From Clostridia bacterium (GTDB lineage Bacteria; Bacillota; Clostridia; Christensenellales; CAG-138), in NCBI GenBank assembly GCA_017509785.1, contig JAFWOT010000012.1, positions 505,476 through 569,475 of the forward strand: a DNA stretch of 64,000 bases. Reading direction: 5' to 3'. The notes below the pieces were generated by a model. The model did not search any database. It was not told where the DNA came from and saw only the letters and a list, made by a program, of their open reading frames with translations. The translations under genes were made by a program, and so were the position numbers. This document shows, in pieces, positions 1 to 64,000 of the stretch (position 1 is its first letter; each line of letters begins with the position of its first letter).

Positions 1-3000
1 CTGACCAGCGGCAAAGAGGGTTACTGTTGCGCTGCCGTCGGGCAGATCGATAGCGGGAGAAATAGCCCAGTTATCGGGATTAATCGCAACGCCGCCGCCA
101 AAGCCGTCATTGACGTAGGACTCGGAGTAGATGATACCCTCGCCCTCATAGGGGGTCATGCCGGTGGAGCCATCAGGACCAAGGTTCCAGATCCAGTTAT
201 GGCCGTCACCGTCCTGATCGACAAAGGTCCATTCATCGACCTCAGCCTGATCCTCGAAGTAGAAGCCTTCAACAAAGCCGCCGACCTCGGGGATGACGTT
301 GACGATGGCGAACGCCTGATAGCCGCCCTCCTCGGTGGTTACGCAAACCATCGCGGTGCCCTCGGCAAGACCGACGACGAGACCGTTCTGGTCGACCATG
401 ATGATGGACTCATCATCGACGGACCACTCAACGTTCTTGTTATCGGCGTTGAAGGGCTGTACGGAAGCGGTGAACTGAGCGGTGTCACCAACGTGGATGG
501 TGACCTCCGTCGGGTTGATGGTGACGCCCGTTACGGGGTGCTCGTCACCGGAGCCGGGCTCGGAGCCGGGGATCAGGAACATGCCGACGATCTCCATGCC
601 CGCGGTGCCGATGGTGCCGCAGAAGTCGGCAGCGCCGGTGTTCTTGTCAAGGCGATAGAGGCCGTTGGTGGTCGAATCGAGGATCTGCGCCCAGTAGATA
701 TCGCCGGTGTCGAAATCATAGGCGAGATCCTGTACGTAGGAGCAGGATACGCCGGTGTTGCCTACGAGCGTGGCAGCGCCGGTATCGAGGTTGATGGCGT
801 AAAGATCGCCGGTGTTGGCAATACCGTAGCCGGTGCCGTTCTCATCAATGCAGAAGCCGTAGTAGTGCTGGCTGTTGGTGGTGACGGTGGTAACAGCGCC
901 GCTGGCGGGATCGACATTGATGAAGTAGGAGTAACCATTGTCATCAGCGGCAATGCCGAAGATGGTTCCCCTGGTGTAATCGTAGGACAGAGAGGTCACG
1001 GTGCCGCCGGTGAAGGAAGCGCCGTAGGTGACGTTGCCCAGATTATCAAAGGGAGCGGTGAAGTACACGCCCTCGGTGGTGAAGCCGAACACGGTGCCGT
1101 AGGCATAAGCTGCGCCAAACGCTTCGGGAGCGCCGGTGATGCCGGTGACGGTGCCGGGATCGACGTCGGTGAAGGTTACCCAATTGTTATCGTAAACACC
1201 GCCCATATCATAGGTGCAGATACCGTAGATCTGAGCCATGGTGAGACCGGTGTCAATGACGGTGATCTCAGTCACAGCATAGACGGAGGGATCGGATACG
1301 AGCGCAACGGTAACGAAGGTCTCGCCCTCGGCAACGCCGCGGACAACGCCGTTCTCGTTAACGGTCGCGATGGAAGGATCGTCAACGGTGAAGTAGACTT
1401 CCTTATCGAAGGCTTCCTCGGGGAGGACGGTCCACTCGATAACGCCGGTGCGGTTCACGGGAACCTCAAGAGACTCGGTGGCGACGATCTCCTCAGCGAG
1501 AACGGGCTCGCCGACGTAGACGTTATCTACCGCGAAGTAGTCGCCGGTGGGGTTAACGGAGCTGTCCTTGGTGTAGGACCAGACGAGGGTGTGCTCGCCG
1601 GCAGTGAGCTGATAAGCGAAAGCTTCCCAGTCATTGTCGTAAGCGCCGTAGGTCATGACTACCTGGCCGTCAACTGCGAAGTCGCAGTGATCCCAGAAGG
1701 TGCTGGAGCCTTCGCCCCAAGCCTTGAACTCAAACTGGACGATGTCGCCTTCCTCGGCGATGACAGTCGTGGTAAGAGTGGAGGTGCTGGAGGCAACGCC
1801 CGCGTTGCCGGAGATGGCGTAGAAGTGGCTGCCCTCGGTGGCGGTGGTCCAGGGATACTGAGCGAAGGTCTCGAAGTGGAGAGTGCCGCCGGGTACGTTC
1901 AGGGCCTCGTCGAGGTCGCCGGTTACGGGAGGCTCGGTCTCGGTGGGTTCGGGAGTCTCAATGGGCTCGCCGCCCTCGCCAAGGAACTCGACCTGGTCGA
2001 TCCAGATCTCGTAGCAATCGTAGCAGTTATCGTAGAACGCAAGGTAGATGGTCTCGCCGGCATAGTCGGAGAGATCGATCTCGTAATGGGTCCACTCATC
2101 ATCATACCCGGTGGTCGGGGAGATGTTGGCCTGCAGGAGGATCATATCAGCGGTGTTGGGGGTAAGGCCAACGTATACGCTGAAGGGCTCGGGGTAGGTG
2201 GCGTTCGCGTTGCTCGCATAGAAGCTAACGGAAGCCTCGCCCTCGGGCAGGGTAACGGCGGGAGAGATCGCCCAGTTGTCAGCCTGGTAAGCGCCGACGT
2301 AGTCCACGAAGGAGTAGGACATGATGAAGTGGCCGCCCTCGTGAGCGAACTCGGTGTAATCATAACCGCCGGGGTTGTTGTCGGACCAGACCCAGTTGGT
2401 CTCATCGGTGCCGATGAAGGTCCACTCGTCGACCTGCTCCTGAGTCTCGAAGTAATAACCCGCAATGAGGCCGGTGGAGGGCTCAGAGGGTTCGGGAGTT
2501 ACAACGGGCTCGGTCTCGGTGGGTTCGGGAGTTACAACGGGCTCGCCGCCCTCGCCCCAGAACTCGACCTGGTCGAGATTAAGACGGAACATATCGGTGC
2601 AGTTGAAGTGACGCACTGCAATGTAGACGGTCTCGCCGGCAAATTCGGAGAGATCGGCCTCATACTGAGCGTACGCGCCGGTAGAAACCGACTCTTCAAT
2701 GACGGGAACCATAGAAGCGGTGTCGGCGGAAGTGCCGGCATAAACAGCGTAATGCTCATCCGCCCAGCTGGGATCCTGCGCGCCGATGTACATGGTGACA
2801 CTGGCGGTGCCTTCGGGAAGCTCAACAGCAGGGCTGATAAGCCAGTTGTCCGGAGTCAGAGCAGCGCCCTGATAGGAGGCAGAGGTCATGTTGCCGATGC
2901 CTTCATATGCCATATTGCCGGTCGTCTGGTTGATGCCATAGCCAAGCCAGTACCAGCCGTTGCCGTCGCCGTCGGCGTCAACGTTGGTCCACATATTGGC

Positions 3001-4608
3001 CTCTTCCTCGGTCTCGAAGTAGTAGCCGACAATGAGACCATCGGTGGGCTCTTCGGTGGGAGGTACTTCGGTGGGAGGTACTTCGGTGGGGGGAACTTCG
3101 CCGGTGGTAAGAGCTACCTCGTCAACAGCGAAATAGTCGCCGGTGGGGTTGACGGAAGAATCCTTCGTGTAGGACCAGGTGAGCTCATGCTCGCCGCCCG
3201 CGGTGAAGGTGTAGGTGTAGGTCTCCCAATCGTTGTTCTGAAGGGCGCCCCAGGTCTGAACGGTGACGCCGTCTACCTTGAACTCGCACTTGTCCCAAGC
3301 GGTACTGCTGCCCTCGCCCCAAGCCATGAAGTCAAAGCTGAGGGTGTCGCCCTCGTTGGCGTTGACGGTGGTGGAAACGGTGGAGGTGGAGCTGGAAACA
3401 CCGTTATTGGTGGACCATGCAGCAAGACGGTCGCCGTCCTCAAAGACTGCCCAGGGATAAGCCTCGCTGGTCTCGAAGTGGAGCTTGCCGCCCGCGACGT
3501 TCAGAGCCTCGTCGAGCTCGCTCATGGGCTCGGAAGCCTCTTCGCCGTAAACCTCAACGGCGTCCAGCATAATGCGCCACATATCGTTGGTGCCGTAGTT
3601 GCGGAACGCGAGCTGGACAGTCTGACCGGCATAATCAGCGAGGTCGATCGTGTACTGATCGTAAGCGGAGGGAGCGTCGAACTGCTCAACGGCAACAACG
3701 GGATCGCCGTCAACAACAACGTAAGCCTCGAGCTTCTCAGGGTAGGAGGAGGAGTAGCTCCTCGTCCAGAAGGTAGCGTAGGGGTTAACAGCGGGGACCT
3801 CGAACTCGGGGGAATAAGCCCAGTTGTCGGGGGTCAGCGCGGTGCTGTCAAAGGAAGCGGACCAGATGCAGCCCTCGCCCTCATAGGCGGGATAGCTGCT
3901 GCTCGCGGTCGCCCAAGCCCAGTTGTGGCCGTCGCCGTCGGCGTCTTCGAAGATCCAGCCTTCCTCAGCGGGATCGGACTCGAAGTAGTAACCGAAGAGC
4001 GGGGTTTCGACGTTGGACTCGCCGGACGGATCGATGATCTCGAGATCGACCTTATCGTTCTGACCGCCGAGAGAGACGGAGAAAACGTAGGTATAGCCGT
4101 CTTCGAAAACGTAGTCGTCATACCTGCCGCCGATGGTGCCCTGATCGGAAGCGATCCAGACACGATCATCGGGGGTGGGGTTGGCGATGCACCAGTCATA
4201 GGTGCCGGCGGGAACCTCGACGGTACCGGTGCTGTTAAGGATGATGTTCTGCGTGTCGAGCGCGCCATCGGCGTTTTCGGGGATCTTATACTCGAACTCG
4301 CCATAGATGGTCTCATCCGCAGCGCCGGAGCTCGTCAGACCGCCCTGCTCGGGGATGATGGACCCATACGCAGTAGCGTCGGCGTCCAGAAGCATCTGAT
4401 AGCCGGTGCCGTCCTGCCAGACATCACCAGCGGTCAGAACGACCCTGGCGTTGCCCTCTGCGGGGGGATCGTAATCCACGGGAGCAACACGGCTCTTGGT
4501 AGGATTGACCGCCGCAGTCTTTGCATTGCCCGATGCGAATGCCGCCATGGGGATGAGAGCCATCACCATGAGAACTGCAACGAGAACGCTGAGAACTCTC
4601 TTAGTCAT
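1..4608 (-). CDS. Giant secreted multidomain surface protein (5' part; C-terminus outside window)
   Basis: The frame is open for 1536 codons from the ATG at 4608 to the window edge with no stop. An AGGAGG-type site precedes the start. Residues 1-26 form a signal peptide (Lys/Arg, hydrophobic core, AFA-SG). The rest is built of repeated modules. Blocks opening with G(F/Y)YFE and containing DGHNW or similar, then NWAISP, resemble cleaved-adhesin / choice-of-anchor-J domains; they begin near residues 205, 520, 705 and 1440. Two related beta-sandwich blocks (LHFET...WSYTKDSSVNPTGDYFAVD) lie near 380-500 and 900-1025. Two bacterial Ig-like (Big_2) domains lie near 1035-1115 and 1357-1440. A propeller-like stretch at about 1117-1345 has YGICTYD and similar strands. 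Pro/Thr/Glu linkers (TEVPPT three times near 500; EPTETEP later) separate modules. It is probably an adhesin or substrate-binding wall protein; no catalytic motif is visible. The true anchor lies beyond the edge. Confidence 0.85.
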   Translation of the reverse strand, partial: MTKRVLSVLVAVLMVMALIPMAAFASGNAKTAAVNPTKSRVAPVDYDPPAEGNARVVLTAGDVWQDGTGYQMLLDADATAYGSIIPEQGGLTSSGAADETIYGEFEYKIPENADGALDTQNIILNSTGTVEVPAGTYDWCIANPTPDDRVWIASDQGTIGGRYDDYVFEDGYTYVFSVSLGGQNDKVDLEIIDPSGESNVETPLFGYYFESDPAEEGWIFEDADGDGHNWAWATASSSYPAYEGEGCIWSASFDSTALTPDNWAYSPEFEVPAVNPYATFWTRSYSSSYPEKLEAYVVVDGDPVVAVEQFDAPSAYDQYTIDLADYAGQTVQLAFRNYGTNDMWRIMLDAVEVYGEEASEPMSELDEALNVAGGKLHFETSEAYPWAVFEDGDRLAAWSTNNGVSSSTSTVSTTVNANEGDTLSFDFMAWGEGSSTAWDKCEFKVDGVTVQTWGALQNNDWETYTYTFTAGGEHELTWSYTKDSSVNPTGDYFAVDEVALTTGEVPPTEVPPTEVPPTEEPTDGLIVGYYFETEEEANMWTNVDADGDGNGWYWLGYGINQTTGNMAYEGIGNMTSASYQGAALTPDNWLISPAVELPEGTASVTMYIGAQDPSWADEHYAVYAGTSADTASMVPVIEESVSTGAYAQYEADLSEFAGETVYIAVRHFNCTDMFRLNLDQVEFWGEGGEPVVTPEPTETEPVVTPEPSEPSTGLIAGYYFETQEQVDEWTFIGTDETNWVWSDNNPGGYDYTEFAHEGGHFIMSYSFVDYVGAYQADNWAISPAVTLPEGEASVSFYASNANATYPEPFSVYVGLTPNTADMILLQANISPTTGYDDEWTHYEIDLSDYAGETIYLAFYDNCYDCYEIWIDQVEFLGEGGEPIETPEPTETEPPVTGDLDEALNVPGGTLHFETFAQYPWTTATEGSHFYAISGNAGVASSTSTLTTTVIAEEGDIVQFEFKAWGEGSSTFWDHCDFAVDGQVVMTYGAYDNDWEAFAYQLTAGEHTLVWSYTKDSSVNPTGDYFAVDNVYVGEPVLAEEIVATESLEVPVNRTGVIEWTVLPEEAFDKEVYFTVDDPSIATVNENGVVRGVAEGETFVTVALVSDPSVYAVTEITVIDTGLTMAQIYGICTYDMGGVYDNNWVTFTDVDPGTVTGITGAPEAFGAAYAYGTVFGFTTEGVYFTAPFDNLGNVTYGASFTGGTVTSLSYDYTRGTIFGIAADDNGYSYFINVDPASGAVTTVTTNSQHYYGFCIDENGTGYGIANTGDLYAINLDTGAATLVGNTGVSCSYVQDLAYDFDTGDIYWAQILDSTTNGLYRLDKNTGAADFCGTIGTAGMEIVGMFLIPGSEPGSGDEHPVTGVTINPTEVTIHVGDTAQFTASVQPFNADNKNVEWSVDDESIIMVDQNGLVVGLAEGTAMVCVTTEEGGYQAFAIVNVIPEVGGFVEGFYFEDQAEVDEWTFVDQDGDGHNWIWNLGPDGSTGMTPYEGEGIIYSESYVNDGFGGGVAINPDNWAISPAIDLPDGSATVTLFAAGQ

Positions 4609-4698
4609 AGGTTTTTCCTCCTAAAAATTTTTTGAACCGAACTTACGCGGGAGCATTCCCGAAAGGGCCTGCTCGGGCGTATATTCAATTACACCAGT

Positions 4699-4727
4699 AT
4701 TGTATCATCAAAATTTAAATCTGTCCA
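4699..4727 (-). promoter_or_regulatory. Promoter of the giant surface protein gene
   Basis: On the minus strand TGGACA and TACAAT are separated by 17 bp. The predicted start is near 4692, giving a leader of about 84 nt. The leader contains a small hairpin (GAGCA, CCC, TTTC, GGG, TGCTC) at about 4647-4675 ahead of the ribosome binding site. Confidence 0.6.
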
Positions 4728-4845
4728 TAGGGTGGACGAAGAATTTGGGAAATTTTTTTTGGAATGTGAATAAGTGCGCGCCCGTGAAAGGAAAAAGGGG
4801 GCGCCTCCGCTCTGTCGGGGGCAGAATCCCTCCGTTTATGCAAAG

Positions 4846-4873
4846 AAAAAGAGCTGCGGTGCAGCTCTTTTTC
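4846..4873. terminator. Bidirectional intrinsic terminator after tRNA-Glu
   Basis: The hairpin AGAGCTGC-GGT-GCAGCTCT is flanked by A5 and T5 runs, so it works in both orientations. It lies directly downstream of the tRNA on the minus strand. Confidence 0.8.
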
Positions 4874-4875
4874 TT

Positions 4876-4951
4876 TGGTACCTGGTAGGGGAGTCGAACC
4901 CCTGTTACCGCCGTGAGAGGGCAGCGTCCTAGGCCACTAGACCAACCAGGC
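4876..4951 (-). tRNA. tRNA-Glu (anticodon CTC), CCA encoded
   Basis: A 76-nt cloverleaf reads on the minus strand. Its anticodon loop is CTCTCAC, with anticodon CTC, on a CTGCC/GGCGG stem. The T arm carries GGTTCGACTCC, and the acceptor stem pairs GCCTGGT with ACCAGGT, with a G1-U72 wobble at the tip. CCA follows the discriminator A directly. It has its own promoter (4981-5008) and terminator, so it is a single-gene unit. CTC is a secondary glutamate anticodon that would assist GAG decoding, in keeping with the GC-rich codon use here. Confidence 0.93.
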
Positions 4952-4980
4952 AATTATTGCGTCGCTCAGCGACATTGACC

Positions 4981-5008
4981 ATTATACAGGGTTTTGACGA
5001 AAAGTCAA
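4981..5008 (-). promoter_or_regulatory. Promoter of tRNA-Glu
   Basis: TTGACT and TATAAT lie on the minus strand with a 16-bp spacer, about 30 bp before the mature tRNA 5' end. The -35 lies in an inverted repeat, TTGAC-GAAAA-GTCAA. Confidence 0.7.
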
Positions 5009-5058
5009 TAGGGCAAATAAGATATATTATCGATGGAAAACAAGCCTTCTCCCCCGCC

Positions 5059-6153
5059 CTATCGGAGGCCGCGGACGAGCTTCAGGAATATCCTCGCGGC
5101 GATCGGCGCGAGCCCTTCGGGGTAGCAATAGGAGGCCGTATGGAGCGGCGGAGTGCACTCTCCGGAGCCGATACCGAAAAACAGCGAGGGCGCGTATGCG
5201 CCGTAATGACCGAAATCCTCCGACCAGCGGAACGGGACCGACGCATATTTATAAGGAAGCTTCTCCGACAGACAGACGGCTTCGGCGCGGTTGACGAGTC
5301 CCTCGTCGTTGACCGTAGCCGGGAAGGGATCGTATTCCGCGAAAGCAACCTTCGCACGAGCGTCCGACGCTCTCGCACGAGCGTCCGATTTAGCGAAGTC
5401 GACGAGCTTGGCGAATGCCCCCGGATCCTCGGAGCGGAGAGTGACCCAGAGCCTGCCTTCTGAGGCGGCGACGCCGAAGGCCTTCTCCCCCGTCCTCATG
5501 CCTACGACGGTCGCAAGCGTCATACAGCCGTATTCGCGGGTGAGCTCCGCCGCCCTGTCGGGTATGCTGAGTGCGAGCTCCGCAAGGGGCTTCGTCGGAT
5601 CGACGCCGTTTTCCGGGTAAGCGGCGTGCGCGGGCGAGCCGGTCATCGCTATCTCCAGCCCGCAGGAAGCGCATGCGAAAACGCCGTGCCTGAGTATCAG
5701 CTTGCCGAGGGGCTCGCCGGGTATGTTATGCGCTCCGATGATCGAATCGATGCGCTCCTTCCGGAACAGCTCCGCGCAGGCGGGGGCGCCCGCGCCCGTC
5801 TCCTCCGCGGGCTGGAAGAGGAGTATTACGTCCCCGCCGACCTTGTTTCCCTCAAGCAGAAGGGCGAGCGCCAGCAGCGCCGCCGTGTGCCCGTTGTGCC
5901 CGCAGAGGTGCTTTGCACCGGTTTCCGTGGGGACGGCGTCGAAATCAGCGCGGACGGCGATCGCGGTATTTGAACCCTCGCGGTGGGCGGCGTAGAGGAA
6001 CGCCCCCTCGTCGTGCACCTCGAGAGTGGTATGCTCCGCAAGAAAAGCCTTAATATATGCCTTGGTTTTTTCCTCTTCAAACGCAAGCTCCGGCATGGAG
6101 GCCAAGGCGATCCTTGCGCCTTCCGCCAGGGCGGCGGCTTTGTCATTCATCAT
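5059..6153 (-). CDS. M20D-family amidohydrolase / peptidase
   Basis: This is a 364-residue zinc hydrolase of the hippurate hydrolase / N-acyl-amino-acid amidohydrolase family. Visible motifs are ADFDAVP (residues 69-75), CGHNGH (Cys84, His86, His89), QPAEETGAG (Glu117-Glu118) and GAHN, plus a late HTASY. Many relatives have CGHDGH, so the Asn is a substitution in that motif. The family removes acyl groups from amino acids or peptides in the cytoplasm; the substrate here is unknown. I chose the ATG at 6153, because GGAG lies 7 nt upstream of it but only 1 nt before the ATG at 6159. The start overlaps the end of the lipoate ligase gene, so the two are probably cotranscribed. A short direct repeat (TCGCACGAGCGTCCGA twice, near 5350-5387) duplicates SDARA in the protein. 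Confidence 0.9.
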   Translation of the reverse strand: MMNDKAAALAEGARIALASMPELAFEEEKTKAYIKAFLAEHTTLEVHDEGAFLYAAHREGSNTAIAVRADFDAVPTETGAKHLCGHNGHTAALLALALLLEGNKVGGDVILLFQPAEETGAGAPACAELFRKERIDSIIGAHNIPGEPLGKLILRHGVFACASCGLEIAMTGSPAHAAYPENGVDPTKPLAELALSIPDRAAELTREYGCMTLATVVGMRTGEKAFGVAASEGRLWVTLRSEDPGAFAKLVDFAKSDARARASDARAKVAFAEYDPFPATVNDEGLVNRAEAVCLSEKLPYKYASVPFRWSEDFGHYGAYAPSLFFGIGSGECTPPLHTASYCYPEGLAPIAARIFLKLVRGLR

Positions 6154-7126
6154 ATCCATACTCCGTTTCGTTCAATCGGCGGGCGAGCTCGCGGGCTTCC
6201 GCTCCGCCTTTATTCAGCGCCCCGGCAAGGGCTTTCTTCCCGAATCTGCATCCCGTGACGAGCGACGCGATCTCATCCGCTATACCGACGTCGAGCGCGT
6301 CGGTAAACACGGCGGCTTCCGTGACGACGCCTCCGTGCAGCCGCAGATGGAGCTGTATCTCTCCGAACGAGAGCCTCTCCTCGAACGAGATGTCGAAGTC
6401 GGGCGTTCGTCCGAATATCCATTCCCACGAACGCTGCTTCTCGTACAATCGTCCGACAGCCTCCTTCGCCTCATCGGAAAGGGTTAGGAGCTCCGCCTCT
6501 CCGAACTCACGGATGAATTCGCGGGCGATGGCCTCTCTCGCACGGTCGACCGAGACTTCGGCGGCTTCCGAAAGGTTGACGACCCTTGCTTTTACGCTTG
6601 AGATCCCCTTCGCTTCGAGCTTCATTCGGGAGGGCTTCAGGTATTCGGACAATCGTCCGAAGTCCGTGTTGACGAGCAGGGTGCCGTGCATGGCGCGGGC
6701 ACGGCCGCTGAGGCCGTATGCGCAGCCGGAGAACTTCCTTCCTTCGAACGTGAAATCGTTCCTGCCGGAGACCTCCGCCGGAACGCCGAGGCTCCTCACG
6801 GCGCGGAGCACAACGGCGTTCAGCCTCTGCTTATCGTAGAGCAGCTCGTCTGTGATGAAGGAGAAATTGAGGTTGCCTTCGTCGTGGTAGACTGCTCCCC
6901 CGCCCGTGTGGCGGCGGACGAGGCGCACCCCGTCCCTCCTCATGCGGTCGACGTCGCACTCGCGCCAGGCGCTCTGGTTCCTGCCGATTATGACGTCGCC
7001 GGAATTTACGTAGAAGAAGAGCGTGACGCCCTCCATCCTTCCGAGGCGGTACTGTTCGAGCAGGTATTCGTCTGTGGCGAGGTTCAAATGGCCGTCCCCG
7101 CTCCGGCTCACGAAGATGCTGTTCAT
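6143..7126 (-). CDS. lplA: Lipoate-protein ligase A
   Basis: The 327-residue LplA/BPL-LPL fold ligase attaches lipoate to lipoyl domains of 2-oxoacid dehydrogenases or GcvH. Motifs are GRNQSAW (lipoyl-AMP site), RRHTGGGAVYHDEGNLNFS and GRNDFTFEGRKFSG, followed by a C-terminal domain. No lipoyl-domain protein is encoded in the window. A GTG at 7144 would give six extra residues, but it sits inside the promoter. The -35 TTGATT and -10 TATAAT (17-bp spacer) predict transcription starting at or near the ATG at 7126, so I take 7126 as the start and expect a leaderless or nearly leaderless message. Confidence 0.92.
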   Translation of the reverse strand: MNSIFVSRSGDGHLNLATDEYLLEQYRLGRMEGVTLFFYVNSGDVIIGRNQSAWRECDVDRMRRDGVRLVRRHTGGGAVYHDEGNLNFSFITDELLYDKQRLNAVVLRAVRSLGVPAEVSGRNDFTFEGRKFSGCAYGLSGRARAMHGTLLVNTDFGRLSEYLKPSRMKLEAKGISSVKARVVNLSEAAEVSVDRAREAIAREFIREFGEAELLTLSDEAKEAVGRLYEKQRSWEWIFGRTPDFDISFEERLSFGEIQLHLRLHGGVVTEAAVFTDALDVGIADEIASLVTGCRFGKKALAGALNKGGAEARELARRLNETEYGYDE

Positions 7127-7132
7127 AATGGG

Positions 7133-7161
7133 ATTATACCTCACGCAGGCGTGTTAATCAA
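7133..7161 (-). promoter_or_regulatory. Promoter of lplA, predicting a leaderless transcript
   Basis: TTGATT at 7161-7156, a 17-bp spacer, and TATAAT at 7138-7133 on the minus strand. Only six bases (CCCATT) separate the -10 box from the ATG, so the start site would coincide with the start codon. Confidence 0.7.
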
Positions 7162-7217
7162 GCCCGCGTGGAGGATATGGCTTTGATAATCGGCGAGCTT
7201 GCGTCATAGGATCGAAT

Positions 7218-8666
7218 ATGGATCATTTCGGATCACTAATGGCTTTCCTCACGCTCGGGGTCGGGAGTTTCCTGACTCTGCGCCTCGGATTCTTTCAGTT
7301 CACCCATCTGGGACGGGCGCTTCGGCTCCCGTTTAAGAGGAGGTCCACCAAGGGGGGCGTCTCCCCTTTCCGCGCGATGGCGACGGCGCTCGGCTCCTCC
7401 GTCGGGACGGCGAACATTGCCGGGGTCGCGGGTGCGATAAGCCTCGGCGGGGCGGGCGCGGTTTTCTGGATGTGGGCGGCGGGGCTCCTCGGCATGGCGA
7501 CGAAGCTGACGGAGATAGTGCTCGCCATGCTTTACCGCGACTCCTCCTCCCCTCCCGTCGGCGGGCCCGCACGGTACATGGAGAGGGGGCTCGGCCCGTT
7601 CGGGCGGAGGCTTGCCGCCGTCTATTCCGTATTCGGCATGTCGGCGGCGCTCATCGGGACTGCGCTCGTCCAATCGAACACCATCGCCGAGGCGGGCGCG
7701 GGCCTTGCCGCCGCGCTCGGAGTTCCCGTCGGGCAAAGGGCGCTTCTGATCACGATCGGGGCGTTCGCTTCCGTCCTGACCGGCGCGGTGATACTCGGCG
7801 GCGTGAAGCGCATAGGCGCCTTCTCGGAAAGAGCCGTCCCGGCGATGGCGCTCGTATACGCCGCGGCATGCGCGGCTGTGCTCCTCGTCAACCACGCCCG
7901 CGTGCCCGAGGCGATCGCTGAAATAGTGCGCGGGGCGTTCCGCCCGGATTCCGCGGCGGGCGGGGCTTTCGGGCTCGGGATGAGGGAAGCTCTCCGGGTC
8001 GGCGTCGCACGGGGGGTCTATTCGAACGAGGCGGGCGTCGGCTCCGGCGCGATGGCGCACGCATCTTCCGATGAAAAGGATCCCGTCCGGCAGGGGCTGA
8101 TGGGCGTGTTCGAGGTGTTCGCCGACACCATCGTCATCTGCACTCTGACGGCGCTCGTTATACTGACGAGCGGCGTACCCATCCCCTTCGGCAGCGCCGC
8201 CGGGGCGGAGCTTGCGCGTGCGGCGTTCGCTTCCGTTTACGGAGAAAAGACCGCTTCTCTGTTCCTCTGCGCGAGCGTGCTCCTCTTCGCTTTCACATCG
8301 CTCGTCGGGTGGTCGTTCTATGGGGAAAGATGTGCCTGCGCCCTCTTCGGGAACAGGGCGGCGCTCCCCTTCCGCGCGGCGTTCCTGCTGCTGATCCCTG
8401 CGGGGGCCGCCGCGGGGACGGCTTTCGCATGGAAGCTCGGCGAGGTTTTCAACTACCTGATGGCACTGCCGAATCTCCTTGCGCTCCTCCTCCTTTCGGG
8501 AGAAGCGCGGCGCGAGACGGCCCGCTATAAAATGTTTGAAAAATCGCCGCGCAGGCGTTATAATAGCGTAAAGGATCATAATGGAGCAGTATATGGCAAA
8601 CAAGGTCAACGGCGAGCTGAACGGCATCCGATCCGCCACTCTGGAGAGGATCCGCTCGCTCTATGA
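7218..8666 (+). CDS. Sodium:alanine/glycine symporter (AGCS family)
   Basis: A 482-residue, mostly hydrophobic protein. Family motifs include [16 protein letters not shown] near residue 60, [14 protein letters not shown] near 90, and [16 protein letters not shown] with MAHASS near 265. It imports alanine or glycine with Na+ across the cytoplasmic membrane. AGGA lies 6 nt before the ATG. The last 30 residues (after [12 protein letters not shown]) are hydrophilic and lie over the hflX promoter and first 86 nt, so the reading frame runs past the usual family end. Downstream genes have their own promoter. Confidence 0.9.
8536..8564 (+). promoter_or_regulatory. Promoter of the hflX operon, inside the symporter gene
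   Basis: TTGAAA, a 17-bp spacer, then TATAAT. It lies within the 3' end of the preceding coding region and would give a leader of about 10 nt carrying AAAGGA before the ATG at 8581. Confidence 0.75.
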
Positions 8667-10377
8667 AATAAGGATGGGGCAGAACGAGTTCGCTTCGCAT
8701 GAGCTCATAAGCCTCATGGCGGAGCTCACGGGCGAGATCAACCGCGAGATATCCGTCTATATCGCGCGCGACGGGCACGTCGTCGACGTTTCCGTCGGGA
8801 GCGACAGCAATGTCGAGATGCCGAATATGCGCCTCGTACGCAACGAGGACCGCCTCTGCGGAGTGCGCTGCCTGCACACGCACCCGAACGGCGACGGCCG
8901 CCCCTCCGGGGTGGATCTCGGGACGCTGCGCTCCATGCAGCTCGACTCGATGTCGAGCCTCGGCGTGCTGAACGGGAAGCCCACGCAGCTTTACGCCGCC
9001 TTCATCGGCGAAAAGGACGACGAGGGCAATCGGACTGCGCTCGTCTACGGGCCGCTGCGCCCGTATAAGCTGCCGCATCACGCGCTCATAAGCGAGATAT
9101 ACATATCCGACGACCGCTTCCGCTCCGTCACGAAGGAGGTCAGGGAGGCCGAACCCGAGAGGGCGATACTCGTCGGCATTGACGGCGGCGAAGGCTACGA
9201 TACCCTCTCGGAGCTGAGGGAGCTCGCAAAGACGGCGGGCGCGAACGTGGTCGGGAGCGTCCCGCTGAAGAGGCGCCCCATCGACAACGCGACCTACGTC
9301 GGTTCCGGCAAGGCGGAGGAACTCTCCCTTCTGGGGAGCGAGCTCGAGGCGGATCTCTTCATATTCGATGACGAGCTCTCCGCAATACAGCAGAGGAACC
9401 TCGAAGAGATACTCGGAGCCTCCGTCATAGACAGGACGACCCTCATACTCGACATATTCGCCGCCCGCGCGCAGAGCCGCGAGGGCAAGCTCCAGGTGGA
9501 GCTGGCGCAGCTGAAGTACCGTCTGCCCCGCCTTCTCGGGCAGGGACAGGCGCTCTCCCGCCTCGGCGGAGGGATCGGCACGAGGGGCCCGGGCGAGAAG
9601 AAGCTTGAGATCGACCGCAGGCGCATCCGCCGCAGGATCTATGAGCTCGAGGAGGAATTGAAGGAGGTCTCGAAGCAGAGGGATCTGCGCAGCGAAAGCC
9701 GCCGCGGGGCAAGTACGCCGCTCGTTGCGCTCGTCGGCTACACCAACGCGGGCAAGAGCACGCTTTTGAATTCGCTTTCCGGCGCGGACGTTCTTGCAGA
9801 GGACAAGCTCTTTGCGACGCTCGACCCGGTAGTGAGGAGGATCTCCCTCCCCGCCGGGACGGAGATAATACTTTCCGACACGGTAGGCTTTATAAATAAG
9901 CTCCCGCATGACCTCATAAACGCATTCCGCTCCACTCTGGAGGAGGTCTCACGCGCGGATCTGATACTGCACGTGATCGATATATCCTCCGATTACCATG
10001 AGACGCAGATGCGCGTAGTCGAGGAGGTATTGGCCGATCTCGGCGCGGGGAACACGCCGAGGATCGACGTTTTCAACAAGTGCGACGCACTGCCCTCCTT
10101 CCCCGCGCAGCCCGCGAACGCCTCCGGGCGGGGGCGGGTGTTCATCAGCGCGAAGGAGAAGCTGGGGCTTGACATGCTCCTCACTTTGGCCGAGGGGATG
10201 CTCAATTCCCGCAGGCATGAAATCGACCTCGTCATACCGTACTCGAAGTACGAGGCGGCGGGCTTCATCTACAAGGTCGGGACCGTCCTCTCGGAGGAGC
10301 ATACCGCCGATGGCACGCGCATACACGCCTACCTTGACGAGGCGGACTACGGACAGCTCAGGAAACTGCTTTCATAA
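8581..10377 (+). CDS. hflX: GTPase HflX with N-terminal JAMM-like domain
   Basis: At 598 residues this is about 170 longer than the common HflX. The C-terminal part is typical: an HflX domain with GSGKAEE and [14 protein letters not shown], then a G domain with GYTNAGKST (about 385-394), DTVGF and FNKCD. HflX binds 50S ribosomal subunits and splits stalled or heat-damaged ribosomes. The first ~170 residues contain a complete JAMM signature: Glu56 (NREIS) and [14 protein letters not shown] with His99, His101, Ser109 and Asp112, the spacing of H-x-H-x7-S-x2-D. Extended HflX proteins are known in Clostridia; the JAMM reading is my inference. An alternative start is the ATG at 8593 (GGAG 6 nt upstream). 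It leads a run with the thymidylate kinase, phosphodiesterase and a small protein. Confidence 0.95.
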
Positions 10378-10388
10378 AGGAGAAACCG

Positions 10389-11075
10389 ATGAAGACGAAG
10401 ATAATCACCATCGAAGGCATAGACGGGAGCGGCAAGACCGTCCAGTTCAACAAGCTTCGCGAGGGGCTCACGGCAAGGGGATACAGCGTCGACACGAAGT
10501 CCTTCCCCGTTTACGAGTCGTTCTTCGGCTCGCAGGTGGGGCGGCTGCTCTCCGGCGAGGAGGGCGTCCTCGCGACGGACGTGGATCAGAAGAGCATGGC
10601 TCTCTGGTTCGCGCTCGACAGGTTCGAGGCCTTCCGCGATTGGCGCGACGGCGAGTACGACTTCCTTATTATAAACAGGTACGTGCTCTCGAACGCGGTG
10701 TATCAGAGCATACGCGACCGCGATCATGAGAAGCCCGATATCATCGATTGGGTATTCGAGCTTGAATACGGGCATTTCGGCCTGCCGAGGCCGGATCTCA
10801 ACGTTTTCTTCGACGTCAACACCGAGCGCGCCGGGCAGAACGTCGACCGGAAGGGCTTCCGCGAATACGTCGGCGGCGAGTGCCGCGACGTTTACGAGCG
10901 CAGCTCCGGCATACAGGAGAGGGCGAGCGCCATGTACCGCCTCGCATCCGAAAGGTATGAGGACGTTTGCGTCGTGAACTGCATGGACGGCGCCTCAATG
11001 CGCGCGCCGGACGACATCGCGCGGGACGTGATGCTCCTGCTGTCTGAGCGCGGCCTCATTGAAAACAACGAATAA
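10389..11075 (+). CDS. tmk: Thymidylate kinase
   Basis: A 228-residue P-loop kinase converting dTMP to dTDP. IEGIDGSGKTVQ (residues 8-19) is the dTMP-kinase P-loop. The usual DRY motif appears as INRYVLSN, with Asn in place of Asp, a variation worth noting because this Asp is generally conserved. RPDLNVFFDV and a lid-like region with VDRKGFREYVGG follow. AAAGGAG precedes the start by 6 nt, 11 bp after hflX, so it belongs to the same operon. Confidence 0.88.
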   Translation: MKTKIITIEGIDGSGKTVQFNKLREGLTARGYSVDTKSFPVYESFFGSQVGRLLSGEEGVLATDVDQKSMALWFALDRFEAFRDWRDGEYDFLIINRYVLSNAVYQSIRDRDHEKPDIIDWVFELEYGHFGLPRPDLNVFFDVNTERAGQNVDRKGFREYVGGECRDVYERSSGIQERASAMYRLASERYEDVCVVNCMDGASMRAPDDIARDVMLLLSERGLIENNE

Positions 11076-11093
11076 ACAAAAGGAGAAAACCTT

Positions 11094-11825
11094 ATGAATA
11101 CAAAGATACTGGGACACAGGGGCGCATCCTTCTATGCGCCGGAAAACACGATGCCCGCCTTCGAGATGGCGCTTGAGCAGGGAGCCGACGGGGTCGAGCT
11201 CGACGTGCATCTTTCAAAGGACGGGGAGCTCGTCGTCATCCACGACGAGAAGCTCGACCGCACGACCAACGCGAAGGGCTTCGTCGGCGGTTACACGCTG
11301 GAGGAGCTCAAGAGCTTCGACGCCTCCTGCGGGCGCGAAGGCTTCGCGGGGGTCAAAATACCCACCCTGCGCGAGGTGTATTCGCTCTTCCAAGGGACGG
11401 GCAAGATGATAAACGTGGAGGTCAAGACCGACATAATGGACTACCCCGGCATAGTGGATAAGCTCCTCGCCCTTGAGGACGAGATGGCGATGCAGGGCAG
11501 CATACTCTATTCCTCGTTCAATCACTACTCGGTATACGAGCTCCTCACGAAGCGCCCGACGGCGAAGATCGGCCTGCTCTACATGAGCATTTTCGCCGCG
11601 CCGTGGAGCTACGCCGCCTCGCTCGGCGCCGCCGCCCTGCACCCGCATTTTATAACGATAAGCAAGACTCCCCTCATGGCGGAGGAATGCGCGAAGCGCG
11701 GCATAGAGACCAATATCTGGACCGTCGACGACCCCGCCTGGATGGAGAAGCTCGCGGCGATGGGCGTCACATCCCTCATCACGGACAGGCCCGACCTCGC
11801 AAAGACGGTCGTCTACGGCCATTGA
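11094..11825 (+). CDS. Glycerophosphodiester phosphodiesterase
   Basis: A 243-residue GDPD-family TIM barrel. It hydrolyses glycerophosphodiesters to glycerol-3-phosphate and an alcohol. Motifs are GHRGASFYAPENT (catalytic His), GVELDVHLSKDG (metal-binding Glu and Asp), VVIHDEKLDRTT (second catalytic His) and VEVKTD. The end has WTVDDP and ITDRPDL. There is no signal peptide, so it is cytoplasmic and UgpQ-like. AAAGGAG lies upstream, 18 bp after tmk. Confidence 0.92.
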   Translation: MNTKILGHRGASFYAPENTMPAFEMALEQGADGVELDVHLSKDGELVVIHDEKLDRTTNAKGFVGGYTLEELKSFDASCGREGFAGVKIPTLREVYSLFQGTGKMINVEVKTDIMDYPGIVDKLLALEDEMAMQGSILYSSFNHYSVYELLTKRPTAKIGLLYMSIFAAPWSYAASLGAAALHPHFITISKTPLMAEECAKRGIETNIWTVDDPAWMEKLAAMGVTSLITDRPDLAKTVVYGH

Positions 11826-11835
11826 CGGAGGAAGC

Positions 11836-12093
11836 ATGAAGCTTTGGGGAAAGATCCGCAAGGACGATCACACCGTTTCGGATGAGGTCGTCGCCGTTCA
11901 CGCGAAGCACGCATATGAGGTCGGCGACTGGACGGAGCCCATGACCGAGCTCTGCCGAAAGCTCAACCTCTCCCGCCCGGTCATATTGAAGAAGCACGTG
12001 CGGGATCTCGAGCAGTTCTCGCGGGCGGTGTTCTCCCCCGCCGATTTCATGGAACCCGTTGATTTCGACAGGTTCGAGGTCGAGCTGTTCTGA
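11836..12093 (+). CDS. Conserved small protein, unknown function
   Basis: An 85-residue acidic/basic soluble protein without membrane segments or cysteine motifs, except a single Cys in TELCRKLNLS. GGAGG is 6 nt before the ATG and the gene follows the phosphodiesterase by 10 bp, so it ends the hflX operon. Its length and composition are like the small hypothetical proteins of clostridial genomes. I recognise no domain. Confidence 0.75.
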   Translation: MKLWGKIRKDDHTVSDEVVAVHAKHAYEVGDWTEPMTELCRKLNLSRPVILKKHVRDLEQFSRAVFSPADFMEPVDFDRFEVELF

Positions 12094-12103
12094 ATATCGA
12101 ATG

Positions 12104-12142
12104 AAAAAAAACGGTGCGGAGGCTTGTTTCCTCCGCACCGTT
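12104..12142. terminator. Terminator between convergent genes
   Basis: The stem AACGGTGCGGAGG / CCTCCGCACCGTT has a 7-nt loop. On the minus strand it is followed by eight T, so it ends the lgt/lipoprotein transcript; it may also stop the plus-strand operon. Confidence 0.8.
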
Positions 12143-12145
12143 CAT

Positions 12146-12724
12146 TCAATTAAGCGGCCTTACGCCGACGTCCATATCGTACTCCAGCTCATACTCGCGT
12201 TCGGTGAGGGTGATATCCGTGAGTATGTGCGCGTAAACGACGGTATTGCCCGGCTCCAGTACGAGGAGGTATTGCCCGTCCCGCGTCTGGAGGCGCGCCC
12301 TTGCGAGCTCCGCGCCTTCGTCATCATAATAGACGACGTCCACCGCGCAGGTGATCGGCCGGGAATAATCGTTGCGGATGGTCCCGTCGAGGAAGGTGTC
12401 CTGATCCTCCTCATAGACGAGCATGGTGCGGAACGAGAGGTAGCGGGTATAATGCTCCGGGCCGGAGATTATCCTGCCGAGGGCGTCCTTTACGTCCGTC
12501 CGGGTCCTGTTGGGGTTATAGTCGGCGGGCTGGGGCGTCACTTCCGCGGGCTCGGGGGTGATATCGGTTTCCGGGGGCGTGGTCCGCTCCGCCTCCTCCG
12601 TTGCGGCGGGGGTCGGAGTCCTCGAAGGGCCTGTCTCGCTGTGGATGACCGGGGCCTTGTTTACGCACCCCGTGAATATGAGCGCGGCCAAAACAGCCGC
12701 GGCGATGAGCGCGAGCCTATTCAT
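12146..12724 (-). CDS. Putative lipoprotein with extracellular domain
   Basis: A 192-residue protein. It starts MNRLALIAAAVLAALIFTGC, a lipoprotein signal peptide with lipobox FTGC, followed by a Pro/Thr/Glu linker and a roughly 110-residue domain (NPNRTRTDVKDALG... to VRPLN) rich in beta strands. Several cell-surface proteins of this window share the linker style. GGAGG lies 6 nt upstream. The start overlaps the stop of lgt by 8 nt, so it is translationally coupled to the enzyme that lipidates it. A longer frame upstream (to 12958) lies over lgt and is not real. Function unknown. Confidence 0.82.
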   Translation of the reverse strand: MNRLALIAAAVLAALIFTGCVNKAPVIHSETGPSRTPTPAATEEAERTTPPETDITPEPAEVTPQPADYNPNRTRTDVKDALGRIISGPEHYTRYLSFRTMLVYEEDQDTFLDGTIRNDYSRPITCAVDVVYYDDEGAELARARLQTRDGQYLLVLEPGNTVVYAHILTDITLTEREYELEYDMDVGVRPLN

Positions 12725-13769
12725 TCTCACCCTCCGGGGCGGGCTCCGCATCGGCGGGCTGCTCCGCGTCGGCGGGCTGTTCCGCATCCGCAGGCTGCTC
12801 CGCTTCCGTGGGCTGCCCGGCATCGGCGGGCTGCTCGGCATTTGCGGCTTCCCGGGGCATATCAATGCCGGCGTTGAGCTCTGCCATCCTGCCGTAATAG
12901 ACCTCCCGCACGGGGCGATGGACGCGGCCGCGCTTTTTGTCGAGGACGAAGGTCGCAACGAGGAACGCGAGCGCGAATACGGCCAGCAGCGCAGAGAGCG
13001 CCTGCGAAACGCGGACGTTCCCCCACATGAGGCTGTCCGTGCGCAGACCCTCTACAAGAGCCCTTTCGACGCCGTACATGAGCAGATAGCCCATTGTGAC
13101 GTCGCCCCTGTGCCCGGCGCGTTTCCTCACGATGAACCAGAGGACGAGGAATATCACGAGGCACCAGCACGATTCATAGAAGAACGTGGCGTAATGGATG
13201 TTGTTGAGGTTGCTCGGAAGATCCGCGCAGCAGGCCTGATGGCATTCGTCTATTCTGACGGCAAGCGGGAAATACGGCGGGAATCCCTCCGCAATTACAG
13301 TGCCGTATGCTTCCTGATTGAAGAAATTCCCCCAGCGGCCTATCGCCTGGGCGAGCGCGACCGAGGGCAATACGAGATCCGTTATGGAGAGGAAGTGCAT
13401 CCTCTTCCTGCGGCTGTAGATGAGCATGCCTATCACGCCGCCGATTATCGCCCCGTAGATCGCAAGGCCTCCGTCGCGGACGTTTATCATGCCGAGAAGT
13501 ATCTCGCCGAAGCTCATGCCGGGCCTGATGAAAACGTCAAGCGCAAAGACGATATAGTAGAGCCTCGCGAACACCGCCCCGAGGGGGACGGTCCAGAGCG
13601 CAAGGTCTATGACGCAGTCCTTGTGGAGCCTGCGGCGCTTCGCCTCATGCGAGCAGAGGAGATAGCAGATGACTATCCCCACCACGATGAGAGCGCCATA
13701 CCAATAGACCTTGAGCCAATCGAGCCCGAATTTCGAGCCGTCGATCAGTATTCTTGATGGATTGGACAT
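12717..13769 (-). CDS. lgt: Prolipoprotein diacylglyceryl transferase
   Basis: A 350-residue membrane enzyme that transfers diacylglyceryl from phosphatidylglycerol to the lipobox cysteine. It has about seven membrane segments, beginning WYGALIVVGIVICYLL, and the signature GRWGNFFNQEAYG; the conserved HxxxFYES-type segment appears as HYATFFYESCW. The C-terminal ~45 residues are unusual: a hydrophilic tail of EQPADA hexapeptide repeats, encoded by an 18-bp tandem repeat near 12745-12840. Usual Lgt proteins end soon after the last helix. The window encodes at least eight lipoproteins that need this enzyme. Confidence 0.95.
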   Translation of the reverse strand: MSNPSRILIDGSKFGLDWLKVYWYGALIVVGIVICYLLCSHEAKRRRLHKDCVIDLALWTVPLGAVFARLYYIVFALDVFIRPGMSFGEILLGMINVRDGGLAIYGAIIGGVIGMLIYSRRKRMHFLSITDLVLPSVALAQAIGRWGNFFNQEAYGTVIAEGFPPYFPLAVRIDECHQACCADLPSNLNNIHYATFFYESCWCLVIFLVLWFIVRKRAGHRGDVTMGYLLMYGVERALVEGLRTDSLMWGNVRVSQALSALLAVFALAFLVATFVLDKKRGRVHRPVREVYYGRMAELNAGIDMPREAANAEQPADAGQPTEAEQPADAEQPADAEQPADAEPAPEGENE

Positions 13770-13784
13770 TTGATGACCTCTTTT

Positions 13785-14036
13785 TTATTTGCTCATGCCG
13801 TTTCGTTCGAGGAACAGCGCGAAGACCCTGTCAAGCACGGCGGCGTCTTCAAAGCCCATGAGCTCACCCGAGGGGCTTTCCTTCAATATGACTGCCTCGG
13901 GCTCGGAGCTGTCGTCGTCGACGGGAAGCAGAACGGAGTAGAACTCGCCCCCGAATTCGATCCTGTCGAGCAGCTCGCACTCGATCTCGCCGCCCTCCTC
14001 GTCGGTGAGCAGCACGGTGTAATCATAATCCTGCAT
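13785..14036 (-). CDS. DUF1292 family protein
   Basis: An 83-residue acidic protein. It has the DUF1292 pattern: ITLTDEEG-like opening (YTVLLTDEEGGEIECELLDRIE), then YSVLLPVDD, EPEAVILKE and a C-terminal DRVFALFLE. The family is widespread in Firmicutes and of unknown function, usually small and cytoplasmic. It sits 15 bp upstream of lgt in the same orientation, with AAAGGTG before the ATG. Confidence 0.88.
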   Translation of the reverse strand: MQDYDYTVLLTDEEGGEIECELLDRIEFGGEFYSVLLPVDDDSSEPEAVILKESPSGELMGFEDAAVLDRVFALFLERNGMSK

Positions 14037-14052
14037 AGTGCACCTTTAAAGA

Positions 14053-14081
14053 AGGCGGCCCCGCGAGGGGCGGGAGCCGCC
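14053..14081 (-). terminator. Weak terminator after fba
   Basis: The GGCGGC/GCCGCC stem with inner CCCC/GGGG pairing is followed on the minus strand by TTCTTT. It lies between fba and the DUF1292 gene, so read-through into lgt is possible. Confidence 0.55.
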
Positions 14082-14093
14082 ATTACGATCGGA

Positions 14094-15059
14094 TCAAGCC
14101 TTGCCGTCGCAGCCGAGAACGTCAACGATCTTGTGCTTTACAAGCTCCTTGATGGCGGCGCGGGCGGGCTTTAAGTACTGCCTGGGATCGAAATGATCGG
14201 GATGCTCCGCGAAATACTTACGGATGTTCGCCGTCATGGCGAGGCGCAGGTCGGAATCGATGTTGATCTTGCAGACGGCGGACTTGGCGGCCTTCCTGAG
14301 CTGTTCCTCGGGGATGCCGACGGCGTCGGGCATATTGCCGCCGTTCTCGTTGATCATCTTGACGAACTCCTGCGGTACGGAGCTGGAGCCGTGCAGAACG
14401 ATCGGGAAGCCGGGCAGGCGCTTTTCGACCTCTTCGAGCACGTCGAACCTGAGGGGCGGGGGCACGAGGATGCCCTGCTCGTTGCGGGTGCACTGCGCGG
14501 CGGTGAACTTATACGCGCCGTGGCTGGTGCCGATGGCGATGGCGAGGGAATCGCAGCCGGTCTTCTCAACGAACTCCTGCACCTCTTCGGGCCTTGTGTA
14601 GGAGGAATCCTCCGCCTTGACCTTGACCTCATCCTCAACGCCGGCGAGAGTGCCGAGCTCGGCCTCTACGACCACGCCGTGATCGTGAGCGTACTCGACG
14701 ACCTTGCGGGTGACCTCGATATTCTCGGCGAAGGGCTTAGAGGAGGCGTCGATCATGACGGAAGTGAAGCCGCCGTCGATGCAGCTCTTGCAGAGCTCGA
14801 ACGAATCGCCGTGATCGAGGTGGAGCACGATGGGCAGACCGGTCTCGATCACCGCGGCCTCGACCAGCTTCATGAGATAGGTATGATTGGCATACGCGCG
14901 CGCACCCTTGGAGACCTGCAGGATGAGGGGCGCGTTGAGCTCCGCCGCAGCCTCGGTGATACCCTGGACGATCTCCATGTTGTTTACGTTGAAGGCGCCG
15001 ATAGCGTAGCCGCCATCATAAGCTTTTCTGAACATCTCGGTGCTTGTTACAAGTGCCAT
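14094..15059 (-). CDS. fba: Class II fructose-1,6-bisphosphate aldolase
   Basis: A 321-residue zinc aldolase of glycolysis and gluconeogenesis. Motifs include AFNVNNMEI, LHLDHGDSFELC (zinc His and catalytic Asp), EAELGTLAGVEDEV, AIGTSHGAYK (zinc His) and VLHGSSSVP (zinc His), then CKINIDSDLR. The start at 15059 (MALVTS) has GGAGG at 10-nt spacing; the ATG at 15068 lies almost on top of that site. It has its own strong promoter. Confidence 0.97.
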   Translation of the reverse strand: MALVTSTEMFRKAYDGGYAIGAFNVNNMEIVQGITEAAAELNAPLILQVSKGARAYANHTYLMKLVEAAVIETGLPIVLHLDHGDSFELCKSCIDGGFTSVMIDASSKPFAENIEVTRKVVEYAHDHGVVVEAELGTLAGVEDEVKVKAEDSSYTRPEEVQEFVEKTGCDSLAIAIGTSHGAYKFTAAQCTRNEQGILVPPPLRFDVLEEVEKRLPGFPIVLHGSSSVPQEFVKMINENGGNMPDAVGIPEEQLRKAAKSAVCKINIDSDLRLAMTANIRKYFAEHPDHFDPRQYLKPARAAIKELVKHKIVDVLGCDGKA

Positions 15060-15108
15060 TCTTATCATTCCTCCGATTGTTTTTTATTGCGGGAGTTACC
15101 CCGCTTAT

Positions 15109-15137
15109 ATTATAACCCTTCTTATTGAATAGTGCAA
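15109..15137 (-). promoter_or_regulatory. Promoter of fba
   Basis: TTGCAC, a 17-bp spacer and TATAAT on the minus strand, about 50 bp before the start codon. Confidence 0.75.
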
Positions 15138-15141
15138 GCAT

Positions 15142-15177
15142 AAAAAACCCCGCAAAGGAACGAACCTTTGCGGGGGG
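15142..15177 (-). terminator. Terminator of the M56-A operon
   Basis: CCCCGCAAAGG / CCTTTGCGGGG with a 6-nt loop, followed on the minus strand by six T. It lies just past the stop of the M56-A gene. Confidence 0.88.
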
Positions 15178-15182
15178 GATAA

Positions 15183-18100
15183 TTATGCGTCGAAGTTATA
15201 GGTCACGGAGAACGAGCCGTCCCCCATGTCCCTGACGTTGATCCCATACCAGATCGTGAACCAACCACGGCATTCGGGGTATTCGTCGCCGCCGTAAAGC
15301 GCCTCCAGAATATCGCCGAAGCCCCTACTGAAGATCCATTCGTTAACGGGACGCACGGCAAGCCAGGCAAGGTGAGTCTGATAATCGAGAACGAAATCGT
15401 TCGGCGCGATCTCGACGTTCACCGCCTCATAGCAACGGAAGATATTATCCTCAGAGCACCCGGTGAACATATTTACGATCCTGTCGCCGTAGTACGCCGC
15501 CGCACAGTCCGCCGCCTCCTCGTCGGAGGAGAAGTCATAGCCCGCGTTTTTCAGCTCGTTCCTGCTGACGGTGATCGTAGGCCACGAAAACTCTTCCCTG
15601 TCCCTCTGCCACTTTTCGGGATCGTCGTCGATCCCGTCGATCTGATCGACATACGCGTCGTAGGACAGCCTGCACATATCCATCGTGATATGCTCCGGCC
15701 AATTGCCGCTGTAATCATCGACATAGTAGATCCACAGATTTGCTTCATCCCCAAAGAAGTTTATGCTCACTTCGCCGTGATAACCGTTATTCGACGGGAT
15801 GGAGCTCTTGCGGATATCGTGCTCGTCTTTATCGAACTGTACGCCGTGGATCCTGCCGACCTCCTCCGCGAGCTTCCAGCTTTCCTCAAGAAGCCATTCA
15901 TTGGAGGGGAACTCGATGTCCTGTTGTGGGGCGGGAGTTGTCGCCGCGTCGGGATCGCCGCGCAGGGTCCACGTCAGCCCGCCGTCGAAGGTCTCATACC
16001 AGAGGCCCTTATACTGCGTTTCCTCTCCTGACGAACCGAGTCCGAACGCGCAGACCTGCATCACGCCGTGATCGCCGTCGAAGACGGGCGAGGCCGCGTA
16101 GCCGGGGTAGCAGTTGCCGTACTCCTCCGGTATCTCGAGGCCCATATCTACCCAGGTCTTGCCGCCGTCGTCCGTGCGGTAGAGCCATATCTTGCGGTAG
16201 GATCCGTCCGGCTCGTCATAGAACTTTGTGAAATAGCTGAGGAAACCGACATTCTCATCGACTATGCACGCGCCGAAGAGCGGGCGGTCCTGCTGCGAAT
16301 TGTTGTCGCCGAACTCATGCCACTCGTTCCCTTCCCTATGGAAGATGACGCTGAACTGGATATCCTGCATGGAGTCGTCGACCGTCTTCAATACGAACCA
16401 GTCGTCGCCGACAAAGCCCTCGGCGCCCGTATATGGCCCGACGAAGCTTGAGTCCGCTATATCGGCATAGAGCCTGTTGAGCGCCTTTTCGCCCACCTCG
16501 CGCGGGTATTCGGCGATCGGCTCAGAGTACTCGAAGGAATACTCGTATTGGCCATCATCCCTTATTCTGTAAAGCTCGGTCCTTTTTGCATAGGCGCGCA
16601 GAGCGTCGTCATCGAGCCGGAAAAAGACGTCGCAGGTATAGACCGGCGTCAGGCTTCCATTCGCGAGCAGATCGGCCGCGGCCTGCATGTATGCATAATA
16701 GTTTGACTCTTCGATGCCATCCAACACCCATTCGTCGGTCGGCGCTGTGTTGAGGAAACGGGCAAGATATTCCAGCTTCTGAGCGATCGTCATAGCCGAA
16801 TGATAATCCTCCTGATCCGTAAAGAAATCGTCGATGACGACGAGCTTTTCCTTGTAGGATACCGGCTCGCCGAAGGAGACGATCCGGGATCCTTTTTCCG
16901 GAGTGAAGATCTGATGATGCGAGAATGCGATAACATTCGCGCCGTCGGTCTCGAACGGGGTACCGTCCGCGATATTAAAGAGCCCGCTCCGCATCAGGGT
17001 GAATGAATCGGTGCTTATCATCAGCTTTGAGCTCTTCCAAAGCTCGTTTACGCGCTCTATCAGCGCGGCGCCCCTTTCGGCGGCGGTCTCCATGCCTTCA
17101 TTGCCGGTATTATCGAGGCGGAACGAGTCCTGTTCCTTAACCGAAAGCTCTCCGTTACGGAGCTCCAGCAGCTCGTAACCGATGCTGAAAGTGCCGCCTC
17201 CGAGATACGGCGCGTATCTGAGAATATAATCGCTGCCGTCAAGCTCCGTATGCGCGTAGCTGACCATACCGGCATGCGAGGTCCCGAACTCGTCGAGCCT
17301 TATGATCTCCTCGCCGTTCTTGGTGATAAAGGGTGAGGCATGGCCCTCGGTCCCGAGCGCTTCAAGATCGACGGTAAACTCCTCCGCCTCTCCGTCATGG
17401 TCGATATCGATAAAATAGGTGAACAGCTTATCGGGCCCGTTCGTCTTCCCATTGGGCGGGTTGTTCGACTTGCAGCCGAGGAAGCAGAACGCGAGCGCGG
17501 CAAGCAGGAGCGCGGTCACCGCCGCCGCGATCATCAGTTTCGTTTTCGTATGCTTCGCCATATGCGTTATCCTTTCTTTCAGTTCGCGTTTGCCGCCCGT
17601 CATGGTGGTTGCGGCAACGCTGAGGCCGACCCGCTTTTTGAGCTTGGAGGAGAGCCCGATGAGCGTCATACCGTAGGACTCGCGCTCATCCTCGCCGAGT
17701 GCCTTTATCGCGCCCGCGTCGGCGAACAGCTCCCCGTCGCGGCGGGAGATATACGCCGCCGCCCAAACGAGCGGGTTATACCAATGGAGTATGAGAGCGG
17801 CGCTCCTTAAAAACACGGTGACGCCGTCCCCGTGGCGGCGGTGGGCAAGCTCGTGCGCAAGGACGTTTTTAAGCTCGTGCCCGTCCATGGCAGTCTGCTT
17901 CGATACGTAGACCGCCCCCATGAAGAGGCAGGATGAGCTTATCCCATCCACGGCGTAGACCCGGCAGGGAGCATCGGCCGGGATCGGCTCGCGCCGCCTT
18001 CGCAGATCGAGATACGCCCGCGTATTTGCGAATATGAACCGGAGCGCCAGCGCCGCCATCCCGCAGTACCAGACGATATTCATAATTTCCCGCGCTTCGA

Positions 18101-18491
18101 CGGTCCTTCGGAGGCTCTCAAATCGTTCGGGAGTCGCTTTCTCCTCAAGAACGAGCTCGACGGGGTAAGCAAAGCTTGAAGCGTACGGATATGCTTCCTC
18201 CGGCGGCTTCACTCCGGCGAGCCTGCCCGTCACCACGCCTTCGTCATCCATACTGACGGAAGAGACGCGCCTCACCGCCTCGATATCGGAGACGACGGGC
18301 GCCTTTATCACGGCGCTCTTCACGCTGACGGGCGAGGAGAACACCGTCCCCGGGATGAGGAGGCGCAGGAGCACCAGCCCCCAGAGCGCGTAACGAAGGC
18401 CCGCGCTCATCCTTTTGCCGAGTATCGCGCGGATGGCGATGACGGCAAGTATCAGTACCGATGAGGATATCACCCATACGGGATCAGTCAT
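15183..18491 (-). CDS. M56 (BlaR1-type) membrane metalloprotease with large extracellular region (copy A)
   Basis: A 1102-residue protein. The N-terminal half is BlaR1/MecR1-like: membrane segments at about 5-25 and 35-52 and two more before residue 170, with the zinc motif HELAHRRHGDG near 210-220, NPLVWAAAY, and RRDGELFADAGA. Another membrane segment (about 318-338, AALAFCFLGC) leads to some 760 extracellular residues. That region contains two Asp-box motifs (TDDGGKTW near 772, TFDGGLTW near 835), suggesting a beta-propeller, not a penicillin-binding sensor. By analogy with BlaR1, signal sensing would activate the protease and relieve BlaI repression. It overlaps the BlaI gene by 8 nt. The ligand is unknown. 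Confidence 0.9.
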   Translation of the reverse strand: MTDPVWVISSSVLILAVIAIRAILGKRMSAGLRYALWGLVLLRLLIPGTVFSSPVSVKSAVIKAPVVSDIEAVRRVSSVSMDDEGVVTGRLAGVKPPEEAYPYASSFAYPVELVLEEKATPERFESLRRTVEAREIMNIVWYCGMAALALRFIFANTRAYLDLRRRREPIPADAPCRVYAVDGISSSCLFMGAVYVSKQTAMDGHELKNVLAHELAHRRHGDGVTVFLRSAALILHWYNPLVWAAAYISRRDGELFADAGAIKALGEDERESYGMTLIGLSSKLKKRVGLSVAATTMTGGKRELKERITHMAKHTKTKLMIAAAVTALLLAALAFCFLGCKSNNPPNGKTNGPDKLFTYFIDIDHDGEAEEFTVDLEALGTEGHASPFITKNGEEIIRLDEFGTSHAGMVSYAHTELDGSDYILRYAPYLGGGTFSIGYELLELRNGELSVKEQDSFRLDNTGNEGMETAAERGAALIERVNELWKSSKLMISTDSFTLMRSGLFNIADGTPFETDGANVIAFSHHQIFTPEKGSRIVSFGEPVSYKEKLVVIDDFFTDQEDYHSAMTIAQKLEYLARFLNTAPTDEWVLDGIEESNYYAYMQAAADLLANGSLTPVYTCDVFFRLDDDALRAYAKRTELYRIRDDGQYEYSFEYSEPIAEYPREVGEKALNRLYADIADSSFVGPYTGAEGFVGDDWFVLKTVDDSMQDIQFSVIFHREGNEWHEFGDNNSQQDRPLFGACIVDENVGFLSYFTKFYDEPDGSYRKIWLYRTDDGGKTWVDMGLEIPEEYGNCYPGYAASPVFDGDHGVMQVCAFGLGSSGEETQYKGLWYETFDGGLTWTLRGDPDAATTPAPQQDIEFPSNEWLLEESWKLAEEVGRIHGVQFDKDEHDIRKSSIPSNNGYHGEVSINFFGDEANLWIYYVDDYSGNWPEHITMDMCRLSYDAYVDQIDGIDDDPEKWQRDREEFSWPTITVSRNELKNAGYDFSSDEEAADCAAAYYGDRIVNMFTGCSEDNIFRCYEAVNVEIAPNDFVLDYQTHLAWLAVRPVNEWIFSRGFGDILEALYGGDEYPECRGWFTIWYGINVRDMGDGSFSVTYNFDA

Positions 18492-18861
18492 TGCGTTTCG
18501 CTCCCTTCAATATGCCGATGAGCTCGTCTATTTCGGCGTCGGAAAGCTCCGACTCCTGCGTCATCGCGCTGACGAGCAGACCGAACCTGTCCATGCGTAT
18601 CTTTTTTATCGTGTTCTTCGCCTCGCTCATTACGGCGTCGTCGCGGCGGACGAGGGGGTAATAGAGCTTCCTCGTGCCGTCGGAGGCTATCTCCACCGCG
18701 CCCTTTTCGGCGAGGCGCTTCAGCATCACGTTGACGGTCGATTTCGTCCAGCCCGTCTCCTGCTTCATGGCTTCGACAAAGCCGCCCATCGTCATGGGCT
18801 GCTCGTCCCAGAGCAGGTTCATGAGCTTCCATTCGCCGTCTGAGAGTGTCACGTTTTTCAT
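18484..18861 (-). CDS. BlaI/MecI/CopY-family repressor (copy A)
   Basis: A 125-residue winged-helix repressor. It has the BlaI pattern LSDGEWKLMNLLWDEQPMT, then WTKSTVNVMLKRLAEKG (recognition helix), KLYYPLVRRDDAV and a C-terminal dimerisation region. The start at 18861 has GAAGGAAG 6 nt upstream; an in-frame ATG at 18882 lacks a site. It is cotranscribed with the M56-A protease and probably represses its own promoter through the palindrome at 18918-18937. Confidence 0.93.
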   Translation of the reverse strand: MKNVTLSDGEWKLMNLLWDEQPMTMGGFVEAMKQETGWTKSTVNVMLKRLAEKGAVEIASDGTRKLYYPLVRRDDAVMSEAKNTIKKIRMDRFGLLVSAMTQESELSDAEIDELIGILKGAKRND

Positions 18862-18905
18862 ATGCGTCTTCCTTCGTTTCATTTACAGCGCTGTATCGCA
18901 ATTCC

Positions 18906-18937
18906 ATGTTAGCATATGGGTTGACAAAAGTCAACCC
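18906..18937 (-). promoter_or_regulatory. BlaI-A promoter with overlapping operator
   Basis: TTGACT (-35, 18934-18929), 17-bp spacer, TAACAT (-10, 18911-18906) on the minus strand. A perfect 20-bp palindrome, GGGTTGAC-AAAA-GTCAACCC at 18918-18937, covers the -35, as expected of an autoregulatory BlaI-type operator. Confidence 0.8.
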
Positions 18938-18980
18938 CTGTTTTGTAAAAATTTTTGTTCCTGTTTTTTTCATGCCGATA

Positions 18981-19009
18981 TTCCATTCACGGGCGCGAAA
19001 TGGTATAAT
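18981..19009 (+). promoter_or_regulatory. Probable promoter of tadA-ygiQ
   Basis: TATAAT at 19004-19009, with a weak TTCCAT -35 at 17-bp spacing. It lies about 30 bp before the tadA start. Confidence 0.5.
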
Positions 19010-19040
19010 AAAGTTTAAGATCAATGGGGCGGTGTTTGCT

Positions 19041-19487
19041 GTGCGGATAGAAAAAAGATTCATGGAAGAAGCTCTGCGGGAGGCGAAGACCGCCTTTTTT
19101 GAGGGCGAAACGCCCGTTGGGGCGGTCGTCGTGCGGGGGGACGGGATAGTTTCCCGCGCTCACAACGAGGTGATGAAATACGGCGACGCCTCGCGCCACG
19201 CGGAGCTGACGGCGCTTCGCCTCGCCGCGGAAAAGCTCGGGACGAGGTACCTTGACGACTGCGTGCTTTACGTCACAATGGAGCCCTGCCCCATGTGCGC
19301 CGGGGCGTGCCTCAATTTCAGGCTCGGGGCGGCGGCCTTCGGGGCTTACGACGAAACCTGCGGCGCCTTCGGCACAAAGGCCGATATCGGCAGCGGCGCG
19401 TTCGGCGCGGAGATACCCGTTTTCGGCGGCATTATGGAGGAGGAGTGCGCGAAGCTCCTCGGAGAATTTTTCGGATCAAAAAGATAA
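19041..19487 (+). CDS. tadA: tRNA-specific adenosine deaminase
   Basis: A 148-residue cytidine/adenosine deaminase-fold enzyme making inosine at position 34 of tRNA-Arg(ACG). Motifs are DASRHAELTAL (zinc His and proton-shuttle Glu) and MEPCPMCAGACL (two zinc Cys). The GTG at 19041 is preferred because it keeps the N-terminal helix RFMEEALREAK intact and follows GGGGCGG; the ATG at 19062 would cut seven residues. A longer frame back to 18846 crosses the promoter. ygiQ follows after 3 bp. Confidence 0.9.
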   Translation: MRIEKRFMEEALREAKTAFFEGETPVGAVVVRGDGIVSRAHNEVMKYGDASRHAELTALRLAAEKLGTRYLDDCVLYVTMEPCPMCAGACLNFRLGAAAFGAYDETCGAFGTKADIGSGAFGAEIPVFGGIMEEECAKLLGEFFGSKR

Positions 19488-19490
19488 GCG

Positions 19491-21410
19491 ATGGAATTTA
19501 CGCAATACAGAACTCCCCTCCCCATGACGAGGAGGGAGCTATACGACGTTTTCGGGACGGAGGAAGCGGATTTCGTCATCGTGACGGGAGACGCTTACGT
19601 TGACCATCCCTCCTTCGGCACGGCGATAATCGGGCGCGTGCTCGCCTCGCGCGGGTACTCCGTCGGAATAATCGCCCAGCCCAACTGGAAGAACTCCGAG
19701 GATTTCACGCGGTTCGGGCGGCCGAGGCTCGCCTTCATGGTGAACGCGGGGAACATGGATTCGATGGTGAACCACTACACGAGCTCGAAAAAGCGCCGCT
19801 CCGCCGACAGCTACTCCCCCGGCGGCAGGGCGGGTCTGCGCCCCGACAGGGCGACGACCGTCTACTGCAACCGCATACGCGAGGCGTTCAGCGGCGTGCC
19901 GATCGTCATCGGCGGGATAGAGGCGAGCCTCAGGCGCTTCGCCCATTACGATTATTGGGACGATAAGGTGAGAAGGAGCGTGCTCGTCGATTCCGGCGCG
20001 GATATCCTCACCTACGGCATGGGCGAGAGGCAGACCGTCGAGATAGCGGACGCGCTCGCTTCCGGGCTCGATATACGCGATATAACCTACGTCGCGGGGA
20101 CCTGCTATATGGCGGGGTCGCTCGAGAACGTCTACGACTGCGACGAGATACCCTCGTTTGAGGAGGTCTCCGCCGACAAGCGCGCCTACTGCCGCGCGTT
20201 CATGCGCGAGTATGAGGAGCAGGATGCGATAGCCGGGCGCCGCCTCGCGCAGAAGCACGGGAACCGCTGGCTCGTTGCGAACCCGCCCGCGGCGCCCCTT
20301 TCAACGCAGGAGCTCGACGACGTTTACGAGCTCCCGTATACGAGGCTGCCTCACCCCTCTTATAAGGAGCATATACCCGCAATCGACGAGGTGGAGTTCA
20401 GCCTCGTTTCGACGCGCGGCTGCTTCGGCGCGTGCTCGTTCTGCGCGCTCACGTTCCATCAGGGCCGCGTCATTCAGGCGCGGAGCCATGAGTCCCTCAT
20501 ACGGGAGGCCGAGCTTTTGACGAAGCTCCCCAACTTCAAGGGCTACATCCACGACGTCGGCGGGCCTACTGCGAATTTCAGACAGCCCGCCTGCAAAAAG
20601 CAGCTGACAAAGGGCGTCTGCAAGAAGCGCGACTGTCTGGGCTACGATCACTGCAAAAACGTCGAGGTGGATCATAAGGATTTCACCGCCCTGCTTAAAA
20701 AGCTGAGGCAGGTGCCGGGAGTCAAAAAGGTATTCGTCCGCAGCGGGATAAGGTATGATTATCTCATGTTCGACAGGGACGATTCGTTCATTAGGGAGCT
20801 CGTGGCGCATCACGTTTCGGGGCAGCTGAAGGTCGCCCCGGAGCATATCTCGGATAACGTGCTGAGGCTCATGGGCAAGCCCGCGGGCGGCCTCTACGAC
20901 AGGTTCTGTCAGAAGTACGGGAAGGTCAACCGTCAGCTCGGGATGGATCAGTACATCGTGCCGTATTTTATGAGCAGTCACCCCGGGAGCACGCTCGATT
21001 CGGCGATAGAGCTTGCGCTCTATCTTAAAAAGACCGGTCAGCGCCCGGAGCAGGTGCAGGACTTCTACCCCACCCCGGGCACGCTTTCGACCTGTATGTT
21101 TTATACGGGGCTCGATCCACGCGATATGCAGCCGGTGTACGTCCCGCGGGACCCCGCCGAAAAGGCGATGCAGCGCGCGCTTATGCAGTATTTCATGCCC
21201 TATTACCGGGAAACCGCAAGACAGGCGCTCATAAAAGCGGGCAGGGAGGATCTCATAGGAAACGGGCGCGACTGCCTCGTGCCGGAGGGAAGGCCGACCC
21301 CAACGCCCGGGAAGAAAAACGCAAAGGCTCCGGCAAAGCCCTCTGTAAAGAGCAAGGGCAAGCCGCGAACCGGCGGTGACAGGGCGCGTAAAAACATAAG
21401 GAAGAGGTGA
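19491..21410 (+). CDS. YgiQ family radical SAM protein
   Basis: A 639-residue protein with the radical SAM cluster motif RGCFGACSFC near residue 310 and a UPF0313 N-terminal domain (ADFVIVTGDAYVDHPSFGTAIIGR, IVIGGIEASLRRFAHYDYWDD). A second cysteine group (KGVCKKRDCLGYDHC) lies near 375-390. The C-terminal tail (after about 600) is basic and Lys/Pro-rich. The family is widespread and its reaction has not been established. It overlaps nothing but follows tadA by 3 bp, so translation may be coupled. Confidence 0.93.
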   Translation: MEFTQYRTPLPMTRRELYDVFGTEEADFVIVTGDAYVDHPSFGTAIIGRVLASRGYSVGIIAQPNWKNSEDFTRFGRPRLAFMVNAGNMDSMVNHYTSSKKRRSADSYSPGGRAGLRPDRATTVYCNRIREAFSGVPIVIGGIEASLRRFAHYDYWDDKVRRSVLVDSGADILTYGMGERQTVEIADALASGLDIRDITYVAGTCYMAGSLENVYDCDEIPSFEEVSADKRAYCRAFMREYEEQDAIAGRRLAQKHGNRWLVANPPAAPLSTQELDDVYELPYTRLPHPSYKEHIPAIDEVEFSLVSTRGCFGACSFCALTFHQGRVIQARSHESLIREAELLTKLPNFKGYIHDVGGPTANFRQPACKKQLTKGVCKKRDCLGYDHCKNVEVDHKDFTALLKKLRQVPGVKKVFVRSGIRYDYLMFDRDDSFIRELVAHHVSGQLKVAPEHISDNVLRLMGKPAGGLYDRFCQKYGKVNRQLGMDQYIVPYFMSSHPGSTLDSAIELALYLKKTGQRPEQVQDFYPTPGTLSTCMFYTGLDPRDMQPVYVPRDPAEKAMQRALMQYFMPYYRETARQALIKAGREDLIGNGRDCLVPEGRPTPTPGKKNAKAPAKPSVKSKGKPRTGGDRARKNIRKR

Positions 21411-21414
21411 GCCC

Positions 21415-21852
21415 ATGGAACGCGAGCTTATCAAAAGCATGGTGATGGCCGCCATCGGATGGCTCTTCTGCTACGGGTTCAACTGCTTGCTCGCTCTGCC
21501 GGACGGCAGACATAACGAGTCGGACTATATCCCGCTTCCGAAGCCGATAGCCTATATCCTGTTTCTCCCGCTCGCAATAGGCAGGTGCAGGAGCTATATG
21601 ATCCTTGCGATATTCCTGCAGGCCGCCCTCTTTTTGTTCATTCCCGCCGTTGCTCTTGCGGAATACCTTGTGCATATAGGCGTCATCGCGGAGGATAAGA
21701 TCGAAACTTATCTTCAAATCGCTTTTATCGCCCTCGTTGCGATAGGCTTGCTCGCTCATCTGATAAGGTGGCTGATGAAGAGACCGAAAAGATACAAGCC
21801 CCGCCGCAGAGCAGGCAGGCTCAGGAGCAGGCGCCGCCACAGAAAAAGATAA
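21415..21852 (+). CDS. Membrane protein of unknown function with arginine-rich tail
   Basis: A 145-residue protein with three or four hydrophobic segments (about 8-28, 44-58, 62-85 and 98-118) and a very basic C-terminus (RPKRYKPRRRAGRLRSRRRH), presumably cytoplasmic. GAGGTG is placed well before the ATG. It follows ygiQ by 4 bp and probably ends this operon. I recognise no family. Confidence 0.75.
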   Translation: MERELIKSMVMAAIGWLFCYGFNCLLALPDGRHNESDYIPLPKPIAYILFLPLAIGRCRSYMILAIFLQAALFLFIPAVALAEYLVHIGVIAEDKIETYLQIAFIALVAIGLLAHLIRWLMKRPKRYKPRRRAGRLRSRRRHRKR

Positions 21853-22208
21853 CAAATCGTCCGCATAAAAAAACCGTGGCATAAGCCGAACCCTCATAAG
21901 GCAGGTTTTGGTCAACTGAGCGGCTCTATTGATACAAACGCAAAAAACACTCCTCCGAATCTTGAATTCTCGGAAGAGTGTTTTGCTGTATAATTACCGC
22001 GGATCATGCCTCGCAGGGGCGGTTAGCCATGCTTGCGTTGACGAGTTCCGCGCCTAACGCGGCGCGGCGCCCGCGGCCTATGACAAATATGTCATTACGG
22101 CCGCTCTGCGGCTCGCACAGCTCGCGGCCGGCTTGAGTGCCGATCATACCGTTTGCTTTTAAATTGCCTCATCACCGTCAAGCATAAGCCCCGGTTTTTT
22201 GCGCTTAT
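21853..22208. other. 356-bp convergent intergenic region with several inverted repeats
   Basis: No coding frame is convincing. A hairpin at about 21946-21985 (CACTCCTCCGA / TCGGAAGAGTG flanked by AAAA and TTTT) looks like a bidirectional terminator. A stronger inverted repeat lies at about 22068-22107 (GCGGCC-TATGACA-AATA-TGTCATTA-CGGCCGC), inside a GC-rich stretch with more self-complementarity. A TATAAT at 21989-21994 has no good -35. GCATAAGCC occurs near both ends, next to A7 and T6 runs. It may hold a structured RNA or a decayed element; I cannot assign it. Confidence 0.45.
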
Positions 22209-24101
22209 TTACTCGCCCTTTCGCTGCTTCTCCTTCTCGAACTGGAGCATATAGAGGGCGTGGTACTTGCCGTTGGGATTCTTCAGAAGCTCCTGATGGG
22301 TGCCCTGCTCGACTATCTCGCCCTTCGAGAGGACTATTATGTTGTCCGCGTGCTGGATCGTGGAGAGGCGGTGCGCGACGATGAGCATGGTGCCGATATT
22401 CATCATCTTCTCCATGGAATCCTGTATGAGGACCTCGGTCTCGGTATCGATGTTGGCGGTGGCCTCGTCGAGTATCATGACCTCGGGCTTATGGATTATC
22501 GTGCGGGCAAAGCTCAGAAGCTGGCGCTGACCGGCGGAGAAGTTGTTGCCGCGCTCGCGGACGACCTCGTCAAGGCCGTTTTCAAGGCGGTTTATGAAGT
22601 GATCCGCGTTGACGTAGCGGCAGGCCTCCATGACCTCCTCGTCGGAAACGCCCTCCTTATCGAGGAGTATGTTGCTCCTTATCGTTCCGGAGAAGAGGAA
22701 CACGTCCTGCAGCATCTGCCCGAAGTGGCGGCGGAGGGACCGGATCTTTATCTTCCTTATGTCTATGCCGTCGATCAGTATCTCGCCCTTCTGGAACTCG
22801 TAATTGCGGCAGATGAGCGAGAGTATCGTCGTCTTGCCGGAGCCCGTCGCGCCGACGAAGGCGACGGTATCGCCGGGGTGAACGTGGAAGGAGACGTTCT
22901 TCAATACCCACTCGTCGGGAACGTAGCTGAACCAGACGTTGCGGAACTCGATCTCGCCCTTCACGGTTTCAAGCTCCACGGCGTCGGGCGCGTCGGAGAG
23001 GGCGGGCACTATATCCATTATGGAGAAGACCTTTTCCGCCGAGGCGAACGCCGACTGGAGCCAGTTGAACTGCTCCGCGAGGTTCTGGATGGGGTTGAAG
23101 AACTTGTTGATGTACATATAGAAGCTGACTATCGTCTCCGCCTCTATCATCTGACCCAGGAAGCTCGCGCCGTCGAGCTTGCCCTTGCCGCCGAGGTAGA
23201 AGAGGCAGAGCACGCTGCTGATATAGAGCATATAGACGAGCGGGCGGAATATGCCGAAGACGAGTATCTGCTCGCGCTTGGCCTTGCCGAGGCCGCGGCT
23301 CTTTTCCGCGAAGTCGAGCTGCTTGCGCTCCTCGCGGTTGAATATCTGGGTGATCTTGATGCCGGAGAGGTTCTCCGAGAGGTAGGTGTTGATATCGGTC
23401 GTGCGGTCCTTCACCCGGCGGTAGGCGCGCCTTGCGAACTTGCGGAATATGATCGTGAACAGCAGTATGAACGGCACGAAGCAGAGTATCATCAGCGTGA
23501 GCTCGAGATTGAGAGCGAACATCGCCGCGAGCACTCCGAACACGATAAAGAAATTCTTGATGAGGTTCACGAGCAGTGAGGTGAACATCAGCGATATCGC
23601 GTTCGTGTCGTTGGTGACCCTTGTCACGAGCTTGCCGACGGGGATGGAATTCATCTGCTCATGCGAGAGCTCCTCGATATGAATGAAGAGATCCTCGCGC
23701 ATGTTGGAGATTATCTTCTGCCCGACCCTTTGGAGTATTATCGCCTGCGCGTAGGTGCAGACCATGGAGACGACGAGTATCCCGCCGTAGAGCCCGACGA
23801 GGGTGAAGAGGCGGCTGAGCTCGAAATCCTCCTTTATAAGGGCGGTGACGCGGCCGATTATGTAGGGGGAGATGATATCGTACGCTATGCCCGCGAGCAT
23901 TATAAAGCCCACGAACACGAAGCTGCCTATATAGGGCTTCGCGTAGCGGAGCAGGCGGCGGATTATCTCGGAATCCTTCATGTGGCGGTCAAAGCCGATG
24001 GCCTGCTTCTTATCCTTTATGGAGGCGTAGGCGATTATGAGGACTATGGATATTACGCCGAGTATGGCGCCGACTATCAAGAGGGGCAAATATTCACGCA
24101 T
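22209..24101 (-). CDS. ABC exporter subunit, permease-ATPase fusion (consensus catalytic Glu)
   Basis: A 630-residue half-transporter: an extra N-terminal membrane segment (LPLLIVGAILGVISIVLIIAY), a six-helix exporter domain starting near residue 50, then an ATPase domain with Walker A GATGSGKTT, Q-loop, signature FSAGQRQ and Walker B MILDEATANID, with a consensus catalytic Glu. GAGGAGGTGAG precedes the ATG. It starts 14 bp after the partner gene's stop; the two form a heterodimeric multidrug- or lipid-type exporter. Substrate unknown. Confidence 0.93.
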   Translation of the reverse strand: MREYLPLLIVGAILGVISIVLIIAYASIKDKKQAIGFDRHMKDSEIIRRLLRYAKPYIGSFVFVGFIMLAGIAYDIISPYIIGRVTALIKEDFELSRLFTLVGLYGGILVVSMVCTYAQAIILQRVGQKIISNMREDLFIHIEELSHEQMNSIPVGKLVTRVTNDTNAISLMFTSLLVNLIKNFFIVFGVLAAMFALNLELTLMILCFVPFILLFTIIFRKFARRAYRRVKDRTTDINTYLSENLSGIKITQIFNREERKQLDFAEKSRGLGKAKREQILVFGIFRPLVYMLYISSVLCLFYLGGKGKLDGASFLGQMIEAETIVSFYMYINKFFNPIQNLAEQFNWLQSAFASAEKVFSIMDIVPALSDAPDAVELETVKGEIEFRNVWFSYVPDEWVLKNVSFHVHPGDTVAFVGATGSGKTTILSLICRNYEFQKGEILIDGIDIRKIKIRSLRRHFGQMLQDVFLFSGTIRSNILLDKEGVSDEEVMEACRYVNADHFINRLENGLDEVVRERGNNFSAGQRQLLSFARTIIHKPEVMILDEATANIDTETEVLIQDSMEKMMNIGTMLIVAHRLSTIQHADNIIVLSKGEIVEQGTHQELLKNPNGKYHALYMLQFEKEKQRKGE

Positions 24102-24115
24102 TCCTTCTCACCTCC

Positions 24116-25888
24116 TCACCTTTGAGCCTCTTCTTCGAGGCGCTGCAGCTCTACCATCCTGGCGTATTCGGGGCAGGATGCGACGAGCTCATCATGGCTG
24201 CCGACCGCAGTCACTCGGCCGTCCTCCACGAAGACTATCTTATCGAGTTCCTTTATCGTCGAAATGCGGTGGGCGATGAGTATCGTCGTCTTGCCCGCGC
24301 GGCTCTCGCGAAGGTTTTGGAGTATGACCTTCTCGGTGTCGGTATCGACGGCGGAAACGGAATCGTCGAGTATGAGTATCGGAGCGTTCTTCATGAGCGC
24401 CCTCGCGATGGATATGCGCTGCTTCTGCCCGCCGGAGACGGTCACGCCGCGCTCGCCGAGGACGGTCTCGTACTTATCCTTGAATTCGGCGATGTTCCCG
24501 TGGACGGCGGAGAGCACGGCCGCCCTCTCGACGGCGGGCTCGTCGAGCTCATCGTATGCGAAATTGATGTTGTTGGCGATGGTGTCGGAGAAGAGGAAAT
24601 TATCCTGCGGGACGTAGGCGCAGCCCTCGCGCAGGGACTTTATCGTGATCGTGTTGACGTCCCGCCCGTCCACGAAGAGGGAGCCGTCAGGCACGTTATA
24701 CGTGCGGAGAATGAGATCGACTATCGTCGTCTTGCCGGAGCCGGTCTTGCCGACTATGCCGACGCTCTCGCCCGCGTTTATCTTGAAGCTGACGTGCTCG
24801 AGCGCGTCGAACTCGCCGTCCGGGTAGCGGAAGGTGAGATCGCGGAACTCGATATCACCCTTCACCCTTCCTATGTCAGCGGCGCCGGGAGCGTCCTTCA
24901 CCGTGATCTCCGCCTCGAGCAGCTCCGAGATGCGCTTTAAAGAGGCCTTGCCCCTTGCGGACTTTTCTATCAGCATGGAGATCGCCATGACGGGCCAGAC
25001 GACCGAGGTGAAGTAGCCGATGTATTCGACGAGCCTGCCCGCGCTGAACGTCCCCTCGTGAACGAGGTAGCCTCCGTACCCGAGTATGACGCAGATGACC
25101 GTCTCGACGAGGGTGACTATGAGCACGTGCATGAGGTTCGAGACCTTGACGAAATCGACGTTCGTATCCTCATTCTGCTTGTTGAGCTTGCGGAAGGCGA
25201 GGAGCTGCTTCATTTCCTTTACGAACGCCTTTATGACGGCGTAGCCGGAGAAGCTCTCCTGCGCGAAATCGGAGAGATTCGAGAACGCCTGCTGCCTGAC
25301 CTCCCACTTTTTCATCATCGCCTTGCCCATGAAGGTGCCGATGACGAGTATCAGCCCCAGCGGGACGAGCGTCAGCAGCGTCATTACGACGTCCATCCGC
25401 CACATGTTATAGAAGCCGAGCGCCCCGAGGAAGAGCGCGTCGAAGAACATGAGCAGCCCGTCGCCGAAGCACTCCTGAATGGTGTCGAGGTCGTTCGTGA
25501 AGAGGCTCATGAGATTGCCGACCTTGTTGACCTGATAATAATCACGCGAGAGATCTTTGCAGTGATCGAACATCTCGATGCGAAGGTTCGTTTCCACCCT
25601 TATCGCCGCGCCGAAGAAGCACACGCGCCAGAGGAACCGCCCGATGACCATGACGACCACGATGCCGACTATCGGCAGGCAGATCTTATCGAGCAGGAAA
25701 TCCATCGTGAACGGAGTCAGCACGCCGTTATAGAGGGCGGACCCCTTCGTAAGACCGTCTATGAGCATTCCGTATAGATTGGGGATGATGAGCTGGAAAT
25801 AATCCACCAATATGAGCGCCGCCGCCCCGAGCAGCAGATACGGCGCATACCGCAGATAATAGCGGTTGATCTGTTTGCCGAATACCAA
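24116..25888 (-). CDS. ABC exporter subunit, permease-ATPase fusion (degenerate catalytic site)
   Basis: A 590-residue half-transporter with six membrane helices and an ATPase domain: Walker A GKTGSGKTT, signature VSGGQKQR, Walker B ILILDDSVSAVD. The catalytic Glu of Walker B is Asp here, as in heterodimeric exporters such as BmrCD or TM287/288, where one ATP site is weak. I place the start at a TTG (25888), which has AAGGAG at 7-nt spacing; a frame back to 25912 lies over that site. First gene of the pair, with a strong promoter. Confidence 0.92.
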   Translation of the reverse strand: MVFGKQINRYYLRYAPYLLLGAAALILVDYFQLIIPNLYGMLIDGLTKGSALYNGVLTPFTMDFLLDKICLPIVGIVVVMVIGRFLWRVCFFGAAIRVETNLRIEMFDHCKDLSRDYYQVNKVGNLMSLFTNDLDTIQECFGDGLLMFFDALFLGALGFYNMWRMDVVMTLLTLVPLGLILVIGTFMGKAMMKKWEVRQQAFSNLSDFAQESFSGYAVIKAFVKEMKQLLAFRKLNKQNEDTNVDFVKVSNLMHVLIVTLVETVICVILGYGGYLVHEGTFSAGRLVEYIGYFTSVVWPVMAISMLIEKSARGKASLKRISELLEAEITVKDAPGAADIGRVKGDIEFRDLTFRYPDGEFDALEHVSFKINAGESVGIVGKTGSGKTTIVDLILRTYNVPDGSLFVDGRDVNTITIKSLREGCAYVPQDNFLFSDTIANNINFAYDELDEPAVERAAVLSAVHGNIAEFKDKYETVLGERGVTVSGGQKQRISIARALMKNAPILILDDSVSAVDTDTEKVILQNLRESRAGKTTILIAHRISTIKELDKIVFVEDGRVTAVGSHDELVASCPEYARMVELQRLEEEAQR

Positions 25889-25930
25889 ATCGATTCTCCT
25901 TCCGAAACCCAAACCTTTGCTTTTGTTATC

Positions 25931-25958
25931 ATTATAAGGGCGTAAGCGCGTTTGTCAA
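25931..25958 (-). promoter_or_regulatory. Promoter of the ABC exporter operon
   Basis: TTGACA, 16-bp spacer, TATAAT on the minus strand, about 40 bp before the TTG start. Both hexamers match the consensus fully. Confidence 0.82.
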
Positions 25959-25986
25959 GCAAAAAAACAGGCTTTGTTCAAAATCG

Positions 25987-26006
25987 AAAAAGCGCCCAAC
26001 GGGCGC
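25987..26006 (-). terminator. Terminator of the M50-scpA-scpB operon
   Basis: GCGCCC-GTT-GGGCGC followed by five T on the minus strand, just past the scpB stop. Confidence 0.8.
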
Positions 26007-26026
26007 GGAAAAGCATGAACGATTTT

Positions 26027-26623
26027 TTACTCCTCGTCGGATTCCGTCTCCGGCATCGGGGGGAGCTCCTCAAGCGAGTGGAGCCCGAATCGGCGGAGGA
26101 AGGCGTCCGTCGTGCCGAAGAGCATCGGGCGGCCGACGACCTCCTTGCGTCCAAGCTCCCTTATAAAGCCCTGCTTTAACAGCTGCGAGACGGCGTATTC
26201 GCAGCGCACGCCGCGGACGGCCTCGATATCCGCCCTTGTGACGGGCTGACGGTAGGCTATGACGGAGAGCGTTTCCATCATGGAATCGGAAAGGTTCTTT
26301 TCCTGCGGGGGAGCGAGCAGCTTTATGAGCCACCCGTTATACTCCGGAGCGGAGACGAGCTGAACGGTATCGTTCGTCGTGAAGAGGCGAATGCCGCGGG
26401 CGTTCGATTCGAGCTCGGATTCGAGATCCGCAAGGAGCACCGCGAGCTCAAGCGCGTTCATGTTGAAAACACGGGAGATCTCCGCCTTGGGGAGGGGTTC
26501 GCCCGCGACGAAAAGCACGCTCTCGAGCGCGCCCATGAGCTGCTCGCGCGTCATTTCGGCAGGATCGGGCCCGTTTATAACCGAATCGGGAGCAACTATC
26601 TCTTTCACGAATTCTTCCATCAT
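26027..26623 (-). CDS. scpB: Segregation and condensation protein B
   Basis: A 198-residue winged-helix protein. With ScpA it bridges SMC heads in the bacterial condensin that organises the chromosome. ALESVLFVAGEPL near residue 31, SDSMMETLSVIAYRQPVTRADIEAVRG and YAVSQLLKQGFIRELGRKEVVGRPMLFGTT are the family blocks. It starts 6 bp after scpA with GAGG upstream. Confidence 0.96.
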   Translation of the reverse strand: MMEEFVKEIVAPDSVINGPDPAEMTREQLMGALESVLFVAGEPLPKAEISRVFNMNALELAVLLADLESELESNARGIRLFTTNDTVQLVSAPEYNGWLIKLLAPPQEKNLSDSMMETLSVIAYRQPVTRADIEAVRGVRCEYAVSQLLKQGFIRELGRKEVVGRPMLFGTTDAFLRRFGLHSLEELPPMPETESDEE

Positions 26624-26629
26624 TATACC

Positions 26630-27418
26630 TCACTGATCGAGCTCGTCGTCGTAGCTGACGTTCTCGTCATCCTCTATGAGTTCGCCCTCGTTTATGGTAA
26701 TATCGCCGAAGCCCTTCTCCTGCGTCAGGTGGATCTCGCCCCGGCGCATCATTTCAAGCAGAGCCATGAACGTGACTATTATCTCTATCTTGCACTTGCC
26801 CTCGACGAATCTCAAAAACGTGATCCTGCCGCCGCCTGCCTTTAACGCGCTCCTTATGCTGCCGGAACAGCTCCGGATCGTGAACCTGTCCGCCTCGACG
26901 GAGCGGACGGGCTTTGCGAGCTCTTCCTCCGGCAGGCGCTTCAGGGCCGCGAGCAGGGCGCGATAGAGCCCGTCTATCGTGGTGTCCTTCAATATTATCT
27001 CGCGCGGGGGGAGCGGGAACTCCATCGGGAGCCTGCCGCGCATGAGGCCCGCCTCGCTCCAGAGCTCGCGAAGCCCGCGGGAGGCCTCCTTGAAGGCCTT
27101 GTACTCGCGCAGCTGGCGGATGAGCGCTTCGCCGGGATCCTCCTCTTCCTCCCCGGTATCGGGGCGGGGCTTCGGCATGAGCGAGCGCGACTTCATATAG
27201 ACGAGCGTTGCCGCGACGGTTATAAAGGAGGAGGCCTGCTCCATATCGAGCTCGTCAAGCTCGGAAAGATAGCTCAAAAACTCCGAGGTTATCTCGGAAA
27301 CAAACACCTCGCGGATATCGACCTCGGCCTTTTCGATGAGGAAAAGCAGCAGGTCGAGCGGCCCGTCGAACTGCTTTATATGGACGTGGTAGCCGTTTGT
27401 CCTTTCGAGGTCTTCCAT
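26630..27418 (-). CDS. scpA: Segregation and condensation protein A
   Basis: A 262-residue kleisin. Typical blocks are FDGPLDLLLFLIEKAEVDI (N-terminal SMC-binding), then LVYMKSRSLMP, and a C-terminal winged helix with VTFMALLEMMRRGEIHLTQE that carries an acidic end. The start at 27418 overlaps the stop of the M50 gene by ATGA, so translation is coupled. A longer frame to 27577 lies inside the protease gene. Confidence 0.95.
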   Translation of the reverse strand: MEDLERTNGYHVHIKQFDGPLDLLLFLIEKAEVDIREVFVSEITSEFLSYLSELDELDMEQASSFITVAATLVYMKSRSLMPKPRPDTGEEEEDPGEALIRQLREYKAFKEASRGLRELWSEAGLMRGRLPMEFPLPPREIILKDTTIDGLYRALLAALKRLPEEELAKPVRSVEADRFTIRSCSGSIRSALKAGGGRITFLRFVEGKCKIEIIVTFMALLEMMRRGEIHLTQEKGFGDITINEGELIEDDENVSYDDELDQ

Positions 27419-28173
27419 CAGAATATGAGCCTCGCAAGGAAGGAGAAGAGCGCGGTGAAGCCGTTGTAGATCCAGCTGGCGGCGTCGCCTATTATGGATA
27501 TGCCCGCCGTGCGGGAGAGCATCGCCGAGATGATGAGGAACCCGTAGAGCACGTAACGGCCGTTCCTGTGGAGCCACATGAGCGCCTTTGCGCCGACGAG
27601 CCTGCCGAAGAGCAGATCGAATATATGCGAGCCGTCAAGCGGGTAAACGGGGATGAGGTTAAAGAGCGCGAGCGAGCAGTTCGTCACGCCGAGCATCCAG
27701 AGGAACATATAGATGGGGTAAGGGATGACCGCCTCCCCCATTGCGCGGGAGAGAATGGCGATATTCTCCGCGCTGACGGGAGCGCCTAACGCATTGCAGT
27801 CTATGACCGCGAGCACGACGGCGGCCAGAGCCGCGAAGAGCGCGAGCATGAGATTCATGAATATCCCGGCGAAGCTCACCGTGAACTCGCCCCTGCGGTA
27901 GTTCCTGTAATTCCTCGGGTTGACGGGAACGGGCTTCGCCCAGCCGAAGCCGACGACGAAGAGCAACAGTATACCCAACGGATCTATATGGGCGATGGGG
28001 TTGAGGGTCATCCTTCCGAGGTTCTTCGCGGTGTCGTCGCCGTTTTTGTGCGCGGCAAAGGCATGGCCCCACTCGTGGATGCTGAGGGAGATTATTATGA
28101 CTATGATATCTATCGCGAGATAAATGAGCTTATCCTTCAGCTCCATATCGCTGAAAAGCAGGGAAATAAGCAT
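27418..28173 (-). CDS. M50-family membrane metalloprotease (site-2 protease type)
   Basis: A 251-residue intramembrane zinc protease. Zinc motif SIHEWGHAF near residue 35, and NLIPVYPLDGSHIF carrying the third metal ligand (Asp) near 180, with four to six membrane helices. The insert PVNPRNYRNYRRGEF is typical of this subgroup (YwhC/FtsH-neighbour type). AGGAGGAG lies before the ATG at 28173. In many Firmicutes this gene stands immediately upstream of scpA, as here. Substrate unknown. Confidence 0.92.
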   Translation of the reverse strand: MLISLLFSDMELKDKLIYLAIDIIVIIISLSIHEWGHAFAAHKNGDDTAKNLGRMTLNPIAHIDPLGILLLFVVGFGWAKPVPVNPRNYRNYRRGEFTVSFAGIFMNLMLALFAALAAVVLAVIDCNALGAPVSAENIAILSRAMGEAVIPYPIYMFLWMLGVTNCSLALFNLIPVYPLDGSHIFDLLFGRLVGAKALMWLHRNGRYVLYGFLIISAMLSRTAGISIIGDAASWIYNGFTALFSFLARLIF

Positions 28174-28265
28174 TGGCTCCTCCTGTTCATACCTATTCAT
28201 TTTATTATATCCGTTTTTGCCCGCGTTCGCAACCACGATTTTTCACGAAGATCAGTTTGAGCATG

Positions 28266-28288
28266 AAAAGACCGGGCAAGCGCCCGGC
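28266..28288 (-). terminator. Terminator of the 28.3-kb lipoprotein gene
   Basis: CCGGGC-GCTT-GCCCGG followed by TCTTTT on the minus strand. Confidence 0.75.
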
Positions 28289-28306
28289 CTGTTGCGGTCA
28301 TCGGTT

Positions 28307-29413
28307 TCAGTTGAGATCTATACGCCAGACGGCGACCTCGTCCTTAAGGCATGCCATATAATAGATCTGCCCGTCGGGAGTCGCGATCAGATTCTCCGCA
28401 TAGTCGGATGCGCTGATCTCATCCATTGTGTACGGCATATCCGTATACGCGAGAAGGTTCCCATCGCTGTCGGTGAGAACGATTCGCCGCTCCGAATAAG
28501 TAATCTGCTCTTCATCAAGGAAATGTAAAATGAAGCAGTAGTTGCCGTTCGGCAGTATTCCGCTGATCTGTCCGGCCGAGAATATCCCGTTATCCCAGTC
28601 GATCGTCTCTCCCTCAGACCACTTGTGATCCGTGCCGTCCAGCGTATAGAGCGTGTTCGGATGAACGCCGGAGATATTGCTCTCATATCCATAGAGGAAA
28701 AGCCGTATACTGCCGCCATATCCGGTCATAAACAGATCCTTTAGATGGCCGTCATCCTCGAAAAGCGGAGAATCGAACGTAACTGTTTCTCCGGTTTTGA
28801 CGTCTCTCGCGCTATCGGGCCTGTACATTATTCCGTCTGCAACGATCATTGCGATCGTTGTATCCCACTCGGTTTCGATCCTCGAGGTGCTTCCGTCCGT
28901 CATATCATAGACGAACATGGAATACGTATGATCGGGGGTCAGATACGAGTCGTTGATATAGATCTTGCTTCCATCGACCGAGAAAACGAAGGGCGCGCTG
29001 TTGATCACTTTCTCCCCGTTCTCGGTAGTGTATTCGTAGAACGGTCCGTTCGGGCTGTTCGGTACGACCGACATGACCTTTACGGCGCAATCGGACAAAG
29101 GTGTTTCTCCGACGGCTTCCAAAGCATCCTTGACGCGCTGATCGCGTTGTAAGATCTTCTCAAGATGGTCGGGGTCTTTGGTCGGTGTCGGTATCGGATC
29201 CTCGTCCTCTCCCTCCTGATCAAAGCCGTCCTCCGTCGGCTCCGCGGTCGGCTCCTCGGTCGGAGCCTCCGTCACGGGCTCATCGGTATTCGAGACCACG
29301 GCCTCCTGCGTGGGGTCCGCGGGCTCGCTCCCGGGAGACGCCGTGCACGCGGCAAGTGAGAAAAGCATTGCGGCAAACAATATAAACGCGGCCGCCTTTA
29401 CGATCGTTTTCAT
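28307..29413 (-). CDS. Putative lipoprotein, probably beta-propeller-like
   Basis: A 368-residue protein. Signal peptide MKTIVKAAAFILFAAMLFSL with lipobox LAAC, then a Pro/Thr/Glu linker (EAPTEEPTAEPTE) to about residue 80. The extracellular part carries repeated short strands ending in aromatic residues and phrases such as FSVDGSKIYIND, DGIMYRPDS and TPDGQIYYMACL, which suggests a WD40- or YncE-like propeller. The last phrase resembles the C-terminus of the M56-B protein (SPSGRVYMLTCL). Function unknown. The leader contains a 13-bp inverted repeat (29513-29549). Confidence 0.82.
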   Translation of the reverse strand: MKTIVKAAAFILFAAMLFSLAACTASPGSEPADPTQEAVVSNTDEPVTEAPTEEPTAEPTEDGFDQEGEDEDPIPTPTKDPDHLEKILQRDQRVKDALEAVGETPLSDCAVKVMSVVPNSPNGPFYEYTTENGEKVINSAPFVFSVDGSKIYINDSYLTPDHTYSMFVYDMTDGSTSRIETEWDTTIAMIVADGIMYRPDSARDVKTGETVTFDSPLFEDDGHLKDLFMTGYGGSIRLFLYGYESNISGVHPNTLYTLDGTDHKWSEGETIDWDNGIFSAGQISGILPNGNYCFILHFLDEEQITYSERRIVLTDSDGNLLAYTDMPYTMDEISASDYAENLIATPDGQIYYMACLKDEVAVWRIDLN

Positions 29414-29512
29414 GCAAATACCTCCTTCACGATCTGTTTCCCTATTAATTAAACGAATAAGATACGCAAAAGGTTCCCGTTATTCCGTATCACCATCAAC
29501 AACGAAGCTTTC

Positions 29513-29549
29513 CGGATATGAGTTTCCATCCTCAGAAAACTCATATCCG
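29513..29549. repeat. Perfect 13-bp inverted repeat in the leader of the lipoprotein gene
   Basis: CGGATATGAGTTT and its complement are separated by 11 nt. No T-run follows on either strand, so it is not an ordinary terminator. It lies about 100 bp before the lipoprotein ATG and could be an operator or RNA hairpin. Confidence 0.7.
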
Positions 29550-29628
29550 ATCTGATCTGCTTGAGCATGTCAAGTATTTTTTGTTGCAGCTCTTTTGCAC
29601 CGTCTGGCGGGGCGGGGTTCATTTCCCC

Positions 29629-29875
29629 TTCACTTATATAGCAAGCGAAACAGGCAAAAGTGGACAGCGTTTTTAAAATATATTTCGATCCGCGCGGCCT
29701 GCGCCGGAGAACAACGGCTCCTCACTTATACAGACGTATTTTGGGGGCCGATATTACCCTTCTGTGAAAATATATTTTACGCCGTCGGGAACGCCGCATA
29801 AGCTGTCCTTCACTTATAAAGACGGTTTCTATGCATCGGAGGTCACAGTTCCGCAATAATATATTTTAAAACGCA
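29629..29875. repeat. Three diverged copies of a ~90-bp unit
   Basis: CACTTATA occurs at 29631, 29723 and 29811 (steps of 92 and 88 bp). About 45 bp after each comes an AT-rich box AATATATTT (near 29677, 29769 and 29859). CAGACG or AAGACG follows the first box in copies 2 and 3. The sequence between the boxes is not conserved. The rest of the 563-bp gap (29414-29976) holds the hairpin above, the promoter of the nuclease gene, and a weak TTGCGT/TAATAG promoter for the lipoprotein. No coding frame is convincing. Confidence 0.6.
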
Positions 29876-29915
29876 TTATCGCGGGCTTTTCTCCGCCGAT
29901 AACGGTATCTCCCTA

Positions 29916-29944
29916 TTGCAAAAAGCCGGGCGATAGTGTATCAT
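29916..29944 (+). promoter_or_regulatory. Promoter of the EEP nuclease gene
   Basis: TTGCAA, 17-bp spacer, TATCAT, 32 bp before the ATG at 29977. Confidence 0.6.
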
Positions 29945-29976
29945 ATATAAGCAAACTCATCGATAAGGAGCGCAAT

Positions 29977-31140
29977 ATGAATTACAGGGATTACAGCAGT
30001 CAGATCGCGATGACGGCAAACAACGATATGGACCGCGAGAAGATGGCAAAGCTGAGCGGCGACATGAACTCGCTCGGCGGCAGGACGCGCAAGCGGCGCT
30101 TCGGGAAGGTGATACTCGGGATCGTGCTCGGGCTGCTGATACTTCTCGTCGGGGTATTCCTCGCGCTGACGCTGACGGAGTACAAGCCCGCCGAGGTCGA
30201 GAGCGTGACGCCTCCCGGCGGAACGAAGGAGCTTGCCGCGGGAAGCACACTGACCGCCGTTTCCTACAATACGGGGTACGCCGCTCTCGGCGAGAACGAG
30301 GATTTCTTCATGGACGGAGGCAAATCGACGAGGCCTTCCTCCGCGGAGGTCGTGAAGGGCTACATGCAGGGGATCGGATCGGAGCTGAAGGCCATGGGCG
30401 CGGATATCTATTTCCTGCAGGAGGTCGACAACGGCTCGAAGCGCTCCTACGGCATAGACGAGACCGCCTATTATAAGGAGGAGCTCGGCCTGCCGTTCGA
30501 CTTCGCGCTGAACTTCAAATCGACCTACACCCCCTACCCCATCCCCGATATGATAGGCGGGGTCTCGAGCGGGCTCGCCGTTTATACCGAGCTTGCGGTT
30601 TCCTCGGCGGAGAGGATACAGCTTCCCATCCCGTTCAGCTGGCCGATGAGGTGCTTCAACCTCAAGCGCTGTCTGCTCGTCAACCGCATGCCCGTGGCGG
30701 GCACGGATAAGGAGCTCGTTGCGATAGACCTGCATCTTGAAGCCTATGACGACGGCGAGGGCAAGATCGCGCAGACGAAGCAGCTTTACGAATTCATCGA
30801 GGCGGAGTACACGAAGGGCAATTACGTGATCGCCGCGGGGGATTTCAACCAGACCTTCCCCGGGGCGAAGAGCTTCCCGCAGCTCACCCCCGGCAGCTGG
30901 ATGCCCGGCACTCTGGAGGAGGATCTCCCCGAGGGCTTCGGCTTCGTTTTCGATAAGGAGACGCCCACCTGCCGCCTGCTCGACAAGCCCTATAAGGGGA
31001 ACAGCTCGCCGCAGTACTACATAATAGACGGGTTCATCGTCTCCTCCAATATAACTGTGGAGTCGGTGGAGGTCATAAATACGCATTTCGTCAACTCCGA
31101 CCACAGGCCGGTACAGCTCGTGTTCACTCTGGGCGACTGA
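29977..31140 (+). CDS. Membrane-anchored endonuclease/exonuclease/phosphatase family protein
   Basis: A 387-residue protein. Residues 44-66 form one membrane anchor (ILGIVLGLLILLVGVFLAL), with the EEP domain outside. Motifs are SYNTGY (strand with Asn), FLQEVD (metal Glu), DLHLEAY, AGDFNQTFPG (catalytic Asp/Asn) and NSDHRPV (catalytic Asp-His). The family cleaves phosphodiesters or phosphomonoesters (nucleic acids, inositol phosphates, sphingomyelin); substrate unknown. AAGGAG precedes the ATG. A PH-domain gene follows by 19 bp. Confidence 0.88.
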   Translation: MNYRDYSSQIAMTANNDMDREKMAKLSGDMNSLGGRTRKRRFGKVILGIVLGLLILLVGVFLALTLTEYKPAEVESVTPPGGTKELAAGSTLTAVSYNTGYAALGENEDFFMDGGKSTRPSSAEVVKGYMQGIGSELKAMGADIYFLQEVDNGSKRSYGIDETAYYKEELGLPFDFALNFKSTYTPYPIPDMIGGVSSGLAVYTELAVSSAERIQLPIPFSWPMRCFNLKRCLLVNRMPVAGTDKELVAIDLHLEAYDDGEGKIAQTKQLYEFIEAEYTKGNYVIAAGDFNQTFPGAKSFPQLTPGSWMPGTLEEDLPEGFGFVFDKETPTCRLLDKPYKGNSSPQYYIIDGFIVSSNITVESVEVINTHFVNSDHRPVQLVFTLGD

Positions 31141-31159
31141 GGAACGGAAAGGAATAGAT

Positions 31160-31609
31160 ATGAGCAAGGTCAAGCATACAAAACCCAATTACATCTGGAA
31201 GGACAGGAAGCGCATACTGGGGCTTCCGATCACGTTCATACGCTACCGCATGAGCGAGGACAGACTCTTCTTCGAGACGGGCTTCTTCAACACCCGCGGC
31301 GAGGAGATACTCCTTTACCGCATACGGGATATCTCCGTCTCGATTTCCTTCTGGCAAAGGCTGACGGGGGTCGGCACGGTGACCGTCTCCGCGACGGATA
31401 AATCCGCGCCCTCTCTCGCGATGCGGAACATCAAGCGCCCGCGCGACGTGAAGGAGATGCTCCACGCGCAGGTCGAGAAGGCGAAGATCGCCTACCGCGT
31501 CCGCTACACCGAAATGATGGGCGAGCTCGGCCCCGGCATGGGCGGCCCCGGCGGGGGGATGGTCGACCTCGACGGCGACGGCATTCCCGATATGCTCGAG
31601 CAGGAATGA
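31160..31609 (+). CDS. Bacterial PH-domain protein with Gly-rich and DxDGDGIPD tail
   Basis: A 149-residue protein. Residues about 15-105 match the bPH_2 (YdbS/YdbT-type) pattern: YRMSEDRLFFETGFFNTRGEEILLYRIRDISVS, FWQRLTGVGTVTVSATD, and IKRPRDVKEMLH. The end is unusual: a Met/Gly-rich stretch (GPGMGGPGGG) leads to DLDGDGIPDMLEQE, which looks like a calcium-binding thrombospondin-3-type motif. There is no signal peptide. Probably cotranscribed with the EEP gene. Confidence 0.85.
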   Translation: MSKVKHTKPNYIWKDRKRILGLPITFIRYRMSEDRLFFETGFFNTRGEEILLYRIRDISVSISFWQRLTGVGTVTVSATDKSAPSLAMRNIKRPRDVKEMLHAQVEKAKIAYRVRYTEMMGELGPGMGGPGGGMVDLDGDGIPDMLEQE

Positions 31610-31619
31610 GCGAATACGG

Positions 31620-31648
31620 AAAAAGCATGGCGCGCCATGCTTTTTTTA
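31620..31648. terminator. Bidirectional terminator between convergent genes
   Basis: AAAAGCATGG-CGCG-CCATGCTTTT with A and T runs on each side. It serves the PH-domain gene and the GerMN gene. Confidence 0.88.
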
Positions 31649-31660
31649 TTGCGCGGAGCT

Positions 31661-32623
31661 TTACGCGGCGGGGTTCGGAAGGAGAGCGGAGCCGACCTCC
31701 TCCGGGCTGAAATCAACGCCGTTGATCTGGAAGCGGAGGGAATCGAAATCGAATTCACGGGAGAGTGTCAGCCAGACCGTCCTGTACGCGAGGGAGAAAA
31801 GCCCCTCCGTCTGCGCCGAAGCTCGGAAATCCTCCGAGAGATTCACGGTGACTGCGCCGTTTTCGAGCGTCGCTCCGAGAAGAAGGGTGTTTTCGGGGAA
31901 GCAGGAACGGAGCCTGCCCGAACGCGCCCCCGAGACGAGCGCCGAGACGAGCTGATAGAGGCCCGGCCTTCCGCTTATGCGCCTCGTCACGGGGACGGCG
32001 AGCGAGCCTCCGGCGTTCGGGAAATAGAGCGTGACCTCCGCCCCGCCCGCGGCCGTTTCCGCCTCCGGCTCCTCGGGGTTGAGGGCGTAAGCCTCCTGCC
32101 TTACCGGGAGCTCCGCCCCGTTTTCAAGGAAGCCGCCCTCCCCGTCCCGCGTGACGGTGACGGTGCTGACGGTCGGGAACCCGGTGAGCGTGTTGACTAT
32201 GGAGCGCAGCATCGCGTCCTCCGCCTCCCTCGAAGGGAGAGGCGCGATCCCCGAGATATCGACCTTCGCGTTCCCGTCGGCTATTGAAAGGCTCAGCTCC
32301 GCCCCCTCCGGTATGACGGTGGAAAGCCCCATCTCGCGCGCGGCGGAGACGTTGGCGGGGGTCGACACCATGCAGGAGAGCGCGGCCTTCGCAATGCCCT
32401 CCTCCCACGGGATAAGCTTCGTGACGGGGACTATGAAGCCGTCGTCCGAAAGATAGAACACGGTCGTCTCGCGGAACGTCGCGGAAAGCTCGGGGTGCTC
32501 GGAAAAAACGGTCTCCGAAGGGGCGGCGGCCCCGGGCGCGGGGTCCTCTCCTCCCACGCACCCCGAAAGCAGGAACGCCGCGGGAAGCAAAAGAGCGCAG
32601 ATCAAGCATCTTATCGGTTTCAT
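31661..32623 (-). CDS. GerMN-domain lipoprotein
   Basis: A 320-residue protein. The signal peptide ends with lipobox LSGC. Two GerMN (sporulation and spore germination) domains follow: about 50-165 (TVFYLSDDGFIVPVTKLIP, NAKVDISG, MLRSIVNTLTGFPTVSTVTVT) and 195-310 (TLYFPNAGGSLAVPVTRRI, GAVTVNLSEDF). GerM in Bacillus acts in engulfment and the sigma-G channel. This points to a spore-forming ancestry but does not prove sporulation. Confidence 0.9.
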   Translation of the reverse strand: MKPIRCLICALLLPAAFLLSGCVGGEDPAPGAAAPSETVFSEHPELSATFRETTVFYLSDDGFIVPVTKLIPWEEGIAKAALSCMVSTPANVSAAREMGLSTVIPEGAELSLSIADGNAKVDISGIAPLPSREAEDAMLRSIVNTLTGFPTVSTVTVTRDGEGGFLENGAELPVRQEAYALNPEEPEAETAAGGAEVTLYFPNAGGSLAVPVTRRISGRPGLYQLVSALVSGARSGRLRSCFPENTLLLGATLENGAVTVNLSEDFRASAQTEGLFSLAYRTVWLTLSREFDFDSLRFQINGVDFSPEEVGSALLPNPAA

Positions 32624-32641
32624 CTGATACCTCCATGGGGT

Positions 32642-32670
32642 TTGTCATCAAAACAATATTCCTATATAGT
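32642..32670 (+). promoter_or_regulatory. Promoter of radC
   Basis: TTGTCA, 17-bp spacer, TATAGT. A second candidate (TTCCAT, 17 bp, TAAAAT) ends near 32708, closer to the start codon. Confidence 0.55.
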
Positions 32671-32737
32671 GGAAAAAATGATTCCATTTTCCCTCCCAAC
32701 ATGATAAAATACGTTAGTTTCTGTATCGGAGAACCAA

Positions 32738-33469
32738 ATGAAGGAAGAAAAGAAAGCTCCCCATATCGGGCACAGGAAGAGGATAAAAGCGCGGTATCTC
32801 GAACGGGGTCTCGCTTCGCTGGATGAGAAGGACGTGCTTGAGCTCCTGCTCACGTACACCATCCCCCGTCGGGACGTATACTGCGCTGCGGCTGAGCTGG
32901 TGAACCGGTTCGGCTCTTTGGAAGCGGTGCTTTCCGCCGACATCGCGGAGCTGACCTGCGCCGGCCTTACAGAGCATTCGGCGGTGCTTTTGAAGCTCGT
33001 CAACGATCTGATGAAAACGCCGCAGGCCGCTTTGACCATCAAACGCGAGAAGCTGACGAGCCTGCTGAAGACGGCCGAATACTGCCACTCCCTGCTGAAG
33101 GACCGCGCCGAGGAGCTCGTGCTTGAGATATTCCTTTACGACGACAACACCGTCGCGGACGTCGTGAAGGTCTCGGAGGGGACGCCGGATTCCGCCGTGT
33201 TCCCCGTGGATTCGATGCTCGTGAACGCTCTGCGAACGAAGGTCCACCGTGTGCTGATAGCGCACAACCATCCTTCCGGGATCTCGCGCCCCTCCGCCGA
33301 CGATATCGTGGCGACCGAGGCGCTGAGCGCCGCGCTGAACGCCCACGGGCTGGAGCTGACCGAACACGTGATAGTCACACGGACGGAATGCACGCTCCTC
33401 ATGCACCACCAAACCATATCCATACCCGCGGAAGGCGGGCTCATGCCCTGGAAGGAGCCGAAGGATTGA
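32738..33469 (+). CDS. radC: RadC family JAB-domain protein
   Basis: A 243-residue protein with an N-terminal helix-hairpin-helix region (LLTYTIPRRDVYCAAAELVNRFGS) and a C-terminal JAB/MPN domain. JAMM residues are present: the Glu in ELVLEIFLYD and HNHPSGISRPSADD (His, His, Ser, Asp in correct spacing). The name radC is historical; the role in DNA repair is doubtful and the activity unproven. Convergent with the exonuclease III gene. Confidence 0.92.
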   Translation: MKEEKKAPHIGHRKRIKARYLERGLASLDEKDVLELLLTYTIPRRDVYCAAAELVNRFGSLEAVLSADIAELTCAGLTEHSAVLLKLVNDLMKTPQAALTIKREKLTSLLKTAEYCHSLLKDRAEELVLEIFLYDDNTVADVVKVSEGTPDSAVFPVDSMLVNALRTKVHRVLIAHNHPSGISRPSADDIVATEALSAALNAHGLELTEHVIVTRTECTLLMHHQTISIPAEGGLMPWKEPKD

Positions 33470-33511
33470 CGCGCCTCGGGCGCGTGATAAGCCCGCGATA
33501 ATGCTGTAAAC

Positions 33512-33554
33512 GAAAAGATCGGCACGGGGATCCGGATCTCCGCACCGATCTTTT
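33512..33554. terminator. Bidirectional terminator between radC and xth
   Basis: AAAAGATCGG and its complement, with further pairing around GGATCCGGATC, followed by six T on the plus strand and four T on the minus strand. Confidence 0.85.
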
Positions 33555-33587
33555 TTGCTTTGCGGCAGACGACGCCGAAGGGGCGCG

Positions 33588-34340
33588 TCACTTCAAAATG
33601 AGCCCGACCGGGCAATGGTCGCTGCCCATTATCTCCTTATAGATCAGGGCGTCGCCGACCTTTTCCATGAGGCGGCGGCTGACGAGGAAATAATCTATTC
33701 GCCAGCCGACGTCCTTCTCCCTCGCCTTGAACATATAGCTCCACCAGGTGTATGCCGCCCTTTCGGGGTAGACCTCGCGAAAGGAATCGGCAAAGCCGGA
33801 AGAAAGCAGTTCCGTCATCTTGGCGCGCTCCTCGTCGGTAAAGCCGGCGTTGCCGCGGTTCGATTTGGCGTTCTTCAGGTCGATCTCCTCATGCGCGACG
33901 TTCATATCGCCGCAGACGACGACGGGCTTTTGCTCGTCGAGCTTCAGAAGATACTTGCGGAAGGCGTCCTCCCAGCGGCAGCGGAATTCGAGCCTTGTCA
34001 GCTCCCTTTGCGCGTTGGGGGTGTAGACGGTCACGAAATAGAATTCGCCCATATCGAGCGTTATCACGCGGCCTTCGGTCTCAAACTCCTCGTCGCCGCC
34101 CATGCCGTAAAAGACGGAGAGCGGTTCCTTCTTCGTGAATACGGCCGTGCCGGAATAGCCCTTCTTGACGGCGTAGTTCCAGTAAGCATGATAGCCCTCG
34201 GGAGCAAAATCTATCTGCCCCTCCTGGAGCTTCGTCTCCTGCAGAGCGAAGATATCCGCGTCCTCCGCCGCAAAAAAGTCGGCAAAGCCCTTGCCCATGC
34301 AGGCCCTCAGGCCGTTGACGTTCCACGAGATGAGTTTCAT
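33588..34340 (-). CDS. xth: Exodeoxyribonuclease III
   Basis: A 250-residue AP endonuclease / 3'-5' exonuclease of base excision repair. Motifs are ISWNVNGLRA, ALQETKLQ (metal Glu), VYTPNAQ, CGDMNVAHEEIDL, YTWWSYM, WRIDYFLVS and GSDHCPVGL (catalytic His). AAAGGAG lies 6 nt before the ATG. It follows the VanZ gene by 11 bp and is probably cotranscribed. Confidence 0.95.
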   Translation of the reverse strand: MKLISWNVNGLRACMGKGFADFFAAEDADIFALQETKLQEGQIDFAPEGYHAYWNYAVKKGYSGTAVFTKKEPLSVFYGMGGDEEFETEGRVITLDMGEFYFVTVYTPNAQRELTRLEFRCRWEDAFRKYLLKLDEQKPVVVCGDMNVAHEEIDLKNAKSNRGNAGFTDEERAKMTELLSSGFADSFREVYPERAAYTWWSYMFKAREKDVGWRIDYFLVSRRLMEKVGDALIYKEIMGSDHCPVGLILK

Positions 34341-34351
34341 TTGTTTCTCCT

Positions 34352-34873
34352 TTACAGATTGGAAATCAAGAGTATCGCCAGGAAGGCCGTTACAGCAAGC
34401 TCCCCCGCAAGGAGTATTATGCTGAGCACCTTCCCGGCTTTTTCCTTAAGCAGAGCTCTGATCGGAAACCACAGAAGCGCCCCGATGAGCGCGCCTGCAG
34501 TGTTCGTGATAAGGTCGGTTATGTCCGCGCTGCCTATGGCAAGCGCATACTGCACGGTCTCGAACGCAAGGCTCAGGAGCAAGCCGAACACGACCGACTT
34601 CCACAGCCCGCCCCTTTTTGCGAGCATTGAAACGAAGAGCCCGAACGGGATGAACGCTATGACGTTCTCGATTATTTCGGGCAGATATACGCGTCCGTTT
34701 GCGATCACCGAAGCCCCGAATGGAACGAGGTTTATCGGGAGCCTGTAATGCAGCGAAGCAAGATCCGGGACGCAGAACTGCATTTTGAATACGATGACCC
34801 AGATGAGCAGTATGACGTATATCGCAAAGCCCGCCCACGTGAGCACGCGGGTGCGTCTTTCATTTCTTTCCAT
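34352..34873 (-). CDS. VanZ-family membrane protein
   Basis: A 173-residue protein with four or five membrane segments. The VanZ-like pattern is visible: INLVPFG near residue 45, EIIENVIAFIPFGLFVSML, FGLLLSLAFETVQYALAIGSADITDLITNTAGALIG (the ERxQ/DxxTNTxGxxxG block). VanZ gives low teicoplanin resistance in Enterococcus, but most family members are uncharacterised. Its promoter carries a palindrome (34894-34920). Confidence 0.9.
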   Translation of the reverse strand: MERNERRTRVLTWAGFAIYVILLIWVIVFKMQFCVPDLASLHYRLPINLVPFGASVIANGRVYLPEIIENVIAFIPFGLFVSMLAKRGGLWKSVVFGLLLSLAFETVQYALAIGSADITDLITNTAGALIGALLWFPIRALLKEKAGKVLSIILLAGELAVTAFLAILLISNL

Positions 34874-34893
34874 ATGCGCCTCCTTGGTTTATT

Positions 34894-34935
34894 AAGTGTA
34901 TTAGTGATTATAGTACACTTTCCCTGCCCTGTCAA
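34894..34935 (-). promoter_or_regulatory. VanZ-xth promoter with overlapping 27-bp palindrome
   Basis: TTGACA (34935-34930), 17-bp spacer, TATAAT (34912-34907): a full consensus promoter. An inverted repeat AAGTGTA-N13-TACACTT (34894-34920) covers the -10. Its form recalls operators of YtrA-type GntR repressors, but no such gene is in the window. Confidence 0.72.
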
Positions 34936-34961
34936 GAGGCGCAAACGCAGATCGCAAATTG

Positions 34962-36626
34962 CTATTTATAGAAGGTGTTCCCGCCTATGAACTCCCTCAG
35001 TATGGAGGTCGGCGGTATCTCGTCCTCGACGTTCGCCTCAAGGAAGTAGTTGAGGTACTTGACGATCGAGCGCGCCATGCAGTAATACTCGCTCTCGGGC
35101 GGGACGGTCAGAAGCAGCGGGTAGACGTGCCGCTTCATAATGGCCGGCTCATAGTGGAGGACGGTGTTGAGTATCATGTCCGCCTCCTCCTGATAGGGGA
35201 ATATCCAGCGGGATTCGCCGCGCCTTACGCTCGCCCACATGGAGAGCGTGCGCTCCATTGAAGCGCCGCGCGTCTCGTAATCGCGCACGAGGCGGCGAAG
35301 TATGCGAAGATCGGTAGTGCGGACGCGGTTATGATCGTCAAGATTTATCGTGGTGAGAGCCGAAACGTAGACCTTGAACACGCGGCTCCTGTCTATGTCT
35401 TCGCCGAGCATCATCGGGTTGAGGCCGTGTATGCCCTCAATTATGAGAGGCTGATCCTCCCCGCAGCGGATGACGTATCCCCTGTCCTTCGGCTTTTGAT
35501 CTATGAAGTCGAAGACGGGGATCTCCACCTCCTCGCCCGCCATGAGGAGCTTCAGATCGTGGTTGAACCTTTCGATATCGAGGGCGCGGATATGCTCGAA
35601 GTCGAGCTCGCCGTTCTCGTCGCGCGGGCAGAACTGCCTGTCGCAATAGTAATTGTCAAGCGAGATCATGATGGGGTCGAGCCCCTCCGCGCGGAGCTGG
35701 GTGGCGATCCTGTTGGCGGAGGTGGTCTTGCCGGAGGAGGACGGGCCCGCCAGCATTATCGCCCTCGCGCGGCGCTCGATTATGGCGTCGGCGGTCTTGG
35801 CGAACATCTTCTCGTGCAGGGCCTCGTTCACCCTTATGAGCTCGCGCACGGTGCCGTTTTCGACGCGGGTGTTGAGCTCGTTCGCCGTCGAGCAGGTCAT
35901 GATTCGGCCCCACTCGTCGCTGCGGCGGAAGACCGCAGCCATCTTGGGGTTGGGAACGTACTCGACGGGCTCAAGGGGAGCTTCGCGCCTCGGGCGGAGC
36001 ATGACGAGGCCGCCGTCCAGAAGGTGCAGATCGAACGCCGAAACGTACCCCGTGGAGGGTGCGGTCTCGCCGTAATAATAGTCGATATAATCGCTGTAAT
36101 CGGGGCAGCGGTAGACGTCAAAATAGCTGAACCGGCGCCATTTTAACAGCTGCGCCTTATCGGTCTGACCGTCCTTTTCGAAGGCGGCGATCGCCTCCGC
36201 GATGCTCATGCGCTTCCTCTGGAGCTTATAGTCTGCAGAAATGACGCGCCGCATCTCGTCCTTCAGGGCGAGCATATCCGCTTCCGAGAAGGCAGGCTCC
36301 TTCGTGACGGTCATATAGACGCCCTCGCCGAGCGAGTACCTCACGAAAACGCGGGCCTCGGGGAAGAGCTTCCTCATGCACATTATGAGCACGAACTGGA
36401 GCGTGCGCTCATAGACCTTGACGCCCTCCTCCTCCGCGTAATAGAGGAGGTCGACGTCCGCCTCGTGCATCGGGGTATAGGCGAGGTTGAATATCTCCCC
36501 GCCGATACGGGCGGCGATGGGGCGGTCGGAAAGATCGTGCCCGGCAAGGCCGTTTTCGTTAATAATATCGAGTATGGACTGACCGAGAGCGACCTCGGCG
36601 GGTTTTCCCTCAAGATTGATTATCAT
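34962..36626 (-). CDS. Uridine kinase-like nucleoside kinase with N-terminal TGS-type domain
   Basis: A 554-residue protein of the clostridial 'nucleoside kinase' type. The N-terminus (MIINLEGKPAEVALGQSILDI) is a TGS-like ubiquitin fold, followed by a threonyl-tRNA-synthetase-like second domain. The kinase part has P-loop LAGPSSSGKTT near residue 290 and SLDNYYCDR, VFDFIDQK, IIEGIHGLNP (PRK/URK family), and a basic RVRTTDLRILRRLVRDY. It probably phosphorylates uridine or cytidine; direct evidence is lacking. GGAGG precedes the ATG at 36626. A frame extending to 37586 is antisense to thiT and is not real. Confidence 0.9.
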   Translation of the reverse strand: MIINLEGKPAEVALGQSILDIINENGLAGHDLSDRPIAARIGGEIFNLAYTPMHEADVDLLYYAEEEGVKVYERTLQFVLIMCMRKLFPEARVFVRYSLGEGVYMTVTKEPAFSEADMLALKDEMRRVISADYKLQRKRMSIAEAIAAFEKDGQTDKAQLLKWRRFSYFDVYRCPDYSDYIDYYYGETAPSTGYVSAFDLHLLDGGLVMLRPRREAPLEPVEYVPNPKMAAVFRRSDEWGRIMTCSTANELNTRVENGTVRELIRVNEALHEKMFAKTADAIIERRARAIMLAGPSSSGKTTSANRIATQLRAEGLDPIMISLDNYYCDRQFCPRDENGELDFEHIRALDIERFNHDLKLLMAGEEVEIPVFDFIDQKPKDRGYVIRCGEDQPLIIEGIHGLNPMMLGEDIDRSRVFKVYVSALTTINLDDHNRVRTTDLRILRRLVRDYETRGASMERTLSMWASVRRGESRWIFPYQEEADMILNTVLHYEPAIMKRHVYPLLLTVPPESEYYCMARSIVKYLNYFLEANVEDEIPPTSILREFIGGNTFYK

Positions 36627-36666
36627 GGCTTCCTCCGAATGGGTACTGAGCCTTTCGGCTGATTCT

Positions 36667-36695
36667 ATTATAATATAAGATACGACCCCGCGCAA
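36667..36695 (-). promoter_or_regulatory. Promoter of the nucleoside kinase gene
   Basis: TTGCGC, 17-bp spacer, TATAAT on the minus strand, about 40 bp before the start codon. Confidence 0.65.
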
Positions 36696-36710
36696 CTTCT
36701 TTTTTCCCTC

Positions 36711-36738
36711 TTGATATTTGTGCGCCCTGTGGTATAAT
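36711..36738 (+). promoter_or_regulatory. Promoter of the TPP riboswitch-thiT unit
   Basis: TTGATA, 16-bp spacer, TATAAT. Transcription would begin near 36745, just before the riboswitch. Confidence 0.75.
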
Positions 36739-36756
36739 GGGGATGAAAAACAGAAC

Positions 36757-36840
36757 AGCTCCGCTGGGCGCGTCCGGGAGACCGGGCTGAGAATGAGCCT
36801 TTGAACCTGTTGGGGTAATACCTGCGTAGGGAAGCGGTAC
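36757..36840 (+). ncRNA. TPP riboswitch (THI element)
   Basis: The conserved cores are present: GGGCTGAGAATGAGCC (pyrimidine side, 36784-36799), then CCTTTGAACCTG and GGGGTAATACCTGCGTAGGGA (pyrophosphate side, to 36832). The outer stem pairs CCGCT (36761) with AGCGG (36833). It is followed by a terminator hairpin, so thiamine pyrophosphate probably causes early termination before thiT. Confidence 0.95.
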
Positions 36841-36861
36841 GGAAAATATAATGCTTTTGAG

Positions 36862-36892
36862 CCTTCCGCACCGTGGCGGAAGGTTTTGTTTT
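36862..36892 (+). terminator. Terminator of the TPP riboswitch expression platform
   Basis: CCTTCCGC / GCGGAAGG with a 6-nt loop, followed by TTTTGTTTT, 10 bp before the thiT start. Confidence 0.88.
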
Positions 36893-36902
36893 GGGAGGAA
36901 TT

Positions 36903-37796
36903 ATGTTCAAAAAACTGATCTCTCTTCTGATGGTCATGCTGCTGGTGTGCGCGGTGCTTGGAACGGCTTCGATGGCCCTTGCCGCGGACGCTGCCCCCGA
37001 CGCCGATCCCAACGACACGACGACCGTCGGCGCGATCGAGGAGCCCGCCGAGGCCGACGACGCCTCGGGTGAAGCCGAGGAGGAGGCTCATATCGAATTC
37101 GTACTTTTTGAGAAGCTGAAGAAGGTCGACACGAAGGGCTGGATAATGTTCGGCTCCGCGCTCGTTCTCACCGTCGCTCTCATCGTATTCCTTGCGACCC
37201 GCAAAAAGGAAGCGGAGCTTCCCGCCGGGACCGCAAAGGTCAGCACCACGCTCATACTCTGCCAGGGCGCGCTCTGCGTAGCGATGAGCTTCGTTTTGAG
37301 CTATATCAAGCTCTTCTCCATGCCCGCGGGCGGCTCCGTCACGCTTGCGAGCATGCTGCCGCTGATGGTCTTTGCCAACCGTCACGGGGTAAAATGGGGC
37401 CTCTTTGCCGGCCTCGTTTACGGCCTCCTGCAGTTCGTTCAGAAGCCCGAGATCTATCATTGGATCGACGTCATACTCGAGTACCCCGTAGCATTCGCGC
37501 TTATCGGGCTCGGCGGTCTCACCAGGGGCGTGCGCAATCTGCCCTTCTCCGTGCTCATCGGCGGTATCGCAAGGTTCCTCGCTCACTTCATCGCGGGCGT
37601 GGTGTTCTTTGGCGAGTACGTGATGATAGGCAAGGACGCGGCTGCCGGCGTTTCCTTCGGTCAGATGATCTGGCCCAACGTCGTCGCCTCCTTCCTCTAC
37701 AACGCTCCCTATATGTTCGCCGATATCGCGATCTGCTTCGTGATAGCGCTCCTGCCCCCCTTCAGGAACGCCATAAAGAAGGCGCTCAAATACTGA
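36903..37796 (+). CDS. thiT: ThiT-like thiamine ECF transporter S component with N-terminal extension
   Basis: A 297-residue protein. The C-terminal ~190 residues match ThiT (YuaJ): LILCQGALCVAMSFVLSYIKLFSMPAGGSVTLASMLPLMVFANRHG, GLFAGLVYGLLQFVQKP, LEYPVAFALIGLGG, and GIARFLAHFIAGVVFF. The ligand residues of this family (Trp/Glu/His/Asn) fall in these blocks. Unusually, about 105 residues precede it: a signal peptide (to ALA near residue 26), an acidic linker (EEPAEADDASGEAEEEA) and an extra membrane helix (GSALVLTVALIVFLA). ThiT is normally about 180-200 residues. GGAGG is 5 nt upstream. TPP control supports thiamine uptake. Confidence 0.92.
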   Translation: MFKKLISLLMVMLLVCAVLGTASMALAADAAPDADPNDTTTVGAIEEPAEADDASGEAEEEAHIEFVLFEKLKKVDTKGWIMFGSALVLTVALIVFLATRKKEAELPAGTAKVSTTLILCQGALCVAMSFVLSYIKLFSMPAGGSVTLASMLPLMVFANRHGVKWGLFAGLVYGLLQFVQKPEIYHWIDVILEYPVAFALIGLGGLTRGVRNLPFSVLIGGIARFLAHFIAGVVFFGEYVMIGKDAAAGVSFGQMIWPNVVASFLYNAPYMFADIAICFVIALLPPFRNAIKKALKY

Positions 37797-37814
37797 GAAG
37801 GAATATCACGGAAC

Positions 37815-37855
37815 TGCCGCTTTGCAAACGATCGCAAAGCGGCGGTTCCTTTTTT
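37815..37855 (+). terminator. Terminator of thiT
   Basis: CCGCTTTGC / GCAAAGCGG with an 8-nt loop, then CGGTTCC and six T. Confidence 0.85.
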
Positions 37856-37912
37856 ATGCTTTATTTTTCCTTCCGGTTATGGTATCATAGATATATTGGG
37901 AGGTGAACGCAT

Positions 37913-38593
37913 ATGATCGGTTTGACGGGCGGAATGGCTTCGGGCAAGAGCACGGTCTCCCGCAGGCTGCGTGAGCTCGGCGCATTCGTCGCGGACGCGG
38001 ACGAGGTCTCGCGCGAGGTCATAGCGGAAGCGCCCGTCCTTGCCGGGATACGGTCTGCCTTCGGCGCGGAGGTGTTCGGCAGCGACGGCTCGCTCGACAG
38101 GCGCGCGCTCGCGGCAAAGGCCTTCGCCACGGCGGAGGGAGCGGCAAAGCTCAACTCCATCATGCACCCCGCGATACTCTCAAGGCTCCGCTCGCTGTGC
38201 GGCGAGGCGGAGGCGGGCGGCGGATACAGGCTCGTTTTCGCGGACGCGGCTCTGCTCATCGAATCGGGCTTCCATAAGCTCTGCGACGGGGTCTGGCTCG
38301 TCACGGCGGAAAGGGAAAGCCGCATCGCGCGGATCGCCGAGAGGGACGGCCTTACCTACGAGGAGGCTTCCGACAGGCTCTCCCGCCAAATGAGCGACGG
38401 GGAAAAGCTCCCGTTTGCGACGGTCGTCATAGAGAACGACGGCACGCTCGACGAGCTCATCGAAAAGGTCGACGAGTGCTTCCGCCGGGAAGTGACGCTC
38501 CGCAACGGATCGAGATACGAGAATTCCCCCGATAACGACACCTATATTAAGGAAATGACAGGAGCCTATGCGGAAGAAAACAAACCGCGCTAA
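37913..38593 (+). CDS. coaE: Dephospho-CoA kinase
   Basis: A 226-residue P-loop kinase, the last step of CoA synthesis. Motifs: IGLTGGMASGKSTVSRRL at the N-terminus, ADADEVSREV, and LLIESGF, then DGVWLVTAERESRIARIAERDG and RQMSDGEK. It has about 25 more residues at the C-terminus than usual, over the start of the next gene. GGAGGTG precedes the ATG. Confidence 0.93.
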   Translation: MIGLTGGMASGKSTVSRRLRELGAFVADADEVSREVIAEAPVLAGIRSAFGAEVFGSDGSLDRRALAAKAFATAEGAAKLNSIMHPAILSRLRSLCGEAEAGGGYRLVFADAALLIESGFHKLCDGVWLVTAERESRIARIAERDGLTYEEASDRLSRQMSDGEKLPFATVVIENDGTLDELIEKVDECFRREVTLRNGSRYENSPDNDTYIKEMTGAYAEENKPR

Positions 38594-39164
38594 GATCGCG
38601 CTTATAATAGTCCTGATACTCGGCATCGCCGCGGCGGCTGCGCTGATTTTCGGCGGGCGGATCTGCGACCGCGTCAGAAGGGCGTTCCGCCCCATCGGGT
38701 ATACGGACGAGATCCGTGCGGCGGCAGAGCAGCACGGGCTTGACCCGGCATTCGTCGCGGCGGTCGTCAGCACGGAGAGCCGTTTCATGGCCGACGCGGT
38801 CTCCGCCGTCGGGGCGGAGGGGCTCATGCAGGTGCTTCCCTCCACGGCGGAATGGATCGACTACCGGCGCGGGAGCGCGCTCCCCGAGAACGGGCTGTTC
38901 GATCCCGAGACCAATCTCGATTACGGGTGCTGGCTGCTGAGATACCTGCTTGACCGCTACGGCGGGAACGAGCGGTATGCGCTGATCGCTTACAACGCGG
39001 GGTTCGGAAGGCTCGACGAATGGCTGAATACTCCCGAGCTTCTCGACGGGGAGGGCGGCCTCGCCTCCATCCCCTATCCGGAGACCCGCGCATACGTTGA
39101 AAATATAACCCGCCTTGAAGGGATCTACGGTGAACTCTATGAAGAAGAACTCGGTCAGAAATAA
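38568..39164 (+). CDS. Membrane-anchored lytic transglycosylase (SLT domain)
   Basis: A 198-residue protein. One N-terminal membrane anchor (about 10-30), then an SLT/goose-lysozyme-like domain: VVSTESRF with the catalytic Glu, GAEGLMQVLPSTAEW, NLDYGCWLL and LIAYNAGFGRL. It cleaves peptidoglycan glycan strands between MurNAc and GlcNAc. It overlaps coaE by 26 nt, with AGGAG before the ATG, and the SBP gene overlaps its end by 26 nt, so the three are one operon. Confidence 0.92.
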   Translation: MRKKTNRAKIALIIVLILGIAAAAALIFGGRICDRVRRAFRPIGYTDEIRAAAEQHGLDPAFVAAVVSTESRFMADAVSAVGAEGLMQVLPSTAEWIDYRRGSALPENGLFDPETNLDYGCWLLRYLLDRYGGNERYALIAYNAGFGRLDEWLNTPELLDGEGGLASIPYPETRAYVENITRLEGIYGELYEEELGQK

Positions 39165-40749
39165 GGCCGCCCGATTCGCGGCGCTGACGCTCGCTCTAGC
39201 GGCGCTCCTTACGGGGTGCTCCTTAAGGCGCGGCAGGGACGAGACCTCGCTTGCGACTCCGGCGCCGACGGCGGAACCCGCCGCAACGGAAGCGCCCGCG
39301 GAGGGAGGTACGCTCCGCCTTGCGATGCCGGTAAACGCGCCCTCGAGCGACCCGCTCAGCGTCACGACGGAGGAAATGCTGTATCTCTTCTCCCTCGTTT
39401 ACGACAGCCTGCTCACGGTCGGGCCTTCGATGGAGCTCGAGCCCTGCCTCTGTGAGAGCTGGACGAGCGAATCTCCCGGGGTATGGATACTCCACGTGAG
39501 GGAGGGCGTCGTCTGGCACGACGGCTCGCCACTGACGGCGAACGACGTGATCTCCACTTATCAGGCCCTTCTCACGATGGAGGAAAGCTATTATAAGCCC
39601 TGCCTGCTCCACATACTCGGCATGGAAAAGACCGGCACCTACGACCTCCGTGTGAGGCTCGACACTCCCGGTATTACTGGGCTGTATTCGCTCGTCTTCC
39701 CGATAAGGAAGAACATCCCCCTCATGGGGACGGGCGCATACCGCCTTGAAGGCATTACGGACGAGCAGATACGCCTCACCGTCAACACCCTCTGGTGGGA
39801 CAAGCTCCCCTACATCACCCGGGTCGTATTCTCGGAGAGGGATTCAAACACGACGGCGCTCGCCTCATATGAGGCGGGTCAGCTCGATATGGTCCCAACG
39901 GACATACTCACCGCGGGAAAGTATCACGAGGACGGCAAGACGGAAGTGCTGGACGTGATGACGCAGAACATGGAGACTCTGCTTTTCAACCACAGGGGAA
40001 GCGTTTTCACAGACGAGAGGCTGAGGCACGCCGTCGCCCACGGGATAAACCGCAGCCGCATAATTACGAACGTATACAGCAACCGCGCGAGGGCGGCGGA
40101 TATCCCCTTCCCCCCGGACAGCTGGCTTTACGACACGAGATGCGACGTTCTCAATTACAGCCCGGACGCCGCCGCGCAGCTCATTGCGGAGGCGGGATAC
40201 ACGATAGATACCGACGGGAGCGGGCTGCTCTTTTCACGCACGGGCAGGTCGCTCAGCGTGAAGCTCCTCACGAGCGCGACAACGGAGAACACCATAAGGA
40301 GCGACGCCGCCTCCATGATAGCGCAGCAGCTCGGCGAGCTCGGCTTCGCCGTCGAGGTGATAACAAAGCCGCACACCCTCGGAGATCCGGAGAGCGAATT
40401 CATCACCGCCCTTCGGGAGGGGGATTGGGATATGGCGCTCGTGGGGTTCAATCTCTCGCTCGGGAACGAGCTTTCCGGCTATCTGGATCCGGAGGGCGCG
40501 AACAATTTCGGCGGGATAAACGACACGGATCTCAGCGCGCTTGCCGCCGATCTCGCCGTCGCGGAAAACGAGGAGACCATGCGCGAACGCGCCTATGCGC
40601 TGCAGAGCCGTTTTGTCGAGACTCTGCCCTTCCTGCCGCTCTATTTCAGACTGAACAGCGTCATATTGAAGGCGGATATTTCCGGGGTCGGTTCCCCGAG
40701 GGAACCCTTCCTGTTCGCGAACGAGAAGGATTGGTACTTCAGCGAATAA
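39139..40749 (+). CDS. Extracellular solute-binding protein, family 5 (peptide/nickel type), orphan
   Basis: A 536-residue lipoprotein with lipobox LTGC, a short Pro/Ala linker, and the SBP_bac_5 domain: EGGTLRLAMP, YLFSLVYDSLLTVGPSMELEPCLCESWT, WHDGSPLTANDV, DERLRHAVAHGINR and the DWDMALVGFN block. It binds oligopeptides or similar ligands outside the membrane. No Dpp/Opp permease or ATPase genes lie nearby; it sits with a lytic transglycosylase, so it might take up wall peptides. I prefer the ATG at 39139 to the TTG at 39115. Confidence 0.9.
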   Translation: MKKNSVRNKAARFAALTLALAALLTGCSLRRGRDETSLATPAPTAEPAATEAPAEGGTLRLAMPVNAPSSDPLSVTTEEMLYLFSLVYDSLLTVGPSMELEPCLCESWTSESPGVWILHVREGVVWHDGSPLTANDVISTYQALLTMEESYYKPCLLHILGMEKTGTYDLRVRLDTPGITGLYSLVFPIRKNIPLMGTGAYRLEGITDEQIRLTVNTLWWDKLPYITRVVFSERDSNTTALASYEAGQLDMVPTDILTAGKYHEDGKTEVLDVMTQNMETLLFNHRGSVFTDERLRHAVAHGINRSRIITNVYSNRARAADIPFPPDSWLYDTRCDVLNYSPDAAAQLIAEAGYTIDTDGSGLLFSRTGRSLSVKLLTSATTENTIRSDAASMIAQQLGELGFAVEVITKPHTLGDPESEFITALREGDWDMALVGFNLSLGNELSGYLDPEGANNFGGINDTDLSALAADLAVAENEETMRERAYALQSRFVETLPFLPLYFRLNSVILKADISGVGSPREPFLFANEKDWYFSE

Positions 40750-40796
40750 TTCCCGCCATCGATCGGGCCGACTAACAGGACCCATATGAAGTACAA

Positions 40797-40829
40797 ACGG
40801 AAAGGGAACGAGGTCGTTCCCTTTCCGTT
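40797..40829. terminator. Long hairpin after the SBP gene
   Basis: ACGGAAAGGGAACGA / TCGTTCCCTTTCCGT with a 3-nt loop: a 15-bp stem. No strong T-run follows on the plus strand; TTTGT follows on the minus strand. It probably ends the convergent SBP and tetR transcripts. Confidence 0.7.
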
Positions 40830-40949
40830 AAACAGATGCTTATTATGGAATTTAGGAGGGTTCCATGAAAGACTTATCTTGCACTAATAGATTATCACGG
40901 AGAGCCCTTCAAGTCAATCGGCGTTTTGGGCTTTATTATTAACAAACTA

Positions 40950-41525
40950 TTAACTCTTCTGCCCGGGGCGAAGACCCTTCATGACGGCGTCCCGAACGAC
41001 GGCGAGCCTGACCTCGCGGTCGTTATCGTCGGCGCTCATGATCATGCTCGCGCCGTACATGATCGTCCTCACCATGAATATCCGCTCGCGTATCTCCTCC
41101 CTCGTGTAGCCGAACTTCCTGCGGCAGATGACGAAGAGGCGGCTGAGCAGCACGCTCATAGTCATTGCTCTGGCGGCAAGGGGCGTGTCGAGCCCCGTCT
41201 CCTTTATGAGGAGGACGGCCTTGAAATCGGGGTTCTCTACGAGAAAGGCGACGTGCTCCGCCGCGAAATCGGCGATGACCTCCTCGACGGGCTTTTCGAG
41301 CGAGAGCCTGCCGCGGATGCGCTCCGTCCACTTTGCGTGGATATAATCCGCCATGGCGGTGAACAGATCCTGCTTATCCCTGAAATGCTTATAGGGCGCG
41401 GCGCAGGATACGCCGCAGTTTGTCGAAACACGGCGGAGCGAGAACCCGTTCATGCCATGCTCGCGAAGCTCCTCCATGCCTGCAAGGATCAGTCTTTCCC
41501 TGGTTGAGAGCGTTTCATTAACCAT
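40950..41525 (-). CDS. TetR/AcrR family transcriptional regulator
   Basis: A 191-residue protein. The N-terminal helix-turn-helix reads ERLILAGMEELREHGMNGFSLRRVSTNCGVSCAAPYKHFRDKQDLF, followed by a helical ligand-binding domain with GLDTPLAARAMTMSVLLSRLFV. The target and ligand are unknown; its neighbours are a hydroxyacid dehydrogenase (upstream, same strand) and an SBP operon (convergent). Confidence 0.93.
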   Translation of the reverse strand: MVNETLSTRERLILAGMEELREHGMNGFSLRRVSTNCGVSCAAPYKHFRDKQDLFTAMADYIHAKWTERIRGRLSLEKPVEEVIADFAAEHVAFLVENPDFKAVLLIKETGLDTPLAARAMTMSVLLSRLFVICRRKFGYTREEIRERIFMVRTIMYGASMIMSADDNDREVRLAVVRDAVMKGLRPGQKS

Positions 41526-41601
41526 AATTCGATCATTCCTTTCCCGGCGGAATGCCGTTATTGCTTACGGTTCAGGCAGCAGTGCGGACGACCGTTTTTT
41601 T

Positions 41602-41630
41602 ATTATATCACGGAGGCGGGGTTTTGTCCA
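41602..41630 (-). promoter_or_regulatory. Promoter of the tetR gene
   Basis: TGGACA, 17-bp spacer, TATAAT on the minus strand, about 75 bp before the start codon, just past the stop of the dehydrogenase gene. Confidence 0.65.
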
Positions 41631-41640
41631 TACGTTCATA

Positions 41641-42621
41641 TCAGTAAACTGCGCGGTCGCTTTCCCGCCGATAACCCGTGCGCGGATCGACCGAATTGAG
41701 GAGCTGCCCGCCGTTTACGAACCTTTTAAGATTCTCCGAGCCGATGGCGACGATCCTGTCGAGAGTCTGCGGCAGGTGGAAGAACCCCGATATATGCGGC
41801 GTGATGAACACGTTCGGCGTTTTCCAGAGCGGGTGATCCTTCGGCAGGGGCTCGGGGTCTGTCACGTCGAGAGCGGCGTATATGCGCCCCTCCGAGCAGA
41901 CCTTTTGAAGCGCTTCCGTCACGACGGCGCTCCCCCGCCCCACGTTGATAAGAACGGCGCCGGGTTTCATGAGGCGCAGACGGCGCTCATCCATGAGGCC
42001 GTTCGTCTCTGCCCCGGAGGGCAGCGACAGCGCGACGACGTCCGCCCGCGGGAGGAGACCGTCGAGCTCGTCAAGGGTATGGATCTCGTCGGCGTATTCG
42101 GGCTTTGCGCGAGGCGTGCGCCGAACTCCTATCGTATAAGCGCCGAGCGCCCTGCACTTGCGGGTGAACTCGCCGCCTATATCCCCCATGCCGACGGAGA
42201 GCACGACGGAATCCTCTATCGGGGTGACGGGGCCCTCATCGCGCCAGAGGGAGGCCTTTTCGTTATCATAGTAGAGGAACAGCTTCTTTTTTATCGCAAG
42301 GAGCGCCGCCAGCATATGCTCCGATATTGCGAGCCCGTACGCGCCGGAGGAGTTCGTGAGGAGAGCGCCCTCGGGCATTCTTTCGGGGTAGCCGTCCGCC
42401 CCGGCGGAGCCGAGGTGCAGGAGCTTCAGATCCCGGCAGGCGGGAAGGAGGCTGTGCGGTATGTTGCCTATAATGATCTCCGCATCAGAAACGGCGCGTT
42501 CATCAAGCTCCGCGGAGGGAACAAAAAGTATCTCGGCGTCAGGCGCGGCGGCTTTTATCATCTCCGCGTGTTTTTCATTGACGGGCAGGGTTACGAGCAC
42601 CTTTATTATATCTTTTTCCAC
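41641..42621 (-). CDS. D-2-hydroxyacid dehydrogenase family protein
   Basis: A 326-residue NAD(P)-dependent oxidoreductase of the 2-hydroxyacid dehydrogenase family. Visible: SVGMGDIGGEF (Rossmann GxGxxG near residue 144), LPSGAETNGLMDE, INVGRGSAVV (catalytic Arg region), DVTDPEPLPKDHPLW (Glu) and ITPHISG (catalytic His). Substrate unknown. I chose the GTG at 42621, which lies 9 nt after AAGGAG; a TTG at 42630 abuts that site. Divergent from the TIGR01440 gene. Confidence 0.9.
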   Translation of the reverse strand: MEKDIIKVLVTLPVNEKHAEMIKAAAPDAEILFVPSAELDERAVSDAEIIIGNIPHSLLPACRDLKLLHLGSAGADGYPERMPEGALLTNSSGAYGLAISEHMLAALLAIKKKLFLYYDNEKASLWRDEGPVTPIEDSVVLSVGMGDIGGEFTRKCRALGAYTIGVRRTPRAKPEYADEIHTLDELDGLLPRADVVALSLPSGAETNGLMDERRLRLMKPGAVLINVGRGSAVVTEALQKVCSEGRIYAALDVTDPEPLPKDHPLWKTPNVFITPHISGFFHLPQTLDRIVAIGSENLKRFVNGGQLLNSVDPRTGYRRESDRAVY

Positions 42622-42634
42622 GTGGGTCAACTCC

Positions 42635-42663
42635 TTGTATTTTCGTTTGTTCGGCTATATAAT
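42635..42663 (+). promoter_or_regulatory. Promoter of the TIGR01440 gene
   Basis: TTGTAT, 17-bp spacer, TATAAT, 25 bp before the GTG start. Confidence 0.7.
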
Positions 42664-42687
42664 ACACTTATTAAGGAGGTGATTCAA

Positions 42688-43284
42688 GTGGAATTTTCAC
42701 TGGATCTTTTAAAAAAACAGGCCGGGGCGGCCATCACCGAGCTTTTGAATTACGGTCAGGTGGGTTTGGAATATGCAGGGACCTCCTCCCACAATATCCC
42801 GCCGCTCAAAGCGGGCGATATAGTCGTCATCGGCTGTTCGACGAGCCGCGTGCTCGGCTACCATATGGGGACTCATTCCAATGAGGACGTGGCGAAGGCC
42901 ATAATGGACGAGGTCCTCCCGCTTATCCGCGAGCGCGGGCTGTATCTCGCCTGCCAGTGCTGTGAGCATCTCAACCGCGCGATAGTCGTAGAGCGCGAGT
43001 GCATGGAAAAATACGGCTTTGAAGAGGTCTGCGTAAAGCCCGCCCTTCACGCCGGCGGCGCGTGGAGCGTCAGAGCGACCGAGGTTTTTGAAGACCCCGT
43101 CGTAGTTGAGGATATAAAGGGCTCCGCAAAGGCCGGAATGGATATCGGCGGCGTGCTCATCGGCATGCATCTGAAGCGGGTCGCCGTCCCCGTCCACGCC
43201 GAAAACGCCAAGCTCGGCGAGGCGAATATCGTCATGGCGCGCGTCAGGCCGAAGCTCATCGGCGGCGCGAGAGCGCAGTACTGA
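42688..43284 (+). CDS. TIGR01440 / UPF0340 (YwlG-like) family protein
   Basis: A 198-residue protein with the family pattern GTSSHNIPPLKAGDIVVIGCSTSRVLGYHMGTHSN and CQCCEHLNRAIVVERE, then KPALHAGGAWSVRATEVFEDPVVVEDI and AKLGEANIVMARVRPKLIGGARAQY. Function unknown; widespread in Firmicutes. The GTG at 42688 follows AAGGAGGTGA. A longer frame to 41452 crosses the divergent dehydrogenase gene and is rejected. Confidence 0.92.
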   Translation: MEFSLDLLKKQAGAAITELLNYGQVGLEYAGTSSHNIPPLKAGDIVVIGCSTSRVLGYHMGTHSNEDVAKAIMDEVLPLIRERGLYLACQCCEHLNRAIVVERECMEKYGFEEVCVKPALHAGGAWSVRATEVFEDPVVVEDIKGSAKAGMDIGGVLIGMHLKRVAVPVHAENAKLGEANIVMARVRPKLIGGARAQY

Positions 43285-43296
43285 GAATCAGCGAAC

Positions 43297-43327
43297 ACAA
43301 ACACCATCGGGCGTCCGGTGGTGTTTT
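43297..43327 (+). terminator. Terminator of the TIGR01440 gene
   Basis: AAACACCATCGG / CCGGTGGTGTTT with a 4-nt loop, followed by a T-run. Confidence 0.82.
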
Positions 43328-43345
43328 TAATATATTTTTCAGTAT

Positions 43346-43402
43346 GGTTGACATTTGTTATCCATCATGGTAGCATATGGTTATAGATAACATTTGTTAT
43401 CT
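43346..43402 (+). promoter_or_regulatory. BlaI-B promoter with two operator-like palindromes
   Basis: TTGACA (43348-43353), 17-bp spacer, TAGCAT (43371-43376). An imperfect palindrome, GGTTGAC-ATTT-GTTATCC, covers the -35 (43346-43363). A perfect one, AGATAAC-ATTT-GTTATCT (43385-43402), lies just past the start site. The half-sites differ from those of BlaI-A. Confidence 0.78.
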
Positions 43403-43427
43403 TGTTTATTGAAAAGAGGTGCCGGTT

Positions 43428-43802
43428 TTGAAAGGATTATCGCTCTCCGACGGGGAATGGAAACTGATGAATCTTCTGTGGGAAAGGGAACCCCTCACGA
43501 TAGGGGAGATGGTGACGGCTTTAAAGCAGGATACGGCATGGAGCAAAGCCACCGTCAACATAATGCTCAACCGCCTTGCCGGGAACGGCGCGGTCCGCGT
43601 CGAGAACGGCGGAAGAAACAAGCTGTTCTTCCCCGTCATCCGCCGCGAAGAGGCCGTTAAGCAGGAAGCGAGGAACACCCTCGGCAAGATTAAAACGGGA
43701 GGCATAGCGCTTCTCGTCAGCACGATGGCAAAGGAATCGCGGCTGACCGACGAGGAGATCGAAGAGCTCTATCGCATTATGAAGGAGGTGCGGGATCGAT
43801 GA
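43428..43802 (+). CDS. BlaI/MecI/CopY-family repressor (copy B)
   Basis: A 124-residue winged-helix repressor, clearly a paralogue of copy A: LSDGEWKLMNLLWEREPLT, WSKATVNIMLNRLAGNG, NKLFFPVIRREEAVKQEA and a C-terminal ESRLTDEEIEEL. I take the TTG at 43428 as the start, since AGAGG lies 8 nt upstream and the product then begins like copy A (M-K-x-x-x-LSDGEW). A GTG at 43419 lies on the ribosome binding site. It overlaps the M56-B start by ATGA. Confidence 0.9.
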   Translation: MKGLSLSDGEWKLMNLLWEREPLTIGEMVTALKQDTAWSKATVNIMLNRLAGNGAVRVENGGRNKLFFPVIRREEAVKQEARNTLGKIKTGGIALLVSTMAKESRLTDEEIEELYRIMKEVRDR

Positions 43803-46217
43803 CTGATCCTATCTGGATAATATCCTCGTGCGCGCTGATCGTCGCGGTCATTGCGATCCGCGCCGTGTTCGGCAAAAGAATGAGCGCGGGGCTGAGGTAC
43901 GCCCTTTGGGGATTGGTGCTCTTGCGGCTGCTCATACCGGGGACGGTTTTTTCAAAGCCCGGTGAGCGTTGAGACCGCGGTGAACCGGAATGAGATAGTA
44001 CGCGACATGGAGGCTCTGCGGCAGGTCAGCTCCATAACGCAAACCGAATCCGGCTCCGTTGTGGGGCGGATGAGCGGGGTGCAGTCCGGTCAGAACGAAG
44101 CCGCCGTTGGCGAGGCCGGGCAAGGTTCGAAGGTCATACTGCAGGAGGCAGCTCCGGAGCGGTTCCGCCGTATGCAGAGGACGCTCGAGGTGCGCGATCT
44201 GCTCCGCGTCGTCTATTTCGCGGGCATGGCTGTGACCGCGGCATGGTTCATCACGGCGAACCTCCGCTTCTATTTGAGGATCCGTCGCAGGCGCGAGCGC
44301 ATAAACGCGGGAACGCGCTTCCCCGTGTATCTTGCGGAAGGGATCGAATCCTCCTGTCTGTTCATAAATTCCGTATACGTATCAAAGCAGATCGCCGAAG
44401 ACGCGGAGAAGTTCCGTTACGTGCTCGCGCATGAGAGCGCGCACAGAAGGCACGGGGACGGCTTCATCGCGCTGCTGAGGGCCGCGGCGCTCGTGATCCA
44501 TTGGTACGATCCGCTCGTATGGGTCGCCGCGTTCCTTTCAAGGCGGGACAGCGAGCTCTTTGCGGACGCCGGCGCGATCGCCGAGGTCGGCGAGGAGAAC
44601 CGCGGCTCATACGGGGAAGCCCTTATAGAGCTGTCCTCGGGGAGGAGCTCCCGCGCTCCGATCGCCTGCGCCGCCACAATGATGACCGGCGGCAAAGCAG
44701 AGCTGAAAAGACGCATAAAGGGGATAGCTTCTCATCGGAAGACCGGGGCTGTTTTAGCCGCCGTTGTCCTCGCGGCAGCGCTTGCGGCGGCCGGATGCGC
44801 CTTCCTCGGCGGGAAAGCGGGTGAAACGCCCGCGTCGGATACGCCTTCGCCGACCGAGGAAACCGCCGTACAGCCGACCGAAACGAAGCTCTTTTCCGAA
44901 CTGCCCATGGATGAGATCATCGCCGTGTTCGAGCGTTACGGCGTGCCTCTGCCCTATGATCCGAGGGAAAACGAGGACCGGTTCCGGGATATCATCCGCG
45001 ATTGCGAGGAAAACGGCACGGGGCCGGTATTCGATTCCTCCGAGATCAACCTGTTTGTCAGCGACGTTGCCTACGTCACTCTCCGTTACAACGACCCCGC
45101 AAGGCATGATGAGCTGACTCCGCTTTCGCATCTCGGAAAGAAGAAGTGTATTGAAACGCTCGCCCAATACGGTATCACGATCCCCGAACCGCTTCTTTTC
45201 TCAGACATCGGCCGGCTGCAGGACATACGCATTTGTTTGGCGGAGCTTGAGAAGGACATAAACATGGAGTCCATGTTCAAGCCCGAATTCGACGAATTCT
45301 TCGAATCGCTTCGCAGGGCGGTGATGCGCTATAACGGTATGGATCCGCAGAATACGAATGGGCCCGACGATGGCATACTCGGCGGGATATCGCCCGAGGT
45401 CAGGTTCCTCGGTTCCGAAAAGACCGCCGAGATACCCGCGGGCGCGGCGCCTTACGGCGCGGAGCACGGCGCGGAAGGAAGTCTCGGATATCTGTTCGAT
45501 CCGTCCGGCAATATAGGCCCCGCCGAAATGCGCGCCGTTTCGGACGAAAGCTTCATAATACTCGATCAGGTGAATAAGGCGCTGCTCTTCGTCGGCAGGG
45601 ACGGCGTTGAGCACATCGTCAGCCTTGAAAGATGCGACCGTCCGAAGACCTTCGCCGTCAACGGCGATGAGATCGCCGTACTCGATTCGGCGAGGATAGT
45701 CATAATGAACGGATCGGGCGAAACTCTGAGGCAGATCCCCCTGCCCTTCCTTCTCTATAACGACGATTGGAATTACGGCGCTGCGGCAATGGCGTTCGAA
45801 TTCGAGGACGGTATCCTCTACTGGCAGACGTATTCCGGCAAATCGTTCGTGCTTGACGACAAGGGATTGGAGGAGACTGAGCCGAGGATAAAGTGCTACG
45901 CCTCCGGGACCAATGCGAAGATAGCCTCCGGGTTCAGGACATGGACCATAGCGGGAGGAGAAAACATCGCCGTGATCGACCCGGTCGAGAGCATCGGACG
46001 AATATACCTGATAAAGAAAAACGAGGGAATACTGCCCGACGTCACCGCCTATGCGGGAGTTTGCGACAGCGAAAGCACCAATTCGGTATTCGCCCCGATA
46101 GAAACGGAGGGCGAGATCTGCTTCCCGCTCGTCTCGATGAGCCCGTCCGGCAGAGTCTATATGCTGACCTGCCTTGAGGACAGAGCGATCATATCGGAGC
46201 TGATATTCGGAGAATGA
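43799..46217 (+). pseudogene. M56 (BlaR1-type) membrane protease, copy B, frameshifted after residue 53
   Basis: The ATG at 43799 opens 57 codons nearly identical in plan to copy A (MSAGLRYALWGLVLLRLLIPGTVFS), then stops at 43972. The remaining homology continues in the +1 frame (open from 43962 to 46217, 751 residues). Removing one base in GGTTTTTTCAAAGCCC (43945-43960) restores VFSSPVSV as in copy A. The downstream frame has further membrane segments, the zinc motif HESAHRRHGDG near 150-160 of that frame, RRDSELFADAGA, a membrane helix near 270-290 and a ~470-residue extracellular part without Asp boxes. It may be a recent pseudogene, a phase-variable gene or a sequencing error. The long intact downstream frame argues for recency. 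Confidence 0.8.
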
Positions 46218-46231
46218 CGCGGAACAAACAA

Positions 46232-46270
46232 GATCCGCCCCGGCATCCCTGCCGGGGCGGATCGTTTTTT
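46232..46270. terminator. Strong terminator between convergent genes
   Basis: GATCCGCCCCGGCA-TCCC-TGCCGGGGCGGATC, a perfect 14-bp stem, followed by G and six T on the plus strand. It separates M56-B from the redox/cohesin operon. Confidence 0.88.
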
Positions 46271-46279
46271 CAGATCGTG

Positions 46280-47449
46280 TTACCTGTCGTTCTTCCTGCG
46301 AAGAGCGATCATGCCGACGCCCGCAAGCGCGGCGGCCGCGCCGAGAACGGCAAGGCTCATGCTGCCGGTCGCGGGGGGAGCGGGAACGATGGGAGCATCG
46401 GTGGGAGCGGGCTCGTCGGTGGGCTCAACGGGAGCGGGCTCGTCGGTGGGTTCAACGGGTGCGGGCTCATCGGTGGGCTCAACGGGCTCGCCGCCGTCGG
46501 CGAACATGTCAATGGAGTCAATGTACATCACGGGCTCGGCGCCGTCAAGGAATACGCTATCGGTCATAACGTCCTTGATATCGTCATCGGTGAAGCCGAA
46601 GAAATTCATGACGTCGTTATAGCCGCGCTCGAGAGCTTCGAATTTCGTACCCTCGGTGAATACGACGGAGGGATCGTCAATACGGGTGTAGGTAACGCCC
46701 TTCGTGCCGACGGAGCGGATGTAATCGATATCGTTGAGGCAGACGTAGTAATGATCGTAGAGGTCGCCCTCGGTGAAGAACTTCATGCCGCGGATCTGAA
46801 CGGCGGTGAAATCCTTATCATAGACGTAGTAGCCGCCTTCGATCTTCTCGACCTTGCCAACGGAATAGTGGGTGGGCAGCGTGGACTGACCGATGGACTC
46901 AACGTAAACGAACTCGGACTCCTCGGAAGCGACGGTGCCGCGGACGATGATCTGCACGGTGGAGTTGAGCTTGGGCTCAACGACGAGGGAGCCGTCCTCG
47001 ATCGCCGCATTGCCGTAGCCGGGCAGAGGATAGCAGTAGCCCGCCTCGTAATCGCAGGTCTGATTGGGCTCAAGGCCGGTCGCGTCGATGATCTCGATAC
47101 CTTCGAGACCGGTGAAGCCGGCGACGATGACTATCTGATTGAGAGCCTCGGCGTCAAAGCCCTCGATGGTGGAGCCGATCTGATACTCGACGGAGTAGGT
47201 CACGGTCTCGCCAACGGCGGCTGCGGGGTCGCTGCCCATGGGTACCCAGGTGTTGTAGGTCTCGCCCCAAGGAGTCTGGGAGACTTCGGGTTCGTTATTC
47301 ACGCGGACGAGGTCCACGTCAAAGAGGGGCTCGGAAGACAACGTGGCTTCGGGTTCCGCGGGGGCTTCCGTGTAGCCGGTGAATGCGAATGCGGGTACTG
47401 CCGCCAGCAGGAGCAGAGCGGCGATGATGATCGAAACTGTCTTTTTCAT
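46280..47449 (-). CDS. Secreted protein with C-terminal wall-anchor-like signal
   Basis: A 389-residue protein. Signal peptide to about residue 22 (VPAFA). Its body (about 60-320) has beta-rich phrases such as GETVTYSVEYQIGST, reminiscent of DUF11 or isopeptide-forming domains, but I cannot assign it. A proline linker of three EPTDEPAPV repeats follows. The end is PPATG-SMSLAVLGAAAALAGVGMIAL-RRKNDR, the form of a sortase signal (motif, hydrophobic span, positive tail) with a non-standard motif. Last gene of the minus-strand run from 51.5 kb, 25 bp after the Fe-S gene, with AAAGGAG upstream. Confidence 0.82.
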   Translation of the reverse strand: MKKTVSIIIAALLLLAAVPAFAFTGYTEAPAEPEATLSSEPLFDVDLVRVNNEPEVSQTPWGETYNTWVPMGSDPAAAVGETVTYSVEYQIGSTIEGFDAEALNQIVIVAGFTGLEGIEIIDATGLEPNQTCDYEAGYCYPLPGYGNAAIEDGSLVVEPKLNSTVQIIVRGTVASEESEFVYVESIGQSTLPTHYSVGKVEKIEGGYYVYDKDFTAVQIRGMKFFTEGDLYDHYYVCLNDIDYIRSVGTKGVTYTRIDDPSVVFTEGTKFEALERGYNDVMNFFGFTDDDIKDVMTDSVFLDGAEPVMYIDSIDMFADGGEPVEPTDEPAPVEPTDEPAPVEPTDEPAPTDAPIVPAPPATGSMSLAVLGAAAALAGVGMIALRRKNDR

Positions 47450-47474
47450 GTGTTTCTCCTTTATTTTAAATAAA

Positions 47475-48623
47475 TTATTTGTTCTTCTTGGTGCGGAGGG
47501 CGACGCCTTCGGCGGTCTTTACCTTGAAGCCGGGGCGGATAGCCTTCTGCGGGCAGGTGGCGCTGCACGTCCCGCAGCGGATGCACTCGAGGCTGTTCGG
47601 AGTCTTGACGGGGTCTACGCCCATCGGGCAGGCGTTTGCGCAGGCGTGGCAGCCCTTGCAGCGGTTGCACTTGCTGTCATCGATGCCGTACCTGTAAAGC
47701 GAGATCGGATTGAAGAACGAATAGATCGCGCCGAGCGGGCAGATGTAGCGGCAGAACGGCCTGTAAAGGAACATCGAGAGCACGACTATTGAGACGAGTA
47801 TGCAGCACTTAAGCAGCGTGAGGCTGCCCGCCGCGGAGGCGAGGCTCTCGTTCATGCTCATAAGGGGTATGCCGCCGATGAGCATTCCGGAGGGACATAC
47901 GTACTTGCAGAACCACGGGTTCGCCCTGACGATGAGGGGCAGGAAAATGACCATTATGAGGAGGAAGGCGTACTTCGCGTAGCGGAGGTACTTATCCACC
48001 CCGAGGAAGAAGCGGACCCTGCCGGGGTGCTTCATGGCGTTTATGCGTTTCTCGTCCCGCGGGAGCTTCAGCTTCTTGACGGGGATCTTATAGAGCAGAT
48101 CCTGTATCCAGCCAAACGGGCACAGGAGGCCGCAGATGAACCTGCCGCACACCGCGCCGACTATCATAAGGAAGCCTATGACGTAGAAGGCGATCCAGTA
48201 TTTGGGGTACTGGACGAACGTGGAGGTCTTCGGATCGAACCAGGATTTGGAGGGATCGGAATCATCGAGCACGGCCTGAAGCGCGCCGATGGGACATGAG
48301 CCCCACGCGCCGGGGCAGGAATAGCAGTTCATGCCGGGAACGCAGATGTATTTGAGCTTGCCCTGGTAGATCGTCCCCTTCAGCCAGCCGACCATGAAGC
48401 TGTTGGTCAAAACGAACCAGGTGGTCTGGGTGATGAGCTTCGTGCGCTGCCAGGTCTTATTGCCCCAACGGGTGATCTGATAGCGCTTCTTAACGAGCAG
48501 GGTTATGAACACGGCAATGCACGCCGCAATGAGCACGAAGCTCAGTATGACGCCCGCAACTACGACGGGATCGGACAACGCGGCCTCTTCAAGGCCGAAA
48601 AGGCTGAGAATAAAATCCTTCAT
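47475..48623 (-). CDS. NapH-like membrane 4Fe-4S electron-transfer protein
   Basis: A 382-residue protein of the NapH/CcoG-like family. Membrane helices near 18-44, 130-150, 220-240 and 265-285. Cysteine motifs: CVPGMNCYSCPGAWGSCP near 95-112, CGRFICGLLCPFG near 158-170, CKYVCPSG and CRYICPLG; two C-terminal 4Fe-4S clusters, CNRCKGCHACANACP and CIRCGTCSATCP. It should carry electrons from the cytoplasm into or across the membrane. It lies with a TlpA-like thioredoxin and a CXXC peptide, an arrangement seen in other Clostridia. Confidence 0.9.
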   Translation of the reverse strand: MKDFILSLFGLEEAALSDPVVVAGVILSFVLIAACIAVFITLLVKKRYQITRWGNKTWQRTKLITQTTWFVLTNSFMVGWLKGTIYQGKLKYICVPGMNCYSCPGAWGSCPIGALQAVLDDSDPSKSWFDPKTSTFVQYPKYWIAFYVIGFLMIVGAVCGRFICGLLCPFGWIQDLLYKIPVKKLKLPRDEKRINAMKHPGRVRFFLGVDKYLRYAKYAFLLIMVIFLPLIVRANPWFCKYVCPSGMLIGGIPLMSMNESLASAAGSLTLLKCCILVSIVVLSMFLYRPFCRYICPLGAIYSFFNPISLYRYGIDDSKCNRCKGCHACANACPMGVDPVKTPNSLECIRCGTCSATCPQKAIRPGFKVKTAEGVALRTKKNK

Positions 48624-48651
48624 GGAATTGGCGCCCCCTCGCGCGGTCGAT

Positions 48652-48804
48652 TCAATGGAATTCTCCTATGCCGATGCACTCCATGCAGATGGCAACGGCC
48701 TTGCGGAGCACGGAGCCCGCTTCGCCGTCGGAAATGCCGACGATGACGAAGCCGACGCCGATGAGCAGCACGAGAGCGGGAATGAGGTATCTTTTGAGCT
48801 TCAT
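48652..48804 (-). CDS. CD1871A-type CXXC-motif membrane peptide
   Basis: A 50-residue protein. One membrane helix (about 7-24), then SDGEAGSVLRKAVAICMECIGIG with a CMEC pair, the mark of the CD1871A family. It ends GEFH. GGGGGGATACAC precedes the ATG, 14 bp after the TlpA-like gene; the Fe-S gene follows 28 bp on. A role passing electrons or thiols between the Fe-S protein and the thioredoxin is inference from gene order. Confidence 0.88.
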   Translation of the reverse strand: MKLKRYLIPALVLLIGVGFVIVGISDGEAGSVLRKAVAICMECIGIGEFH

Positions 48805-48818
48805 GTGTATCCCCCCGA

Positions 48819-49742
48819 TCAGAGCATCTTTTCTATCTCAGAGCACCACTGATCGAAATTGTGGCTGCCCTTTATGACCTTGACGAGCCTGCCCTGCTGA
48901 TCTATGAAGAAGGTCGTCGGCAGGGACGGCGGCGTGAGATAGGGGTTGTCGAACGCAGCCTTTATGGAATCGTTCCTCCTCAGCACGGGGAGGGTGAACC
49001 CCATGGCGTTCATCTGGCCTATCGCAAGCTGTACCGCGCCGGAATCGCCGGAATCATAGAGTATGGTGAGTATCTGGAGCTTGGAGGAATACTTGTTCTG
49101 AAGCTGACCGAAGAAGGGAAGCTCCTCAAGGCAGGGGCCGCACCAAGTCGCCCAGACGTTGAGCATCGTGAGCTTTTTCTTGGAGAATATGCTCTCGGTG
49201 TATTCCTTGTTGCTGACGATATCGTAGGTCTTGAAAACGAAATCGGGCTTGGGCGCGGCGGTGGGCTTGGGCGTGGCCGTCGGCTTGGGCGTATTCGTCG
49301 GCTTCGGCGTGGGAGTGGCCGTCGGCTTCGGAGTGTTCGTGGGCTTCGGCGTCTTCGTGGGAGCCGCCGTTTCGCCGGGCTTCGGCGTATTGGTGGGCTT
49401 CGGCGTATTCGTCGGCTTCGGCGTGTTCGTCGGAGCCGCTGTAACGGCCTCTGTCCCGCCGGGCTCGGGAGTATCCGTCGCCGCGGGGGTCTCCGTCACG
49501 GCGGGAGCTTCCGTCGGCGCTTCGGTATCATCCGCCGGTCCATCCGTCACGATGGGCTCATCCGTTTCGGCGGGCTCTTCGGAGATCATCCCGTCGTCGG
49601 GCTCGGTCTCCGTCGCGAGCGCTTCCTGCGGCTCCGTCGGGTTCGGGTTCTTCGCTATACGCAGCGGATAGCAGGCCGCGAGCGAAACGAGTGTGAGCGC
49701 CGCGAGAACGAGAGCGGCGAGCCTTTTAAGCGTAAGCTTCAT
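48819..49742 (-). CDS. TlpA-like thioredoxin lipoprotein with long Thr-Pro-Lys linker
   Basis: A 307-residue lipoprotein with lipobox LAAC, then an acidic region and a linker of TNTPKP-type repeats (about 100-165). The C-terminal domain is thioredoxin-like: LNVWATWCGPCLEELPFF (active site near 199-203), ILTILYDSGDSG, and LPTTFFIDQQGRLVKVIKGS with the cis-Pro. It should reduce disulfides outside the membrane. AGGAGG precedes the ATG. Between the dockerin-thioredoxin gene (15 bp upstream) and the CXXC peptide gene. Confidence 0.93.
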   Translation of the reverse strand: MKLTLKRLAALVLAALTLVSLAACYPLRIAKNPNPTEPQEALATETEPDDGMISEEPAETDEPIVTDGPADDTEAPTEAPAVTETPAATDTPEPGGTEAVTAAPTNTPKPTNTPKPTNTPKPGETAAPTKTPKPTNTPKPTATPTPKPTNTPKPTATPKPTAAPKPDFVFKTYDIVSNKEYTESIFSKKKLTMLNVWATWCGPCLEELPFFGQLQNKYSSKLQILTILYDSGDSGAVQLAIGQMNAMGFTLPVLRRNDSIKAAFDNPYLTPPSLPTTFFIDQQGRLVKVIKGSHNFDQWCSEIEKML

Positions 49743-49757
49743 AAACTCCTCCTAAAA

Positions 49758-50447
49758 TTATAAGGACAATGCCTGCCTTATGACCATGAGCGCGTCGTAG
49801 CCGGTGAGCCTGCCGTCGCCGTCAACGTCCCCTCGGGCGATCTGCTCGGGAGAAAGGGCGTTGAGCCCCATGACGTGGCGCATTATCATCAGCGCGTCGA
49901 CGCTGTTGATGACGCCGTTCATATCGACGTCGCCGTCTGCGAGGCCGGACCAGTAAGCCAGCCTTTCGAGCAATGTATCGGCGCTTGTGAAAGCCGCCTG
50001 CCAGACCTCGACCACGAGGCCGTATCTGTCAACGATGAAGCACTGCGGAATGTACATCGACTCCCCGACGAGATCGCCCCAGACTTCGTCGCAGACGAAA
50101 ACGGGGAATTCGTATCCATGTTCCTCCACGAAAGCGAGGGCGGCTTCGGGCGTGCTGGTCGCGTCCGTATGGAGCAGACCCATCACGCCGTATTCGGGGT
50201 GCGCGGCGGAGACCTCCCGCAGCAGCTCAAGCTGTGCGCAGCTCTCCGCGCTCCAGGTCGCCCAGCAGACGACCGCGCTTGCGGCATAGTTGCCGAATAT
50301 CCTTCCGTCGATGAGCTCACCGTCTATGCACACGGAAGAGAACCCAACGACCGACGTCCCCGCCTGATCCCTTTCGGGGGAGGCTGCGGCGCTTATCGGG
50401 AACGCGATCAGTATCGAAAGAAGTATCGCGGCAAATCGTCTGATCAT
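49758..50447 (-). CDS. Secreted thioredoxin-fold protein with C-terminal dockerin, active-site cysteines replaced
   Basis: A 229-residue protein. Signal peptide to about residue 23 (ISAAAS). The thioredoxin-like domain has VVCWATWSAESCAQL at about 60-74; compared with the neighbour's WATWCGPCLEEL both active cysteines are Ser, with one Cys displaced by one place. PQCFIVDRYGLVVEVW holds the cis-Pro strand. Residues about 172-229 form a dockerin with two calcium-loop repeats: GDVDMNGVINSVDALMIMR and GDVDGDGRLTGYDALMVIR. The probable partner is the cohesin protein encoded upstream. A start at 50447 fits the signal peptide and an ATGA overlap with the small upstream gene. Confidence 0.9.
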   Translation of the reverse strand: MIRRFAAILLSILIAFPISAAASPERDQAGTSVVGFSSVCIDGELIDGRIFGNYAASAVVCWATWSAESCAQLELLREVSAAHPEYGVMGLLHTDATSTPEAALAFVEEHGYEFPVFVCDEVWGDLVGESMYIPQCFIVDRYGLVVEVWQAAFTSADTLLERLAYWSGLADGDVDMNGVINSVDALMIMRHVMGLNALSPEQIARGDVDGDGRLTGYDALMVIRQALSL

Positions 50448-50542
50448 TTCTTTCTGAATCTTATGAGCAGCACGACAAGCGTTACGAGCGCAGCCGCACC
50501 GAGTACGCACGCCGCGATTATTATCAGTCTCGCTGCGCTCAT
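50444..50542 (-). CDS. 32-residue single-span membrane peptide
   Basis: The frame encodes 32 residues: about 25 hydrophobic (LIIIAACVLGAAALVTLVVLL) and a basic end (IRFRKK). GAGAGGAAG precedes the ATG. The ATG overlaps the stop of the cohesin gene by 1 nt (TGATG) and its stop overlaps the dockerin-thioredoxin start (ATGA), so it lies tightly coupled between two coding genes. The span resembles the C-terminal anchor of the cohesin protein. Function unknown. Confidence 0.75.
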   Translation of the reverse strand: MSAARLIIIAACVLGAAALVTLVVLLIRFRKK

Positions 50543-51471
50543 CAGTGCTTCCTCTCATTGGAGTTTCGCTTTATGAGCAGAGCGATGAGCGCGATCACAG
50601 CCGCCGCAAACACGCCGCCGCCGATATAGAGCGCGGTATGCAGGCCGGAATTATCCCTTGAGGCGGGAACTTCGCTCTCATTCGCGGAAGCCTGCTCGGA
50701 TGCGTCCACCGGGAGCTCGGAAAGGACGGCCTCGGAGAAAGCGGGATCCTCCGACTGAGTCTGATCCGGAGGGGTGGTGCCGAACGCGGAAGCGGGATCG
50801 GGAGTCATCTTGGGATCCTGAGATATGAGCGTGGGCTCCGTCCTCGAAGCCCTGCCCTCGGTATTGGAGGGCTGAACGGGGTTCGGCGTGGAGCTCGTGG
50901 GAGCCTTGGTGCCCTCGGGCCTCGGGGTGTTGACGGGGATCTCCGTAGTGCCCGTGCCGGTGCCGCCGGTGATGCTCACCTTAAGGCCGGAGGACGAGCA
51001 GTTGAGGTTGTATGCGATCGTCTGGCCGATGGGCATGGAGGCGAACTCCTCCACCTGCACGGCGAATTCGGTGCTGCTCGATGCGGTGCCGATGACCTGG
51101 AACTTCGCACGGACGAGCTCGCCCGGGACGGTCATCGCGGTGGTGGGCATCATTATGCCGAGACTTATCGCGTTGGCGTCCTGATTTATGTCGCAGAGGG
51201 CGAACCCGCCGACGCTCTGCGCCGCGGTGAAGGCTTCGCCCATCGTCTTATCGACGAAGCGGAACGAGGTGTTATCGAAGAAAACGCGGATGTTGAGCGT
51301 GTTGACGCTGAATTCGCCTTCGAGCTTGACGGAGATCTCGATCGTATCGCCGACCTTTGCCGTGGTCGGCCCCTCGATATAGAATCTCCCGTATTGATCC
51401 GCGAACGCGGGGACGGCAAATACGCCCATGAGCAGCAGCGCTGCGGCTATAACCGAAATTATCCTTCTCAT
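50542..51471 (-). CDS. Membrane-anchored cohesin-domain protein
   Basis: A 309-residue protein. Signal peptide to about residue 25 (VPAFA). A cohesin-type domain at about 28-165: GRFYIEGPTTAKVGDTIEISVKL-like first strands, then NTLNIRVFFDNTSFRFVD, LGIMMPTTAM and ELVRAKFQVIG. A Pro/Thr/Ser linker to about 270 follows, then a membrane helix (ALYIGGGVFAAAVIALIALLI) and a basic tail (KRNSNERKH). It would display a single cohesin on the cell surface to hold dockerin proteins. First gene of the operon. A frame to 51591 lies over the promoter. Confidence 0.9.
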   Translation of the reverse strand: MRRIISVIAAALLLMGVFAVPAFADQYGRFYIEGPTTAKVGDTIEISVKLEGEFSVNTLNIRVFFDNTSFRFVDKTMGEAFTAAQSVGGFALCDINQDANAISLGIMMPTTAMTVPGELVRAKFQVIGTASSSTEFAVQVEEFASMPIGQTIAYNLNCSSSGLKVSITGGTGTGTTEIPVNTPRPEGTKAPTSSTPNPVQPSNTEGRASRTEPTLISQDPKMTPDPASAFGTTPPDQTQSEDPAFSEAVLSELPVDASEQASANESEVPASRDNSGLHTALYIGGGVFAAAVIALIALLIKRNSNERKH

Positions 51472-51581
51472 TATCACACATACGCCCGAGCGGATCGGGC
51501 GCCCTTTCCCGGCATGGAGCCGAATTGATATTCCTGCGGAGAAAAACAACGGGTTTTCACTCCGAATAACTCTCCGTATAC

Positions 51582-51610
51582 ATTTTATCACACAGAAACG
51601 GAATATGCAA
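51582..51610 (-). promoter_or_regulatory. Promoter of the cohesin/redox operon
   Basis: TTGCAT, 17-bp spacer, TAAAAT on the minus strand, with a leader of about 100 nt. I found no other clear promoter or strong terminator until the stop of the gene at 46280. The 309-bp gap at 51472-51780 also holds the divergent promoter below. Confidence 0.65.
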
Positions 51611-51656
51611 TCATAATATTGCCCTATTTTGTTTCAGAAGTTTAAATAAAAATTTA

Positions 51657-51685
51657 TTGCAATCGCGGGGCGGCGGAATTATAAT
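51657..51685 (+). promoter_or_regulatory. Promoter of the 51.8-kb lipoprotein operon
   Basis: TTGCAA, 17-bp spacer, TATAAT. The start would be near 51692, with a GC-rich leader of about 90 nt. Confidence 0.7.
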
Positions 51686-51780
51686 TATGGGTGGCGGCGG
51701 CTCCGGGCTCAATGCGCGGGGGCTTCCGTCAAGACGGCGTTCTGCGCCGGGAAAGGCGCCCGCCCCGAGCGGGGAATGCG

Positions 51781-52386
51781 ATGAAACATTTCTTATTAAA
51801 AGCCTGCGTGCTGCTGCTCGCGGCCTCGGCGACGGCTCTCGCTTGCTCCTGCACGAAGCCCGGCTCCGAAGCCGATCCTTCCGTGACGGAGATCCCCGAA
51901 TGGATGCAGACGGCGGATCCCTCCGATTACGAGCCCGACGCCGAAGGATATTTCGAGGATGAGTACATCCGCGTCAAGTGGCCGGAGTTCCTCTCCTTCG
52001 ATTTTTCACAGTTCAATTACGCACAGTATTCCGGTATGACCGAAGACGGTACGCGGGTCCTCTTCGCCTACGTTCCCGACGACGGCGCCTCCTACGCCGA
52101 CGAGATCGCAAAGTATGATTTCGACGGGTATTCGGAGCATCTCGTCAACGACCTCAATTCATACTACGTGCTGAACGAATTCTCCCCCGCCGAAGTCGAC
52201 GGGCACGCGGCGATGAAGATCGTTTACGATTACGTCCCCGAGGAGGATCCGGAGAACAACACAGTGCACGTGCTGCAGTACGTCGTGAACAACAGGGGCT
52301 GGGTGCTGAGCTTCTCTTTCACGAGCAAGGGAGACATCCCCGCCGAGTGCGGAGAAAGCATACTTTCAATGGAAATAAAGGACTGA
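51781..52386 (+). CDS. Putative lipoprotein, unknown function
   Basis: A 201-residue protein starting MKHFLLKACVLLLAASATAL with a lipobox (LACS or ACSC), then a single acidic domain with phrases IRVKWPEFLSFDFSQFNYAQYSGMTEDGTRVLFAYVP and SFSFTSKGDIPAECGESILSMEI. No family is recognised; it resembles small extracellular lipoproteins with a PsbP/LpqN-like fold, which is a guess. GGGGA precedes the ATG; an ORF from 51691 lies in the leader. Confidence 0.78.
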   Translation: MKHFLLKACVLLLAASATALACSCTKPGSEADPSVTEIPEWMQTADPSDYEPDAEGYFEDEYIRVKWPEFLSFDFSQFNYAQYSGMTEDGTRVLFAYVPDDGASYADEIAKYDFDGYSEHLVNDLNSYYVLNEFSPAEVDGHAAMKIVYDYVPEEDPENNTVHVLQYVVNNRGWVLSFSFTSKGDIPAECGESILSMEIKD

Positions 52387-52402
52387 ACGGAGCGGGAAAA
52401 CG

Positions 52403-53236
52403 ATGAAGATAAAAGGCATAACGACAGGCTTTGAAGCCGCGGAAAAGCAATGGGGCTTTACCGAGGCCTCCGCGGCGAAGACCCACAAGGGAACGAACGG
52501 CACGGGCGTGCTCATCTGCCACGGTTTCGGCGGCTCACCCGCTAATATGCGCTGCCTCTATGAGAGCGCGGTAAAGCTCGGCTGCACTGCTGCGGCGCCC
52601 CTCCTCACCGGGCACGGCGAGACCCTCGGGGAGATGAACGAAGCCACCTACGCCGATTGGCGGCGCGACGTTGACGCCGCCCTCGAGATGCTGACCTCTG
52701 CCGGCTGCGAGAGGATAGTGCTATGCGGGCTCTCGATGGGGGCTCTGCTCATGGCCGATCTTGCCGAGAGGAACGCGGGGCTCGGGCTGATCGACGGGGT
52801 AATGCTCATCTGCCCGCCCGTCAGACTGAAAAAATACCTCAATTTCTGCTCGCATATTTCCCGGCTCATACCCTACGTCCAGACGCGTGACGTGTTCCCC
52901 GGCGGGGATATGGAGATGTACTGCGGCATGGCGACGGCGAAGCTGAAGGATCTTCGGAAGCTTTCGGACGCCGTCAGGACGCACACCGGTGCGCTTGACA
53001 TGCCGACCCTTCTCGTTGAGGCCGGGAAGGACAACCGCGTCGACCCGGAGAGCTACAACATACTGCGCGAGCGCATCCCGCACGCGGAATACGTCCTCAT
53101 GCCGGAGGCGACCCACGGCATACCCTACAGCGAGAGCGCGCAGGAGCTCTGCGAGCTGTTCGAGGGGTTCCTGAAAAGGTTCATCCAAGGGGACGCGGAA
53201 CAAATATATCGGCCGTCCTCCCCCGCCCGCTATTGA
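52403..53236 (+). CDS. Alpha/beta hydrolase, carboxylesterase type
   Basis: A 277-residue serine hydrolase. Oxyanion segment LICHGFGGSPANM, nucleophile CGLSMGALL near residue 115, acid in VEAGKDNRVDP, and His in PEATHGIPY. It resembles Est30/thermostable carboxylesterases, which cleave short-chain esters or monoglycerides; substrate unknown. AACGGAGCGGG precedes the ATG, 16 bp after the lipoprotein gene. Confidence 0.9.
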   Translation: MKIKGITTGFEAAEKQWGFTEASAAKTHKGTNGTGVLICHGFGGSPANMRCLYESAVKLGCTAAAPLLTGHGETLGEMNEATYADWRRDVDAALEMLTSAGCERIVLCGLSMGALLMADLAERNAGLGLIDGVMLICPPVRLKKYLNFCSHISRLIPYVQTRDVFPGGDMEMYCGMATAKLKDLRKLSDAVRTHTGALDMPTLLVEAGKDNRVDPESYNILRERIPHAEYVLMPEATHGIPYSESAQELCELFEGFLKRFIQGDAEQIYRPSSPARY

Positions 53237-53261
53237 AATGGAACGGGGAAAATGTTAAAAT
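53233..53261 (+). promoter_or_regulatory. Promoter of the aminotransferase gene
   Basis: TTGAAA, 17-bp spacer, TAAAAT, 60 bp before the ATG. The -35 overlaps the hydrolase stop. Confidence 0.65.
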
Positions 53262-53321
53262 TACGCTGAATTTTCACGGGCATCACCCGCGCAAAAATAC
53301 AATTCCTTTTGGAGGCTCAAA

Positions 53322-54515
53322 ATGAAGATCTCTCAAAAAGCGCTTGAGTGCAACCTTTCGCCGATGCGCAAGTTCCACCCCTACGCGGTGGAAGCCGAGA
53401 ACAAGGGCAAGACGATCTACCACCTCAATATCGGTCAGCCCGATATCGAGACCCCGCCCAACTACTATTACGCGATACACAATTTCGATAACCCCGTTCT
53501 TGCGTATGCCGCATCCCCCGGAATGCCCGTGCTCATTCAGGCTATTCAGCATTATTACGACAAGCTCGGCATCCACTTTGAGGAGGACGAGATACTCATA
53601 ACCACCGGCGGCAGCGAAGCGCTCCAGATGCTCATGCTCTCGATACTGGATCCCGGCGACGAGGTCATCATTCCCGAGCCCTTCTACCCCAACTACAACA
53701 CGTTCGTGAAGTCCGCGGGCGGCGTCATCCACCCCATACCCACCACGCCCGAGGGCGGCTATCGCTATGCCTTCCGCAAGAAGCTCGAGGACGCATATAA
53801 CGAGCATACCCGCGCCATCATGTTCACGAACCCCGGCAACCCCACCGGCGTCGTGCTGACTCCGAAGGAGCTGCGCACCATCGCCGATTTCGCCAAGGAG
53901 CACGATCTCTACGTCATCGGCGACGAGGTCTACCGCGAGTTCATTTACGGCGCTGAGGATCTTGCCACCATCGGCCAGTTCGACGATATCCACGATAACG
54001 CCGTCATAATCGATTCCGTCTCCAAGCGCTTCTCCGCCTGCGGCGCGCGCATCGGCGCGATCATCACCCGCAACAAGGAGCTGAGGCAGAACCTGCTCAA
54101 GTTCTGCCAGGCGCGTCTCTCCGTCGCCACGCTCGACCAGATCGCCTCCGCCGCGCTCTACAAGGTCGGCCCCGAGTATTTCGACGCTGTCCGCAAGGAG
54201 TATAAGCTCCGCCGCGACACCTGCTACAAAAAACTGCTCGAGATCCCCGGCGTCGTCGTCAAGGAACCGCAGGGCGCGTTCTACATGATGGCGGCTCTGC
54301 CCGTCGACAACGCGGACACCTTCCAGAAGTGGCTGCTCACCGATTTCGACGACAACGGCGATACCGTCATGTTTGCTCCCGGCGAGGGCTTCTACGCCAC
54401 CCCCGGCAAGGGCCTCAACGAGATCCGCATCGCGTACGTCCTGAAGCAGGATAAGCTCGAAAGGGCCATGGATCTTCTCGCCCTCGGCATCAAGAAGTAT
54501 AACGAGACCCACTGA
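53322..54515 (+). CDS. PLP-dependent aminotransferase, class I/II
   Basis: A 397-residue fold-type I enzyme resembling aspartate/aromatic aminotransferases. Motifs: IGQPDIETP, TTGGSEAL, FTNPGNPTGVVL (PLP Asn), YVIGDEVYREFIY (Asp and Tyr), DSVSKRFSACGARIGAI with the catalytic Lys, and PQGAFYMM; the C-terminal Arg is in NEIRIAYV. The amino donor is unknown. TTGGAGG is upstream. Codons favour ATC and CGC, unlike many neighbours rich in ATA and AGG, suggesting high expression. Confidence 0.92.
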   Translation: MKISQKALECNLSPMRKFHPYAVEAENKGKTIYHLNIGQPDIETPPNYYYAIHNFDNPVLAYAASPGMPVLIQAIQHYYDKLGIHFEEDEILITTGGSEALQMLMLSILDPGDEVIIPEPFYPNYNTFVKSAGGVIHPIPTTPEGGYRYAFRKKLEDAYNEHTRAIMFTNPGNPTGVVLTPKELRTIADFAKEHDLYVIGDEVYREFIYGAEDLATIGQFDDIHDNAVIIDSVSKRFSACGARIGAIITRNKELRQNLLKFCQARLSVATLDQIASAALYKVGPEYFDAVRKEYKLRRDTCYKKLLEIPGVVVKEPQGAFYMMAALPVDNADTFQKWLLTDFDDNGDTVMFAPGEGFYATPGKGLNEIRIAYVLKQDKLERAMDLLALGIKKYNETH

Positions 54516-54535
54516 CCGGGCCGGCAATCAAACCG

Positions 54536-54574
54536 AAAAAAACGCCCGCCGCTTGAATGAGCGGCGGGTATTTT
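54536..54574. terminator. Bidirectional terminator
   Basis: CCCGCCGCT / AGCGGCGGG with a 6-nt loop, T-rich (TATTTTAT) on one side and A7 on the other. It ends the aminotransferase gene and the convergent zinc-ribbon gene. Confidence 0.82.
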
Positions 54575-54601
54575 ATGCGCTTGATACGCGGATGAAACGG
54601 T

Positions 54602-55375
54602 TTATTCCTTGTCGTCGCCGATGAGCTCCTCATAGAAGGCGGCGGAAACGAGGCCCTTGAAGAGGGGCAGCAGGACGCCGATGCAGATGAATACGAGCAC
54701 CATTATGATGAGGAAGAGCACGCCGACGTAGGGGATCATCCCGAGGAGACCCAACACGAGCGCGACGATGAATATTATCGCGTATACGACGAGATCGGCG
54801 AGGAACATCTGACCCTTGTGGCCCTTGGTCTTTTCAATGGAGAGCTCCCTCGCCTGAATGGCGTTGAGCTCGGGCTTCTTGACGAGTATGTAGGGAACGA
54901 GGCCGTATTCGTAGCCCTTGATTATCGCGAATATCGGGCCGACGATGGGGATGAGCCCCCAGAGGAAGACCCAGAGAGCGGACCAGCCCATGCCGGTGAG
55001 CACGCGCTTGATCGTCGCCCAATCCTTGAAAGTATCGAACAGTTCGCGGCAGTAGACCTGTTCCCTGTGATAGCCCTTAAGGAATATCGCGGCGAGAGCC
55101 ACGTTGAAGAGCATGGCTATCGCGATGCCGATCGCGGGGATCGCGACCCCGGCGAGCGAGCTGCCGATCGCGATAAGGAGATTCCCGAGAAGTGAGACGC
55201 CCCAGAGCCTGAAAGGCTTCTCCATAAGGGCGGCGAACGCCTTGACGTAGATCCTCCAGAAGAGGGGACCGCTTACTTCCTTGGAAGCCGCGGGCGCGGC
55301 GACGTTCTCACCGCAGTTGGGGCAGAACTTTTCGCCCTCCGCAAGCTGACTTCCACATTTTTTGCACGTTGCCAT
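54602..55375 (-). CDS. Zinc-ribbon membrane protein
   Basis: A 257-residue protein. The N-terminus is a zinc ribbon, CKKCGSQL...FCPNCGENV (two CxxC pairs). Five or six membrane segments follow (about 58-100, 120-145, 190-245), in the style of DUF975/glycerophosphoryl-type membrane families: LIPIVGPIFAIIKGYEYGLVPYILVKKPELNA and ARELSIEKTKGHKGQMF. Function unknown. It has its own promoter; the other zinc-ribbon protein follows a similar plan. Confidence 0.85.
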   Translation of the reverse strand: MATCKKCGSQLAEGEKFCPNCGENVAAPAASKEVSGPLFWRIYVKAFAALMEKPFRLWGVSLLGNLLIAIGSSLAGVAIPAIGIAIAMLFNVALAAIFLKGYHREQVYCRELFDTFKDWATIKRVLTGMGWSALWVFLWGLIPIVGPIFAIIKGYEYGLVPYILVKKPELNAIQARELSIEKTKGHKGQMFLADLVVYAIIFIVALVLGLLGMIPYVGVLFLIIMVLVFICIGVLLPLFKGLVSAAFYEELIGDDKE

Positions 55376-55415
55376 ATGATTCCTCCAAATGATTTATTTG
55401 CTTTCCAGCAGTTGT

Positions 55416-55444
55416 ATTATAGCATATTCCACGATTAGATACAA
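55416..55444 (-). promoter_or_regulatory. Promoter of the zinc-ribbon membrane gene
   Basis: TTGTAT, 17-bp spacer, TATAAT on the minus strand, 40 bp before the start codon. Confidence 0.7.
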
Positions 55445-55466
55445 TATATCGACAGAATTTTATTTT

Positions 55467-55496
55467 AAAAAAACAGGCGCGGAGCTGTTCCGCGCC
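55467..55496 (-). terminator. Terminator of the DUF4870-type gene
   Basis: GGCGCGGA / TCCGCGCC-type hairpin, followed on the minus strand by TG and seven T. Confidence 0.82.
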
Positions 55497-55515
55497 CGAT
55501 TTCAATTGGCGAATA

Positions 55516-56010
55516 TCACTTTACGAACATGCCGACGACGTCGAAATTCCCGATGACGGGAAGCTTCTTCGCCTTGCCGTTTACGACGTTGACGATGCCG
55601 ATTATCGCAAGGACGAGTATGCAGACGCTGAACGCCCACTGCACGATACTGAGGAGTATCGCGATCACCTTGAGCTTCGCGAATATGGCGGTGAGTATCC
55701 AGAATATGATGCTCCCCACGATGGAGATCGCGCAGAGGGTCACGCCCTGCCTGGCGTGGAACTGAGCGAAGCCCGAATCCTTCTTCGTGAGAAGGGGGAT
55801 GAGACAGAGTATCCCGATGTAGGAAAGCACCGAAATGCCCTTGTTTTCGTTGATATCCTGAGCCCCGTACATGCCGGTCTCGTCCTCTGTGTTGAGGACG
55901 TCCCCGACCTTATTCGCCGCGCTTTCGGCCTGACCGACGGCTGCGCCGCAGTTCGGGCAGAATTTTTCGCCCGCTTCGACCTTGGAACCGCACTTTCCGC
56001 AAAATGCCAT
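55516..56010 (-). CDS. Zinc-ribbon and DUF4870-type membrane protein
   Basis: A 164-residue protein. N-terminal zinc ribbon CGKCGSKV...FCPNCGAAV, a short linker, then SVLSYIGILCLIPLLTKKDSGFAQFHARQGVTL and two more membrane spans ending NVVNGKAKKLPVIG: the DUF4870 pattern (Tic20-like). Function unknown. GGAGG precedes the ATG. It shares its architecture (ribbon plus membrane spans) with the neighbour at 54602. Confidence 0.88.
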   Translation of the reverse strand: MAFCGKCGSKVEAGEKFCPNCGAAVGQAESAANKVGDVLNTEDETGMYGAQDINENKGISVLSYIGILCLIPLLTKKDSGFAQFHARQGVTLCAISIVGSIIFWILTAIFAKLKVIAILLSIVQWAFSVCILVLAIIGIVNVVNGKAKKLPVIGNFDVVGMFVK

Positions 56011-56053
56011 TGTAGTTTCCTCCTTTTATAAATTGCCCCGCAGGCATATATCG

Positions 56054-56082
56054 ATTATAACACAAGTGCCCGCGATATACAA
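56054..56082 (-). promoter_or_regulatory. Promoter of the DUF4870-type gene
   Basis: TTGTAT, 17-bp spacer, TATAAT on the minus strand. The -35 box lies in GC-rich hairpins that follow the deacetylase gene. Confidence 0.65.
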
Positions 56083-56111
56083 GACCGCGGGCAAAAACCC
56101 GCGGCCAAGCT

Positions 56112-57026
56112 TCACATGAGATAATCGTCCGTCAGCTCGCTGACGAGACCGAACTCGAACCCCTTCGCAATGAGATCCTCTATCACGCGGGGGAGGATCT
56201 CCACGCTGTCCTTATACGTATCGTGGATTATGAGTATGAGCGGGTCCTTATCCTTATACCAGGAATAGGTCTCCTGATAGCTCTTCCAATAATATTCCTT
56301 CAGAGGGAGGTTTTCGGTATTGCCCGCCGCCCACGCGTCATTGAAGGCGAGGTTCCAATCGAAGCCGACGTAGCCGGCCTCATGCATGGCCTCGACGTAT
56401 TTGCCCCTGCCGCTCCTGCCGCCGGCGGAGGGAGACCCGCCGGGGAAGCGGTAGAAGTACGCGCCGGCGTCATAGCCGACTGCGTCCCTGACCGTCTCGC
56501 GCCAGGCGTTGACGTCCTTTAAGAAGGCTTCGGGGTTCTGATATATGATGGTCAGATCGTGGCTCATCGTATGGCAGGCGAGCAGATGCCCCTCCTCCGC
56601 GATGCGCTTTGCCGTCTCCGGGTTCTGCTTCACCATGCGGCCGATCGTGAAGAAGGTCGCCTTGATGTTGTAACGCTTTAAAATATCGAGCACCTCGGGG
56701 GTGTTCTTGCAGGGGCCGTCGTCAAAAGTGATATAGACCTTGCGGCCCGTTGGCGCGGGGTTGACCGCCTGCGTGGGAGCCGCCGTCGGCGCCTCGGTGG
56801 GCGCTGCGGTGGGTTCCGGAGTCGGTATCTCGGTGGGAGCTGCCGTCGGCTCCTCCGTCACAACGACGGGCTCCGCGGTCAGATCCACGCCGGCGGAAAT
56901 ATCCACCTCTATGGGAAGGCCGTGCTCTCCCCCGCTGCAGCCGAAGAGCGCCGCCGCCATCAGCATGCAGACGAATACGAGAACGACGCGCTTTGCGATA
57001 CCTCGATTTGAAATACAGTTCTTCAT
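56112..57026 (-). CDS. Polysaccharide deacetylase lipoprotein (NodB domain)
   Basis: A 304-residue lipoprotein with lipobox LFGC and a Pro/Thr/Ala linker (TAAPTEIPTPEPTAAPTEAP) to about residue 90. NodB motifs: TFDDGPC (catalytic Asp and metal Asp), CHTMSHDL (two metal His), RFPGGSPS, FDWNLAFND and ILIIHDT (catalytic His). It probably deacetylates peptidoglycan GlcNAc (PgdA-type), which raises lysozyme resistance. The ribosome binding site before its own ATG is weak; a 12-codon ORF with a good site overlaps the start (57023-57061). Confidence 0.92.
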   Translation of the reverse strand: MKNCISNRGIAKRVVLVFVCMLMAAALFGCSGGEHGLPIEVDISAGVDLTAEPVVVTEEPTAAPTEIPTPEPTAAPTEAPTAAPTQAVNPAPTGRKVYITFDDGPCKNTPEVLDILKRYNIKATFFTIGRMVKQNPETAKRIAEEGHLLACHTMSHDLTIIYQNPEAFLKDVNAWRETVRDAVGYDAGAYFYRFPGGSPSAGGRSGRGKYVEAMHEAGYVGFDWNLAFNDAWAAGNTENLPLKEYYWKSYQETYSWYKDKDPLILIIHDTYKDSVEILPRVIEDLIAKGFEFGLVSELTDDYLM

Positions 57027-57061
57027 TCCGTTAAAGGGCGTTGAGCCCCGGACCCTTTCAT
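57023..57061 (-). CDS. 12-residue upstream ORF coupled to the deacetylase
   Basis: MKGSGAQRPLTE, with AAAGGA 6 nt before the ATG. Its TGA overlaps the deacetylase ATG (ATGA). The main gene has only CGGA directly before its start, so this mini-ORF probably delivers ribosomes to it. Confidence 0.55.
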   Translation of the reverse strand: MKGSGAQRPLTE

Positions 57062-57087
57062 AGCTTGTCCTTTCGGCTTACAGGTAC

Positions 57088-57116
57088 AATATAATACCGA
57101 AGCGGAGTCTTTTCAA
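57088..57116 (-). promoter_or_regulatory. Promoter of the deacetylase gene
   Basis: TTGAAA, 17-bp spacer, TATATT on the minus strand. Confidence 0.65.
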
Positions 57117-57185
57117 GCACATCCGACAATATATTTGAAAGAAATTATCGAAAAACCGTCGTGTGGTCCTCTTCTCCGACGCAAA

Positions 57186-57217
57186 CGAAAGCCGCCCGGA
57201 GATCCTCCCCCGGGCGG
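57186..57217 (-). terminator. Terminator of valS
   Basis: CCGCCCGG / CCGGGCGG with a 10-nt loop, followed by CTTTCGTTT on the minus strand. Confidence 0.75.
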
Positions 57218-57233
57218 TCGTATGGCTTTGGAA

Positions 57234-59891
57234 TTATTTTTTCAGTTCGGTTATCCTCGTCAGGAGCTTCTCCATGAGATCCTTTGCGGCGGCGAGCTTA
57301 TTGCGCTCCTCCTCGACGACCTTTTCGGGCGCCTTCGCCATGAAACCGGCATTATTCAGCTTGCCCTCAGCGCGCTTTATCTCGCCCTCGACCCTTGCCC
57401 GCTCCTTCTCGAGACGGGCGAGCTCCTTCTCGATATCGATGAGCTCGTTGAGCGGGATGAACGCGTCGCCTATCGCGGAAACGACGGAGACGGCGTCGGG
57501 CGCAATGCCGGATTTATCGAGCCTGACCGTCACCTCGGAGGCGCCGGCGAGCTTATTGAAGTAGGGAGCGGCCTCGCGAGCGGCGGCTACGTTCGCCTCG
57601 TTCGTCACGATGAACATATGCGCGCGCTTTGCGGGCGGGACGTTCATCTCGGCGCGGACGTTCCTTATCGAGCGGACGAGCTCCATGATGCCGTCCATCG
57701 CCTCGGCGTCGGCGGCAAAATCGAAGCCTTCGACGGGCTTCGGCCAATCGGAGAGCATTATCGTCTCGCCGGAGCCGGGGAGCCTCGTGTAGATATCCTC
57801 GGTGATGAAGGGCATGAACGGATGCAGGAGCTTCATGCTGTCGCCGAGAACGCGGACGAGTATCGCGCGGACGTTACGCTTCGCGGATTCGTCCTCACCG
57901 TAGAGGCGGGGCTTCGCCATCTCGATGTACCAGTCGCAGAGCTCCGTCCATATGAAGGAGTAGATCTTCTCGACGGCAAGGTTGAGATCGAACGAATCGA
58001 GGTTGCCGGTCGCTTCCCGCACGACGTTGTTGAGGCGGGTGAGTATCCACTTATCGGCGATGTCGAGCTTCGTCATGTCGATATCGCCTGTCTCCCCTTC
58101 GCCGAGGTTCATCATCACGAAGCGGGAAGCGTTGTAGACCTTGTTGCAGAAGTTCCTCGCGGCCTCGACCTTCTTGATCTGGAAGCGCATATCGGTGCCC
58201 GCGGCGGTGCCCGCCGTCAGCGAGAAGCGGAGCGAATCGGCGCCGTAATCCTTGATTATCTCGAGGGGGTCTATGCCGTTGCCGAGGGACTTCGACATCT
58301 TCCTGCCGAGCTCGTCGCGCACCATGCCGTGGATGAACACGTGATCGAAGGGGACCTCGTCCATGGCGTAGAGGCCGAACATTATCATGCGGGCGATCCA
58401 GAAGAATATCAAATCGTAGCCGGTGGCAAGGGTCGAAGTCGGATAATAATACTTCAGCTCCTCGGTCTGCTCCGGCCAGCCCATTGTGGAGAAGGGCCAC
58501 ATTCCGGAGGAGAACCAGGTGTCGAGCACGTCCTCATCCTGATGCATGGCTCCGCCGCACTTGGGGCATTTTGCGGGCGCCTCTTCGGCAACGACGGTAT
58601 GCCCGCATTCATCGCAGTAATATGCGGGGATCCTGTGCCCCCACCAGAGCTGGCGGGAGATGCACCAATCCTTTATATTGTACATCCAGTTATAATAGGT
58701 CTGGGCGTAGCGTTCGGGAACGAACTTGATCCTCCCCTCCTCCACGGCCTTTATAGCGGGTTCGGCAAGGGTCTTTATGCTGACGAACCACTGTTTCGAG
58801 ACCATGGGCTCGATGGTGGAATGGCAGCGGTAGCAGGTGCCGACGTTATGCGTGTAGGGCTCGATCTTGACGAGATTGCCCGCCTTTTTCAGATCCTCGA
58901 CGAAGACCTTGCGGCACTCCTTCGTGGTGAGTCCCTCGTATTTGCCGCCGAGCTCGTTTATATGCCCGTCCTCGGTGAACACGCACATGCGGGGCAGACC
59001 CGTCCTTATGCCGACCTCGAAATCGTTCGGGTCGTGCGAAGGGGTGATCTTGACGGCGCCGGTGCCGAAATCCATTTCGACGTATTCGTCGGCGACTATG
59101 GGTATCTCGCGCCCGACGACGGGGACGACGACCGTCTTGCCGACTATGTCGGTATAGCGCTCGTCATTGGGGTTTACGGCAATGCCGGTATCGCCCAAAA
59201 TGGTCTCGGGGCGGGTGGTGGCGACGGTTATGGAATACGAGCCGTCCGGCGCGTCATAGCGGACGTGCCAGAGGTTGGAGGGCTGCTCTTCGAACTCGAC
59301 CTCCGCGTTGGAGATGGCGGTCTTGCAGCAGGGGCACCAGTTGACTATGCGGTCGCCCCTGTAGATGAGGCCCTTATTGTAAAGATCGATGAACACCTTG
59401 CGGACGGCTTTAGAGCAGCCTTCGTCCATCGTGAAGCGCTCGCGCTCCCAATCGCAGGAGGAGCCGAGCTTCCTGAGCTGCTTTACTATCCTGCCGCCGA
59501 ACTCGTCGCGCCACGCCCACGCGCGGCGCAGGAACTCCTCGCGGCCGACGTCCTGCTTCGTAAGACCTTCCTCCGCCATGCGCTGAACGATCTTGACCTC
59601 CGTAGCTATGGAGGCGTGATCGGTGCCGGGGAGCCAGAGCGTCTCATACCCGCTCATGCGCTTGTAGCGGATGAGTATGTCCTGCATGGTCTCGTCGAGG
59701 GCGTGACCCATGTGGAGCTGACCCGTGATGTTGGGCGGCGGTATGACGATGGTGTAGGGCTTCTTATCGGGGTTGGGCGCGGAATGGAAATAACCGCTCT
59801 CCTCCCACTTTTTGTAAAGGCGATCCTCGACTGTCGAGGGATCGTACGTCTTGGGCATTTCGTTAATGCCCGTTTCGTGCTTTTCACACAT
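57234..59891 (-). CDS. valS: Valyl-tRNA synthetase
   Basis: An 885-residue class I synthetase. HIGH motif in PPPNITGQLHMGHALD near residue 50; KMSKSLGNGIDP near 515; zinc-like cysteines CDECGH and CPKCGG near 420-440; editing domain in between; and a C-terminal coiled coil (LARLEKERARVEGEIKRAEGKL) typical of ValRS. The ATG at 59891 (MCEKHE) has GGAGG at 9-nt spacing; MPKTYD further in is another possible start. Regulated by a T-box leader. Confidence 0.97.
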   Translation of the reverse strand: MCEKHETGINEMPKTYDPSTVEDRLYKKWEESGYFHSAPNPDKKPYTIVIPPPNITGQLHMGHALDETMQDILIRYKRMSGYETLWLPGTDHASIATEVKIVQRMAEEGLTKQDVGREEFLRRAWAWRDEFGGRIVKQLRKLGSSCDWERERFTMDEGCSKAVRKVFIDLYNKGLIYRGDRIVNWCPCCKTAISNAEVEFEEQPSNLWHVRYDAPDGSYSITVATTRPETILGDTGIAVNPNDERYTDIVGKTVVVPVVGREIPIVADEYVEMDFGTGAVKITPSHDPNDFEVGIRTGLPRMCVFTEDGHINELGGKYEGLTTKECRKVFVEDLKKAGNLVKIEPYTHNVGTCYRCHSTIEPMVSKQWFVSIKTLAEPAIKAVEEGRIKFVPERYAQTYYNWMYNIKDWCISRQLWWGHRIPAYYCDECGHTVVAEEAPAKCPKCGGAMHQDEDVLDTWFSSGMWPFSTMGWPEQTEELKYYYPTSTLATGYDLIFFWIARMIMFGLYAMDEVPFDHVFIHGMVRDELGRKMSKSLGNGIDPLEIIKDYGADSLRFSLTAGTAAGTDMRFQIKKVEAARNFCNKVYNASRFVMMNLGEGETGDIDMTKLDIADKWILTRLNNVVREATGNLDSFDLNLAVEKIYSFIWTELCDWYIEMAKPRLYGEDESAKRNVRAILVRVLGDSMKLLHPFMPFITEDIYTRLPGSGETIMLSDWPKPVEGFDFAADAEAMDGIMELVRSIRNVRAEMNVPPAKRAHMFIVTNEANVAAAREAAPYFNKLAGASEVTVRLDKSGIAPDAVSVVSAIGDAFIPLNELIDIEKELARLEKERARVEGEIKRAEGKLNNAGFMAKAPEKVVEEERNKLAAAKDLMEKLLTRITELKK

Positions 59892-59910
59892 TTTGCTGTA
59901 CCTCCGAACA

Positions 59911-60167
59911 AATAATAAGTCCCTTCCCGCCAAAGGACGAGAAGGGACGCTCGTGGTACCACCTTTGTTGAAAAGCCCGCATGGGCATTTCCACTTGAAC
60001 GCGCTTTATCGGGCGCACCCGCCCACGCTCCCCGGGCGACCTTCACGGAACCTTTTGCCGACGGCTTTCACCTGACCCGCCTCTCTTTTAAGGCAACGGT
60101 ATTCCGCTACTCCTCCCGGATCAAAACGGGGGATATCCATTTTTACGGAACGGGAAGACCCGCTCTA
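59911..60167 (-). ncRNA. T-box riboswitch (valS leader)
   Basis: The T-box core AAGGTGGTACCACG lies at 59965-59952 on the minus strand, followed by a terminator hairpin GTCCCTTC / GAAGGGAC (59948-59919) and a T-rich run. Upstream are the usual leader blocks, including GGAGGAGTA and AGAGAGGCGGGTCAGGTGAAAGCCGTC. Uncharged tRNA-Val should stabilise the antiterminator. I did not identify the specifier codon with certainty. Confidence 0.92.
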
Positions 60168-60173
60168 AACTAT

Positions 60174-60202
60174 ATTATACCGCGCTTCAGGGAGGCTGTC
60201 AA
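60174..60202 (-). promoter_or_regulatory. Promoter of the valS T-box leader
   Basis: TTGACA, 17-bp spacer, TATAAT on the minus strand: full consensus. Start near 60167. Confidence 0.85.
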
Positions 60203-60222
60203 GGTTTTTTTGCAGGATCGGA

Positions 60223-60840
60223 TCAAAAGCCCGAGCGATCCGCAAGAGCCTCTATCGCCAACAGCGCGGCGGCGGCAGCGTCCCCGAGCTCCATGAAGGG
60301 CTTGCCCTCCCGTCCGGGGACGCCTTCGACCTGTTCCCTTATAAACGGGACGTGGACGAACCCCGCGGGGACGCTCTCCGGTATGAGGGCGAGAGCCGAG
60401 TACATGAGGCAGTTGCAGACGAACTCCCCCGCGCTGAAGGATATCTCGGCGGGGAGCCCTTCGCCGCGGATGCGGGCTATCATTTCCCACACGGGGAGAC
60501 GGCTCACGAGCCTCTCCTCCCCTCCCTTTATGACGGGGACGTTCGAAGGCATGAAGCCGGAATTATCCGGAATGCGGGCGTTCATCAGATTGACGGCGTA
60601 AAGCTCCGGCGTGACGGCGCTTCGGCCGCCCGCCTGCCCAAAGCAGACGACTGCGTCGGGGAGAAGCTCACGATACCCGGCAAGGAGCAGCTCCGGCGCA
60701 AGCCCGAATTCGACGGGCAGAAGGAGTTTTTCGATCCTCGCCCCGGGTATCTCAAACGGGAGAGCCCGGAGCACGGACTCCGTCGGGTTGACGGGATCCC
60801 CGCCGAACGGCTCGAACGCGGTGACGAGTATGCGCTTCAT
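60223..60840 (-). CDS. pcp: Pyroglutamyl-peptidase I
   Basis: A 205-residue C15 cysteine peptidase removing N-terminal pyroglutamate. Motifs: LVTAFEPFGGDPVNPTE, VCFGQAGGRSAVTPE (Glu), SFSAGEFVCNCLMY (catalytic Cys) and GFVHVPFI (catalytic His). The start at 60840 lies 1 bp past the MFS stop, with no clear ribosome binding site, so it is probably coupled to the transporter. Confidence 0.93.
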   Translation of the reverse strand: MKRILVTAFEPFGGDPVNPTESVLRALPFEIPGARIEKLLLPVEFGLAPELLLAGYRELLPDAVVCFGQAGGRSAVTPELYAVNLMNARIPDNSGFMPSNVPVIKGGEERLVSRLPVWEMIARIRGEGLPAEISFSAGEFVCNCLMYSALALIPESVPAGFVHVPFIREQVEGVPGREGKPFMELGDAAAAALLAIEALADRSGF

Positions 60841-60841
60841 A

Positions 60842-62401
60842 TCAGTCGCCAATGTCCAGCGCCTCGAGGCCCTTTTTTGCCGTGGGCTTGTTATCGCCGT
60901 GCTTGACAAAGAGCATGGTCACGAACGCGCAGGCCACGAATATCGCCGCATAGGGGAAGAGTATCCTCATGCCGAAGGCGTCCATAAGGAAGCCGGAGAG
61001 GATCGGAGTCAGCACCTGCGCCGCCATGGACGCGGTATAGTAGTAGCCGGTGTACTTGCCGACGGTGCCGCCCTTTGCGAGCTCAACGACCATCGGGAAG
61101 GAGTTGACGTTGATGGTCGCCCAGCCTATGCCCGCGAGAGCGAACATGGCGTTCATCAGCATCGCGGGGGAACCCGCCCTGAGGAACGCGGCGACGGTGA
61201 AGGCGGCGGTCAGCATGATAACGCCCGCCAATATCGCCTTCTTGCGGCCTATCTTCGAGGAGATGATGCCGACGGGCAGATAGGAGATTATCGCCGCGGC
61301 CTGGGCGATTATGAGGGTCATGTTATAGTCGAGATTCAATACCTTGCCCGCGTAGACGGAATATTTGCTCGTGACGGCGTTGTAGCCGAAGAACCAGAGA
61401 GCGACGGAACCGAGTATGAGGAGCAGGGACGTGAGCTCGCCCTTTGAGAGCTTCCTTGCGCCCTCCTCCTTTTCATCGGCGTTATCTATGCCGTAACGCT
61501 TCGATTCCTCCTCCATCTCACGGACGAATTTGGGCTCCTTGACCGTGAGGAGGAATATGACGAGCGCGAGTATCATGATAGCGCCTATCACCGTGAAGAA
61601 GAGCGTATAGCTCATCATGGCGTTCTGCGCTTTGCCCGTGCCGAAGACCATGCCGAGCACGAGCACGAGGATCCCGCCGAACGAGCCCATGAGGTTTATC
61701 ACGGCGTTGCCCTTCGACCTTAACGGCTTCATTGTGACGTCGGGCATCAGCGCGACGGCGGGCGAGCGGAAGGTGCTCATCGCGACGAGTGTCACGAGCA
61801 GCACCGCCATGAACGCGACAAGTATGAGCCTGTGGCTCGCGGTGGTCTTGGCGGCGTAGGCCTGACGCGCGGGGACGTAATAGGTATCCCACTCGGCCTG
61901 CGCGGCGGAGGCGGCCTCCTTATCCTCGCCGTTTATGCGGTGGAGCACGTCGATGAGCTCATCCTCGGTGTACTTCTCGGAGAGGACGTACTTCTCGCCG
62001 TCGTGGGTGATGAGCTCGGCGGAGGCGATCTCGCTGTTCCCGTAAACGACGGAGACGCCTTTATCCGTCATATCGGCAGCGGAATGGAGGGTGTTGAGCT
62101 GGGCGTTGTCTATGAACGAAAGGCCGATGAACGCGATGACGGCGATTATCGTACCGACGACTATGAACGGCGTCCTTTTGCCGTATTTCGACCTGCACTT
62201 ATCGGAGATCGCGCCGAAGATCGGCAGCATGAAGAGAGCCAGAATATTGTCGAGCGCCATTATCACTCCCGACCAGCCCTGCGCCATGCCGAATTTATCA
62301 GTCAGTATCTTGGGGATGATGTTGTCGTACGCCTGCCAGAAGGCGCAGATGAGGAAGAACGCGAACCCGACGCATATGGTGCGCCAATAGTTGAGCTTCA
62401 T
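60842..62401 (-). CDS. MFS transporter (GPH-like) with a large external insert
   Basis: A 519-residue transporter. Twelve membrane helices are discernible, with GAISDKCRSKYGKRTPF (loop 2-3) and KIGRKKAIL (loop 8-9). The first helices (ICAFWQAYDNIIPKILTDKFG) resemble glycoside/maltose GPH-type MFS proteins. After helix 3 (about residue 98) there is an unusual ~90-residue hydrophilic insert with VYGNSEIASAEL and EDELIDVLHRINGEDKEAAS, which should be extracellular. Substrate unknown. Start at 62401 (MKLNYW); an ORF from 62428 adds nine residues over the ribosome binding site. pcp follows. Confidence 0.88.
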   Translation of the reverse strand: MKLNYWRTICVGFAFFLICAFWQAYDNIIPKILTDKFGMAQGWSGVIMALDNILALFMLPIFGAISDKCRSKYGKRTPFIVVGTIIAVIAFIGLSFIDNAQLNTLHSAADMTDKGVSVVYGNSEIASAELITHDGEKYVLSEKYTEDELIDVLHRINGEDKEAASAAQAEWDTYYVPARQAYAAKTTASHRLILVAFMAVLLVTLVAMSTFRSPAVALMPDVTMKPLRSKGNAVINLMGSFGGILVLVLGMVFGTGKAQNAMMSYTLFFTVIGAIMILALVIFLLTVKEPKFVREMEEESKRYGIDNADEKEEGARKLSKGELTSLLLILGSVALWFFGYNAVTSKYSVYAGKVLNLDYNMTLIIAQAAAIISYLPVGIISSKIGRKKAILAGVIMLTAAFTVAAFLRAGSPAMLMNAMFALAGIGWATINVNSFPMVVELAKGGTVGKYTGYYYTASMAAQVLTPILSGFLMDAFGMRILFPYAAIFVACAFVTMLFVKHGDNKPTAKKGLEALDIGD

Positions 62402-62523
62402 AGCGATGACCCTTCGCCCCTGCCCCACAGGGGCTTCCTTTCAGATAATAATGAAGGTTTTGCGCCGACAGGCCGCATGCCCGCCCGCTCGGAAGGCACG
62501 TTCACGAAAAACGGCTCGGTGCT

Positions 62524-62552
62524 ATTTTAGCATATATTCAGACGAAATACAA
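62524..62552 (-). promoter_or_regulatory. Promoter of the MFS-pcp operon
   Basis: TTGTAT, 17-bp spacer, TAAAAT on the minus strand; leader about 115 nt. Confidence 0.65.
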
Positions 62553-62587
62553 CAAATAAAGCTCGGCGCGAGGGCATAAAAGAGCAT

Positions 62588-62615
62588 AAAAAAGGAGCTC
62601 CCGCGAGGGAGCTCC
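62588..62615 (-). terminator. Terminator of the right-edge surface protein gene
   Basis: GGAGCTCCC-GCGA-GGGAGCTCC, a perfect 9-bp stem, followed by six T on the minus strand. Confidence 0.9.
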
Positions 62616-62629
62616 GGATGCGTTCTCAA

Positions 62630-64000
62630 TTACATGAGACCGAATATGGCGGAGAGGTCGGACGAATCGAGCGAACCGTTGCCGCTCGCATCGGCGTTCA
62701 CAATACCCTGCTCGGAGAGCTGACCCTTGCCGAGGAGGTAGGCGGACAGAGCGGAGATATCGCCCATGTCGACCTTGCCGTCGCAGTTGACGTCGCCGAG
62801 GAGGGAGACTTCGATCTGGTTCTCGGTGTAGGTCGCGGTGACGATGAGGTCACTCGTCACGTTGTTGAACGCGACGTCCCAACCGGCGAAGGTGTAGCCC
62901 TCGCGGGTGGGATCCGCGGGCGCGGTCGCCGCGGAGCCGTGCTCAACGGTCTGGGTCGAAAGGACAGTGCCGTCCCAATCCTTGAATGTGACGGTGTAGG
63001 TGTTGATGGCGTACTGCGCGGTTACCACGAGATCGGAAGTAACGTTGTTGAAGGCGACGTCCCAGCCGGTGAAGGTGTAGCCCTCGCGGGTGGGATCGGC
63101 GGGCGCGATGGCGGCCGTGCCTTCCTCAACGGTCTGGGTAGCGAGAACGGCGCCGTCCCAATCCTTGAAGGTCACAGTGTAGTAGGTGGGCTCGACCGCG
63201 GGAGCAGTCATCGAGTAGAGCTGAACGTAGCTGTTGGTGGGAACGTTCGAGGTGACTCCCATCAGGTTGAGGCTGCCGTTGGTGTAGTACTGGGCATACC
63301 TGGTGGTGGAAGTGTAGGTGTAGAGGGTATGCGCGTCGGCGTCATAAGTCCAGGTGAAGTTATTGTTGGTGCCGGGATACAGGTCGGGATAGCTGGTTCC
63401 GCTGTAGGCCTGGAGATAGTAGCCGGACTGATAGCCGCTCGTGATGAGGCCGGTGCCTTCGGACTGGAACACCCATGTGCAGTAATCGAGGTCGTCCGCG
63501 TTGCCGGAGACGCCGATGACGTTCTGACCGTTCATCGTGGCGGGAGCGGTGTAGCCGTAGTAGTTGTAGCTGATGCTGTTGTAATAGTGGTTGCTCGCGG
63601 AGACGTTGTAGTTGACCGCAAGGTAGGTGACGCCGTCAACGACGAAGCCGATGAGGTACTCCTCGCCGGGAACGATCGTGTCGGCGGGATACCACTGGGG
63701 AGCTTCGGTGACGTTGATGGTGATGCTCTTCGTCATGACGGTCTTGCTCTCGTCGGTGACGGTGGCGGTCAGCGTGGTAGCGCCGGGAGCGACGCCGGTG
63801 ACGGTCGCGGACTTGCCGTTCGCGGCGGGAGTCACCGTCGCGACGGAGGAGTCGGCAACGGACCACTCAACGGTGTAGGTATTGGCGTTGGAGGGGTTGG
63901 CAACGATCTTGACGCCCGTGCTCTTGCCCTGCGCGACGGTCGCGGAGGTGATCACGGTGCCGGCGTTGTTGGCGATATCGAAGGATTCGAGCGCGATGGG
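62630..64000 (-). CDS. Surface protein with Big_2, two InlB-type repeats and dockerin (C-terminal part)
   Basis: 456 residues are visible; the N-terminus lies beyond the right edge. From the edge inwards: a Big_2 Ig-like domain (GKSTGVKIVANP... SVATVTP...ATGV-type, first ~85 residues), a Tyr/Asn-rich beta domain (to about 255), two InlB B-repeats (YTVTFKDWDG... GYTFTGWDVAFNNV, near 260-390), and a C-terminal dockerin with two calcium loops (GDVNCDGKVDMGDISALSAYL and ADASGNGSLDSSDLSAI). The dockerin could bind the cohesin at 50542-51471. It is secreted by analogy; the signal peptide is outside. Confidence 0.9.
   Translation of the reverse strand, partial: PIALESFDIANNAGTVITSATVAQGKSTGVKIVANPSNANTYTVEWSVADSSVATVTPAANGKSATVTGVAPGATTLTATVTDESKTVMTKSITINVTEAPQWYPADTIVPGEEYLIGFVVDGVTYLAVNYNVSASNHYYNSISYNYYGYTAPATMNGQNVIGVSGNADDLDYCTWVFQSEGTGLITSGYQSGYYLQAYSGTSYPDLYPGTNNNFTWTYDADAHTLYTYTSTTRYAQYYTNGSLNLMGVTSNVPTNSYVQLYSMTAPAVEPTYYTVTFKDWDGAVLATQTVEEGTAAIAPADPTREGYTFTGWDVAFNNVTSDLVVTAQYAINTYTVTFKDWDGTVLSTQTVEHGSAATAPADPTREGYTFAGWDVAFNNVTSDLIVTATYTENQIEVSLLGDVNCDGKVDMGDISALSAYLLGKGQLSEQGIVNADASGNGSLDSSDLSAIFGLM

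Follow-up and report, generated by a model that had tools for sequence, protein, structure and literature searches.

Cohesin-dockerin recognition is chiefly known as the principle by which cellulosomes are assembled. Single-cohesin anchors of the membrane or the wall are also found in non-cellulolytic "scaffoldin-containing" bacteria such as Lachnoclostridium sp. MSJ-17 (PMC11557425), and passages of two papers on Ruminococcus flavefaciens place dockerins on proteases and leucine-rich repeat (LRR) proteins within a large cellulosome (PMC2930009, PMC5301203). Thioredoxins of the cell surface have been described in streptococci, namely the Etrx1/Etrx2-CcdA-MsrAB2 system of Streptococcus pneumoniae and the SdbA/CcdA system of S. 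gordonii (PMC3914529, PMC7034828; structures 4hqz, 5um7). A cohesin-dockerin pairing with a thiol/Fe-S relay, which the first-pass annotation had held to be undescribed, was likewise not found in the titles, abstracts and passages of the literature on thioredoxin with cohesin and dockerin, on CD1871A and on dockerin with 4Fe-4S proteins. The locus reported here is best explained, at a probability somewhat under one half (about 0.45), as a non-cellulosomal, protein-degrading cohesin-dockerin system in which a pseudo-thioredoxin docks at a membrane cohesin and which is coupled to a thiol relay of the generic clostridial type.

The window, i.e., the whole stretch of 64,000 nucleotides analyzed, comes from a rumen-type Clostridia bacterium. 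Seven closely packed minus-strand ORFs were read from its sequence at 46280-51471 (Table 1). Gaps of 15, 14, 28 and 25 nt among the last five genes, together with the overlaps around the 32-aa ORF, agree with the tight order previously proposed for all seven, except that this small ORF, PEP32, may not be a gene; no relative was found to have a homologue of it at the corresponding position, profile searches gave no family match, and it was dropped as a conserved part of the row. The six main genes were all identified (cohesin, ResA-fold protein with a dockerin, TlpA-like protein, CD1871A peptide, NapH-like protein and sorting-signal protein). The hairpin listed in Table 1 marks the end of the row. 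The single promoter proposed earlier is at most putative; only weak -35/-10 matches (51712-51684 and 51637-51610, 9/12) are located upstream of the row, and a further match (10/12) is located immediately 5' of the TlpA gene.

Table 1. Features of the gene row and its downstream boundary (positions in the window)
Feature	Position	Strand	Description	Basis
hairpin	46232-46263	.	terminator-like, bidirectional	between LPX and convergent gene 43962-46217
LPX	46280..47449	-	predicted secreted Ig-like beta-sandwich protein, C-terminal PATG-type sorting signal	AlphaFold
NAPH	47475..48623	-	NapH-like polytopic membrane protein, two 4Fe-4S motifs	Fer4_5 E 2.5e-16
CXXC	48652..48804	-	CD1871A-family membrane peptide, CMEC close to C terminus	NF040920
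TLPA	48819..49742	-	lipoprotein with an active-type (WCGPC) thioredoxin domain and a long Pro/Thr linker	Redoxin, ResA/TlpA/StoA models
TRXDOC	49758..50447	-	predicted ResA/TlpA-fold domain without CXXC, then type I dockerin (172-227)	AlphaFold, Foldseek, Dockerin_1
PEP32	50444..50542	-	hydrophobic 32-aa ORF, doubtful gene	short overlap with the neighbour at each end
COH	50542..51471	-	single-cohesin secreted protein, 309 aa	PF00963 profile match

The order COH-TRXDOC-TLPA-CXXC-NAPH-LPX was kept in nine genomes of the genus, including the one studied here, and in one genome of another genus (G023), with proteins that share 30-50% identity within the genus and in the second one; the co-occurrence with cohesin and dockerin genes that had been expected is thus found in relatives, and the arrangement is therefore more than chance. 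The row in G001 is without TLPA and LPX. Two genus genomes, G003 and G012, have the COH-TRXDOC pair and no relay, showing that the two are not obligate partners. In a third genus, g10, the pair is located at an unrelated chromosomal site, before pth/mfd/glmM, and the relay operon, which lies elsewhere, is headed by active CGPC dockerin-thioredoxins independently of the pair. The relay operons of L192, L193, L194, G054 and G060 start with active thioredoxin-dockerins. Relay and cohesin pair are separable, and the gene neighborhoods show COH and TRXDOC to be a unit of their own.

Among the relay proteins, TLPA matches Redoxin (E 7e-11) and its LAAC lipobox and WCGPC site point to a lipoprotein oxidoreductase of the TlpA/ResA type, while the CXXC peptide matches NF040920 well above the curated cut-off of 32 (E 3.2e-14, 52.5 bits). 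NAPH, which has further invariant cysteines (C94, C100, C103, C110, C164, C168, C239, C243, C291 and C295; alignment A3), reaches 45 bits against TIGR02163 (NapH/MauN), for which the curated cut-off is 213, and its sequence therefore makes it NapH-like only. The TlpA, CXXC-peptide and NapH-like genes cluster in Clostridia, as the first-pass annotation states, and a search of the genome collection with the NapH alignment gave 80 relay loci. A methionine sulfoxide reductase was dropped as a relay partner, given that the MsrA motif was found in only one of these loci. The observation that CcdA/DsbD is missing is correct for the window and incorrect for the genome, in which a CcdA gene is located away from the row (C27:37772-38395). 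Since CcdA is present in the genome, the earlier argument from its absence fails at that level, and it does not follow that NapH must supply the electrons. Replacement of a missing CcdA by NapH was rejected as well, as CcdA was found in 13/13 genus genomes and the other genomes gave no complementary pattern (NapH in 4/12 CcdA-positive and 15/36 CcdA-negative genomes). The NapH-type relay may feed TlpA, and CcdA together with a small CSHC thioredoxin offers an alternative electron path.

The sorting-signal protein, LPX, for which no Pfam family was found, was modelled with a pLDDT of about 90 over residues 30-310. It has an invariant C132-x6-C139 pair in 10 orthologues, and the genome encodes three sortases. 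LPX was also checked as a hidden cohesin; its model matches generic Ig-like pilin/adhesin domains (best VIA-align Z 9.4), and matches of a home-made cohesin profile inside LPX are probably an artefact, because this profile included the Pro/Thr linker and anchor. LPX is confined to relay operons that carry a dockerin (10/10, compared to 0 in 69 dockerin-free relay loci).

The alternative that survives best is an assembly by chance, in which an ordinary cohesin anchor and an ordinary dockerin protein came to lie upstream of a housekeeping thiol relay and share its transcription and no function. This reading, which we consider rather unlikely, would account for the 69/80 relay loci without cohesin or dockerin, for the two genus genomes without the relay and the separate locations in g10, and for the cohesin type that COH shares with the wall scaffoldin; it is at odds with a gene order retained at such low protein identity, with the independent presence of other thioredoxin-dockerins in the g10 relay operon and with the tracking of dockerins by LPX.

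COH consists of a signal peptide, a cohesin at approximately residues 28-165, a Pro/Thr-rich linker and a C-terminal transmembrane helix with a basic tail; an LPXTG motif is not present. With 27.6 bits against PF00963 (E 3.8e-6; gathering score 24.1), the cohesin-like domain proved genuine, and 15/15 orthologues also match this profile (best E 3.1e-13). Among the 396 genomes of the order searched, orthologues were found in 4 genera of a single family. The dockerin on the thioredoxin-fold protein was equally substantiated by Dockerin_1 (PF00404; E 3.6e-13, 49.9 bits). Its two F-hand calcium loops start at D173 and D207 and end with Asp at position 12, with the recognition residue Arg at position 18 (R190 and R224) of each, as in a type I dockerin. 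In the AlphaFold model of TRXDOC (pLDDT 86), the thioredoxin domain is predicted to be of the ResA type, with ResA, SdbA and Etrx2 as best Foldseek matches (E about 1e-9; ResA 4nmu, E 1.9e-9).

By comparison with TlpA/ResA oxidoreductases, TRXDOC does not have the CXXC active site. The corresponding region reads WSAESC at residues 65-70 (S66-A-E-S69, C70), while cis-Pro134 is retained and a DATST stretch at approximately residues 94-98 is conserved. The first cysteine, Cys1, is absent in 20/20 thioredoxin-dockerins encoded next to a cohesin (two of which were held out), whereas CGPC is present in the 7/7 other relatives in alignment A1 and in all four other thioredoxin-dockerins of the same genome. 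A dN/dS of 0.16-0.30 between relatives indicates purifying selection, and parsimony on the tree suggests that Cys1 was probably lost at least twice. As Cys1 is missing, dithiol-disulfide exchange by TRXDOC is not expected, and the "surface redox complex" proposed earlier, with the partner of the cohesin as a dithiol redox enzyme, is wrong for TRXDOC in the catalytic sense. Redox-dead members of the PDI family that have kept the thioredoxin fold and lost the catalytic cysteine, with a proposed role in binding, are TMX2 and PDILT, which differ from TRXDOC in being eukaryotic ER proteins without a dockerin. The repeated, selected loss of cysteine in exactly the cohesin-paired copy makes this a clean, testable bacterial case of a pseudo-thioredoxin.

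The genome gave 54 dockerin hits, of which 30 proteins were scanned for their content. Two dockerin classes were found; the class of TRXDOC, class A, comprises mainly subtilases (five), LRR proteins and thioredoxin proteins, and a glycoside hydrolase domain, on which a cellulosome would carry its dockerins for the plant cell wall, was found in none of the 30. Two active thioredoxin-dockerins are encoded immediately downstream of a subtilase with a dockerin, or of what is left of a subtilase. The TRXDOC dockerin is a typical member of class A, to which over 25 further dockerins of this genome belong, so exclusive pairing with COH is not indicated and, without a private signature, this dockerin may bind the wall scaffoldin instead. 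It is conceivable, if improbable, that COH anchors the class A dockerin proteome in general (subtilases, LRR and thioredoxin proteins) and that TRXDOC, binding with low affinity, acts as a placeholder or cap by which the cohesin stays folded or filled before the secreted proteins reach it; a typical dockerin on a protein without catalytic residue that is strictly paired with the cohesin gene would suit a cap, which would have no need of a conserved thioredoxin groove and DATST loop. Slightly less probable still is that TRXDOC is redox-active through another cysteine, as a monothiol or a disulfide-carrying TlpA substrate: Cys2 is retained in many copies (SxxC), the Cys of FxCDxxW is retained in most relay-linked g1 copies and the window copy has C70, C118 and C136, but the family as a whole has no conserved cysteine (alignment A1), the copies of G010, G004 and G011 have none in the motif, and in thioredoxins the buried Cys2 by itself is not the nucleophile.

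Under the preferred reading, a protein-degrading dockerin system coupled to the thiol relay, the row would represent two joined modules. In the first, the membrane-anchored single cohesin would display the dockerin-bearing pseudo-thioredoxin, which has kept the ResA fold and the substrate groove (cis-Pro), lost the catalytic Cys and gained a new conserved loop. A guess at its role, made from the residue loss, is that of a non-catalytic binding subunit, which most likely tethers a substrate or a protein partner to the surface of the membrane. In the second module, electrons would pass from the NapH-like Fe-S protein through the CD1871A CXXC peptide to the TlpA lipoprotein, and the sorting-signal protein with its CX6C pair would also belong here. 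Since the cohesin would accept the dockerin class of the subtilases and of the four intact thioredoxins, the complex could serve as a membrane station at which secreted disulfide reductases and proteases of the dockerin system are kept beside an electron supply, and disulfide-bonded food proteins could thereby be reduced and digested. The identities of the genes, their conserved order, the missing Cys1, the purifying selection and the make-up of the dockerin class are shown by the analysis, and cohesin-dockerin binding, the direction of electron flow, the role of the pseudo-thioredoxin and the proteolytic purpose are what we infer here. The more specific proposal of a redox-coupled scaffold for extracellular reductive proteolysis, in which the membrane cohesin by the Fe-S/thiol relay brings together subtilases and disulfide reductases that bear dockerins, along with a pseudo-thioredoxin that would bind, but not reduce, protein with disulfide bonds, is tentative and on balance doubtful. 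The conserved row suggests that plug-and-socket scaffolding has come to be combined with disulfide chemistry outside the cell; if true, the cohesin-dockerin principle would also cover disulfide chemistry and the digestion of proteins in the gut.

Compared to known systems, COH resembles the single-cohesin anchors of cellulosomes and of scaffoldin-containing bacteria such as Lachnoclostridium sp. MSJ-17 (PMC11557425) in its one cohesin and C-terminal transmembrane anchor, and, as in such non-cellulolytic bacteria, dockerin proteins are numerous and cellulases scarce or absent; in contrast to these anchors, the COH gene is paired with that of a thioredoxin-fold dockerin protein, with a thiol relay next to it. 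R. flavefaciens, as far as the passages on it go, is similarly a gut bacterium with dockerin proteases and LRR proteins, and differs in its large cellulosome; these passages mention no natural thioredoxin-dockerin (PMC2930009, PMC5301203). With the Etrx and SdbA systems (PMC3914529, PMC7034828), which are among the closest TRXDOC folds, the locus has in common extracytoplasmic ResA-fold proteins and a membrane electron donor. Unlike in those systems, the operon has a NapH/CD1871A relay instead of CcdA, a dockerin provides attachment and the paired thioredoxin is predicted to be catalytically dead; the Etrx-type linkage with CcdA and MsrAB is not seen, with CcdA elsewhere in the genome, no MsrAB nearby and the MsrA motif all but missing from the relay loci. 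Finally, the clostridial TlpA-CD1871A-NapH set is found here with the same genes in the same order, extended by a cohesin, a pseudo-thioredoxin-dockerin and LPX.

The window contains the tight minus-strand gene row described in the first-pass annotation; the single promoter proposed for the whole row is putative. Profile searches confirmed the cohesin of the membrane-anchored protein COH (PF00963, 27.6 bits; cut-off 24.1) and identified a type I dockerin (E 3.6e-13) in the thioredoxin-fold protein TRXDOC, a Redoxin/TlpA domain in the lipoprotein TLPA, a CD1871A peptide (CXXC) and a NapH-like Fe-S membrane protein (NAPH), the last three forming the relay. No counterpart of the 32-aa ORF between COH and TRXDOC was found in relatives. 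The secreted protein LPX, encoded last, has a sorting-signal-like C-terminal tail similar to that of the genome's multi-cohesin scaffoldin (923 aa), and the genome carries three sortases.

Features with coordinates (G000, the window's own genome; C, its contigs; other G, other genomes; L, extracted loci)
Location	Strand	Feature
Window 46280-51471	minus	Gene row, COH to LPX
Window 46232-46263		Terminator-like hairpin serving both convergent genes
Window 49786-49757	minus	Promoter-like TGGTCA-18-TATAAT, overlapping the TRXDOC end, 15 nt upstream of the start codon of TlpA
Window 62630-64000	minus	Further second-class dockerin protein, C-terminal portion, at window edge
G000:C8:678428-681757 (L111)		One protein with Endonuclease I, LRR, cohesin, Flg_new repeats and class-two dockerin
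G000:C13:233656		Active dockerin-thioredoxin after a remnant (subtilase-type Fn3 domain, half a dockerin)
G000:C27:37772-38395 (L167:7725-8851)		CcdA/DsbD_TM gene, then small CSHC thioredoxin
G023, L098:8631-9392		Active WCGPC thioredoxin between cohesin and Cys1-less thioredoxin-dockerin; TM anchor replaces dockerin
L193:60-2646; L194:2-1897		2-oxoacid:ferredoxin oxidoreductase-like operon (read from sequence) directly upstream of relay operon with several thioredoxin-dockerins
G009, L093:5397-6542		NAPH whose first 4Fe-4S motif has Ala in place of a cysteine (CNRAKGC), unlike other nearby copies

The thioredoxin-fold partner proposed for the cohesin had been placed in a surface redox complex; its sequence speaks against dithiol catalysis. 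TRXDOC has a ResA-type fold (AlphaFold pLDDT 86; Foldseek matches to ResA, SdbA and Etrx2) and carries WSAESC in place of WCxxC. Among 25 aligned relatives, the first cysteine (Cys1) is absent from all 18 cohesin-adjacent copies and CGPC is present in all seven others; two genomes examined only after the alignment agree (WSAEC and WSPDC). The cohesin-adjacent copies retain the cis-proline and share a GLLxxDATST stretch, missing from active copies, which would lie at the active-site edge if the usual thioredoxin-fold topology applies. Three close pairs give dN/dS values of 0.16-0.30, which indicates that TRXDOC is under constraint. On the tree, Cys1-less copies of genus g10 lie on one side and those of g1 (the window's genus) and g12 on the other, an active membrane-anchored copy from G023 branches at the base of the g1/g12 group, and L194 holds one further Cys1-less copy. 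The simplest interpretation is two or more losses of Cys1; the alternative is one loss and one regain, and the node uniting the Cys1-less groups has modest support (84/69). In G023, the anchored active and dockerin-bearing Cys1-less thioredoxins show an apparent division of labour after duplication.

Strong matches to the COH cohesin family were limited to four genera of one family, among 101 genomes and then 396 of the order. The neighbourhood proved conserved, as the full order, COH-TRXDOC-TLPA-CXXC-NAPH-LPX, is kept in nine genomes of the genus, including the window's own, and in G023 from another genus. The row lacks TLPA and LPX in G001, consists of COH-TRXDOC only in G003 and G012, and is interrupted by a contig end in G005. 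Genus g10 keeps the pair (G021, G042, G054; also G060, G391, G416), which in the first three adjoins pth, mfd and glmM, a site different from the window's; COH-TRXDOC is therefore a unit with at least two different settings. In G016 (genus g5) the cohesin has no adjacent thioredoxin-dockerin.

The genome's dockerins (loci L106-L111, L167-L186) form two sequence classes, suggesting two cohesin specificities. Dockerins of the TRXDOC class (DALLILRxAMGL) belong to five subtilases, to thioredoxins, to LRR and Big_2-domain proteins and to a gingipain-adhesin-like protein; those of the second (DISALSAYLLG) occur on lipase, cleaved-adhesin, MucBP, RCC1, endonuclease plus cohesin and other proteins. 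Proteolysis was the most frequent enzymatic theme among the 30 of 54 dockerin hits scanned; none of these 30 has a glycoside hydrolase domain, so the system is not a cellulosome by content. All four other dockerin-thioredoxins of the genome carry CGPC, one (C11) lying about 63 nt downstream of a dockerin-bearing subtilase. One to three dockerin-thioredoxins, mostly active, head the relay operon in L192, L193, L194, G054 and G060; the oxidoreductase-like genes of L193 and L194 may be a low-potential electron source.

Across Clostridia, NAPH-like genes accompanied by TLPA and CXXC are widespread, and 69 of 80 relay loci lack both cohesin and dockerin. LPX occurs in ten of the 80 loci, all with a dockerin, and nowhere else in the set. 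Its model is an Ig-like beta-sandwich (best matches pilin and adhesin domains, middling Z) with an invariant CX6C pair across a hairpin, which could be a redox target. The NapH-like protein had been proposed as electron donor for want of CcdA; this argument does not hold genome-wide, since CcdA, found in 13/13 genus genomes, is encoded with a small CSHC thioredoxin outside the window and may be another electron source for TlpA. About 3 kb downstream of this CcdA locus are dockerin + Big_2 genes.

Gene adjacency and dockerin class point to pairing of the COH cohesin with the TRXDOC dockerin. The cohesin would be a membrane station beside the relay, with TRXDOC, a pseudo-thioredoxin, as non-catalytic binding subunit; either this cohesin or the wall scaffoldin could receive active thioredoxin-dockerins and proteases. 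In the searchable literature, subscription papers aside, no description was found of a thiol relay combined with a cohesin-dockerin pair, nor of a pseudo-thioredoxin-dockerin. By comparison, dockerins on proteases have been reported in R. flavefaciens (PMC2930009), scaffoldin systems are known in non-cellulolytic bacteria (PMC11557425), archaeal ANME genomes encode many dockerins (PMC9012536), and CcdA-fed surface thioredoxins have been reported in streptococci (PMC3914529, PMC7034828).
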